A stretch of 64,000 bases of DNA from Telopea speciosissima (lineage: Eukaryota > Streptophyta > Magnoliopsida > Proteales > Proteaceae): NCBI RefSeq assembly GCF_018873765.1, contig NC_057924.1, positions 3,534,001 through 3,598,000 on the forward strand, in the 5' to 3' direction. Within the stretch, counting starts at the first letter, position 1, and the number at the start of each line of letters is the position of its first letter. Positions 1 to 64,000 of the stretch are shown piece by piece. Position numbers and translations under genes: made by a program. Under the pieces are notes generated by a model, which was not told the origin of the DNA, searched no databases, and saw only the letters and a program-made list of their open reading frames with translations.

Positions 1-1348
1 GTCCTAGCCACCACCATTCTCTGCTATCCCAAGTAACAGAGGAAAATTTTAGAGGGGAACTGTCAAAGAAGGAAGGAGAGTTCCTGTTTTGTCTAGTTTT
101 GTAAAATTAAACTTGTTTTTGTCTAGTTTTTATTAACTCAAACATAGGGTGGACAGTTTTGTGAATGAAAACCTAAAAGTAGCTAATCATGTAATTTTCC
201 CAAAAAAATACTTGTCATCAAGTAACCGTAGGTAGAAGTGGATGAACATAAATGAGAATGCATATGCCTAACACATGGAATGATATTTAATTGAATTAGA
301 CTCTTAAATTTAATATGTGACTAATCCACATTATTCTCTAGATTTCCAATTATTGAAATTGCCATATCACTCTGTGACATGAGACAATGAAGCATAGGCT
401 TGTACCTAAAAAAAAATTCACAAAATAGTTAGGGAGCATCTCAGGCTTCTTAGCAAATGTCCTTTAGAGTAGGAGAGTAACGACCGAAGAGAGTGATCAT
501 AATGTTGGGCCATTTTGAAACCCATGATTGTACCCAGAATACTGAAAATTCCGGTCATCTGAACAAAGTTTGAAAAATTGGATCAAATCGGCTGATGCAT
601 AAACTAGGGTTTAGGGGTTTTAGCTGATTTCCATTAATTCTGACCAATTCCAATCCGATCCATATCGAAATCAACCCTGATATGAACATGTTGGATCAAG
701 TTCAGATGCCTGTTTTTTTTGTTTTTTTTTTTTTGTTTTTTTGTTGGATGGCAAAGTTCAGGTATGGCGTATACTTTCTAATGATTCGAGATTAAAAAGA
801 CCTCCAATATAATGATCATGGCGACGACTCCAACAGTAGCTGCGTAGATAATATGAGAAAAAGAGCACTGTATGATCGCACGCCCCTATGCCCAAACACA
901 AAGAGTGACGATGACCACCCCGTACCCCATGTTGGATGCTTGGACACACGCCATTAGGCCCACACTGGCACAGGGGCAACGCAACCAATCAGAAATCTCT
1001 CTCTCTCTCTCTCTCACATACAGCTGGTGATGATTATATATAATTTAAGGTTTTAGGTTAGGTACTGCAAGGGTGTTTGTGGGCATCTATACATCGTTTT
1101 CCTAATAAGTGTAAAGTGAAGAAAGTGGTATCTCATCCAATTCTGTTCCATTCCATGCATTGAACCATAAGCAATGAAGGAAAGGAGTAAGTAATGGTGT
1201 TGAGATTAAAGTGTTTTGGTTGGTGGCTAAAGAAAGGAAGATTTGTCCAATCGAAAGCACCAAGAGTCTGTGGTCCAAAGGAATTTCCATTCTGTGTGCA
1301 ACAAAGAACAATAACCCATGCTGTGCATAGCCATAGCCATAGGTGGCT
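1..1348. other. Intergenic sequence left of the LINE
   Basis: I see no supportable gene here. The stretch holds T-rich homopolymer runs near 713-741, a CT microsatellite near 997-1015, and at about 853-990 a degenerate inverted-repeat element related to the one at 27.9-28.1 kb. Both contain a 'TGGGCATAGGGG' type core, here in opposite sense. Short open frames in this stretch lack family signatures and start at non-ATG codons. Confidence 0.5.
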
Positions 1349-1390
1349 TAAAGGGCCAATTTTTTTTTTTTTTTTTCGTAAGGATGGAAT

Positions 1391-1864
1391 TTATTGATGA
1401 TGGAGGTGAGTACAACCAGTGGATCCAGGGGCACAAAGATCCTGAATCCAAAGCATGGAATTTGGCCAATCTGTCTCGTACTCAATCGACAGAGCCTTCC
1501 TGGCTAGGGCATCCGAAGCGAAGTTCTTATCCCTAGAAACAAAAGAAAAGGAGATGGAAGCAAAAAGCAACCTAAGACGTTGTACATCTGAAATAATATC
1601 TTCCACCTCCCAAAAGGGGTCCTTCCACCCTTCAATAAAATAGATCGCCTCCTTACTGTCTGAATGGACAATCAAATGCAACACCCCCATCTCCTGAGCT
1701 AAGATAAGGGCATTGCGAATAGCTAGGAGCTCTCCTTGAATCACTGAACCAAGAAGCTGAGGAGAAGAGCGCGCCTTCACACATTTTCCTATATGATCTC
1801 TAAGCATAATGCCCAAGCCACCCTTACCAGAGTCAGCCACAAAGGCTGCGTCACAATTTGCCAA
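1391..1864 (-). pseudogene. LINE ORF2, C-terminal RNase H (RVT_3)
   Basis: This is an RNase H domain of the plant RVT_3 type. All four acidic positions can be placed: Asp in NCDAAF, Glu in QGELLAIRNAL, Asp in VHSDSKEA and Asp in FASDALARKAL. The frame ends at 1391, about 15 bases before the poly(T) run that marks the element's 3' end. The domain itself looks intact, but it is cut off from the RT by breaks. Confidence 0.88.
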
Positions 1865-2922
1865 TATTGACCCAATTGGAGGGGGGCTCCAGCAACTATC
1901 GCACTGGAAGTGATACCTGAAGAAGCTGATAGGGAGCTGGCTTGAGGAGTATCAATCTCAGAGAACTCCAAATACGCCTTGTTCGCCATCTGCAAGACAT
2001 CCAAAGGGGACCAAGCCTTCCCACCCAAAGTTAGCTCATTTCTTGCGCGCCACAAGTACCAGCAAATAAAAGACGCTCTAGATAGAGAGGAGCGAGCACA
2101 TCTCTTGTCTTGCTTGAACCATAAATCCCAACCACGGAGCCAATCCACCACACTAGGATCCTGAGGAGGCGAGAATTGTAGAACACTACCAAACCAGACA
2201 CTCCGAGCAAAATCATAGTAAAAAAGAATGTGATCACCTGTCTCCTGTTGAGCTCCACACCTCAAACAACTGGAATCCACATTAATATTTCGTCTCACCA
2301 AACCGTCACCCGAAGCGATGGCATCATTGCAAACCCTCCATAAAAAATTCTTGATTTTTGGTAGTGTTTGTATGGACCAAATTCGATTCCAAACAGCACT
2401 TGGAATGAGCTCCTAGCGTCTCGCTCTAGAAGAAGAGGCTCTAGCCGAGGCAATCTCTTCACTCCTTTGAACAAGCAGCTGATACGTAGACTTCACCGAG
2501 AACGTTCCATTTTTTGATGCACCCCAGCACCTCTTGTCTTCAGACTGAGTGAGACCCAAAGGGATTTTCAATATAGCAACTCTGTCCTCAGGTTAAAAAA
2601 CAGACCTTATAATATCTACATTCCATCGCCTATTCTGGTGATCAATCAAATCAGCTACATACACAAGCTCACAGCCAACCGGTTTTAATCCTTGAATTTT
2701 GAACTGAGGAAGAGAGGGAACCCATCTGTCCTCCCAAATTTTGATACTTAAACCATCACCCACCTTCCAAATCAGCCCTTCAAGAAGCACCTCACGACCC
2801 ACAAGTAAACTCTTCCATCCCCAGGAGGGACAATTTCCACCTTTTGCAGTAAAAAAATCACCTTGTGGGAAGTAAATAGCTTTCAAGAATTTAGCCCAGT
2901 GGGAATTAGGAGAAGACCACAA
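1789..2922 (-). pseudogene. LINE ORF2, zf-RVT region
   Basis: The 2922-2593 segment (FLKAIYFPQGDFF...GWKSLLVGREVLLEGLIWKVGDGLSIKIWEDRWVPS) is the typical plant L1 stretch after the RT. The 2301-1789 segment has the zf-RVT pattern SSCLRCGAQQETGDHILFYYDFARSVW. It continues to the tryptophan-rich WYLWRARNE linker that precedes RNase H. The segments are separated by stops or frame changes between about 2590 and 2300. Confidence 0.85.
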
Positions 2923-2978
2923 ACGCCACGCTGCCTTGGCTAGAAGGGCTCTGTTTTGAAGATGGGAGTCCTTAAAGC

Positions 2979-4942
2979 CTAACCCCCCCCCCCCCCACTC
3001 AACTTTGGTTTACACAATCTCTCCCAAGACATCCAGTGTATTTTTTGCTTATCCTCTGTGCCGCCCCAATAGAATCTTGCCGAAGCTCTCTTAATAGAGT
3101 CATAACAGGAATTGGGGAGTTTAAAATGAGAAGAGGCATAGTTCACCATCGGCGCCACTACTGCCTTAAGCAACACCTCTTTCCCTAGATGTGATAATAA
3201 CTTTTCTTTCCACCCCTGCAACTTCGAGATCGTTCTTTCTTTGATATCATTAAAAACATCCTTTTTTGATACCCCAAAGTGGGTAGGTAAACCCAGGTAT
3301 TTTGAAGGTCCCTCACCATGCCTCACTTTTAGAATTATGAAGAACCATCTTTTTATTCTCTCGTGGGTATTAGGCCTGAAAGTCTGGCTAGACTTATGGA
3401 AATTAACAGCCTGCCTTGTAGCACTGCAATAAAGATCTAAACACTCTTTTAAAGAGTTAACTTCATGGTGGTTGACTCTGGAAAACATGAGACAATCATC
3501 AGCAAATAATAAATGGGTTATAGCTGAACCCCTATTCCGCACCCTCACACCCTTTAAAACACCATTGTCCTCAGCTCTTTTGATAACTGTAGACAAAGCC
3601 TGAGAACACAGAATAAAGATGGCTGGCGAAATGGGGTCCCCCTGTCTTATCCCTCTAGTGGGAATAATCGAACCCTTGATGCAACCATTAATCAACAAAT
3701 TATATGAAACTGAAGTTATGCAAGCCATCACTAAGCGGATCCAATCATTCCTAAAGCCAAGCTTAAGGAGCATACCTTCAATGAATCTCCAGTCCAGTCT
3801 ATCATACGCCTTACGTATGTCTAACTTTAGGGCCAGGAACTTTTGTTTCCCTTTCTTCTGCTTCTTGATGTAATGGAAGAGCTCATGAGCCACCATAATA
3901 TTATCTGAAATAAGCCTGTTAAGAATAAAGGCCGATTGAGCAGGCTCAATAATCTGATCCAATTCCCCACTAAGCCTGTCTACTATAAGTTTTGTAACAA
4001 TCTTAAAAGCAATGTTACAAAGACTAATCGGCCTGAATTGGTCTGCAGTTTCTGGAGTATGGACTTTTGGAATAAGGCAGATAATAGTTTTGTTTAACTT
4101 TTTAGGAATCTGACCTGTGGAAAAAATCTCCTTCATCAAGTCTACCAAATCATCCTTCAGTCTCCCAATATTTTTGGAAAAAAAGAGGGGGAAAACCATC
4201 CGGCCCTGGTGCTTTAGTAGGAGCCATCCTAAATAGAGCATCATGAACCTCTTTCTCCAAAGGCATGGAACAAAGACTATTATTTAAATCATCCGTAACC
4301 ACCGGTTGCACTGCCTCCAAGACCAAAACCAAAGCATTATTATTAATAGGTTGTGAGGAGTACAAATCTTGAAAATGTTTACATAAAATATTAGAAACTT
4401 CTGCAGGGGTAGAAGACCAATCGCCTGTGGTGTCCTTGAGCTTCAAGATCTTATTCTGATGCATTCTCCTAAGGGTGGTGACATGAAAAAAAAAGCTGTA
4501 TTTTTATCCCCACCTTTCAACCAATCCACCCTGGATTTTGTCTCCAAAACTCTTCTTTTTGTAGCTCGGTGTCTAGTAATTTTTGTATCTTTGCTTCCTT
4601 CTCCTGGGAATAGAGGGAAAGAGGTAGACTTTGAACATGAGCCAACTCAGCTCTTAAGGCTTTAATATTCACAAAAATATTACCAAAAGTCTCCACATTC
4701 CACTTCTTGAACACTCCACAGCTATAAGATATTTTGGTCAAAACTTTCCTTGAAGCCGAGCCTCCAACAGGGATGGACCAAGCCTTAGAAGCCACCTCCT
4801 TACACTCCCCATGAAGAGTCCACATGGACTCAAATCTAAAAGGCCGAGTTCCCTTAGTCCTGCCGCCATCAGTGTCAATGACAATAGGGCTATGATCTGA
4901 GCTAATTGCTGGTTTGATGAACACCGCAGCCTTTACAAATGC
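2979..4942 (-). pseudogene. LINE ORF2, linker and reverse transcriptase
   Basis: This block covers three frame segments. The first (4924-4517) finishes the endonuclease and ends at KEEFWRQ, where plant L1s normally continue toward 'WLKxGDKNTxFFH'. The second (4464-4150) carries TKAPGPDGFPPLFF. The third (4244-2979) has the RT core: LIPKV, QFRPISLCNI, SAFILNRLISDNIMVAHEL, KLDIRKAYDRLDW, RQGDPISPAIFIL and the catalytic LFADDCLMF. Phase changes near 4.5 kb and 4.18 kb, and a run of C at 2987-2999 read as Gly codons, break the frame. This is a copy damaged by small indels. Confidence 0.9.
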
Positions 4943-5560
4943 CTATCTCCACGCCGGATTGCACATAACTCGATCGAAGCAAATTCTAATATTCTCCGCA
5001 CCTTTCCTTCTATTATTCCAGGTGTATGGAGATCCATGGAAACTTAAGTCCAAAAAATCACAGCTTTGCATGAAATTTCTAAACACATCACCATCATAAT
5101 TTGCTCTCTTGGACCCTCCCTCCTTTTCGTGCCAAGTCAGGTACGAATTGAAATCGCCAAAGCATAACCACTCTTTATTATGGTGATTTAGAGCAATAAT
5201 CCTATTCCAGACTGCACTCCTCCTATGCTTTAGAGGGTCTCCATAGACACACGTGAGAAAAAAGGTTGGAATGTCTACTGCACTCACCTCAGCATCAAAG
5301 AAGTTTGTATCAGCCACTAACACAGAAATCTGCACATTATCCTTCCACAATAGAGCAAGACGGCCCGAAGTACCAATAGGGTCCACAGTAACACAATTTG
5401 TAAAGCCACCTTTCCTTCTAATCTTTTCTATAGCAATAGACTTACACTTTGTCTCCATTAAGAAAAGAATACTCGGGTTCTCAGCTTTGAGGAGGTTAAA
5501 AAGAGAGCGAACTGTCGAGGGTCCCCCCAGCCCCTGACAGTTCCAACCAATCATTTTCAT
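4943..5560 (-). pseudogene. LINE ORF2, endonuclease domain
   Basis: It begins MKMIGWNCQGLGGP, the standard start of plant L1 ORF2, with the endonuclease Asn in WNCQG. Further endonuclease motifs follow: the metal-binding Glu in FLMETK, then CVYGDP, CFGDFNSYL and FHGSPYTWNN. The family nicks target DNA before target-primed reverse transcription. The frame stops at an amber codon (TAG, 4943-4945) after CNPAWR. The same frame continues past it with the end of the domain, where SSDHSPI carries the conserved Asp-His pair. A single C-to-T change from CAG would explain the stop. Confidence 0.9.
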
Positions 5561-6200
5561 TGTCTCCCATGGAGCTGGAACTCTCCAGCCTCCACGAGGG
5601 TAGATGATAAAAAAGGGCCATCATTTCTTGTAACTTCTTGAGCCTCTTCCTCACTGCTCCTCAGCCTTTTTAAAGGTTGTTGCTGCCCAGAATTGGATGG
5701 AGTATCGCTTTGCTGGTGAGCCACGTTGGTAACAACATGGGTCGTGGGTATGTGAGACGAGGAGGGTACGGCTTGGGAATTTGAATTATTGTTTGAAATG
5801 GAACATCCCGAGAGGTGGGGGAGGAGAGCAGAAAGGGCAAGTGTCATTTCAGGGGTGTTGGGTAGGTGGGCAAACATGGAAAGAAGATGTTTATTTTGAG
5901 ATTCATTTCCATGCAAACTCAACGGATTTAAGGTTGCTAATGGAGGGATATTAAGAATGGGTTGGCCAGCTGGGATTGAATGTTGATTGGGAGTAATGGG
6001 GGGGGATTTGAAAGCTATTGTCAATAGAAAAGGAAGGATTATTGTAATTGGTAAATGAGGGTAAAACGGGTTTAAGGCTACTACTTTTGTTAAGGCTAGA
6101 TTGGTGGGGCAGGCCATGAGGAATGGATGTAGAGCCCTAGAAATTCGGGACACCGGCACTGCTGTCACCTGCCGGAGATTGACCCCTCTACTGTGGGAGG
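5557..6200 (-). pseudogene. LINE ORF1 C-terminal tail, shifted frame
   Basis: This low-complexity frame is rich in Pro, Ser, Asn, Thr and Leu and has no ATG of its own near its beginning. It continues from ORF1 in another phase and ends in TGA at 5557-5559. That TGA overlaps the ORF2 ATG at 5558-5560 as ATGA. A 4-base stop/start overlap fits termination-reinitiation or tight coupling of the two LINE proteins, although this copy is inactive. There is no catalytic domain. Confidence 0.65.
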
Positions 6201-7075
6201 TGGTTATCCATGGTTGACTGCTCTTGAGACTTTGGGAAGATAACTGCTGTAGACTCCAGAAGTCTCATATCCGAACTAGGACAGCGAAGGTAGGGAGGAA
6301 ATCTTCTCTTTACAAACTCTGGACAATTAATTAAGTGAGCACACTGATGCCAAACTTTGTGATTTGCTTCGTCCTTGAATGCTACTCGACATCGCTGATC
6401 ATCATGTCCGATCTTCCCACAGTAATAACAGAATAACGGCAAGCGTTCATACCTTATCTCTACCACTTGCTCTAAGCCACTCCTCCTCTTGATCTTCAAA
6501 GACTTCTTCAGAGGCTTCGTAACATCCACGTTAATGCGAGCCCGGAAGAAAGAGAGTTTCTGACCTCCTCTAACTCCATTCACAGATAGGATCTTTGAGA
6601 CTGCACCCAACTTACTGATAAATTTTTGGACCAAGCCATGGTCGTGTAATTCAATGGGGAGATCATGTATCTGGATCCACATCTCAGTAAATTTAAACTC
6701 CCAGTCTTTCGAAGCCTTCCATCTCTCCAGAACAATTAAATTGCTCGCCACTGACCAGGGAGTCTCATTGAGAACATTAACAATATCCATGGCATGACCG
6801 AATTTGAAGAGATAAGTGTCAGGCTTCAAGGGAGATATAAGGACTGGGGCTGAAGTATTCCAAGCATTTGGGAGAGCCTCAGTGACCGATTGCCTGCGAT
6901 ACCTTCTTTCGGCAATGATAAACCCAGCAAGGGTAAGAGATTCAGAGTGCTCGATGCGATCCTCAATCTCGTCATCAACTGTAAAGGAGTCTTCGTCTTC
7001 CAGATCTTCTTCTTCTCTATCAGGGCTTGCAGTATTCGCATGAACTGGTGGGAGAGGCAACAAGGATGGATCCAT
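6188..7075 (-). pseudogene. LINE ORF1, nucleic-acid-binding protein (DUF4283 + CCHC)
   Basis: The frame starts at the ATG at 7075 (MDPSLLPLPPV) and runs 295 codons. An acidic N-terminus is followed by a DUF4283-like region (TYLFKFGHAMDIVNVL, then ERWKASKDWEF) and a zinc knuckle CYYCGKIGHDDQRC about 70 residues before the stop. This is the ORF1p type of plant L1 elements, which binds element RNA. The stop at 6188 looks premature. The next open frame (5557 to about 6200, another phase) has the Ser/Pro/Asn/Thr-rich composition of a plant ORF1 tail and ends at the start of ORF2. I infer a frameshift near 6.2 kb in what was one longer ORF1. Confidence 0.85.
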
Positions 7076-7236
7076 CTTCTGCAAGTCGAAAGAATAATGA
7101 TGAACCAGACATCAACACTCCGACAGGAGGAAAAGGAGCACGCCAGAAGGATGGTGGAATTACCTCGATAAGTGAATTCTTTTTGTCATTAAACAAAAAG
7201 AAAGCATAAGATTAAACACTAAAGGGCCAATTTTTT

Positions 7237-7873
7237 GCATTAACATAACAGTAACCACCACATAAATCATATTATAATGCACCTAACCCTAAAATGCCAA
7301 TTAATCAGATCAACTCTCTTATCCCTATGCATCCTATGTGCTCAATCGTGTGGGCGTGCATGTGTTCGTTGATCAAGTGTTTGTTCTTGTACACAATAGT
7401 TGCAAAGAATGATTGTTGAGATTTCACACCAAAGCAACAGTCTCACATTGGATGTAAGTAGTCTGACATGAAAGTTAATATGAACTTGACGCACCTTCTT
7501 TTTAAAAGATTAGCGTTTAAGGGTGAGTTCTACCTAAGTCTCAATAGATACTATTCATGGATGGCCACTCCGATGTGCCTCCAAGGATTGGCTTTTATGG
7601 GTGACTTCTACCCAAATCCCAACACTGCCCGACAAAGCAAGATAGGATCCACTTAGAAATGTAGTAAGACATGATCATATTGCCATGATTTTTTGGACTA
7701 TTAGATCCCTACTTCGCAAACAGATGATGTTGGTGCATCTAAGAGATTTCTAGGAATTTAAGAACACATACATTCATCCAATCCATCTTTTTTAATCCTG
7801 CATCAAGCTCCAGCTAATCTCTCCCAGGATCAAACACTGTGTGGAGGATCCGGTTCCTCTCCAGTGCACTTGT
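7237..7873. other. Intergenic sequence right of the LINE
   Basis: No gene seen. A loosely repeated motif occurs at 7511-7540 and 7587-7622 (GGGTGA.TTCTACC..A.TC.CAA). The open frame spanning it has no family signature. Confidence 0.4.
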
Positions 7874-8003
7874 GTGTTGCACGGCGTGCAGCACACATCG
7901 TGCGGCTGGAGAGCTCCGATCCACATGGTAGCACACATCTCGACGTGCTGGTGTGTGGATCGAGGCCTCCACAGCCGCACGATGTGTGCTGCACACCGTG
8001 CCA
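7874..8003. repeat. Inverted-repeat (MITE-like) element 1
   Basis: Arms at about 7877-7925 and 7951-8002 are reverse complements with few mismatches. Their shared core is GCAGCACACATCGTGCGGCTG, with only a short spacer. The block is more GC-rich than its surroundings and could fold into a long hairpin. No target duplication could be fixed, so the transposon superfamily is open. Confidence 0.7.
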
Positions 8004-8044
8004 CGGGGGGGAAGAGGAGCCCAATTTCTATGTGGATTGGATAT

Positions 8045-8210
8045 TTATCCCCTGTAATTCCCTGTCCGGTCCAATTCCCCTAGTGCCCCTAACAAGGGGG
8101 ACGCAATAACCATTCCGCCCCTGCCCGAACACTCTACCAAGGTGGGATCCCCCCCCCCTCTTATTATAGGCACTAGGGAATTGGACCGAGCAGGGAATTG
8201 CAGGAGATAA
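8045..8210. repeat. Inverted-repeat (MITE-like) element 2
   Basis: Outer arms of about 50 bp are reverse complements. The left arm begins TTATCCCCTGTAATTCCCTG and contains CGGTCCAATTCCC. The right arm, read backwards, begins TTATCTCCTGCAATTCCCTG and contains CGGTCCAATTCCC. About 50 bp of unique sequence, including a C run, lies between. It sits only 40 bp from the previous palindrome. Confidence 0.75.
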
Positions 8211-8460
8211 TTTTCCGTGTTGATTGAGATTCCACTTCTTTCTTTTTTATAAGATTGGGATTCCACAGCTACAAAATTCTCACAGTAGTCCATCTTATCT
8301 TGAGGAGGCACCAAATTCTGCAAGTGAATAATCTGTTCATTCATTGCTCCTGCTCTTGCATTAAAGTGTCATTTATCGGAGAGAATTGGAATTTAATGTC
8401 ATCATCCTTTTGGGTCATACTTATCAGTCTTGTGAGCTCATTTGGCTAAAAGGATTGTAC

Positions 8461-8688
8461 CCATGGTTTTAGTGCACAGTATTGGAACAGGTATCTGTAA
8501 CCTGTAAAACCGATACGGTATCAGTCTTGTTCAGCTATCTCGAGCAACTTTACCCCTGATTTTCCTTTAAAAATTAGTCTTTTGACACTTTTACCCCTTT
8601 TTGTACTGTGCTACCAATACAGTATTGGCATGGTAATGGTGACTAGCAAATCGGTACATAATACGATACCAATACCTCAAACCATGAT
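8461..8688. repeat. GATACC-rich dispersed repeat, copy A
   Basis: This copy starts CCATGGTTTTAGTGCACAGT and contains CCGATACGGTATCAG, then TTTACCCCTGATTTTCC, TTTTTACCCC, TACCAATACAGTATTGGC and ACGATACCAATACC. It ends CTCAAACCATGATTG. The same order of motifs recurs at 21.3, 31.2, 36.9, 37.9 and 52.9 kb. It is unclassified and has no coding capacity. Confidence 0.7.
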
Positions 8689-8714
8689 TGTACCAAAGCT
8701 CTAGTTTTTTTTTT

Positions 8715-9770
8715 TGGTAATTTACACATACCACCCCTAAGGTTTACAAACGGTAACAAATAAACCCATTCCGTCAGTTTATGACTAACACTGTTAAAAT
8801 CAAAAGTGAAAGTGACAAAAATGCCCCTTCAAGAAAAAAAAAAAAAAACCTGCAACTCATCTTCCCCAATCGCAAATCGATTGGGGAAGATGATTTGCAG
8901 GCTATAGATAGAAGGTCTGTCCATTAGAACAGCAAGCCCAGCTTTGTCTCGACAAGGGAGCAACTTCAACCAGGGAGTTAGGTTCTCAGTAAAAACAACC
9001 TCCCGTGGCAAAGCACCATATCTAAGGGTACCCGAGAATGGTCGAAAGCTCCAATGTGGAGAAGCATAAACAGTAGATGATTCCAAGAAGTTAATCGAAA
9101 CACAGAAGAGACCCGAGAAGGTGTGGGTCAGATTTTTCCAGGTTGAATCGACCTGATCAGGGGGACATCGAAGACAGCCCACAACTCAACTCCGGGAGGT
9201 TTCGCATTTGCGTTGAATACAGGATCAAATCCACCCCATCGTTCGTAGTTCCAGCGACCTTGCGCGAATGACAACTCCATCTCACGAATCCAGAATTTTT
9301 TAACCTAATCAAAACAACATAAAATCCCATTAGTTATTACTCTTTGAACTTAAACTGCAGTTTTGAAGATGGTAACAATTAACAAACTGTAGATTGTGAA
9401 CAGAAATAAAGCTGATCGTAGAGTTAAATGCAAAAGCTAGAACACAGATACAAATGGGTTAAAACCTAAAGCAAATGGAAGAGGGAAAGGAAAGAGAGTG
9501 AATCAAGATCGGTTCCATGGTGTTCCCTACAAAGATACCTACAACTTATCTTCCCCAAATCGATTTGGGGAAAGAAAATGAGTTGCAAGTTGTTTTTTTT
9601 TCCTTGAAGGGGCATTTTTGTCACTTTACCTTTTGATTTTAACAGTGTTAGTCATAAACTGACGGAATAGATTTATTTGTTACCGTTTGTAAACCTTAGG
9701 AAGGCACGCAAAATTTTTCAAAACTAAGGGTAATATCATCCTTTCGTCAAACCTCTGGGGTAGTACAACA
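8715..9770. mobile_element. TIR element carrying a PIG-T gene fragment (Pack-type)
   Basis: Arms at about 8736-8834 and 9603-9700 are near-perfect reverse complements. They contain CTAAGGTTTACAAACGGTAA, a TTATGACTAACACTGTTAAA core and GGGGCATTTTTGTCA. Each side also carries an inner local hairpin of CTTCCCCAAATCG type (about 8862-8898 and 9549-9575). The roughly 640-bp interior is a host gene piece with exon and intron sequence on the minus strand. This is the structure of Pack-MULE or other Pack-TYPE DNA transposons, which capture gene fragments between TIRs. The outermost ends and the target duplication are not clear, so the superfamily is not assigned. Confidence 0.75.
8905..9304 (-). pseudogene. 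Captured fragment of PIG-T (GPI transamidase subunit)
   Basis: Reading leftward from an AG acceptor at 9306-9305, the exon encodes EMELSFAQGRWNYERWGGFD, then KPPGVELWAVFDVP. After a one-base frame change it continues DQVDSTWKNLTHTFSGLFC, FLESSTVYASPHWSFRPFSG and TENLTPWLKLLPCRDKAGLA, ending at MDRPSIY where element sequence takes over. These segments are characteristic of the Gpi16/PIG-T family, which helps attach GPI anchors to proteins in the ER. Intron-like sequence (9305 to about 9530) is retained upstream, so capture was from genomic DNA, not a spliced copy. It has no start, no C-terminal part and a frameshift. Confidence 0.85.
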
Positions 9771-10668
9771 GAGCTATACTTTCCTACCCATCATGGAAGC
9801 CCATAAAATCTCCTGAGATTCTCCCAAGGTTATGCTTAACATTTGAAGTCAAGGGATCATCGATAAGACAATGCCTGAAAGAAGTACAGATAGCCACATT
9901 TCTTTTTTTCGGATACAGACTTGTCAACTGTGAAAGGGGAGGGAGTGGGATTGCTTTTGAAGACAAAGTTACTTTACCATAGAAGATGTGAAGGATTTGT
10001 GATTAGCCACACATCCTTCATCGAACATGTGGGGGGTGAAAATAAAGTCAGTCGTGTATGAGGAGGTCTTTAACCTATCCCCCCCCCCCCCTTTATTTCT
10101 ATTCCTGTTTATACCAATTAGTTAGTTTCATTCCAAGTTTACCCCCATTCTTTAATTCTAATTCCTTTCTAATCCCTTCCCCTTTCAATTCCTAGTTATT
10201 TATAGTTACCATTGAACTCTTTATTAGACTTTTTTAGTACTCTTGTGGGCCTAGGGAATCCGAAACAAGGTTTCATCATTAGTACTCGAGATCAGCTTTT
10301 TCATGTTTCCAGGAACAATCGAATGAGATTTGAAAGGAATGGTTTTTTCTCCTTTTTTCTTAAAAATTGACCTAATCCGTCAAATTGGGTCTTAATTGGT
10401 TCTTTCAATAATGATGAAAACCAACCGTTCGTGCCTCCACAGATCATCCTCAACAAAATTTTCAATCTAACCAAAAGAAGTTGAACTAAAACAAAAAAAA
10501 TCGAGGGCAGTGGGCACACAAGGTGAAAAGAAATACAGGTAAAATTCAACCCCAACCCCTTGCTCCCTGAGAAGCAATTTTGCATAGGCTTGCAGTATGG
10601 AGGCTTATTCATTTTGCCACGTGTACATCAGAAAATGGGCATATGGTTGACTAAAGTTTCAACAATTC
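9771..10668. other. Spacer and probable 3' UTR of the PFP beta gene
   Basis: I see no gene here. A C run lies at 10079-10091. The part next to 10668 probably holds the PFP beta 3' untranslated region, but I could not fix a poly(A) site. Confidence 0.4.
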
Positions 10669-17784
<7,116 letters not shown>

Positions 17785-18350
17785 TATTATTGTTGTTGTT
17801 GTTAAGGTAGAGAACAAAGGAGACAAAGACGAAGGCGAAGAGAGACCTGAAACCTTGAATCCAACTATCAAATGCTTTCCATCTGAGAGATTCACCAGAC
17901 CTTCACTTACTCTCTGTTTTAACTTGGGTCGTTGGGTGGGAAGAGTTTGGTTACGCAGAAAGGGGCAAAATCGTCATTGGGTTTCCAAGGCGAAATACGG
18001 CATTTGATGCAAGTGTTTCGCTCTCCAACTCTAATGACGGAGTCACGTCACCTAACCCAATTACCCAACCATCGGTATTCGCCTATTCGTTAGTAGTTGT
18101 TGAGCGCGTGACGGAAAGAGGCATATTCGAGAATTCAGATCCATTCATCTATGCGAAAACCCTCACAGACCTCGAAACTCGAGAGATGTGGTGAATACTT
18201 CAAGTTCCTCCGACACCGTCGCGCTCAGATCGGGAGTTCGGGACCAGCGTTCCGCTAAACGCGAAAACTGCTAAAGACTCCGGTGGAAGCACTTCTGTGA
18301 TTTCCGGTGGAAGTCCTGCTCAGAGTTTTCGGTGAAGATAAGGCAAATGC
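17785..18350 (-). promoter_or_regulatory. Upstream region of PFP beta
   Basis: About 570 bp lie between the PFP beta start codon and the tRNA pair. The stretch adjacent to the ATG (17785-17900) is rich in CT and repeated GTT/TTA triplets read on the minus strand, which suits a 5' leader. No TATA box could be assigned. No other gene is visible in this interval. Confidence 0.35.
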
Positions 18351-18355
18351 AAAAA
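18351..18355 (-). terminator. RNA polymerase III terminator after tRNA-Phe
   Basis: Five A on the plus strand (TTTTT on the transcribed sense) begin 5 bases past the tRNA-Phe 3' end. It is the only such run next to either tRNA. Confidence 0.7.
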
Positions 18356-18359
18356 TGTA

Positions 18360-18384
18360 TGCGGTGAGCGTGGATCGAACACGC

Positions 18385-18427
<43 letters not shown>

Positions 18428-18432
18428 CCCGC
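18360..18432 (-). tRNA. tRNA-Phe (GAA)
   Basis: The minus strand gives a complete cloverleaf starting GCGGGGATAGCTCAGTTGGG, with anticodon loop ACTGAAGATC (anticodon GAA), T arm GTGTTCGATCCAC and 3' end TCACCGC plus discriminator A. It is 73 nt without CCA and has no intron. The G5-A68 acceptor mismatch is, to my knowledge, a normal feature of plant cytosolic tRNA-Phe. AAAAA at 18351-18355 reads TTTTT just downstream and would stop RNA polymerase III. Confidence 0.97.
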
Positions 18433-18435
18433 TGA

Positions 18436-18509
18436 TGGCTTCGCCCGGACTCGAACCGGAGACCTTCAGTGTGTTAGACTGACGTGATAACCAACTACAC
18501 CACGAAACC
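18436..18509 (-). tRNA. tRNA-Val (AAC)
   Basis: The minus strand reads GGTTTCGTGGTGTAGTTGG with anticodon loop GTCTAACACA (AAC), T arm CCGGTTCGAGTCCGG and 3' end CGAAGCC plus A. It is 74 nt without CCA and has no intron. The acceptor stem pairs with one G-U. Its 3' end is only 3 nt from the 5' end of tRNA-Phe and no T run intervenes, so both should lie in one primary transcript. Just upstream are CAACAAG and, about 30 bp further, an AT-rich TATA-like stretch, both usual for plant tRNA genes. Confidence 0.97.
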
Positions 18510-18635
18510 TTGTTGAATTCATTAACAAGCTATTAAAATATAGACATGAGAAATGTTTTTTCTCTACGACTGTGACCTAAACCAGCTCTACCCTACGTGT
18601 ATTCTCTCCGCTCCCTACGAAATATCATCTCTACC

Positions 18636-19306
18636 TAGGAGTGTCAATCGATCCATTTGGGCCGGTTTTGATCAAGTCTAATTGGTCTTCCTATTTTAAG
18701 TATGATCGGTATTGTACTAAATGTGCTACAATTGGACTATGCAAATTTGGTCCACATAGCTTCTAATGAGATTCAATTCTTTATGATAAAACAATAACTT
18801 ACTTGAAAAATGTTCTTCACTTGATTAATGGACATTCATAAGTAAATTTCAAATTTATTTGGAACTTTATGACCCTCAATCTCAATGGACATACATATGA
18901 TGGCATTACAAAAAATATAAATGGCGTTGATGATGTGCACCGTTTATTTGTAGCCCATAAACTTCATAGTGCAATAATATACAATTATAAATTTATTATT
19001 ATTATTTTTTTAAACTTGACTAAATAGTCCTTTATTTATAGCTTGTGCAGTGCAAGATGATAAATTTAATCAAGAAGATTAAATAATGGTATATTTGAGA
19101 TAAAATAGGGAATTTATGGGGTAATTAGGTTAAAACAAACAGTCCATAAATGGACTTAAATGTGTCGGGCTCAGTCAGGCACCCATCAATCTATCCCTTT
19201 GTATCTTGACTGATATGTTTAGGTAACGTGTCAGGCCGGTTTCGGGCTTTCACAGGTCGGGACAAGTCGGTCCTATCATTGAGGATTTAGAATTGACCCC
19301 CCCCTA
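18636..19306. mobile_element. Non-autonomous hAT-like element with 8-bp TSD
   Basis: The left end is TAGGAGTGTCAATCGATCC. The right end, read backwards, is TAGGGGGGGGTCAATTC. The element is flanked by identical 8-bp direct repeats TCTCTACC at 18628-18635 and 19307-19314. hAT transposons make 8-bp duplications and plant members often have TAGGGGTGTCAA-like ends. No transposase is encoded in its 671 bp. It contains stretches of the GGGCCGGTTTTGATC kind seen in other elements of this window. Confidence 0.85.
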
Positions 19307-19314
19307 TCTCTACC

Positions 19315-20273
19315 CCTGTTAAGGGATTAGAGAGATAGACCTATTAAGTGCTAGCATAGGCCACATTCTAGAAAGAAAACATCTCCCCTTTAGACATATA
19401 GAGCGCAGTAAATCAGAGGAAGTTTGTAAGTTATTTGAGTATCTTTGATCCTCCTGGACCTCAGCTGTTTGGTTTCATTAATTATCTCACCTGGGGCTCT
19501 GGAATAGTGTAGTTGTTCGGCAAATGTCAAGCTATGCAACTACAAAAAGAAAACGTACCACCAAAAGTCCTCTCATTTGAATTTTGTTAATGTCGAGACT
19601 AGTTTATGCTTCTTTGATGCAAGGCCCGTCCACAGTTGCTATTTCCTCAAAACCCATGTTCCTGCTCATTCTGATTATTGACATAGTGATATAGGTCATA
19701 TCCAACCTCCAATGCCATTCAGACACGTGCAATAGGGCCAAACTAGGGACTGGACCAAAGAAGGAGCACATGCGATCCGACCGGGTTCCCAATCACAACC
19801 TCACGCTGAAGGAATGCATAAGCGAACTTTACACGTGGACTACCAAAGGCATAATCAATGACAAGTCGGTTAACGGTTCCCACTTAGACCAAAAACATGC
19901 CTTGAAGACTACGTAACCCTAAGGAGCAAAAAGGCATTTTGGGAACAAGGCCAGATATATAGCATAAGCAAAAAAAGAGGAGGTAAGACTCTGATAATTA
20001 TGCCATCAATTTTGAGATAGAAAAGACTCCAGAACCAAATTATTCATCTCTAGCCCCATTAACTGTTGTTTAGCCCCGAGATCAGACTAAGGCATTGGAG
20101 GGACCTCCCCCAAAACACACTTCGGGGTGCTAACTCTTTCTGTCTTCTGGTTTTATCATTGTGCAAGATCGCGCAAGACCAGATCAGATCACGAAGGGGA
20201 GATCTCAGCAGCAACACATAGAACGTTGCGCCCTTACTCTGTAGGGGGCTCCTACTAGGTCAAATAATTGATC
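19315..20273. other. Intergenic sequence
   Basis: No gene supported. The open frame near 19.6-19.8 kb has no recognisable domain. Confidence 0.4.
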
Positions 20274-20520
20274 GAGCTCGTCTGCAGTTTGGGGTTGAGC
20301 GACCATCGTGTTGTGCTCAACTTACAGGCCACCACGTGGATTTCATGTCGATCCAATGGTTGGTAGACAAGCTCAATTCAAAATTACTATTCAAAATTAA
20401 AAAATGCTAGGCCGCCAAGGAGCTCGTCTACCAAACATTGGATCGGCATGGAATCCACATGGCGGCCTGTGAATTGAGCGCAGCATGATGGCTACTCAAC
20501 CCCAGGCCGTAGACAAGCTC
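20274..20520. repeat. Large palindrome (foldback/MITE-like)
   Basis: Arms 20274-20374 and 20420-20520 are reverse complements over about 100 bp with roughly 80-90% identity by eye. Both begin with GAGCT.GTCT and share GGGGTTGAG and GATCCAATG. The loop is about 45 bp. It was probably a single inverted-repeat transposon. No clear target duplication is visible. Confidence 0.8.
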
Positions 20521-20656
20521 AATCTTCGAATAAGCCCTTTTTGAATAGGTAACACAATTTTAAGAATTAGGATTGGATCGATGAATCAATAGTGGTTGAT
20601 TGAATTGATTCCAGTCGATTCAGATAGGAATTGGCAATTACCAATTCGATTCTTGT

Positions 20657-20831
20657 TCTCCAATTCCTAAAGTGTGGCAATGCGGCAGTGCTAGGTAGAG
20701 ATGTTGACACCTGGCAGTTGCCGCATCCAATAGTCCAAGTCATTGATATGGACCATTGGATGCGCAGCTATCAGGTGTCGACATCTCCATCTAGCACTGC
20801 CGCATTGTGCCACACTTAAAGGAATTGGAGA
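20657..20831. repeat. Second palindrome (MITE-like)
   Basis: Arms of about 80 bp flank a short loop near 20739-20750. Both start TCTCCAATTCCT and contain AGTGTGGC, AATGCGGCAGTGCTAG and GACACCTG. The family differs from the palindrome 140 bp to its left. Confidence 0.8.
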
Positions 20832-21311
20832 GGATTTATTTTCTCCTACAAAGGCATGGATTAATCAACCGATCCCCTTCCAAAATCTAAGGTTATCGTA
20901 TCTTTTGGCTAATTTTGACCAATTCTTCACCTATCTTATCTGATTCTGATTCTGATTCTGATCAGGATTGGAATGGGTCACTAACTTAGAATTTTTAATG
21001 CTTATGCAAGGCAAAGTTTTCCCATCATCTAGGTTCATCCATTGTGATTTCACGTTGTGACAGGACTCTTAGAATAGAAAATGTTATCATTAGCACCCAC
21101 TCTCTTTCTCAGACCAGTTTGAAGATCAAATCCCCTTGCTAAAGAAAATTCTTTTTTCAATGTAGATGAAGGAAAACTCAATCCTCCCCATAATATCTGA
21201 CTCGTTAAAAAATTTAGACTCGGCCATTGAATCGGATCATCAAGAATATTGTCAATAAAAAGGAAAAAGATTACTACACTACCCTTGTCTGATTCCTTAA
21301 TACTATCCTCA

Positions 21312-21508
21312 CCAGGGTTTTAGTAATCGGTAACGATCCATATCAGTCTGGATCGAACAGATTTATCCCTGTTTCCTTTGAAAAAATAACTTTTTTTTTA
21401 CATTTTTACCCGTCTGTACTGATCCACTAGTACAGATCCGATCATGACTCATGAATTTGATACCGATACGAATCGACTAATTCAATGCCAATTTCTCAAA
21501 CCATGATC
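21312..21508. repeat. GATACC-rich dispersed repeat, copy B
   Basis: This copy has the motif order of copy A: GGGTTTTAGTAATCGGTAACG, TTTATCCCTGTTTCCTTTG, TTTTTACCCGTCTGTACTG, GATACCGATACGAATCG and the end TCTCAAACCATGATCC. It is diverged but colinear. Confidence 0.65.
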
Positions 21509-21513
21509 CTCAC

Positions 21514-22271
21514 ATAACAAATAGTGGGACCCACAATCCATATAAGTCTTGCAGTTAATTTCAAGCGTTGATTGCTAACGGATCTAAAATTGTAGACTAT
21601 AATGTACAATTATACCCTCACTAGGGCATAATTACCACAATTGGTGAGGGGATTCATCCTTCTCTTTTATTTTTTTTAGTAACAAGGGATTCATCCTTCT
21701 CTATGGGTGAAGGGAAACTCGATCTTAATTTATGAACATGGGTTCTTTCTTATTTTTCAAGTCAAAATGGTTTATTATCTTTTCTTTCTTTAAAACCCCC
21801 ATGGAATCATTATAAGTTGATCTTTATGATAGGGAAGATGCGAATATCACAAACATTAAACGAGAGATTACCTTGAATATTATTACATGATCAAATTGAA
21901 GATTTAGGTTGTGAAGACTGAAGACAGTGACTGAACAATTGTCGTTGAAGTGATAGTGATGCACAAATCCACCACTAATCCACTATGCCCTAATAGTGTT
22001 TGGGGCGTCTTCAATGCCGGGGAACACGCTCTCAAGCCTTTAGTCTCTTTGGCTATTTTCTGTAATAGTCTTTGTGAATCTCCGTAAAAGAAAAAAGAGT
22101 ACCATGGAAAGAACAAGAAAATGACCCAAAGTCTCATTTGTGAGGGAACACACTTTTCCCTTTTCATTTTTATACTTCTTCCTGTTTTTTGTATCTTATA
22201 AGAGTGAAAGGCTTAAATTTGGCTAGAAAACCTTGATTCTAGCACTAAAGCAGCTCTACAGGAATTGTCTC
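21514..22271. other. Spacer downstream of the endoglucanase gene
   Basis: No gene seen. The part adjoining 22271 must include the endoglucanase 3' untranslated region. Confidence 0.4.
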
Positions 22272-25200
22272 CTAGAAAGAAGAAATTAAAGATGAAGTAT
22301 AAGAATAAGAGATGTTTTGCCTCTCTAATTGATGCAACTTTGCAAAAACTCCTACCAATGGAGCGGTATTGTAAGTGCAGGCCTCAGTTTGCATGTAATT
22401 GCTTCTTTGGTCACCAAAATTATCTTGGCAGTCAGGCCCACCAACTAGGGCCCCTACTAGGACATTCGGGTTAGGTTCGACCCGGCCGTACCAATTATCG
22501 TACCCTTGTGTGCACCCTATGAACCCTTTGTTCTCTCTATATGATACCATTGATGAGCCCCTGTGGTGTACTCTACTGGGATACTTTGATCCATGCCCAA
22601 CTAGGTAGCTCATACCCATTGGATTGGAGCCCAATATATAATCTACTTGGGCTTTGGCAAAGGTGATGAGTTCTTGGGCCTCCATCTCTCCTCTCTGGCA
22701 GTGAAGCTTCTGATTTGAGTTATGAAGGTAGTCTGAGTAAACAGTGAGAAGGAACGCCGCCGTGGATACGTATTGCATGTTGTTCCATTGACGGACGTAT
22801 AAGAGACCTCCCGGAGTTCGTTCGACATTGTCTTCGTTGCTTTTGTTAAGGCATCCACATAAATAATGTTCGGCTTTCGATCGGTACAGTTCAAGTATGT
22901 GATTGTGTTCCTTGAGATTTCCTTCCATCAATAACTGCAACAAGAGTTTAATCAGTGTTGATAAATTAATATTAACGAGTCTAATTAGATTCTGAGACCC
23001 TTAAAAACATGTAGTGTATCACCTTTTTCATAAAATGGGCTTTAGGATTAAGGTCAGCCCAGTTTTGCTTTTAGCAAGTCCAATTTTGGTAGAAACCCCA
23101 AAAAAAATCAAACTTTTTTTTATTCAAGGCAAAAAAACTCCTGCTAGGTTGCATGTAGCCTACACCTAGACACAGGAGCACGTGAAATAACTACCCCACC
23201 CTCAAAAATGAATAAATCCCACCCCTGTTTATGCCCTTGCACACACTCTCATTGGCCCCATATTCGTGCAAGAGCAATGCAACCTAGCAGCAATGTCTTG
23301 CCTTGTACTTAATTATGGGTAGAGGGCTTTTGACAATGCTAATGTAGAAAGAATTTTACATGCCACACCAATCAAGACATGGGAATTGTTTCAGCAAGTG
23401 ATCCATGTAGTCATGTAGGCAAAGAGGAAAGAGAGTATCAGGAATGTGAAAGGATGTGGGAGAGCATCCCCACACTGACTGCATGAGGATATTTTTCACT
23501 TAATTCTCTGAAATTTTAGAAATTTTTATTTAAAATTTTCAATAATATTGGCATAATTCACGTGGCCTCCCTTTTTTCACAATCAAATTGAATTGCCTTG
23601 AAAACAAACAAACAAACAAAAAAAAACAATAAAGGCAATAGATGTCCCACAAAAATTATTATGCCATGATTTAAAATTTGTTCCACCTGATTGGTCCTAA
23701 TAAGGGGCCCATTTTAAGAAACAATACCAATCAGATTGGCAATCAAGTAGTGAGTGACCTTTACTGTAAAAACAAGATTTTACCACTCCCCTTTACTAAT
23801 ATAGATTCCTTTAGTAAGGACTACTTAAGATACGGTATATACTTTTAACCTCTTCCCAAAGTATACAAAAAAACTACTTAATGTAGTAATTTGAACTTCA
23901 AGTTTAAGCGGAAAGGAATGATTAAGGGCAAGAAATCAAAACACTAATTGCATGATATGTTTTCAACCAAAAAAAATAAAATAAAATAAAATTGCATGAT
24001 ATGTGCATTTAGAAAGCATAATTATAATTATCAATAACGATAACCGTATTGGTTTCGATCCATACTGATACAATATTGATACAGATCAAATGGAATCGGG
24101 CTTTATCAGGCTCCGGCGATGCAGATACGTATTTCCCGATATGTCGACACATTAGAAAAACAATAATAAACAGGGTTTCAAGAATCGGACGGCCGATCTA
24201 GGCCGATTCCATGTTTTTAAACCTTGATAAGCTTCTTTGTTAGAATCGGAATCAGGAAAAACCAGAAAAGAAAAGGGAAGAGAGAAAGTTTACCTTAGAA
24301 GCAAGAATCTGAACACCAGCATACTTGACGTCCCAGCTGAACTCGGTCATGGCCCAACCGATTCCACCGAAATTGTGAGCGTTGTGGATAAAGTATTTCA
24401 AGTAATCCACCTTGTCGGTGGCCTTGTAAAGCCACACAGCTGCCCATAACAACTCGTCTTTGTAACCGCTCACTGATGGATAATAACTCTTCACCACTCC
24501 CAAACTGCTATCGTATTTCCCTCTATACTTGTCTCCAAACTCAAATAACTGCAAAAATTTAACCAAACAACACAAACCCTCCAAAGTTTATATGCAGGAG
24601 AGGAGAGATTCAAATCTGTTTTTTCAGGTTTACTAGTAAGATGCATGGATTAGAGCAACAGCTCCACTGAACCTAACTCACCTGTTGGGCGTGATGTAAA
24701 AGCAGGTGAGAGTAATGTGTATTGGATTTCCTGAAAACGATGGATGCGGCAGCCATGGCAGCCGCTGTTTCGCCTGCCAGATCCGAACCAGGGTTGTTCT
24801 CGTCGATCTTGTAAGCTTGTCGAGAAGTTGTCATGTCCTCTGGTCTCTGCCAGCAGTAATGATCGGTGTCTCCGTCACCTACCTGAGAAATTATTAGCAT
24901 TTTTTATAGTTTCTACAGAAGAATTACTCTGAAATTGAACTATTATTGTCAATTCATCACTGCTCTGCTTTACGGAAAGGATTAGTGATTATGTTGCTTA
25001 CCTCGGCCCACAAAACATTTGGATGAGTGTGAGCTTTAATAAGATAATCAGTTCCCCATTTGATTGCTTCGAGTGCGTGTTCGTACTCCCCAACTGCGGC
25101 GATCTGTTCGCCGTATTCGATGGCAGTCCATGATAGAATCGTCACTGTGAAGGCCATTGGAAGCCCGAACTTGACGTGATCGCCGGCATCGTAGTACCCT

Positions 25201-25654
25201 CCCACCAAGTCTACCTGTCAATTACGTACGATTATTCTCATTGCCTCAAACTGTTTAATCCTCACCATTCAATGTTCTGCAAATGTTCAAGCAAAGGAAA
25301 GAAGGAAAGGAACAAAAAAACCAGAAACAGAGGAAGAAAGAAACCCTAAAATATGCAACGATTTGGGAATGGAATAATGGAGAGACAGAGAGAAAGGGGA
25401 AGGAAACAACTGACTCCTTGTTCTAAGCCGTCGGTGAGGCCAGAATGGTCTCGCCAGGTGACTCGTTGGTTGTAAGGTAACCGTCCCGAACGTTGAGATT
25501 CGAAGTAGAGTAGAGATTTTGTCAGAGCAGCTCTGTAATCGAAAGCTCGAGCGGTGGAAGAGATCATCAAGAGCAGGATTAGAAGGTACCATTGCTGCAC
25601 AAATCTCGGAATTCTCAAGAGTTCTTGGAGTTGGAGTTGCTTTTTCTCCTCCAT
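22272..25654 (-). CDS. Endoglucanase (endo-1,4-beta-D-glucanase), glycosyl hydrolase family 9
   Basis: This is a secreted cellulase that cuts beta-1,4-glucans in the plant cell wall. Five coding exons: 25654-25415, 25214-25002, 24882-24682, 24548-24294 and 22934-22272. All are GT-AG and phase 0, giving 523 aa. The ATG at 25654 starts a charged stretch followed by [16 protein letters not shown], a signal peptide likely cleaved before FDYRAAL (about residue 37/38). GH9 features include [12 protein letters not shown] (85-96) with the nucleophile-assisting Asp residues, WQRPEDM, the histidine signature RVHHRGSS (424-431) and [20 protein letters not shown] with Asp478 and acid/base Glu487. No C-terminal CBM49 follows, so it is a class B enzyme. 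The usual EPATYN is here EACTYN, a small deviation beside the catalytic Glu. Intron 4 (1.36 kb) holds repeats. Confidence 0.95.
23142..23291. repeat. Inverted-repeat element in endoglucanase intron 4
   Basis: The left end is TGCTAGGTTGCATG and the right end read backwards is TGCTAGGTTGCATT. Each end is flanked inward by segments resembling the GTGTCTAGGC..AGGAGC family at 27.9 kb. About 150 bp long, non-coding. Confidence 0.6.
24010..24235. repeat. Diverged GATACC-rich repeat in endoglucanase intron 4
   Basis: Clusters of CGATAACCGTATTGGTTTCG, TGATACAATATTGATACAG and GATACGTATTTCCCGATATG occur here. Composition and motif spacing resemble the dispersed family at 8.46 kb but the ends are not clear. 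Confidence 0.45.
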
Positions 25655-26313
25655 CGCCCCTTTCCCTTCAAAACTTTGACAACAAGAGTTCAGAAGGGAA
25701 GGGGAAACACACACTCTTTCTCTCTTCTATGGCTGAAGACTGTCTCTTTTGCATGTGCCTCACATGAAAAAGGCTCTTCGTGCTCTCTCTCTCGATCTCA
25801 CTTTCTCGTTTCGTCTACTACGAGAATTTCAGTTACAGTAACGGATTTCGTTACAAATTTGAATTCTTTAACGACGAAACCGAGAGAGAGATTTTGTAAA
25901 AGCAATGCAGGCGCAGGGAATTTAGCTTTTGATTACAGAAATGGTGGCACCCGTCTGTTCAAATGTGGACCAGCGCATGCATCCCAATATGATGATATTA
26001 ATCAGACGGTCATCGTGTGGTGGGGCTAGATTAGAAAGTGGGGTGACTGTGCATATTTGGGTAATTTAATAACGGGAATATAAAATCTTGGGCTATTAAT
26101 TATTCCTCAGACCTCAAGGTCACACCATGCAAACCCCATATAGATTTCTGGTGAGAGGTCCTCTAATTTCGGTGATCGAGCGCCGCTGTGCAAGAAAATG
26201 GGTTCGCATTTTACGGCTCACGCGCCTCGTAATGAGGGTAGAAAGTGGAGCAATACAAAGAGAGGCGATGACCGCGTGTACTCTTTTTTGGGTGCGTATA
26301 TGTTATGGAAGAA
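25655..26313. other. Upstream region of the endoglucanase gene
   Basis: The CT-rich stretch read on the minus strand between 25655 and about 25820 fits a 5' leader. Beyond it I see no gene. Open frames here are long only by chance. Confidence 0.35.
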
Positions 26314-26433
26314 TGTTCTTTGTGCCGCAGCGCAAGTTGCGCCAGGCACGTGGGTACCCTGTGCAGGGGGCAGGGTGGTCATTGCACTTATGCCCATGTG
26401 TCTGGGCGTAGCCTGCGCTGCGGCACAGAGAAC
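26314..26433. repeat. GC-rich inverted-repeat (MITE-like) element
   Basis: The left arm is GTTCTTTGTGCCGCAGCGCA. The right arm read backwards is GTTCTCTGTGCCGCAGCGCA, continuing GGCTACGCCCAGACACATGG. The arms are about 50 bp with a short centre. Related sequences with CTGGGC and AGGGGC cores recur at 0.85, 27.9, 31.5, 32.2 and 35.0 kb. Confidence 0.7.
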
Positions 26434-26771
26434 AGTACCCCATTATGTTATTCACCAAAAATTCTATACACGTTATCGTATCAGTCATATTGGTCATATG
26501 TATCGATAATCTGATACCGTTACAATATCAATATTGCAGCAGTGGCATTATTACAATGAAAGTTAAAATTAGGGGTATCAATCGATTGGTTCGATTTCGA
26601 TGTGATAAAGTTGATCACAATGGTTTTGGGTTCTTATTGATTTGTTATCGGATTCTTTTATATGTATGCATAGTTATGAAAAAAAAAACATTTTTAATGA
26701 GTTTGGTCTGATTTTCACCTGGTTTTGGTTTCAAGTTAAATTGGTTCAGTTTGATTAGCTTTGGTTTCAAG

Positions 26772-27312
26772 TAGGGGTGCAAGTTTGGCCCTGTCGGCCC
26801 AAACCCGCCCTGAGCCCAAACAGGGTCTGGGCTGAGATATTTGGCCCTGGGGGCAGGTCAGAGCTAGAAATTTCTGGCCCTGAGTTAGGGTCGGGTCGGG
26901 TCGGGTTAGGGTTGAGGCCTCGAGCTAAGCTTGGCCCGACCCTGATTTAAGTTATACTATAACATATATATTGATATAATTTATACATTATAAACTTTAA
27001 ATTTCACCCACATTTGTTTATATAATATATTATATATGAAGACAATAAGTATTATTATATAATTTATTATATTGTTATTTTATGTAAAATTAATAATGTT
27101 CTTCCCAGCCCATTCCAGCCCATGCATTTCTTTCCCCCTCCCCATGATCAGGGCCAATTAGGGTCGGCCCAGCCCGACCTTGAGGGAGGATCAAGGTTGG
27201 ATTTTTTTGGCCCTGAGTCAGGGTCGTGTCGGGCCTGGGCCCAACTAAGGGGACTTAGGGTTGGGCTAGGGTTCTATAAAACCTGACCCAACCCGACCCT
27301 GTTGCAGCCCTA
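26772..27312. mobile_element. Non-autonomous hAT-like element, 541 bp, copy 1
   Basis: The ends are TAGGGGTGCAAG and, reading inward from the right, TAGGGCTGCAAC. The 8-bp target duplication GTTTCAAG is exact at 26764-26771 and 27313-27320. The interior is built of repeated GGCCCTGAG and GGGTCGGG-type words around an AT-rich centre. A second member with the same ends and its own duplication lies at 50875-51285. Confidence 0.9.
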
Positions 27313-27779
27313 GTTTCAAGTGTGCAATACCCAGCCCAAAGACACAATTCAATAAGGATCGGTTCGACTATCAAGGCTTTGACACTTGTATCATTGTATG
27401 TAAAATGTTCCAAAAAATATCGGGTCAAATCCGTACCGAGACTGATACAATACTGATACCAAAACTTTTTTTGGTAAAAATACCAATAAACTAAGACCAT
27501 GGTTCTATAAAACAGTCAACTTATGACCGTTCATGGTCTGCAATAGTGGATTAATAATTATGTCGTGCCAAGAATTTATGGTATTTGTGTTTCACCCGGC
27601 CAACAAGTAACAACTAATCACTTATCTAACAAAAACTTTAAGGCCACCTAATCAGTAAGAGAGAAAAATAATCAGGGGTAAATTAAACTAAACCACCTTC
27701 ATCATGATTGTGCTAGGTCCCCAACTCCATCCCTAACCAGCAAAAGCAAAAGCAAAAGCAATTGGAGGGTTTGGGGTAT

Positions 27780-27916
27780 CAAATTGCTCTATTTGATTGC
27801 AAGGAAAATTCAAATATTTTCTAGAGAAGTGAAATATATGTTACTGAAAAATCACTTTTGATATTTGATTGCAAAGAAAATGCAAATAATTATCTAAGAA
27901 GTGAAATATATTTTGG
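27780..27916. repeat. Direct duplication of about 70 bp
   Basis: TTTGATTGCAAGGAAAATTC.. at about 27793 is repeated as TTTGATTGCAAAGAAAATGC.. at about 27865. Each copy ends AGAAGTGAAATATAT. It is an imperfect tandem repeat. Confidence 0.65.
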
Positions 27917-28095
27917 GAAAGAGAACTCCACATGGGTGCGCACGCTGCCCTTGCGTCTAGACATAGGGACACATAAAATGATCGTCGTGCCCTCGAGAAA
28001 GTCTTTTCATGAGGGTGTAGCAGTCATTTTGTGTGCCCTTGTGTCTGGGCATAGGGGTAGCGCACCGCAAGCGTCCAATTAGCGTTCTTTCTCCC
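27916..28095. repeat. Inverted-repeat (MITE-like) element with GTGTCTGGGCATAGGGG core
   Basis: The left part (GTGCGCACGCTGCCCTTGCG, TCTAGACATAGGGACACA) and the right part (TGTGCCCTTGTGTCTGGGCA, TAGCGCACCGCAAGCG) are partly reverse complementary around GTCATTTTGTG/CATAAAATGATC. It ends beside GCGTTCTTTCTCC, a border also seen at 31.63 and 32.31 kb. Confidence 0.6.
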
Positions 28096-28121
28096 ATATA
28101 TTTTATAGGAAGCCACTGCCC

Positions 28122-28679
28122 TTCGCTTGATTTCCCTTGCAACCAAACTGAACCATAATGTTGTCTTAGCTATGGCCCTGGAGTATAACCCTAACTCATG
28201 CATGTTGGACAGTCAAAAATTTAGATTTGCATTCATTTACTGATATTTTGGGATATTTTTTTAGCATCTTAATGATAATCGTGTATAAATTCAAACTATC
28301 AACACTATTCGCTTGATTTCCCTTGCAACCAAACTAAACCATAATGTTGTCTTAGCTATGGCCCTGGAGTATAACCCTAACTCATGCATGTCGGACAGTC
28401 AGAAATTTAGATTTGCATTCATTTACTGATATTTTGGGATATTTTTTTAGCATCTTAATGATAATCGTGTATAAATTCAAACTACCAACACTATTCGCTT
28501 GATTTCCCTTGCAACCAAATTGAACCATAATGTTGTCTTAGCTATGGCCCTGGAGTATAACCCTAACTCATGCATGTCGGACAGTCAAAAATTTAGATTT
28601 GCATTCATTTATTGATATTTTGGGATATTTTTTTAGCATCTTAATGATAATCGTGTATAAATTCAAACTATCAACACTA
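28122..28679 (+). repeat. Tandem triplication, 186-bp unit
   Basis: Three copies start at 28122, 28308 and 28494 with TTCGCTTGATTTCCCTTGCA and end CAAACTAYCAACACTA. The spacing is exactly 186 bp each time, and a few bases of a fourth unit (TTTGCTTTG) follow at 28680. By eye the copies differ at only a handful of positions, so the duplication is recent. Non-coding. Confidence 0.95.
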
Positions 28680-28714
28680 TTTGCTTTGAAATGTACAACT
28701 ATTAATAAAATTAT

Positions 28715-28890
28715 GGAGAAAAGTTCCTTGCATGGGATGCAGGGGCCACACCTAAACACATTGGGGGGCCTAGAAATGACTGCCCTGCCCCCATGAATGG
28801 CGGAATTTCCGCCCCCAATGTGGCAGCAAGTGGTCTCATTGGCTATCACGTGTGCGTGGCCCTTTGCGCTTCCATGCATGGTTCCCCCAA
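28715..28890 (+). repeat. MITE family with GCAGRGGCCAC ends, copy 1
   Basis: This block contains AAAAGTTCCTTGCATGGGAT, GCAGGGGCCACACC, CACATTGGGGGGC, CCCATGAATGGCGGAATTTC and CTCATTGGCT. It closes with an inverted version of its beginning (GTGGCCCTTTGCGCTTCCAT). A second copy, opposite strand, lies at 33.1-33.3 kb with the same order of motifs. Confidence 0.75.
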
Positions 28891-29159
28891 AATTATACTT
28901 CATATGTATAAAGGGAAAGTACAATTTCATGACCCTATCATGATAAACGTTCCTCAACGATTCACGTGGCATAAATGATGTGGCAATTATGATCATTGGA
29001 ATGGTTTTGATAGGCCACTTGTCAAACCTTAGACTAAAATTCATCCATGTACTAAATTGTGTATGTTGGGGATGGAAGCATTAATGTTTTGCTTCTTGCA
29101 ATGGACAAAAACGTGTACAACACATAAAACTGTATACGCCTTTAGAATTGTTTACGATA

Positions 29160-29260
29160 AACAACAATGTATGTGCAGGAACACATACACAAGAGATGAG
29201 ATTTACACTGTTCGACAAAATTGCCTACGTCGACGGACTGAGTCCAAATTTTCATTATAA
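29160..29260 (+). repeat. Fragment of a repeat shared with 57.3 kb
   Basis: ACACATACACAAGAGATGAG, TTTACACTGTTCGAC and TTGCCTACGTCGACGG resemble the words TTTAATGTGGTTCGGC and GTGCCTACACCCACCC at 57.36-57.41 kb. This arrangement is frequent in plant repeats. It is unclassified. Confidence 0.45.
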
Positions 29261-29394
29261 TCAAGAGAAGAATACCACCTTTATAATTTGATTCCCAAAC
29301 TCAAGCCCCTTCTCTCATCCCTCTTCCTCACATTTTAGCTTCTCACTTAGATTTTTGCTACCCCCTCCCTTTTTGGACACCTCTCTCCTTTTAT

Positions 29395-29625
29395 TTGACT
29401 TCTCTTCCTCTTTTGGAAGATTCCACCTCTAGGAAAACTTCACCTCCTTGGAAGCCTCCACTCATTTGGAAGATTCCACCTTTTTCATTCTTTTGATATA
29501 CTCCATTCACTTATGAGACTCCACCTCCTTGCAATACTCCAATCATTTGGAAGAATCCACCTATTCCACTCACTTGGAAGACTCCAATACTCTTTTGGAA
29601 GACTTCACTCCATAGGAAATTACAT
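29395..29625 (+). repeat. Degenerate array of TTGGAAGAYTCCACC words
   Basis: TTTGGAAGATTCCACC and variants (TTGGAAGCCTCCACT, TTGGAAGAATCCACC, TTGGAAGACTCCAAT, TTGGAAGACTTCACT) recur about every 20 to 40 bp. It looks like a decayed minisatellite. The open frame running through it is a by-product of the periodicity. Confidence 0.65.
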
Positions 29626-29827
29626 CATCTTCCATTCTCTCTCTCTGTGCCGTGGTATCTCTCCACCTTCTCCATTAGAAGATCCTAATGGACAATCCAA
29701 TCGGATTGTTGAAGAACCAAATTCATCAATCGATGTAGATCAAAAACACCAAACCCAACATTATATTTCCAAACATCCTCATGCATGTCTATGCATGTCC
29801 ATAGTACTTCGATTTTGCCATTTGTCA

Positions 29828-30178
29828 AACTCCATTTGATGCATATCGGAGGGTTATGATAATGTTGTTATTACATCTAATAATAAGGAGGTTATCACTT
29901 ACTTGCAAGGCGGACTATTTGTGTCTCCTCTTCGGATCCGCGGCATTCTAGAGGATATTGTTCACCTTTCTACTTATCTTGATACATGTACTTTCACTCA
30001 TGTTCCAAGGGAGAATAACAGCTGTGCTGACTCCTTGGCAAAGAGGGTGCTATCAGTAACATGCACGATGGTGTAACCCATTTCCGATTCATAGCTTGTT
30101 GATGTATGTAATCCTTAGCCATGAGCTTTCACGTTTTCATAATAGAACTCTTTCTACAAAAAGAAAACTCCATTTGAT
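29828..30178 (+). mobile_element. 5'-truncated LINE with 13-bp TSD
   Basis: AACTCCATTTGAT occurs at 29828-29840 and again at 30166-30178. Between them is a short insertion ending in an A-rich tail (CTACAAAAAGAAA). The insert encodes the C-terminal RNase H piece of a plant LINE at 29852-30076: NNKEVITYL...FTHVPRENNSCADSLAKRVLS and a stop, with the last catalytic Asp in CADSLA. The direct repeats, A tail and 3' coding end are those expected of target-primed reverse transcription that ended early. The family differs from the big LINE at 1.4-7.2 kb. Confidence 0.9.
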
Positions 30179-31212
30179 CTAATACTTGGCATTTAAACAT
30201 GGAACCTAGGAACCTAAACTTATTAATAAAAACATGAAAGTTTTTATTGATAATTATACATTGTAATGTTACTTAAGGTATTGACGAATCTGAACTTTGG
30301 ATATATAGTTAAATGGATTATCCATAGTGGGGAAGGAGGTAAAAGTTTTCCTAGACCTTATACTAAAACCTTGCCCATAGACCCATTTCTATATATGACC
30401 CAATTAGCACTCCATAATGATTAAGGGATTAATTGGTTGGCCCAAAAAGCCTAACGTATAATGATGGAACAGAAGATCTGGTATTCTTTTTGGATGCATT
30501 TGGAGAGGATACGGCTCGGCTTGGCTTGAACCGGGTCAAAAGGAAGCTGGGGCTGGAGATGTTTATTACTTACTTTCAAGCTTTCAACTAATAAGTAGTA
30601 GAACTAGAACAGTAGAACCCCGTTGATCACGGCCTCCTCACACAAAACCCAAATTTCCAGTCCCGCTGCCTCCAATTTGGCTGTTTCTGTTGCAATTTTC
30701 TGTGTCGGTGGAACGCGTGGCATTGGAATTGGAATGGACCGACTTGACCCCATGGTCAGCAGATCCAACTGGTAGTGGACCCCGGCTTGTTCCTCCGGCG
30801 GGCCCGGCCGACATTCTGGTTAAAAACTACACAGGTGAAGAAGTTAAGGTCAAGTAAAGGTAGAAGTAGCTACTCCTTTAATGTAAAACGCTCTCTCTTC
30901 TGCTGCTTTGACGGATGAGTCACCCTACCAAAATTGATCAACCTGACCACGTGACTGCTTAATTGGCAGACAAAAAGGGTTATTATATGTATTGTTCCCC
31001 ATCCGACCACCGGGCCTCTCCCTTTCTTTTTTCCTTTAATATACCCTTTCTTGAAGAGTGATGATCACTATTTATGTTAGATTCTTTATATTGATTCTCC
31101 ATTTACATGCTTTTTAATTGAAAATGAGAAAAATAAGAAAAAGGTTTTTCGATCTGATGGGTAGGGTACCCTAGCACTTTTATGTAATATTTCTCTTTTC
31201 TTCACATGAAAT
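30179..31212. other. Intergenic sequence
   Basis: No gene supported. The 30.65-30.85 kb part is more GC-rich than the surroundings but shows no conserved open frame. Confidence 0.4.
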
Positions 31213-31375
31213 TAGTATCGATACTAATCTAATACTGATCCCGGATTGGCACGTATCAGTGGGATTGGATAGTTTTACACCTGTTTTTCCTTAAGCATTT
31301 GATTTAATTTTTTACCATTTTACCTTTGGTTTGTACCGCTACATCGATACAGTAGGGTGCTGATACTGATTCTTC
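31213..31375. repeat. GATACC-rich dispersed repeat, copy C
   Basis: TAGTATCGATACTAATC, TTTTACACCTGTTTTTCCTT, TTTTACCATTTTACCTTTGG and TACATCGATACAGTAGGGTG appear in the order seen in copies A and B. Confidence 0.6.
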
Positions 31376-33104
31376 AAATCAAAGCGCACACACTCCCACA
31401 TTCCACTTGTGGACCTCACACTCTCTATCCTCATTAAATCCTCCCTTGATTGGACGATTTGTGAATAGCTTTCCCTAATTGGTGGGAAACTGTACTCTAG
31501 CGTCATAGCTATCCTTCTCTCTTGAATACAAATGTAATTTTTTAGAAGAATAATGATGTGCGATTGCATAGCCCCTACACTAGTGCAAGGGGCAATGAGG
31601 GGAAGTGCAGGGACCATGCAACCAAGTAACGTTCTTTTTCCCTAATTTTTTAGGATAGGTTTTCCCACAACTTCAGTGTGGGGAGAAATTTACACGTCAC
31701 ACTAATGATTATTCTAAAAAAGGTATCATCCAAATGGGACTTACATATTGAGAGAGAAAAAATAATAAAAAATCTATATAAAATAAAAATTGCACTCTAA
31801 CATCGTGGGAAAGTTTTTCCCCAGTTTTTTTTTTTTTTTTTTTTATTACATCTGCCTTCAACCAAATGGCAAACCATTAAGAGGGGGGGGTGAGGAGGAA
31901 AGAGTCTTTTGTATAGATTAAATCCATGGACCATGAAAAAAAAAAACCATGGGCCATGGATATTAGCTCGTAGATGGTTGCTCCACCATTGGATAGATGT
32001 ATAATTGTTTAGATTGATCATATGTCAAATTTTAATAATCAATCTTAATCATATATTTTTTTTGGGTAAGATTAACCTTATGATTTAATGTGTATTGAAC
32101 ATGCAAGTATGGGACTTACGGGTTTACTTACCCACTAAAATTAGACCCATTCAACATGCTTAATGGCAAATCTTTAGACCGACCAGATATGCTTATCCAA
32201 TTGGGCTGGTATGCTTTTATGTATTTTCAATGGGGGTGCGGTGGTTATTTCGCACATCTCTGTATCTTTGATTGCAGGGGTAGTGTATTGCTTGCGCTCA
32301 AATAGTGTTCTCTTTTCCAATTTTAAAATATGAATAAGAAAGAAAGATTGGTAGCACTCTCCCCAATTTTAAAATATGAGTAGGAAAGAGAGGTTGAGAA
32401 GGTTTTTTAGAACTCCCCCTTCTTATCCATTATACTCTAATCGCGGCTGCGAATGGGTGTGAGTGCATTGGATCCATGGGCTCAACAGGAAACATCAAGC
32501 CTGCTCCATCAGAACTGAAGAGACTCTCTCTCTCACACACACACCTCCCATGGTGCTTGGGCCTCCACTTACGCAGCAAATCCATTATTGAGCTAGGTAT
32601 AACATTTTCATTTGCTGAGTGAGAGAAGAAGAAGAAGAAGAATCAAAGTACTAATCCATGAATTTTGAATGTGCTTCAATGGATTTGGTTAGATGCCACA
32701 TTATACATCATAAATGTCTTCACACACACACAGTGGAGTGGGGTAGACGTAGAACACATTGCACATGACACACACACTAACCACAAACTAACCTCCTTTA
32801 ATTCATTAATATGGTATATAATCTACTTAAGCAGATAAACCTAACCAAACTCCCTAATATGAAAAGCAAACAAAGGCAGTGGTTGGTATGCATTCTTTGA
32901 ATGCCTTCTAAGTCTATTTCGCATTCTTGGATGATATAAATAGTTGTTTTTATCGTCCGAGAATGTAAAATCAATCTAGAATGCATACCAAACACAACAT
33001 AAAAGTTATCCATAAGTTTTGTACGAATCTAGACAAGTAATCGTTAAATATTTAGTTACCAAAAAAAAAAACCTTTAAATATTTATTTAAAATAATATTG
33101 TTTA
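31376..33104. other. Intergenic sequence with decayed inverted repeats
   Basis: No gene supported. At 31545-31640 and 32215-32320 are partial relatives of the element at 27.9 kb. Near 32317-32400 the sequence CCAATTTTAAAATATGARTA is directly repeated. Short GA and CA microsatellites lie at 32.52-32.64 and 32.72 kb. Confidence 0.4.
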
Positions 33105-33300
33105 AATAAATAAAGGGGAGCCGTCCTCTGCATAGAAATGCGGGGGCCACGCATGTATGGCAGCCAATGAGAGCATACTCTGTGACACATTGGGGTGAAA
33201 ATTCCACCATTCATGGGACGGGACAATCATTTTCGCCTCCCAATGTGTGTTGAGTGTGGCCTCTGCATTCCATGCAGGGAACTTTTCTTCATAAATAAAT
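33105..33300 (-). repeat. MITE family with GCAGRGGCCAC ends, copy 2
   Basis: Read on the minus strand it has AAAAGTTCCCTGCATGGAAT, GCAGAGGCCACAC, CACATTGGGAGGC, CCCATGAATGGTGGAATTTT, CTCATTGGCTGCC and CGTGGCCCCCGCATTTCTAT. This is colinear with the copy at 28.7-28.9 kb. The two ends are inverted repeats of each other. Confidence 0.75.
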
Positions 33301-36300
33301 ACAACCCCTAACACTGCAGTCAAAGAATCCAAATCTAAGGTCTCAGATGCTTTGCAAAAATTGTAATTAACTTTGCGAAAGAAATTCTAGCCCAATTTGG
33401 TTTGTAAGTAGGGTCCAATAAATTTTTTTTTTGCAAAATAAATTAAACCTACATGGTGAGGTAGGGCAAACATTTATTTTTGGGTAAAACTTCTTGTGGT
33501 GGGTCCGCCCACTCATTGCAACCTTCATGGATTTACCATTTAATATGCCACATGGAAGGATGATTTGGTAAACCCAACCTTTGAACATGAAAGACACAAT
33601 CAGGACTTTGAATTAACCACATGTAAAATTTTAGAACAAATTTTTTACCAAATACCCTTCCCGTATTGGCATCTTTCCCATGCGTTTTCAACCATCCAAT
33701 TTTAAAATAATAAAAAAGGCTAATAATGGGTGAGATGGATCAATTTCTTGTTTGGTGGATTCAATTAACCATAAATTTAAAAGACCAGACCGGAGGCCAA
33801 ACTTCTCTGGTTCACTTTTTTGGTTTAATCACTGGTCTTGGATTCAACACAAAAGTTACGTATTTGCTTTAGTATGTTTGGTTGGCAAGAAATGGATAAG
33901 AAAACTTCTGTTTTGCTTTGAAAGCTTCCATTTAAGTTTCTGACTTTCTGGTAACTAAAGTAAATCATGCTGACATGCATGTTTGCTGGATTTTATATCT
34001 TTGTTGTCATGAATTCTGATATTGAAGAAAGTGGAAAGACACACCATTCTTGTTCCTCCAATCTTTTATGAACATTGATTTGGCTGCAAAATTTCTGATC
34101 AAAAGAGAGAGAGAGCAGAGAAAGACACACCATTCCTGTTCCTCCAATCTTTTATGAACCCAGGATTTTTTTTTTTTTTTTTTTTTTTTGGGTATGTGTT
34201 ACCCGGGATTGAAGCCATGGCTTTTTCTTTTTTTCCTTCCCCTTTTTGCTAATTCATGAAAGATTAAGTTGGATCACTCACCAGACAAAAGACCTTTGAC
34301 CCAAGGTGGGGAAGGCAAATCCATACCCCAAGAGCCTTTCTTCCTAGCGTTGGGCTGTGTGCCCAAGTACTGCGGGCCATCGGATGGTGTACTACAAACC
34401 CTGTCATGCTACAGAGGACACAAATCCGTCTTCCTATGGATGTGTATATAGAGACATGGCATACGAACATGTGTTTTTCCATTTAATCCTTAACGCAAAT
34501 GTCTTATTCACTTAGATCTAAGTCAAAGCCCAAGCCCAGGAGTCTTATCTTAAACCCAAATCAACACCTATTACAACAATCCAAAAAAAAAAATCAGACG
34601 CACACTGCCTCGCCATGACCCGTCTTGGCTCGACGCACATGTGAAAAAACACATTGACCCCTCCCAAACATAAATGAGAGAGTCTTTTCTTCAAAGAACC
34701 CTATCCTTGTAGTTTCCATATAGACATATAAGCAAATTCCAAATCTTTTCCATTTCTATGTGTGATTAAAAGAATTATTGTTTATTTTTCTTTTATGAGT
34801 TCTACTAACTTCAAAAAATCAGTTTGTCCCTCCCCAAAACTGGTCCTTCTTTTGACATAATTAAATATACAAATTGGTGAGCCACAACTTGGATTGGTGA
34901 CAATGAGTTGTATCCATGGTTATCAGTATTGGTATTATATCGCCAGATATCAATATCTTATGATATTAATACGGATTGGTTGTATCAGTCAGGGCACGTG
35001 AAATGATCGCTGCACTCACTAAAAAGGCAAAAATCACCAAGACTGCATCGATCATTTCACACATATCTGCGTCTAAGCATAAGTGCATGCCACAATGCAC
35101 AATCGGGTGGCGATCCTTTTCCCTAAGCTCTTTATCTTTTTATAGTGTTATAGCTCTTAGTTATAAACAAAATTAATGCATGCCTAATCCTTATGAGTGG
35201 ATCAAAGGGATGAAGTTTACTCTGGCCCACAAGGTGGTACAGAGTCTGGAAGTGGAAGCCTCTTTTTCCCATTAATTATATTTGTCCCCAACAGTTATTC
35301 CCTTCTCAGTTCCCAGCACCTACCCACCTATGTATTATTTATCTCTCCTCTTTGAATTGAAGATTACAAAATCAACCCCAGAGTACAAGCTATAATTACT
35401 GAAATGGCATAGAGGCCTGCCTCAGGGGCAGTCTAGTAATTCAGAGCGGAGGAGACCCGAGGCGGAAAGGGTAAAGTGGGTTGTGGGGGGGGGGGGGCGT
35501 TAATGCATTGTTTACTCTTTTAAACATTCATTAGTTAATGGAATATTGCATTAATTAATTGCTAAACTGATTCGGTCAGGGGCTCGGGCATTTGGGCAAG
35601 AGAGAGAAAGAAGAGGGGGTGGGCCCAAAGGGTGGAGGACCGAGGGTTTATTGGTTGAAAGCTTGTGCTATACTTTGAAAAGCGGTCATTTGGACAGTGA
35701 GTTTTGGAAGCTGACGCCTCAAGGAAGTTATTCCAAATTACTAATTTATTCTGCATGAAATCCAATTTCCAATGAACATTTTCTCTCCTCATCTTATATT
35801 TTATGACCTGATAGATACTCTGATGATGATATATAACTACAAGAAATACAAGGGAAGCAAAATACAATTAGAAAAGGAGAACTTGAGAACTAGCACCATG
35901 ATTTGCAATGCAATCAGTGACAGCATTGGCTTCCTTCGGAGTAAAAAATAGTATCCTCGTTAATAAAGTTTTACTATTATCAAAAAAAAAATAAAAATAC
36001 TAGAAATATTTATGAGAGAGGTTTCCGTTAACAATGTAGGAGGAATCTCCTAAGCTCCGTCATTTATGTGGTTAGAGTGGAAAAAGAGTGTCGGTACAAG
36101 ATTTATATGATAAAAAAAAAATATTGTCTGATCTTGTGGCTCCCGGGACAGTTAAATAATTGATCAATGAATTCTAATTTGTACATCTTATACATCTTAT
36201 AAATGATTTACCAAAAAAAGTATATTTTACAAGAGGGAGTCAAAATGAAATTGATTCTCCCATGTCAGGCAAATGAGAACACTTAGAGATATATATATTC

Positions 36301-36904
36301 ACATATAAGGAGCCCACATGATCAAAGAAGAAAGTGAGAAAGACATGTCATTTTTCCCATATTAATATTACTGTGAGAATGCATCTATAGGTTGCTTGTC
36401 CATAAAGGAGCATCTACCATTGAACCATCCAATGCAAACCCTAGAAAGAAAAAAACAAAGTGAGAAATTACACTAAGGGCACATTTTCATGGGAAAGCAG
36501 GAATCAGGATCTCCTCCCAGTCATTGGAACATTGTTGCATGGGACCCATTGGAGATATATAGCTATCCTTCTGTGTAACTTCCTGCTTTGGTTGGATCCA
36601 ATCGGTGGTGTCGAGTAGTGCCCTCTTTTGGGTCTTCTCTGTGTGAGACAGAGAGAGAGAGAGATTTTGATTCTTATCTTGTAGACAGAGTGAACTGTGT
36701 ATGTGTGTTACGTAGAAACTAGGGAACAAGGTTCTGTTTGAGTAAAGGCAAAGGCAAAGTTGGGTTTAAAGTTTCAACTTTAAAGTGTTGGCGGGTTGGG
36801 TATCATAAGATAGAAGTAAAAGGGAATGATATACATAATAATCAGATAAGATCATACCACAATGAAAAGGAAATAAAGTAAGAAGAACAAATAATAGTGG
36901 AATT
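33301..36904. other. Intergenic sequence, small repeats only
   Basis: No gene could be supported. The sequence GAAAGACACACCATTC, continuing into CTCCAATCTTTTATGAAC, is directly duplicated near 34.04 and 34.12 kb. A T run lies at 34168-34189 and a G run at 35486-35499. Partial copies of the GATACC repeat (34.92-34.99 kb) and of the GTGTC/GCATAAG inverted-repeat family (34.99-35.12 kb) occur. A possible transcribed unit at 36.4-36.8 kb is listed under findings. Confidence 0.4.
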
Positions 36905-36905
36905 G

Positions 36906-37134
36906 AGGTATTGGTATTGTATCACTTATATTGAACGATACGTGTTGATTTTGTAAGTGATCAATCACGATATTATACTGATGACATTGTACGGATAAGG
37001 GGTAAAACAGTTAGAAAACCCATTTTTAAAGGAGAATAAAGGGTAAATTTGTTCGATACATCTTATCCATGCCAATATCGTATCGATTTTCGAGTTGACC
37101 GATACTATTTCAATACTGTGCACTAAAACCATGG
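36906..37134. repeat. GATACC-rich dispersed repeat, copy D (inverted)
   Basis: It ends CAATACTGTGCACTAAAACC followed by ATGG, the exact reverse complement of the beginning of copy A at 8461. The matching AAAACAGTTAGAAAACCCATT and AAAGGGTAAATTTG words follow in reversed order. This fixes one end of the family. Confidence 0.7.
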
Positions 37135-37377
37135 CAGAATTGTGTCAAAGAAAGGACTAGGGAGTCTAGGTTTGTGAAGGAGGAGGGTTAGGAGGATGTC
37201 GTAGTTGTGGTCATGTGTAGGGGATTCAAAAATCAGCTCGAACTGGTTGGATCAATTAAAATAGATCGAAACTAAAATCAAACCAGAACTAATGCTTTAT
37301 CATGCAGTTTTAGACTTGGTTTTTTGGAAACAAACACAAAATTGAAACCAGTCGGGAAAATCAATAAAAAGTTTTGG

Positions 37378-37545
37378 ACCGTGTTTCCTTCCACCCACGG
37401 TGAATCACCACGGGAAAGGGTATCGAAAGGATATTTTAGAACATACAAAAATCTTAGAAGGGGTTTGTGATCACCGCGACAGAGAGGGCAGAACAAGGTA
37501 CGATATTTTGGAACATACAAAAATCCTAAGAGGGGTTTGTGAACC
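37378..37545. repeat. Direct repeat of about 55 bp, two copies
   Basis: GATATTTTAGAACATACAAA..CTTAGAAGGGGTTTGTGA at about 37430 recurs as GATATTTTGGAACATACAAA..CCTAAGAGGGGTTTGTGA at about 37503. Spacing is about 73 bp. Confidence 0.65.
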
Positions 37546-37931
37546 CAAGGATGATGGGTGAACCGTCGTCCTCTATGAATGGAGGGAAACTTAATCCAAA
37601 AATATTTGAAATAATTTTGGTGTAATTAAAGATGGTAACAATAACTCATCACCATCTTCTGTGGCACACAAGAAACAAATAACCATCCCATAACACAAAA
37701 TACCAACCATGGTTATCCCAAGCAAAACCCAAATTTTTGTTGGGGGAAGAGATAGGCACGCTGCCCCGCAGTAAGCTAGCAAGTGATGGGCACATAGGCG
37801 AAGGGACAAGTAAGGGCAATGGGTCTTTTCACAAGTAGGGGGAAGGGGGAAGCGGAGGCAACACAGGTTGGGCACCCTGGCGGCATGCTAGCCTTTACCT
37901 GTTTTTGCAACTCTATGTCTATCTCTGTAGT

Positions 37932-38150
37932 TAGGAATTGGTATCAAATACGAGATATGTCTTGGTCGATACCAATCCAGATCTCCCTATATCGGTCTGG
38001 ATAATATATATTTACCCTTGGTTTTCATTTAAAAAAATGATTTTTTTAACCTTATTAAACTTGCTCTGTACTACTCCACCGATGTGAGATTTGTATAGAA
38101 TCGGTATCTCCCTCCACTAATACCGATCCAATCCGTGCAATTATTTCAAT
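37932..38150. repeat. GATACC-rich dispersed repeat, copy E
   Basis: TTGGTATCAAATACGAGATA, TCGATACCAATCCAG, TTTACCCTTGGTTTTCATTT, CCACCGATGTGAGATTTG and AATACCGATCCAATCC recur in family order. Confidence 0.6.
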
Positions 38151-38159
38151 ATACGTTAA

Positions 38160-39299
38160 TATTCGAGCCAGAGGTACTGATTTCTGTTCCATTTTCCTGA
38201 TTCCTAATCGATTTAAAACCACGAAAAAACACCTATAAAATCAAAACGATCATTTTGTCCATATTCATTACTCGCCGTTGATCTTGTCTCCACTTAGTAT
38301 TCTCTTATCTTTTATTTTTTTATTTTTTTTATTCTTTTTTTGGGTAAATAGTACTCTCTTATCTTATGTGACGTTTATTCACGTGCTTGGCAGCATTTTA
38401 CTAACGATAAAGTTGACTCTTCTGACTTTCTTAAATTGCTCATGTCTTTTCTTGTCTAAAATTATAGTATTATACTATTATTGCTCCTGAGTGCTTGAAA
38501 TGTTCAGGTAATTTTAAGGCTGTTGATGTACTTATGCTATGAAGCAGGCTTTTGCTCTCCTTCACCTTTACAGAGGGGAATAAGGGCGATAGGCTGGTTG
38601 GCTAATTTAGTTTGTGAATTGATTTTTAATATTTATTTTAGTGAGAAGATGAATCTCCCTTTAGGTTTTCGGTGAATTATCAAAGAAGATGCTCTTGATT
38701 TTCCTGTGTTAAGAAGTTAGATTTTCTTTTGCTTGGGGGTAGTTTGTAAGGATTGCGAGTTTTCTTTTTGGAGAATTGAGGGTTTATTGGTATGTTCCCC
38801 TTTTGTATTCGTTCTTATTTTGTAATTGATCTTTAATAAAATCGTAGGGACTGATCCGGATCTTAGATAATATTCGAATTTTAAAAAAAATTGTACCATG
38901 CAATGGGTATGTCACACAATGGATACAAAACAGTGTAATTGCTGAAACCCAATTTAAAAAATTGCAGAAACCCAATGGGTGTAACGTGTCAGGTGTGGTA
39001 ACTGTGGTAAATGTCGATGGTGGGTATACTAGGATTTCAGAGAGAGTGGGTTCTGATGGCAGTAACGTAGTTCTGCAAAGAAGGAGGGTCAGTTGAGAGA
39101 TTATGTAAAGTCCAATTCAAAAAGGTTCATCCTTGTTCTAAGCCTCTAACGGGGCGTCATGGAGGGACTTCTCTCGCTTTGCATATTTTGCCTTCCCTTT
39201 TCTGCTTTCCTTGCTGTCCTTGTAACTCTTTTTCTGCTCACCTCTTGTTCTTCTTCTTCTTCATCTTCTCTGTTCTACTGAAGCTCTCTAACTTCTGTA
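38160..39299 (+). promoter_or_regulatory. Upstream region and leader of the NAT gene
   Basis: No other gene seen. From about 39160 to the ATG at 39300 the sequence is strongly CT-rich with repeated CTT/TTC triplets, as is common in plant 5' leaders. The transcription start could not be fixed. Confidence 0.4.
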
Positions 39300-42200
39300 A
39301 TGGCGGACATAAGTCATCCTCCCATGGATCAACTCCAAGACCTTGAATATTGTATAGACTCCAACCCTCCATGGGGTGAGTGCTCTCTTGTCTTCTTATA
39401 TCTCTTCTTTTTCTTCTTCTTCTTTCCTTGTCGTCTTGCTTTTTAACTGTCATGTTAAAAAAACCACCTTTTGAGCTTTGAAGCTGTTACATTGTAGTTC
39501 CATTTCAGAGAAATACCACTGAAGCAAGAACCTGTAAATTCATTATTAGTGTTTTTTTAGGCGAAATGAAGCTATGAATGTGGTTCTTCGCAAAATATTT
39601 GAACTTTCCTTCTATTATGTCTTTGTTTTTGTATAAATATTTGTCCTTGCAAAAGTTTCAGTTGCAGTGCTGTGCCTACCTCCTTTTTTTTTTTTTTTTT
39701 TTTTTAACTGTATGGTTTGTCCTTAATGCTTAATGTTAAGATTGGGAGACATGGTAGGCTGGGTAATATGATGAGACAAAGTGTAAATGATGTGTGTGGT
39801 GGTAGTTGGGGGTGGGGGTTGGGGTGGGGCTTATGTTCTCAAAGTACTGAGCAAACATTGAAACAAAACTTGTGATCTATGTCTAAACTTTTTGTGTACA
39901 GGAGATGCATTTTGACTTCTTTCTTTCTTTTTATTAGTTTTATTGTGGTTATGACTGCATAGCCTTGGTCATAAAGCAAAAGGATGATGCGATCTGCCAT
40001 GTTTTCATCTGTTTGGGAAGGATTATGTTCAACTGATTCAATGAAGATTCCCTATGTAGGCCCCCTATTTCCGATAGCCATATTGGTGATGGAATTGTTC
40101 CCTTTTTTGCAGCTTCTGTTGTTACCTGCTGTTTGGATATGTAGGGGTAGTCTACTGTGTTGTAGTTTGATGGTTGTCTTGCTCTTGCCTGTGCTTCTCT
40201 GCTCATGAATGGGATACCAATATTGAGGTCAATGGGATTGTGATCTAACTTTTAGTTGTTGGTGGGTCAGTTTTTTCTCTTTACCAAAAATTATGATTGT
40301 TGACAAGAGTTGTCATGAATAAATTTTCAGTGTTTTACATTTTTTTTAGTAACAATGGCTTGATCACCTAGAAAACTGAAGATAATGCTAGAGATTTATG
40401 CTGGAACAGCAGCTTCTAGTTTGAGGATGTCTTCTTGCGGGATCAAATTCATAATCACCAAATGAGTAGTAGCTTCGATATTCAGAGAGAGAATTTTTAA
40501 GTTGTGATTCAGGGTTTCTAAGTTATGGGGTGAGCTTTGTCTTAAGGTTTCTTTGCCAAATACGAATAGATCATCTTTGGTTTGACTTGATCAGTAAAAC
40601 TTTCTGGTCAACGCATCTGGAATGGTTGGAAATATTTGTGTGGATTTTTATGTTGATTTTGAGATTTCAGATGCACTAAATGCCAGATGTACTTTCCCTT
40701 AAAGAAACTGTAAAATATTCTCCATTGCCCTGGCATGCCCTAGAGATACTATTATTAGAACATAATGGATGAGGCTAAGCCTGACTCTAGAGGAATCTTA
40801 GGGTACAGGATGAAATCCCATATGAACGAGGAGACAAACAACTCATCTGTATTTTGTATATTATCATGAGACTTGATTCTAGTTCCATCAATGTCTACAA
40901 AGCTTTATACTGAGATCTGGATTTTCTATCCCGTGGAATATAACTTTTTGCAACAGTATTGTTTCTGGTCTCACCAGGATTTGACTGTTGAGTTCCTGAA
41001 TGATTTCCTACTGCAAGTAATAATTGAACAGCATGTTTTTGATAGGTTTTTTCTTAGAACCTTAAGATGCTTTACACATCAGAATTCCAATTAAAGATGA
41101 TACGAAAGTCGGCCAGGAAATCATCTGAACTTTGGTTTACACATTAGAATTCCAATTGAAGATGATACCAAAGTGAGACAGGAAAACATCTGAATTAGTA
41201 GAAGTAGTCACTATGATTGTCGTCCCCCCCCCCCCCCCCCCAACACACCCAAAAAAAGGATAATCTCTTATCCAAATCTATACTTTTAAGGGAACAGCAT
41301 CCACTGATAATTGGAGTTGTTCTTCCTTGCTGATAATAAGTATGGACTTGCTATGTAATGCATAAGTTTGCACATCCATATTTCTCTTCTTTCTGCTTGG
41401 ATCTAGTGCTCTGTTTTAAAAGCAGATATGCCCCATGCATATTTGTTTTATTGGTTGGTGTCAATGATCAAAGGATGATTATGACTGACTGGAACTCAAG
41501 AGATACTGTGTATTGTAGCCTGGAAAAAGTGAATGCTTCAAAGTTTTTGATGTTCAAGTTAAAACCTTCAGGGCAATTGTTTCATGACTTTTGACTTGTG
41601 ATGTCTTGAGTTGAGAGTTTGTTTCTTTCCAAATATTAGTAGAAAATGCATTCAGAAAATACATAGATCCTGAAGAGTTCAGTTCATGGCATACGATGTT
41701 AACCATGCATTTACCATTTTTGTGCAACCTTTCTAATCAAGCTGCTGCATATTAGAAGACGAAACTTCCTTTATTATCCTCTTCCTTGTTAAGCTTTGTC
41801 ATCTGCAAACACTTGCCTGTGTCAGATTGTCTTATGGATTACCTAGTTCTACTTATTTTCATTAGCATTTCAGAGTAACCAGTGCATGCCTTTGGATGTA
41901 ATCAGTAAAGAGAAAGCATCTTGTGTCATGGGCTATGCACATGAGAACGTGAAATATATTCTTTTGTTTATTTGGCTTGATTTTTTTTGGATTGGGTGAA
42001 ACTCCAATTGTATTTAGGAGTTGAACGCATTTAGAGGAATTGGGGAAGTGAGGCATAGAAAGACCCTTGAGATCACCTCTCCGATGTCATTTTTTGATCA
42101 TTAGAATCAGGGTGATTTCGTGTACTGGGCTATCCTCTCTAGCAGCTTCAAAGGACATTATAATTAGTGGAATTTTACATCCCTGGGAAAAATGGTGGCC

Positions 42201-45200
42201 CTTTTTTTTCAATATTTTAGGAATGTGGGTCAACATATCAGACTAAGTTGAGTTTTAAAGGTTGCTTTCTTCATGCTGTTGCTCCCTTATGTATTGTAGG
42301 CCTTTTAGTGACCACAAGGATAGAGATGTGAATTTTGAGTTAGCTAGTAAGTTTCTGACTCAAATGAGGTTGAACCCTTTACGATGTTCCATGGGCTAAA
42401 ATGTCCAAGAGGCTGGAATATGTTTTAATGTTGTTATCTATGGTAATTCCACATTGTCCAGGAAATTTTAGATTTTGTAGTATCTTGAAGTTTGGTTGAC
42501 AATATTGGAGCTGTTTTAGTAGGGACGAGGAGTCCTTAGGGATTCTTTGTTTCATGTTGCAACCTTAGTTTTGTGCTTTCCTTTCCTATTTTCTGAATAA
42601 ACTCTCCCTACCATCAGACTTTCCGAAGGGGGAAAAAACATAAACAGGAAAAGTTGCTATCATTGAAAAATTAAACAGATAATTTGGTGAGGTGTTACGG
42701 ACTCCGCCACCCCTCCCCCCATCATTTTATCTTTTCCCTCCTTTTTGTGGATTAGCTTTGGGCTGCAGCTTGGTTCAGGCTAACATGAACCCAAACTGAT
42801 CGAACTTTAATATTTGTTTTGTTTTGTTAGGTTTGTAATGATTGAGATGGGTTCAAACTGAACCAACTTGAATCTTTCCCTTAAGCATCTGTGTGTGTGT
42901 GTGTACATCCCACATCTGTTGTTTGTTCATATGTTTGTGAATGTACTTGGATAAATGAAATGACAATGTGTCAAAGGAACGTGGCTTGGTGGTCAGTTAT
43001 GCACATTGGCAAACCTGAGCTAACCCTATCTAAGTCAACCTGTTCCAAAATCAGGTCACTCGGTTAGGGTTGTTAGGTTGGGCAAGGCTTGACACCAACT
43101 GTGATACCCAGATGAGTGGACGTTCTATTTTACACAAATCTCTTGCATTAGCATGGCATTAAATTGATACCCTTTAAAAAAAAACTGGACATGGAACATG
43201 CACATTATTTTGCTCTTTCACCCCACATGTGCCCTTCAACCTTGACAATTCTTTCGGTGTTGGCATACTATGACACTTAGGGTCTTAGGTCTTAGTGCCT
43301 CATACCAAGTTCATATTTGCGTACTTAGGTTGCTAACTTACTGCATCAAAAGTTTTTGCGTATTATATATGATGTGCAAATGGATATGCATCCATCGGCA
43401 GTTCCATGTTAGTGAAATCCCTGTATTCTATGATTCAATAGTCAGATGGATCTGACTTGTAGCCACCTTCCTGCACACAATCCATTTAACACATGGCCCA
43501 TCTTCCTAGTAAGCAGGGTCTTTTACGTAAACCTCAACAAGAACTTAGCAGATGCAGTAGTATTCAAGATGTTTACGAGGTTCAATTTTTTCATCAAAGA
43601 CCTAGAAAAATAGGAGGTTTACAATTCAAATTCTCTTTCTACTCCAAAATATAGAAACCTTCACTTGCCAACACCCCTCTCCCAAAAGAAAAGGGCTTAC
43701 CTCACATCTTCTCCATATGTATCTGACCTAAATTTTCTCGGAGCAGTACCAGAAAAATATTCTCCTTATAATTTAAATGCTTTTGAAAAAGAGGTATTTA
43801 TGCTTTGCTGTATGGGATTATGTATTTTTCATTCTAGATGGAGAACTTGAGGCTGCATATGGGAAAATGTGGAATAAAATCATTTCATCTTTCTTTTTCA
43901 TGGCACTTGAACAATAAGTTGATCATCTAAAACGAAGTCATCTGGAGTCATAAAAAAATATGGATGTGAAAAAGGAATGAGGTCACTTTAAGATTTCAAG
44001 TAATGAACTCATTTCTTCTGTTTTTTAAAAAGTTTTTTTAAAAACTAATGATCCAGTGATTGCTCCTTATAGATGTTGAGTTACACATTCAAATGCTAAG
44101 CAAAACCATGACTTCCCACTTGATCTCCAGTGCAGTGATGGTATATCACTTTGTTATTTGGCTGGTCAATGTTTGCTTGTGCTGTAAAATGAATGTGAAT
44201 TCTTTATTTTTTTTCACCTTTTTTATGATTTAGTGCTTTCTTTTGCAGTTGAAACTATCTTATTGGCATTTCAAAACTACATCCTGATGCTGGGCACTAC
44301 TGTGATGATCCCTACATTCCTTGTACCATTGATGGGTGGAAATTATGTAAGCTGTATTATAGTTTCTGCTAGCTATTATACTGACTTACTTCATTGTGCA
44401 CATGGAAATATGTGTTGATTTGGATCCACTATTTTCCAGATTTCGACCTATGAAATTCCTCCGTTAGAAACTAACCTGGTTGGGTGTTGAAACTGTCTTC
44501 CCTATTGAGTTATTGCTTTATCATCGATGTCCTTATTCTTGCTTACCAAAAATATTGTTAACTGGATGGTTTGGATCATCCAATCTGGTGAACTTTTTCC
44601 ACAAGAAATATTTTTTGGTAGAAGGCATCATGCATTTTTGTGTATGATCCCTCCATATAGCAGTTCAGAGAGATCAGACAGACAGCCATAAAAATCCTTT
44701 GTATTTTTTCGCATTTTCAGTTGACTTGATTTTGATTCATTTTCTTGCTCAAACAAAACAGGGAGACAAGGTTCGGGTTATACAAACTCTGCTATTTGTA
44801 TGTGGTATCAATACACTTCTGCAAGCTCTTTTTGGAACGAGGTTGCCAGCAGTGGTGGGTGGTTCTCCTGCATATATAATACCCATCGTTTACATTATTG
44901 GTGATTCATCATTGCAACGAATTCCTGAATCTCATGAAGTAAGTTCTCCCTAGCTCCCTCTTACATCCTCCCTCTACATGTCTCCCTCTCCTCACCTCTA
45001 ATGTGGGTAAATTGCGGTTAAATCTAACCACAGTCACAACCACTGGGGTTTAGATACTTTGCAAATAATAAGCAAGGTCTGCTGCCTTTGTAATATTCCA
45101 TTATTTAACCATGCATCATTTATCTAATAATTTTGTGTAAAGGTACTCAGATTTATCTTCTTGTCTCTTGTAGAGATTTATACAAACCATGCGAGCAATC

Positions 45201-48200
45201 CAAGGAGCACTTATTGTAGCATCAAGCATACAAATTATCCTTGGTTACAGCCAAGTTTGGGGGCTTTTCTCAAGGTACAGTATACCAATGCTTCATTTAT
45301 TCAAGTTATATTAGTAGCCACTCTGAATGGGCAGTATTCCTAGTTCTGTGTTCTTCACAGGTTTTTCAGTCCTCTTGGAATCGCACCTGTGGTTGCATTG
45401 GTTGGTTTGGGGTTATTTGAACGAGGATTTCCCGCGGTATGTATTGCATTTCGATGGAACAATATTTACCGGGAAGAGCTCCCTAGGCCAGGATTGGTTA
45501 ACTAATACAAATCATAACCTTCCGCTGATCTGTTGTTTTCTTTTTGAGTGGCACCTTCTAATCTGTTGTTTTCTTTCTGGGTGGCTTAACACATTTTCTC
45601 CACTTGAAAGATCGCAGTAGATATTTTTAAAGAAGATAATGTTGTATATGGTGTACACAATGAATGACTGGGTTCAGCCCCCCTACGTAAGCCAGTGTTA
45701 GGGCTGTAAATGAACTGGATATTATTTGGATCTATCCTGTTTCTCCTGGATACAGATACACTGATATTTTATCCGATTAAGATTCGACCCATTTATGGCA
45801 TATTCAATTATAATCGATCAGATATTGGTAAAGCAATATCTGATCCGATTAATATCCGACCCGTTTAAATTTACTATATCATATCAGATATAAAATGACA
45901 TTTAATATAACAAGAGGGTTATTTGTGGAGAAAATTTTTAAAAGGGGGGGGGGGGAATAGATGGTCCAATAGGTGGTTAAAACACAGGTAATTTTATCAG
46001 ATATCTTATCACCAGATTCGTATCTGGATATTTAAATGGATACAAATACAGATATGGCTTTCATATCTGTAGAATATTTTCATTGGATATCAAATATTAG
46101 GTTAAATGAATGGACCGAATATGGATATAGCTATATCCGGCCTGTATTCGGTCACTGTCCTGGCCAGTGAGCACCTCATATCCCCCCTTGTTACTTTTCT
46201 TTGCTTGGTCCCTTTGTTAACTTATGCGCCAACTTTATGTTTGAGAAATTGATTATTGTACTTCTTTTAGGTGGGAAATTGTGTTGAAACTGGGATACCA
46301 ATGCTATTGGCAGTTATTGGCTTGTCACAAGTGAGTGGTTTCATATTGTACCAGGAATGATTATTTCTTTACTGATATTTTGTTTATCTCCTTGTTTTGG
46401 TAAAGTTTGTATCTTGTGCACTGCAGTATCTGAAGCATTTTAGGCCAGTCAAGGATGTTCCCATATTCGAAAGGTTTCCTATACTGATTTGCACCACAAT
46501 CATTTGGGCATATTCCCATGTCTTGACTGCTGGTGGGGCCTACCGAAACAGGCCTATAAAAACACAACAAAATTGTCGCACTGACAGAGCTCATCTTATA
46601 TCCTCTGCACCATGGTAACTAGCCAGAGCTACTTTGCTTCTTCTGCGTGGTTTTGCTTTAGGTTGTTATAACTGTTTGAGTTCAATTTGGTGGATATTTT
46701 CAGGTTCATGTTCCCATATCCTCTGCAATGGGGTCCACCAACTTTTGATGCGGGCCATACATTTGCTATGATGTCTGCAGTTCTAGTGTCGATGATAGAG
46801 GTACTTAATTTAGCCTAGAATTCTCTGTCCATAACTGATATAAGCTTCTTTTCCTAGACATAGTTCCATACATTACACCCCAACCTAATTGGATGGGCCT
46901 TGTGCCAATAATCACAACATATGCTATTGTTTCATTCTACTCAAGGGCCAAAGCTATCAAAGTTTGTGCACTCCAAAAGAGTATGATGGTATAAATTCTG
47001 AAAAAAAAAGTAGCTGGAATGTATTGCTTTGTAAGAGTACAGAGGATTGTCCTACAGGATATTGGCTAAAAAATTTCCCGCAGGTTGTCCAACCAAGGTG
47101 TGGGATGTGGGATGTAAATGGCATTTGATGAAGATCCCAAAGTCCACTTGTCCTTCATGGATACAAAATAATATACCTTTCATTTGGTGATACAATGCAA
47201 TCTTACTTTTTGTTTTCTCAATTGCAGTCAACTGGTGCGTATAAAGCAGCATCTCGTCTCGCAATTGCCACTCCACCTCCTGCTTATGTGTTGAGCCGAG
47301 GTATCGGTTGGCAGGTTAGATGTTTTAAAGTAATGTTTTCTATGAATTTAGCTTGTATCATAAGCCTGCTTCTTATAATATGTCAGCAATCATGGCTTTT
47401 ACTTCTGTATGGACTGCTAAGGAAAACAGATCTAATTGCAAACATCTAATCTTTGACATATCAAATGTATTAAGACATATAATTGGTGACGGGATTGCTG
47501 GAAGAAAAAAGAAGAAAGGGCACTTCTTCCTGCAATGTCCACTGAATTCAGTCATTGCTTTTATGTTTCCATACAATTAGTACACTAGTGGCTTCTCTGA
47601 TGCATATCACCTAGGTCCTTATCATTTTACTCATGGTTTCATAGCTTGAATTCCAAAGAGCTAATGTTTTTGGGACATTACATATGCAGGGTATTGGTGT
47701 ATTGCTCGATGGCCTTTTTGGTACAGGGACTGGTTCTACTGTATCAGTGTATGACAACATTCTTTTGATGCTATGCACCTTTGAGCAGTTATTGTGTCTT
47801 CTTTTTGTTGTTTATAAAATTACAGTTGACATATATCGACCACATATATCAGGGAGAATGTGGGGCTTCTTGGACTTACTCGTGTTGGGAGCCGAAGAGT
47901 TGTTCAGATTTCAGCTGGCTTCATGATATTCTTTTCGATCTTAGGTTTTTCCTTACTACATTTGGCTTGAATAAATATGTTCTTGGGAAGACTAGAGTTC
48001 CTGTCTTTCCTATCCCTGGTGGTAAACAGTTCAGGTAAAATGTAACAATTTTGCACCTATCCAAGCATCCTTGTTATATTCTTGCAGGAAAATTTGGAGC
48101 TCTCTTTGCATCTATACCCTTTCCAATATATGCAGCACTTTACTGTGTTCTCTTTGGCCTTGTAGGTATGCAATCAGTTTGCAAAATTTTGGTATTTTTC

Positions 48201-49184
48201 CTCTTTTTTTTTCTTCCATATTCACTCATTCCTCATTTATCTGCAGCTTCAGTTGGATTATCATTCCTACAGTTCACAAACATGAACTCTATGAGAAATC
48301 TCTTCATCACTGGGCTTTCGCTTTTTCTTGGGATATCTGTCCCACAGTATTTTAATGAGTACTGGGGTTCTTCTCTTCATGGTCCTGTCCACACTCGCGC
48401 AGGATGGGTTAGTGAATCTCTACAAGCCTCATTATAATATTTTTGAAGGGAATCAAAGGTACCAGTTTGGTTTGCAAACATCACACAAGTACCTGAACAC
48501 ATGGGACTGGGGATGAGACCTGAGAATCTCCTCTCTAGGAGCTAAAAAAGCTTCCAATTCAATGGGCTTGTGTCCTTAAGGGTTCTTCAATAAAGAAGCA
48601 TCAAAATGGGATTTTTTTTTTCTTATTTTTTGCAGTGATAGTAAAAGATGATCAGAATTGCTTCCCACATTCTGTGACACATGCCCATTGTCACTGGACA
48701 TTTTCCAGTCCTGTTCACTGGAAGAGATCTTAACTTGAGACCTGCCTATTGACAAAACCCAACTAATATACACTGGAATGGCTACAATGTGAGTTAGATT
48801 GTATGGCTATGGTTGTCCAATCCAAAATATTTCTCCCCTCTGGTGTTAGCTTACTTCCCTGAATGTGTGCACATGTTCTTGCTCCTCAAGGATTACCTTT
48901 GTATTTCTCATTTCATAAGTTTTTTGAATTTTATTTGCAACATATTAACAAATTTTTTTGGGGATTGGCAGTTTAATGCATTCTTGAATACTATCTTCTC
49001 ATCACCACCAACAGTGGGATTAATTGTTGCTGTGTTCCTTGACAACACATTGGAAGTAGAGAAGTCAAAGAAGGACCGAGGGATGCCTTGGTGGGTGAAG
49101 TTCAGAACATTTAGAGGTGATAACAGAAATGAGGAGTTCTACACTTTGCCTTTCAATCTCAACAGGTTCTTCCCACCCACATAG
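39300..49184 (+). CDS. NAT: Nucleobase-ascorbate transporter (NAT/NCS2 family)
   Basis: This is a multi-pass membrane permease related to Arabidopsis NAT1/NAT2 and probably carries nucleobases. Fourteen coding exons: 39300-39375, 44249-44346, 44762-44938, 45174-45274, 45361-45436, 46271-46330, 46427-46614, 46704-46800, 47228-47314, 47690-47748, 47853-47944, 48088-48165, 48247-48407, 48972-49184. All are GT-AG, total 1563 nt, 520 aa, the usual length. It begins MADISHPPMDQLQDLEYCID and ends RNEEFYTLPFNLNRFFPPT, both typical of this subgroup. The NAT signature ENVGLLGLTR is at residues 341-350; the TM1 motif is FQNYILMLG, with Asn where many members have His. Residue 26 is Val (PPWVET) where relatives have Pro or Gly, encoded across the first splice. 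The first intron is 4.9 kb. Intron 5 holds a hAT-like insertion. The gene looks intact. Confidence 0.96.
39376..44248 (+). other. NAT intron 1 (4.87 kb)
   Basis: This unusually long first intron splits codon 26. It holds no supportable gene. It contains a T run near 39684-39705, a C run at 41226-41242 and a two-copy direct repeat: TTACACATYAGAATTCCAAT followed by GATGATAC and CAGGAAA.CATCTGAA at 41070-41128 and 41138-41196. Confidence 0.7.
45699..46162. mobile_element. hAT-like element in NAT intron 5
   Basis: The left end is TAGGGCTGTAAATGAACTGG. Flanks GCCAGTGT (45691-45698) and GCCAGTGA (46163-46170) match at 7 of 8 bases, as an aged 8-bp duplication would. The right end has diverged (CGGTCACTGTCCTG). 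The interior is full of ATCCGATTAATATCCGACCC and GGATAT words, also present in the element at 50257-50524. Confidence 0.7.
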
Positions 49185-49675
49185 CAAATCCACAACTGGG
49201 TCACCAAGCAAGCTCGGTCCTGTGAACTGGAGTTCTAGTGAAGGTTCTCAATCGGAGTTGAGAATGACCAATTTTTTGAGGACTTCTAGGCGACCTTTGC
49301 TTCCTCTGTAATTTTGTTACACTATCATTGAGTGAGTTCTCAAGCATTGTAATTTGTAAAGCATTTGAACTTAGGCTTTGTAGGATCTGATGTAATAAGG
49401 TAAATTTTGCATCTTTCTATTCATGCTTGGATTGAAATTCCAAACATGGCAGTAATGAAACCACCAAACCAGGTTTTCCATTATTGGATTCTTTCCTCAT
49501 AAAATTCCATTCTTGGCATCTGTAAGAACTTTCTTAAATAAATAAGAAAAAGGGAAAATAGGGAGGAAACACAGAGAAGCCTCAGATTGCCACTTAACAT
49601 CAGAGGAAAATTCAGACGGTAATTCCAACAAAATATCAAGTAATATCATCATAGGCTTCAACCAATAAACAGAAG

Positions 49676-49706
<31 letters not shown>

Positions 49707-50248
49707 AATAAACTCAAAAATCTATTTCGAATTAAAAACAAAAATGTTATCGCAGAAATCGGCTCCGTGGATGAATTGATATTAATGAAATCCACAGGTT
49801 CCTATCAGCATACGAAACTTGATATTGGTCCGATCATAGCATTGCCGGTCATTGCCATTCTTTATGATTCACTACCGTCAACGTGGCATCAGACCCTTTT
49901 TCCTCCTTCAAAGAGGAAAGAAAGAAAGAGATAGAGAAGGGGAAGAAGAAAAAACCGAGAAAAACTGAAAAGATAAAACCCTTCCAAATCACACACGCAA
50001 CGGAAACCAAACCAAAATCCTTAACGGAGAGAGTCAGTCTACCAAAAAAATATTGAAACGACTCAGAAAAGGAAGTGCTGTATATCACTGCAACATGCGA
50101 CAGATTTGCAGCCAAACCAGCGAAAATAACCATATAAAAGAAAGGAATTTTCACTTTGGTGATCCAAGTAAGGAACCCAGTTATATAGACATTCGAACCC
50201 TAACGGGCATCGAAAACCCTGAACCCTAATCAGCGTTGTGGATCGATT
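49185..50248. other. NAT 3' UTR and spacer
   Basis: Downstream of the NAT stop codon are AT-rich sequence, several AATAA-type words (49396, 49545) and an A run at 49678-49701. No further gene could be supported. Confidence 0.4.
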
Positions 50249-50256
50249 CATCTAGT

Positions 50257-50524
50257 TAGCCGGATCGGATTCGGCTCAGATAGTGCTATATCCGCATCCG
50301 CATCCGCATCTGATTAGCTATTGGAGAGATTCGGATAGTTCTAAACGGATACGGACACGGATATAGATCGGATATTTTATCCGTTTACATGTAAATATAA
50401 CTTTTCGGATAGCTATAGCCTATCCGTATCCGCATCCGTTTAGTTTTCGGACGGATTCGGATAGTGCTAGACGGATACGGATGCGGATACGGAAACGGAT
50501 TTCAGCTATTCATTTACACCCCTA
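50257..50524. mobile_element. hAT-like element with 8-bp TSD, 268 bp
   Basis: Exact direct repeats CATCTAGT flank it at 50249-50256 and 50525-50532. The right end read inward is TAGGGGTGTAAATGAATAGC, a typical plant hAT-like end. The left end starts TAGCCGGATCGG and has diverged or lost bases. The interior repeats GGATACGGA and CCGCATCCGCATC words. Confidence 0.8.
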
Positions 50525-50874
50525 CATCTAGTCCCTCTGCTCATGCGACCATGAAACCAGCTCTATTTTGATTCGACTTGGACCGGTCAGAATCGGCCAA
50601 AATATATCCCAACTCTCCATATTCAATAGGGATCATCCGATCTGGATCGACCGGTCCAATCCCACCAATCCGATCTTGATTCTTAAAAAACTGTATAAAA
50701 CTAGAGGAGGAGGCCTTATCGCACAATGGGAACAAGAGAGTCAATCTCATGATCTCCTAGGAGCATGCACTCTACTGGCAAGTCAGTGACCAATTGGTCA
50801 AGTAGTTGTTTACTACTCCTTTCGACTTCACCTTTTTTTTTGTTCGGTTTTTTATTTCACTTGATAGAGCATAT

Positions 50875-51285
50875 CAGGGGTGCAAGTTTGGCTCTGACAA
50901 CTTGAGCTTGCCTAAGATACCTTGGCCCTGAGGGCAGGGCATGACTGGGTATTTATGGCCCTAAGTTAGGGTTAGGTCGGACCTGGGTTCTTCTTATGGC
51001 TCTGTGTTAGGGTCAGGTCGGACCTAGGTTGAGGTATTAGGTTGAGCCCGGCCCTATCTTCTTCTTGCTTGCTTCTTCTTCTCCCCAGCTTGACTCAACC
51101 CCCTACATCTCCCTTTTCCCCTCCCCATGGTTAGAGCCAATCAGGGTCAGCCCCGCCTCACCCTGTGGGCGGATCAAGGTTGGATTTTTTTAGTCCTGAG
51201 TCAAGGTCAGGCTGGGCTTAGGCCCAATTAAGAAAAGTCAAGGTTGGATTGGGGTTTTAAAAAGCCCGACCCTGTTGCAGCCCTA
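50875..51285. mobile_element. Non-autonomous hAT-like element, 411 bp, copy 2
   Basis: The left end is CAGGGGTGCAAGTTTGG and the right end read inward TAGGGCTGCAACAGGG. An exact 8-bp duplication GAGCATAT lies at 50867-50874 and 51286-51293. The ends and the CCCTGAG/GGTCGG words are those of the element at 26772-27312, so two independent insertions of one family lie in the window. Confidence 0.9.
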
Positions 51286-51855
51286 GAGCATATAGATCCT
51301 TGGAACATATTGACTTTTCATTTTTCAAACATAGAAATGACCAATCATGCATACTAATAAAGATCATATGGGATTCTCAAGCAACAAGTTTGCCACGTTT
51401 ATCGCCTACAGCCCTTCGGGTGGCTCGCAGTATCACCTCGCTAAAGGCTCGTCGCATGTTGGAGTTCTATGGCATGTACCAAAGAGATTTTGCTTGGGTC
51501 ACACTTCCTTGCAACTGTGGTGTGAAGGCAATGTAGATGACATTGCAAGAACAATGTACACCTTAAAAGGCATGTTTAGTGTGCATCCTCAGAACATATT
51601 TTGGGTCCAAATAGGATTTCAAAATACATAGAAAATAGTGAAAAATTAGATTTAAGAATATGTTTTAGATTCAGAATCTATTATGAGAACACATACCAAA
51701 CACAGCCTATCGGAATATCCAAAAACCAAAAGCAAAAAATCTTAAATCCGGTGCCATGCATGCTCCTAAACCATGAAACCACCCACATTCTTCCCATCAA
51801 AGCTACATAGGTACAAGCTTGCAATCCACCTAATAACACACACACACATACACAC

Positions 51856-51906
<51 letters not shown>

Positions 51907-52779
51907 GATGACACATCCAAGGTCATATATAATTATACTTCTATAATTGAAACATCTCAACTCCCCCCCCCCCCCCCCATGTGGATATACATCGGGAGAA
52001 CAATACATGGAGAAGGCATTAGGTGGAGATAGCCCAACGACCTATCAAGATACATCCAACGTCCCAGGTAATCGAGAGGAGACTATATAACCTTCATAAC
52101 TCTTAACATCTCAATATTTCCTCTCACATATACCTCACAAGTAGTTTCGAAGATGAATATTCATTTAAAGAAAAACAACAAATAGACTTGACTTTGATAA
52201 CATATTAATTAAACTTTAATCACCTACAAAATACCATTTAAGAATTGAAGTCAAAACCCTTAAACCATTAGGTGGAAATAATTCAAAATTTTATCAAAAG
52301 ACAACTAAGTTTCTAGATAACCGATAAGAAATCATACTTCTATAACTCCCAACATCTTAGTTCTCATGTTTCAAGCATGTGACACAATTCATTTAAAATG
52401 GAATAGAATTACTAGGTTCGTCGGATGGTAGCACTCCTCCCTTGACCAAATAAAGTTTTCATTTCACACCAAATTATGTATCAGACTTCTCATGTGCTTG
52501 CACCAAAGCCAAAAAAAAAAAGACTTCCCATGCACCCATGCGACCAAATCAAGCCCACTTTTTTCCTGTCAATTTATGCCTAGTTAATATTAGGGAGAAA
52601 GAATGGCTAATTGGTGTTGTATGTGGTAGGCATGTACCTATTTCCAGGGCAACATAGGTCATCGAAAGGATCTCGGACGGCTCACCAAAGTACGAAAGCC
52701 AGAATCTTTCAGAAAATGGATTCCTATTCGAAGAGTGCATAGCCGCATGGATAAGCTCACACTAACCCGTCAATTTGGT
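51286..52779. other. Intergenic sequence
   Basis: No gene supported. A GA microsatellite lies at about 51858-51902 and a C run at 51963-51979. Confidence 0.4.
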
Positions 52780-52873
52780 CCAGACACAGCCCAACGTGAA
52801 AAGACCGTCATACCCCTAGAAAGGTGGAAAGGTCTAGGGGTACGACAATCTTTTCGCGCCAGGTTGTGTCTAG
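52780..52873. repeat. Short palindrome (MITE-like)
   Basis: CCAGACACAGCCCAACGTGA..ATACCCCTAGA is followed after about 10 bp by its reverse complement with few mismatches (TCTAGGGGTACGACAATC..CAGGTTGTGTCTAGG). Arms are about 42 bp. Confidence 0.7.
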
Positions 52874-52889
52874 GCGTAGGTACGTGCCC

Positions 52890-53054
52890 ACACGCTATCG
52901 GCCTGGATCGGCTATATCAGACACAAATGCCCTTGCATTTTCTTAAAAAATGAATTTTCTAACCATTTTACCCTTGTTCTTACCGTGCTACCGATATGGT
53001 ATCGACGACTAGCAAAATCGATTTCGTATCGCCCGATTACCGATACTTAGAACC
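52890..53054. repeat. GATACC-rich dispersed repeat, copy F
   Basis: The copy holds CTATCGGCCTGGATCGGC, then CCTTGCATTTTCTTAAAAAA, TTTTACCCTTGTTCTTACCG, TACCGATATGGTATCGACG, GTATCGCCCGATTACCGATA and the end CTTAGAACC. It is colinear with copy A. Confidence 0.65.
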
Positions 53055-53089
53055 CTGCCCATGGGATACTAAATATATATATCCATAGG

Positions 53090-53983
53090 TAAGGGTGTCA
53101 AAACCTAGCCCAAACTGTTAAGACCGATCGAAATGATCGAAAAACCCGGACCGAACCGAATTGAACTGATCCTTATTAGATTGGTTTTGGACTGGGGTAT
53201 GACGGGACCGATTGAAAATCGGACCGCACCGGACCGACCGATAGCAAATCGAAACCCGAACCGAATGAAACCGATAAAAAAAATATTGAGGATAAGGTTA
53301 TGAATAGGTGAATTGATAAAGAAAAATCATTGAGTTAGTAAACAAATTTCTGGTTGTAAGGGGAATTGTTACAAATCAATGAGTATGAGGTTATGAAAAA
53401 AAGAAATTTCATTTTAACAATGCTTCTTCCATTAATCTCCTTGTTTACTATACAAAATTAGTTGGTTGTCAAATAAATGATTTGAAAGTAGAGCTCATTC
53501 TGTGATTTCAATATTAATTATCTTCTCAGTGACTATTCTTTGATTTCAATTTTAATTATCTTCCTCTGACAATTAATGATAAATAATTATATGATTTGTA
53601 ACAATAATTATTCATTGATTTGAATATATCTTCCATTCTTCCCCATATAATTTATTCTTCTTTGTTTGAATTACAACATGAACATATTAAATCAATTTTC
53701 TTGTTTATGGTTGTATACTTGTTTTGATTTGGGGAAGGTCAATTAAGGTGTTTTTATCGAATCTTTCCTCACTATAAAGTATGAATTTAAGATTTCATTG
53801 TGCCTCAAACCCGAAAACAAATCGATCTAAACCGATAATAATCCGCTATTGAAAAATCGAAATAAATCGAAACCGATTGAAAACCAAAGTTTCTTAACGA
53901 TTTGATTTTGGTCTCACCATTTCAAGAATGAAACCGATTCAATCCGACCGAAACCAAGTCAAACCCACCGTTTGACACCCCTA
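53090..53983. mobile_element. hAT-like element, 894 bp
   Basis: The ends are TAAGGGTGTCAAAACC and, inward from the right, TAGGGGTGTCAAACGG. The flanks ATCCATAGG and GACCATAGG resemble a decayed duplication with a one-base offset. The interior starts and ends with ACCGATCGAAA/CCGAACCG words around an AT-rich centre. No transposase is encoded. Confidence 0.75.
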
Positions 53984-53991
53984 GACCATAG

Positions 53992-55938
53992 GAGACCAGT
54001 TGAAAACTTTTAGAATTAGAAAGTTGAAGTATTCAATTAACCATCCATGGCAGCAGCATGGCACGTCTATAGTTTTTTAATGCATGGAGCCAGGAACCAA
54101 ACCATGTGTCTTTGTCTCTGAGTGATTTGATTATGAATAATTTCATAACCAATTGGAGACAGAATCAACCAAAACCTACTATATAAAATGGAATTTGGAA
54201 GGAAGGAGACCATAGATTTCCTCGTATTATTTGTTTTTGGTTTTTAAAGTATTTAATTAAATTTAATCAAGGTTTAAAAACATGAAAATCGGGATCTGGA
54301 TTAGTCCCGACTGATAAGGCGATAATGGTGAATCGGAATCTAGGTCAATACATTTTCATTTGCATCGGCACCGCTAATCTGTTTAGTAAACAGGATTAAA
54401 TCTCATTTAAATAATAAATTACAATTAACAACTACATTAGTATATTCCCTTTTTTTTAGTAATTAACTAACTATTGTACATATATAAAATGTTTTTTTTG
54501 GTAAAGTACATATATAAAATGTTAAAATGGAATATGCGTGTGAGAAATGCGAATTATCTGATTAGTGGGTGGGTCCCAGTGAAAAATCATTTTGAAAACA
54601 AGCGCAGTTTTGCCCCTCTCTCCTCTGGGCCACAGGCCCACAACGTTAGTAGATGTGTTGACACCGTAGTGGGCCCACGGATCCTATCCAAAAGTATTTT
54701 GGTTAAATGATAAAGAGAAGTAGTGAGGTGTGGGACCAGCTGAGCTAAAAGGATGTGGACCCCATTCATCTTCAAACCCTTCTATGCTCCAAATGAAAGA
54801 TCACCAAAGACGCAAAGAGTGCAGCACTGCCAAGTAATTAGCAGAGAACAGCTGTCCTCTTACTTGGACGAATAGTAAACTGCCACGTACATGATTTGGG
54901 TTATTTTACATACATGTGGCATATAATGGGCCTGGGATGGGCCGTGGGCCATGGACGTCCACAACTTTTAACCTTCGAAGAAGGCCCAGTAGGTGTCGTG
55001 TTCGTATCAGTTTCCCCTGGATCTGGTATTTGTATCGTCTTTGACGACTCTACTTAGGAGTCTAGAGACGGAGAAAGAAGTAGGAGTCTAGAGACGGAGA
55101 AAGAAGGAAGAAAAGGAAAAGAGAGAGAAAGAATTATACTCTGCAAGGACAGCGAAGACGCTGGCGGGAAACTTCTCTACAGATCACGAGAATGAATTCT
55201 CTCTGAGAAAATGTTTTGATTTTGAGTTCCTATCTGGTTCACTTTTATCATTGTTTCTATCTATTTTGGGATTCCATGGATGGAAAGGATAAGCTCTACG
55301 CCTCTACCCTTACCCCTCTACTGCCATCTGTACAGTTGTAGGCATTTTAATGATGTTCCAGTCAACGTGTCTCTGACGAGAGGCATCTCGTCAACCAAAC
55401 CTTGCAATCGAAGGAAACTATTCCACCAATTCAACTGTAAATAATTTTTTTTTTTTAGCTTCAGTAATTAAGTAATGAATGCTGAGTTTTGATCTTTGGA
55501 TTTTGAAATGCTACACCAACTTCAAACTTGGAAGCGGGGCTTCTTTTTTTTTTTTTTTTTTTTCTGGGGTTTCAAAGTTCCAATTTCCGGAGCATTTGAT
55601 CCTTAGATGCGCGTAGAACTAGTTCCATTGATCTCTGCTCATAGTCCCATCACCGCCTTGGACGTATGCCTTGGGAAAAATTCAAGTGGTGTGAACTCTT
55701 AGACGCGTTTTTGGTATGAAGTTCGGTAGTGATCGCTCCTCCTATTTGGTAGTTCCATTTTCATGGTCATGGAATTTAGTTGATCAAAGCTTCAGGTTCT
55801 CTTCTTTCCCACTTCTTTTATTCTCTCAAGTAATGTTGGAATTTCTCTAATTGCCGTGTTTTGGGTCTGTCTTTGCAGTGATTTCTGTTGTTTACCTTCT
55901 TACTCTGTGCTTCCTACAGAGCTTAGAGAAGGATACCG
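53992..55938 (+). promoter_or_regulatory. Upstream region and 5' leader of the unknown gene
   Basis: A 26-bp unit (TAGGAGTCTAGAGACGGAGA plus AAGAAG) is repeated in tandem at 55055-55080 and 55081-55106. A splice acceptor (CTTTGCAG, ending 55878) 60 bp before the start codon implies a non-coding first exon and a leader intron. A 21-codon open frame at 55276 (MDGKDKLYASTL...) precedes the main start and could be an upstream ORF if retained. Part of 54.28-54.39 kb resembles the GATACC repeat. Confidence 0.4.
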
Positions 55939-57274
55939 ATGGGGACAAACGGAAACGGCCAATGTTTCTTTCCTCTAACAAGTTTACAAATCGGGTAGGC
56001 TTTCTTCCATCCTTTGCTGCACTTGTCGAACAATTGATTTCGTTTGCTCGAATGCTCGATACCGTTTGAATTCCTTGTTTGTTCCTTGGCAACTATGTTG
56101 ATCAGTTAAATAAGGTTTATTCTATCATCGTCCCTGCTAAGCCAAATAAATGAACAAATAAATGAACATGGACTTCTTCAAATTCACATTTAAATTAATT
56201 TTTTCTGCCCTTTTCTTCTTCTACTTACTAGTTGTACTTAACACGCCGACATCCCAAACGATTAGATTCTTGTGAGAGCTTTGAAATTGTATGTTTCTTC
56301 ACTAGGTTTGGATCCTGTTACTGAACCAATATTGTATCATATGTTGGACGGGTGTGTCTTGTGGAGTGCCCATGTCAATAAGTGCTGAACCCTACAGAAT
56401 CTTAAGGGTTTCCTGGTGGAGGTTATCTTTCTCAAGACAACGATGTGGAAGGTCAACTGCCGTTGATGATTAAGGACATTCAAAGTTCCTATGATGGCTG
56501 GAAGATCGTATACATGATCACCCTCCTTTTCCTACCTAGAGTTTTAAGTGGTAGAACATTGCTTCTTTCTAGGCTAATTTACACCATTATGAACTCGTTG
56601 GAAACATTTTCTTCTTGTAGAATCTATTCCTTTGATTTCATGATTAATGGCATCGCTTAATTCAATCAACTAAACCATGCTACTCGATGAATATCTTTCT
56701 TTTGTAGAAAGGAATATCCTTCTTGTTATTCATCACCGAATGCTTCACAATGTGTAGAGCTCTTGTTTGTTCTTTGACGATTGAACCTCTCAAGTTTAGA
56801 TATTATTCCATATTACCTAAAGTTTAAACTGAAGGCATACATGGATGACCAGTGGAATTCTATGCTGTCAACTTTCACTTAGTTTTAACCATGACTACAT
56901 GTTTATTGAAGAAATTCATGGAGAAGGTTGCTGCTGTTGTGGGTGATTCTTTCACTCCTTATATTTGTTATCACTATTGAGTAGGAAAATCAATTTGTGT
57001 TAGTTTTCTGAAAAAGGAACCCACTGTGTCATTTGGCAGTTTGACTGCCACTCGTTTAACTACTTTTTTACTGTTAATTTAAAAATGTGTTATCACCATT
57101 TATAACAATTTAGGATGATTTGAGTCTATTGGTATTCTCACAGCGGATTTTACTTGCAAAAAAATTACCCACTAGAGGTAACAGGTCTAAACAGCTTTGT
57201 TAGATGGTTAATTGGACTAAATCCACTTGAAACTGTCAAGTTTCACCATCTAACATCCATTATGCATCAAAGCA

Positions 57275-57305
<31 letters not shown>

Positions 57306-60300
57306 TTGTTGGGGACAAATGCTTAACCAAGAGGAAGAAACCAAGCAAACAATTACACACAACACGGGGAATTTAATGTGGTTCGGCACGAGTGCCTACA
57401 CCCACCCAGGGGAACCAAAGATTTTTCACGAAGACAGAAAACTCTCTACACCACTCTCCACCTCACAAAGTGATCTCCCTTTGCTTGTATCTAGGGTTTT
57501 CCCCACAAAGACAATATATAGGAACCCTAGAACCCTAATCCCCGCACAATTACAATTTTACATTTGTACATGTAATGATGTTAGATTATATGGGCCAGAA
57601 TACCGTGGGGGTATTCTGGACTTTTTCTCCTTTTTTATTATGTCTTGTATGTGTGGTTTAGTCCCACATTGCTTATGTAATTATTTTTCATACCTCATTA
57701 TGAATATAAATAGATGTTTTTGGGATGATAATTAATCATCCAAGCATTCAGCCTAATTCTGATCTCTTAACATGGTATCAGAGCAAGCAGGGGTCACGGT
57801 ATCGAGTCCCCCTCGAAGCGGGCAGATGTTAAAAAATTATTTATCCACCCGTGTCCCCCTTTGGATAGTCTGCCGTGTTAAAAGCTCCTGTATGATATAC
57901 ATATTGTTTCCTCCCTTTCCTACAAGGTCGGTCTTTTAGAGAAAGCGGTTTCTACACCACCATTACCTTCTCCGCTACACCAAAGCTCTTTGGTCTCTTT
58001 TGAACTCTACCAGTGGCATTCTCAGTTAGGTCACCCCTTTTTAGGAATTTTAGCTCATTTATTTCCTAGTTTGGTCACCCTACGTACTAAGGATGACCTT
58101 TTTTGTGAGGCTTGTGTTCTGGCCAAACAGACACGTTCAACTTATCCACTTTCAAATAAAAGGAGTTCTTCTTGTTTTCAATTGGTGCATTCTGATGTTT
58201 GGGGTCCTAGTCGTAGGACTTCTCTTTCTGGTCATCGTTGGTTTGTATCTTTCATTGATTGTCATTATAGGAACACCTGGGTGTATCTTTTGCACACAAA
58301 AAATCAGGTGTTTTCATGTTTTCAGCATTTTCATAAAATGATCCAAACTCAGTTCCAAGCTACTCTCAAAATATTGAGAAGTGATAATGGAACCGAGTAT
58401 ACTGAATCCCAATTTCAAAAATATTTGGCTGATCATGGAATTCTTCACCAAACTAGTTGTGTTGATACCCCTGCCCAGAATGGTGTGGCAGAAAGGAAAA
58501 ATCGCCACTTATTGGAAATGGCCAGGGCTTTGTTGTTTGCGCGGAATGTCCCATCTCAATATTGGGGGGATGTGGTTCTAACTGCAGCCTATCTCATCAA
58601 TAGGTTACCTTCTCGGGTTCTTAACCCCCGTAGCCTCTCTGATGTTTTACTGGGTCATTCCTCCTTTATTGTGCCTCCCAAAGTATTTGGGTGTGTGTGT
58701 TATGCTAGAGATACCAGATCTCCAGGCAAACTTGAACATAGGGGCCTCCGTTGTATTTTCTTGGGTTATTCTCCAACTCAGAAAGGTTATAAGTGTTACA
58801 ATCCCCCTTCCCGCTGTACCTTGGTTAGTATGGATGTTGTTTTCCATGAGACCCTTTCTTATTATTCTTTATCACTTCTTCAGGGGGAGAGTTCTAGTAA
58901 AGATGTGTCTCTTGAGATTCCTCCACTGGAGGTTCCTCTGGCTGCTGCCCAGCCTCTTTTACCACCACCCACGGCTGCTGCCCAGCCTCCTTTGGATGCT
59001 GCCCATCCTACTTTAATCAATGCCCAACCTCCTCTGGCTGTTCCTCCCTCACCTAACGGAAATCCTTTACAGGGGGAGACCATAGAAAATAGTGTTGTTA
59101 ATGTTCCTATTCAGGGGGAGCTGACTCCAGTCCAGAGAACTATTGGTGAATTTCAGAAGAGAATTGACAACTCCAACATACTCACCTATACAAAGAGTAG
59201 AACCAACAGAGGGCAGCTGCAATCCACTTTAGCACCAATACCCATCCAATTGCCGGATCCAGATCCAGATTCTCCATCTCCTGGTAATCCCTCTTCTTCC
59301 GACCTACCTATTGCTCATCTCAAAGTTATTAGGACTTGCACTTTACATCCCATATCTCGTGTTGTTTCTTATAGTTCTCTTTCTCCCTCTTTTCGTGCTT
59401 TTGTATCTTCTCTTTCTTTTGTTTTGATTCCTAAAAATTGGCAGGAAGCATCTATAGATGGAAAGTGGAAGGCAGCAATGTTGGAAGAAATGAGAGCACT
59501 ACATAAAAATAATACATGGGATCTTGTGGCTCTTCCTCCAGGGAAAAAACCAATTGGATGTAAATGGGTCTTTGTGGTCAAACAGAAGGCTAATGGTTCT
59601 GTGGATTGATATAAGGCACGTCTGGTTGCAAAGGGGTTCATTCAAACTTATGGAGTTGATTATTAGGAGACCTTTGCACCAGTGGCAAAGCTCAACAGTC
59701 AACACTGTCAGGGTGTTATTATCTTGGGCTGTAAATCTTGGGTGGGATCTTCAGCAGTTAGATGTAAAGAATGCCTTACTCCATGGGGAGCTTGAGGAGG
59801 AGGTATATATGGACATTCCACCAGGCTTCTCTAATGACAAGACCAAGGGTAGGGTCTGTAAATTGAAGTGTGCACTTTATGGGTTGGAGCAGTCACCTAG
59901 GGCCTGGTTTGGCAGATTTTACAAGGCCATGATTTCAGCAGGTTATAAGCAGAGCAATGCTGATCACACTTTGTTTATCAGACGAGTTGGTGACAAGGTA
60001 ACTCTTCTCATAGTCTATATGGATGATATTGTGATCACTGGTAATGATGGTGATGCTATCAAGAATTTAAAGCTCTTCCTTGGCCGTGAGTTTGAAGTAA
60101 AAGATCTTGGCCCTCTAAAATATTTTCTAGGGATAGAAGTTGCTCGATCTTCGAAGGGCATCTTTCTATCTCAAAGAAAATATATCCTTGATCTATTGAG
60201 TCGAGACTCGGCCGCTAGGTTGTCATCCTTCGATACTCCTATGGAAGCTACTACAAAACTTAAGGAGAAAGAGGGTGAACCTGTTGGCAAGGGTTGTTAT

Positions 60301-63300
60301 CAGCGATTAGTGGGCAAACTAATCTACCTCTCTCACACACGACCTGACATAGCTGTTGCTGTAAGTTTGGTGAGCCAGTTTATGCATGACCCCTATTCCT
60401 CACATATGGATGCAGTCCGTCGTATTTTGTAGTATTTGAAGTCTGCTCCAGGAAAGGGAATTCTTCTCTCTCCCAATGGTCACCTGAAGATTGAAGCTTA
60501 TACTGATGTCGATTGGGCTGGTTCTACTGACAGAAAATCTATCTTTGGCTATTGTTCCTTTGTGGGTGGGAACCTTGTCACATGGCGTAGCAAAAAGCAG
60601 AATGTTGTGGCTAGGTCCAGTGTTGAAGGCGAGTTTCGTGCTATGGCCCAAGGAATTTGTGAACTTTTATGGCTTAGAGGATTATTGCAGGATATCGGTG
60701 TTGCTGTCCATCTTCCCATGTTGCTTTATTGTGACAATAAAGCCGCCATTAGCATTGCTCATAACCCTGTCCAGCATGATCGTACTAAGCACGTGGAGGT
60801 TGATCGACATTTCATCAAGGAGAAGCTTGAAGCCGGACTTATTTGTGTTCCCTTTGTGAAGTCTACTGACCAACTGGCTGATGTGTTCACTAAGGGACTA
60901 AGTGGCAAACGGTTTCTTCCTATCTTAGTCAAGTTGGGCATGCATGATATCTATGCTCCAACTTAAGGAGGAGTGTTAGATTATATGGGCCAGAATACCA
61001 TGGGGGTATTCTGGACTTTTTCTCCTTTTTTATTATGTTTTGTATGTGTGGCTTAATCCCACATTGCTTATGTAATTATTTTCCATTCCTCATTATGAAT
61101 ATAAATAGATGTGCTTGGGATGATAATTAATCATCCAAGCATTCAGCGTAATTCTGATCTCTTAACAACCCCATACTCGATCCAATTACGAAGACAAACC
61201 CAATAATAATTAAGTGGATTTGCAGAATACAAGACACACCCAATACTATGTTTAATACATATCAGAGGTAGACCTTAGTACTTTGGTCCTGTATTTTCCA
61301 TCACTGGGACTAAATTTTAATCTGGAAAAATATCTGTGGTTTTGCAGAATATTGATTTTATTATGCTCTAACAAATGACTATAATTATCTGCTCAATTGT
61401 GTATTTCATGTTTTTTCAAGTTATTTTATCCTCAATCACTGAATGCCTGCAACACAGGGAAATGCCTAAGTTTATTTATTTATATATATTTTTGGGTTTT
61501 TCCCTTGACATTTTACTGAACTTATGCTTCCAGTATGAGTAATTATACCTTGCTTTCTGCTTTTTTTACTCTGCAGAGACTTACAGTCCTATCTTTCACA
61601 TCTTAGCCTTTTTCTTCCCCCCGAGACTAGAAAATTATATATATTGGTGGACAACCGGCCATGGAAAAACTTGGATTCCCGGGCTGCACACCTGTGGCAG
61701 TTGATGGTTACCAAGGTTAGAACAAATTCCCTCATGTTAACATTCTTATCACTCTTTTGTTGATTGAGAGAAATGACTTCTTTCCCCTTTCTTGGGGTAC
61801 GAAAGACATGATAAGTTTAATATATATTTTTCTGCAGTCCAGATTGTCCCCATTTGCAAACACTAAAATGCGACAGAAGAGAAAGGATTTTGGAAAGAGG
61901 CTTGATTTGAATAGTGGTCTCAGTTCTAACACGAGTAAAGTGAAAAAATTTGAGAGATGGTTCCGATTGATTGAGAGAGCAACATCATCACGGAAGAATG
62001 CTTTGCTGCCTGTGAAAAAATTGAAGAATTCTTTTCTCTCAAGCCATGACTTGTATCGGACCCTGTATGGATTTATTGTTTTTGAGGTTGCATGGGCTGA
62101 TGTCCGTGGTATTAACTATCTGAATGAGCTTCAGGTATTCATTCAGTCATTCTCTCTCTCTCTGCTTATTGCACCAATTTTTTTTTTTCTCTAGCTACTG
62201 TTGCCCATAAAAATTCTGTATCCAATTTCAGACAGATACATCAGTGGCATTAGAGGCTAAATTTATGAAGCGCTGGGAGTTTGATAGTGTACAACAAGCT
62301 GCAGCATCAGTTTCTGCTTGGTTCTCTGGGACACAATCTGAACATATTCTCTTGCAAGAATATCTAAGTTCCATCATAGGTAATCCCTTGGACTACCATA
62401 CTTCTTGATTTAGTTAAGGGGAAGACATATATGGGAAGGAGGTCATCCTTCCCTGTCTGTGCAGTGGCTCAGATTTGTGGGGTTTCAACCTTGCCACCAA
62501 ACACAAATGACAATGTAGCACTAAGAATTTGTTGGCCCAAATAATTAATTTTCTTTTTACATTAAAGAACATTGTAAAGGTGAAAGCTTGGTTTAATGTT
62601 TATGCCTTGAAGTTCAGTAGAAGTCTTTTTTTGTTATGAGGAGGTGTATATGATATTTCAAAAAAGTTTATTTTACTATATAATCAAACACTCATTATTT
62701 CTATATTAATAGCTCATTAGTTTTCATTTATAACTGTCAATATACTATAACGTCAAACAATAATCATAGGTAGCTGATATTAGAGCTTATTAGTTTTTTT
62801 TTATGGAACAAATTTGTTTCATGAAAGAATTATAAGTGTTAGATACTATTACCTTATTACAAATTCATGTTGGATGGCTGGCTATTAGATACCTGATTTC
62901 TTCATGTTGGACAGCTGGTTATTAGATCCTTAGCAATGCATTTACTTCCTTTATCTCAGATCTGATCACAGATTTGATCATTCGGCCTGCTTGCATCTGA
63001 GATCCATAATCTGAATTTTCAGATTGCATCATACTTTCCTGGAAAGTTATTTTAGTTGCATTCCTCACTTGGTGTGTTCTAGGCACTTGAATGTATTCCA
63101 TAAGAGCATGGGCAGGAAGCAAGGTTTAAATTATCGGTATCGTGTTTCGTATTGGTGGGGTGATTTTAAGAGACGTACCATATCGAAGATACGTATCGCA
63201 CGCTACAGATACGCATGGAAATGTTCCAGATACACATAGAAATACACTTTTGGAGCAAAAAACAATATAAATAAGCAATATTGCAGTTTGTTTCCTTAAT

Positions 63301-64000
63301 TTGATTCGTTTTTCAGCAAGGAATTAAAGCCTCAAACATGAAATTTGAAAGATGTCAAAAAATTGAAGTTTTGGGTGAAAACTTGTCCGTCCAGGTGCTA
63401 TTGATGCTTTTTGGTTTCTGGAATCATGATTCTAAAGTCACATATGCCTTTTAATGTGTGTATCGCAATGCGTCGCACTGTATCGGCCGATACAATGCAG
63501 TAGATACCGATACTTTTAAAATTTTAAATTAATCATATTGAGAGTATCAGTACATATTGATTTTATCATATAGCACCGTATCCGCTGATACAATGCGATA
63601 CTGATCGATACCATTTTTTTAAAAATTAAAAGAGACGTATCTCATTGTATCGTATTGATATCCTGCAATAGTGATACGTATTGGCCGAGATGAGATGATA
63701 CGGTGAGATACTTAAATTCTTGGCAGGAAGTACAATTTCCATCACCTGACTTGACTCAATCATTCTTGGTTTAGTGTTCATTTCTTTCGACTGACTAATA
63801 CTGTTTGGAAACCTTCCAGGAGAGGTGTTCTATGATGCTCAAGACTGTGACCCCAATGACAGTGGTGAGAGTATTTGTATTGACGGTGGGCATGCTGAAG
63901 ACGAATGCTCCGGTGACCTTGGTGGCAATTTTAGTGTATACCCTGGAAATGCTGAATACAGAATGAACACATATCACACACCTCCACCCCCTACTGGCTC
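55939..64000 (+). CDS. Conserved plant protein of unknown function, 5' part (runs off the window)
   Basis: I do not recognise a named family. Five coding exons join in phase at GT-AG sites: 55939-55994, 61577-61715, 61838-62134, 62232-62379 and 63820 to beyond 64000. The protein starts MGTNGNGQCFFPLTSLQIGD. It continues with LFLPPETRKLYILVDNRPWK, AAHLWQLMVTKSRLSPFAN, a basic stretch (RQKRKDFGKRLDL), FERWFRLIERA, LYRTLYGFIVFEVAWADVRG, INYLNELQTDTSVALEAKFM and WFSGTQSEHILLQEYLSSII, then an acidic stretch (YDAQDCDPNDSGESI). No signal peptide or membrane segment is evident. Open reading across four exon junctions and sensible protein sequence make it a real gene. A Copia element sits in the first coding intron (55995-61576). 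Confidence 0.85.
57290..57578 (+). repeat. Unclassified repeat left of the Copia element
   Basis: A CT/CA microsatellite (57272-57303) is followed by TTGTTGGGGACAAATGC, then TTTAATGTGGTTCGGCACGA, GTGCCTACACCCACCC and AGGGTTTTCCCCAC. These words are common in plant intronic repeats and recur in part at 29.16 kb. The Copia LTR begins at its right end. Confidence 0.5.
57579..57772 (+). repeat. Copia 5' LTR
   Basis: 194 bp, beginning TGTTAGATTATATGGG and ending CTCTTAACA, with TG/CA borders. Contains TATAAATAG at about 57705, a possible promoter element. Confidence 0.93.
60974..61167 (+). repeat. Copia 3' LTR
   Basis: 194 bp with the same TG/CA borders as the 5' LTR. It follows the purine tract AAGGAGGAG. 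Confidence 0.93.
62380..63819 (+). other. Intron 4 of the unknown gene, with a GATACG-rich repeat
   Basis: A 1.44-kb intron without coding signal. From about 63131 to 63710 it is dominated by TATCGGTATCGTG, GATACGTATCGCACG and GTATCGGCCGATACAATGC words, either an enlarged relative of the dispersed GATACC family or a separate family. TTGGATGGCTGGCTATTAGAT / TTGGACAGCTGGTTATTAGAT is a short direct repeat near 62.87-62.92 kb. Confidence 0.55.

Follow-up and report, generated by a model that had tools for sequence, protein, structure and literature searches.

A PIG-T gene fragment carried by a Pack-MULE family in Telopea speciosissima

How did a piece of the PIG-T gene come to lie between two inverted repeats in the genome of Telopea speciosissima? 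The window, by which we mean the whole 64-kb stretch of DNA analysed, is C9:3534001-3598000 of an 823-Mb genome in 1287 contigs. A preliminary description had proposed near-identical inverted arms of about 100 bp here, with minus-strand PIG-T sequence between them; the arms (8736-8846 and 9590-9700) are indeed 111 nt long and 95% complementary, and lie 743 nt apart. We consider it very probable, at roughly 95%, that this feature is a dead copy of a Pack-MULE whose family captured PIG-T sequence, spread, made a second acquisition and exchanged its arms. The parts of the window element are given below.

8715..8848, plus strand: left TIR arm, outer part and A-run, internally deleted compared with other copies (TIR-position matches and family ends)
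8849..8901, no strand: left hairpin, a subterminal palindrome belonging to the family TIR, with the left capture junction at its inner edge
8902..9304, minus strand: PIG-T exon 2, 5' part, as captured; a 1-bp gap in a G-run shifts the frame (profile and native-gene alignment)
9086..9087, no strand: site of the extra ~553 bp of the long form (546 bp of another MULE-like element plus short filler), empty in the window
9305..9446, minus strand: PIG-T intron 1, 3' part, as captured; the 3' splice site is preserved (alignment to the native gene)
9447..9460, no strand: 14-nt junction filler, with no match to the native gene or the inner TIR arm
9461..9537, minus strand: inner TIR arm, found at both ends of the sister elements L083-L085 and only at the right end of PIG-T elements
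9538..9589, no strand: right subterminal palindrome (hairpin), partly decayed
9590..9765, minus strand: right TIR arm, with the outermost 14 bp of the TIR lost

The limits of the element were set by alignment to the ends of other copies (GGGTAATTTACACATACCACCCC...), which placed it from 8715 (8715/8716) to 9765. The span of 8715-9770 proposed earlier was therefore close, but the right end has lost its outermost 14 bp: the right arm matches TIR positions 15-178 at 9765-9603, and positions 1-14 are gone. The left arm matches TIR positions 2-31 at 8716-8745 and positions 58-178 with an end at 8833, and is internally deleted, with part of the TIR missing from about position 32 on. Because the outermost right end is lost, no target duplication could be read for the window copy, the best 9-mer having 5 mismatches. 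TIRs of the family are long, the outer arm with its palindrome measuring ~240 bp and reaching ~310 bp in sisters with symmetric inner arms. The ~1,050-bp window element consists of TIR, palindromes, PIG-T sequence and 14 nt of filler, with no transposase, and is non-autonomous. The stretch 9447-9534 was considered as a third captured gene and rejected, since 9461-9537 is the inner TIR arm.

Other repeats and genes are present in the window. Pieces of a LINE lie at 1789-7084 on the minus strand (reverse transcriptase, endonuclease-like and zinc-knuckle ORFs), and a Copia-like element at 57579-61167 (integrase and reverse transcriptase ORFs), both named by eye from translations. Two 194-bp direct repeats, 95.4% identical, flank the Copia-like element, and its terminal repeats look short. 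A tandem repeat with a unit of ~186 bp and ~97% identity between copies occupies 28122-28686. Positions 49574-49895 and 18360-18509 hold two side-by-side minus-strand snoRNAs of different kinds (snoR77Y and snoR2/U65) and two adjacent tRNA genes.

The identity of the cargo was established with profile PF04113 (Gpi16), which matched minus-strand sequence at 8901-9158 (profile positions 110-202, E 6.1e-30) and at 9161-9304 (profile positions 62-108, E 4.5e-9); a 1-bp deletion puts the two matches in different frames. The minus-strand PIG-T segments recognised earlier between the arms were thereby borne out. The preliminary description had looked to an intact parental gene elsewhere in the genome, and a native PIG-T gene that does not flank the element was found at C3:71272009-71276497 on the minus strand, on another contig than the window; among the best 76 of 123 candidates, the later parts of PF04113 were present only there (three matches, profile positions 61-559). 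Window 8902-9446 is 91% identical to the native gene. These 545 bp comprise 403 bp of exon 2, carried from its first base (9304) to 8902, and 142 bp from the 3' part of intron 1 (9305-9446). The cargo is thus exon and intron as first described, but only part of each, and PIG-T sequence ends at 9446, where filler and inner arm begin. Upstream of native PIG-T (L049 7380-7700), repeats in both orientations were noticed by eye; these are perhaps other TIR elements near the promoter.

PIG-T pieces were present at at least 47 loci besides the native gene (39 and 7 from two genome searches, plus L082), and since the searches scored the best candidates only (40 of 105 in one PIG-T search), copy numbers are lower bounds. 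The 47 loci divide into 7 short copies, the window included, 39 long copies and one unclassified copy (C8:58112071). We read 33 of them (7 short, 26 long), and 13 more were classed as long by their ~560-bp gap spacing. One further likely long copy, C2:13566705, stands outside the count of 47.

All 33 copies that were read have a gap in one common G-run of the PIG-T exon, although such a gap could arise more than once, and the left junction is GTTGCAGG|CTATAGAT, or a slight variant of it, in 30 of the 33; in L051, L065 and L082 this junction is deleted or rearranged. The shared gap and the shared junction make it most likely that one capture founded the PIG-T family.

Arms were paired in other copies as well, as the preliminary description had expected, many of them with 9-bp target duplications. 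Both ends were measured in 29 of the 33 PIG-T copies read (all but L054, L055, L062 and L071). Of these 29, 14 carried a perfect 9-bp duplication at the expected position and 19 carried one with at most 1 mismatch, the row for L068 spanning a nested element and not being meaningful. Among family members without PIG-T from a TIR search, the duplication was perfect in 10 of 13. Some duplications are runs of A or T and are little informative (L026, L072, L074). Two loci 18 kb apart, L024 and L030, have one common target duplication, and L054 and L055, 36 kb apart, have an identical further insertion; given these common features and the close spacing, each pair is probably one insertion duplicated along with its surroundings. 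Long TIRs, target duplications of 9 bp (9-10 bp) and a host gene fragment are, by the usual definition and in part by PMC3310237, the marks of MULEs and Pack-MULEs, and the 9-bp duplications together with the long TIRs led us to assign the family to the Mutator-like elements. With the parent elsewhere, the arms paired and 9-bp duplications in many copies, the Pack-MULE class suggested at the outset holds.

The same evidence bears on whether the window sequence is instead a native PIG-T pseudogene, or a segmental duplicate, lying between inverted repeats by chance. The PIG-T sequence is real and frameshifted, which would suit a pseudogene, but the same piece recurs at at least 47 loci, with like left junctions in 30 of 33 copies and with 9-bp target duplications, and the native gene is on another contig and reaches past both junctions. 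We give this explanation practically no credence, and a native gene or pseudogene in the window is refuted by the common junctions and the target duplications.

The TIR family extends well beyond the PIG-T copies. Allowing up to 3 mismatches, the outer 41-mer was found 1333 times (659 forward, 674 reverse) and its reversed control 0 times; at two ends per element, this indicates a family in the hundreds at least. Divergence between the two TIRs of an element had a median of 0.063 across 27 PIG-T copies and of 0.062 across 14 others. A search for an autonomous partner with these TIRs turned up none: the MULE domain (PF10551) had at least 150 genome matches (the best 150 of 827 candidates), none linked to these TIRs, and one 6.7-kb inward-facing TIR pair contained a hAT dimerisation domain in its middle 2 kb.

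In the Pack-MULE reading, a MULE with long TIRs copied 545 bp of native PIG-T, from the end of intron 1 and the start of exon 2, into its interior, presumably through a break in the element followed by repair synthesis with template switching. In the capture, the left inner TIR arm gave way to PIG-T sequence as far as the palindrome edge, and the 14 nt of filler stayed at the right junction. By eye, no microhomology is present at the PIG-T capture junctions, and template switching there is for this reason something that we infer. The element then spread by transposition, with transposase probably supplied in trans.

Long copies have ~553 bp extra between window positions 9086 and 9087, made up of 546 bp matching the inside of an unrelated MULE-like element and a short filler. 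When the insert was searched for in the genome, its first 4-9 bases were unmatched in 15 of the 40 best-scored matches, and those 15 places are not PIG-T loci. One of the 15, L077, was read and is a different element with GGGAAAATTT ends, its own target duplication not being clear; it is the donor of the insert. Donor and element have CTTCT in common at the entry point, a 5-bp microhomology. At the exit point the element has TTTTGGGC, 8 nt of filler absent from the donor there. Intron gain or loss was considered for the 553-bp difference and rejected, because the native gene is continuous at this site and the piece matches the inside of another MULE-like element.

Short copies, like native PIG-T, are continuous at the insert site, the flanks abutting with a gap of 0 in 7 of 7, and the 26 long copies that were read form one clade (UFBoot 97). 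The capture of PIG-T came first, giving the short form, and the 546-bp piece was then copied into the PIG-T exon, giving the long form. The opposite order, with the window copy and the other short copies derived from a long copy by loss of the 553-bp insert, would agree with the short copies being few (7 of 46 classified) and forming no supported group (UFBoot 33, low). It would, however, need a seamless loss of insert and filler from within a single long clade, while the window copy is native-like at the site, without filler, and none of the seven short copies has a gap; we hold this order to be very improbable. With the short form first, one descendant took up the 546 bp from the unrelated element, entering at CTTCT and leaving through the 8 nt of filler, and this long form now accounts for 39 of the 47 copies, the majority.

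Further insertions are nested in some PIG-T copies. A MULE-like insertion with ends GGGAAAATATCATCCCCC lies in the PIG-T intron piece of L054 (from 1796) and of L055, and the long PIG-T copy at L068 harbours, at 2436-5904, another element of this TIR family, 3.5 kb in length and with fragments of a 2OG-Fe(II) oxygenase.

PIG-T copies carry outer arms of two kinds, T (GGGTAATTT, GATGATTTTACC) and A (GGGAAATTT, ATATTTTCACC). Both ends were of one kind in 27 of 27 PIG-T copies in which both arms were compared, by a motif test with T as default; as exceptions, L065 and L067 start with GGGTAATTT at one or both ends and are otherwise A, and the right end of L069 is poorly placed. The 13 A-type copies form one clade (support 94) inside the long clade, with L062 and L071, which had no outer-arm match, counted as not A-type. 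In the sisters L083 and L084 the outer arms are of the A kind, and each end has a palindrome and the same inner arm. Later, one long lineage appears to have exchanged its outer arms, at both ends, for those of another TIR subfamily; recombination with a sister would be the simplest route. An element like L083 or L084 would be the simplest source, because A arms, palindrome and inner arm are in common. The donor of the arms would have shared the palindrome and the inner arm with the PIG-T element.

The preliminary description had also reported hairpins beside both arms that the capture did not explain. Folding confirmed that they are real: the left hairpin (8849-8901) folds at -26 kcal/mol (z -11.9) and the right (9538-9589) at -10.5 kcal/mol (z -4.5), with 0 of 200 shuffles as good in each case, and across five palindrome examples z was -9.7 to -11.9 in four, again with 0 of 200 shuffles each. 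They are no longer unexplained, however. A palindrome of ~47 nt, in its majority form CCTGCAACTCATCTTCCCCAAATCGATTGGGGAAGATGAGTTACAGG, stands at the inner end of the outer arm, and was found in 67 of 71 arm rows (4 of which come from loci taken twice) and in 32 of the 34 rows from 19 loci without PIG-T beside the arm. Since members without PIG-T also have it, the palindrome is, on these alignments, part of the family's terminal TIR module.

The hairpins might instead have been made by the capture, as duplicates of one central palindrome of an empty ancestral MITE. It is unusual for TIRs to include an entire palindrome at each end, and L032 has a single palindrome between two arms, as such an ancestor would. 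L032 nevertheless reads as a larger member that has lost internal sequence, the palindromes occur at 19 loci without PIG-T (32 of 34 arm rows), and the exact one-palindrome pattern gave 0 matches, a result of little weight because the pattern was strict and allowed no mismatches. An origin from a single palindrome is in our view improbable. Upkeep of the palindrome by paired changes was also considered and rejected, its variable ends seeming not to co-vary in an alignment inspected by eye.

Family members with other cargo were picked by their arms, using the arm, the palindrome and 4 nt beyond as the query. The Pfam matches were these.

L033: malectin-like domain, E 2e-12
L035: legume lectin domain, E 1.2e-17
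L047: LRRs, E 3.6e-14
L037: ribosomal eL29, E 7.9e-23
Element nested in L068: 2OG-Fe(II) oxygenase, two matches, E 2.7e-5 and 8.5e-5

In L021, L025, L031, L038 and L048, of each of which one frame was scanned, there was no Pfam match, nor was there one in three further frames scanned of the L068 nested element. Judging by these matches, members of the family appear to carry differing gene fragments, as Pack-MULEs do.

The positions at which the sequence classes diverge lie just inward of the palindrome. PIG-T begins at +0 and the TTTCAAAACC arm at +0 to +1, the TATCCCCATCG and TATCCTTGTAGGG arms diverge from each other at +5, and the L068 nested element departs from TATCCTTGTAGGG at +7, so that five classes (PIG-T, the TTTCAAAACC, TATCCCCATCG and TATCCTTGTAGGG arms, and the 2OG-oxygenase element) part within 7 nt of the palindrome's inner edge. 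By eye, the A-type arm exchange seems to finish near this edge too. We tentatively raise the idea, which we think rather unlikely, that the palindrome is an exchange point at which the family gains and swaps cargo: extrusion or a replication stall would lead to a break at the inner edge, and repair synthesis would join gene fragments, arms or transposons there. More plainly, the arm needed for transposition may simply end at the palindrome. Both readings fit the present data. With a break point at the palindrome, the family would offer a mechanism by which capture recurs; without one, it is a Pack-MULE of the ordinary kind, well resolved.

We also examined whether the cargo has been under selection. 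Singleton substitutions in the exon numbered 97 nonsynonymous to 30 synonymous, against an expected ratio of 2.78:1 (p 0.55), and singleton density was 0.0101, 0.0101 and 0.0091 at codon positions 1, 2 and 3, and 0.0109 in the intron. With the ratio near expectation and the exon density similar to that of the intron, recent changes, those found in one copy each, bear no mark of protein constraint. Pooled dN/dS was not 1 in either comparison, at 0.67 for the copies with one another and 0.46 for the copies with the native gene, and the latter value includes constraint on the native branch. Alternatively, the antisense PIG-T piece could have been kept for small-RNA regulation of its parent gene, a role proposed for Pack-MULE cargo (available part of PMC3310237) and one that the many copies would suit; the sequence is without constraint, however, and across the aligned piece the copies share 91-95% identity with the parent, at which targeting would be limited, if still possible. 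We regard such retention as quite improbable. There is no sign of a selected protein from the cargo, and a putative effect on the host would be exerted by way of RNA or of the insertion itself.

The way in which Pack-MULEs acquire fragments of genes is a matter of debate. The PIG-T family resembles the Pack-MULEs of rice, maize and tomato, as presented in the available part of PMC3310237, in its long TIRs, its 9-bp target duplications, its chimeric and non-autonomous structure and its host fragment with an intron. It differs from them in the palindrome inside the TIR and in a second cargo taken from another transposon. For tomato, 29 copies are given for the tandem-TIR element with the highest copy number, and 1 to 14, with an average of 3, for single-TIR SLMULE46 elements (PMC3310237, available part); unlike these counts, one cargo is present at at least 47 loci in the PIG-T family. 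Pack-TYPE elements of maize and rice, as far as the accessible text of PMC8903248 goes, include several superfamilies of DNA transposons that capture coding DNA, with content from several loci, and their clusters of related copies reach more than 100 elements (hAT and PIF, maize). The copy number of the PIG-T family is therefore not exceptional.

The Pack-TYPE model, in the same accessible text, has neighbouring insertions mobilised jointly (PMC8903248). The second acquisition of the PIG-T family, unlike this, lies inside the first without TIR remnants, and for this reason copying by template switch would fit it better. Gap filling, or fork stalling with template switching, has been proposed for metazoan Pack-TIRs, with short microhomology and with breakpoints at internal fragile sites (PMC8277862, available part); the PIG-T family differs in being a plant MULE with a palindrome at the capture edge. 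Among the literature matches listed, there was no mention of a Pack-MULE carrying GPI transamidase, PIG-T or Gpi16, or of one in the Proteaceae (Macadamia, Telopea). The family combines, in one genome, a capture from a known parent, a second capture whose donor and microhomology are known, an exchange of arms and sister copies by the dozen, and since these steps can all be read, models of capture are testable on a single lineage. Compared with known systems, the PIG-T family is a clear example of a known gene-capturing kind, the Pack-MULE, with an unusually readable history.
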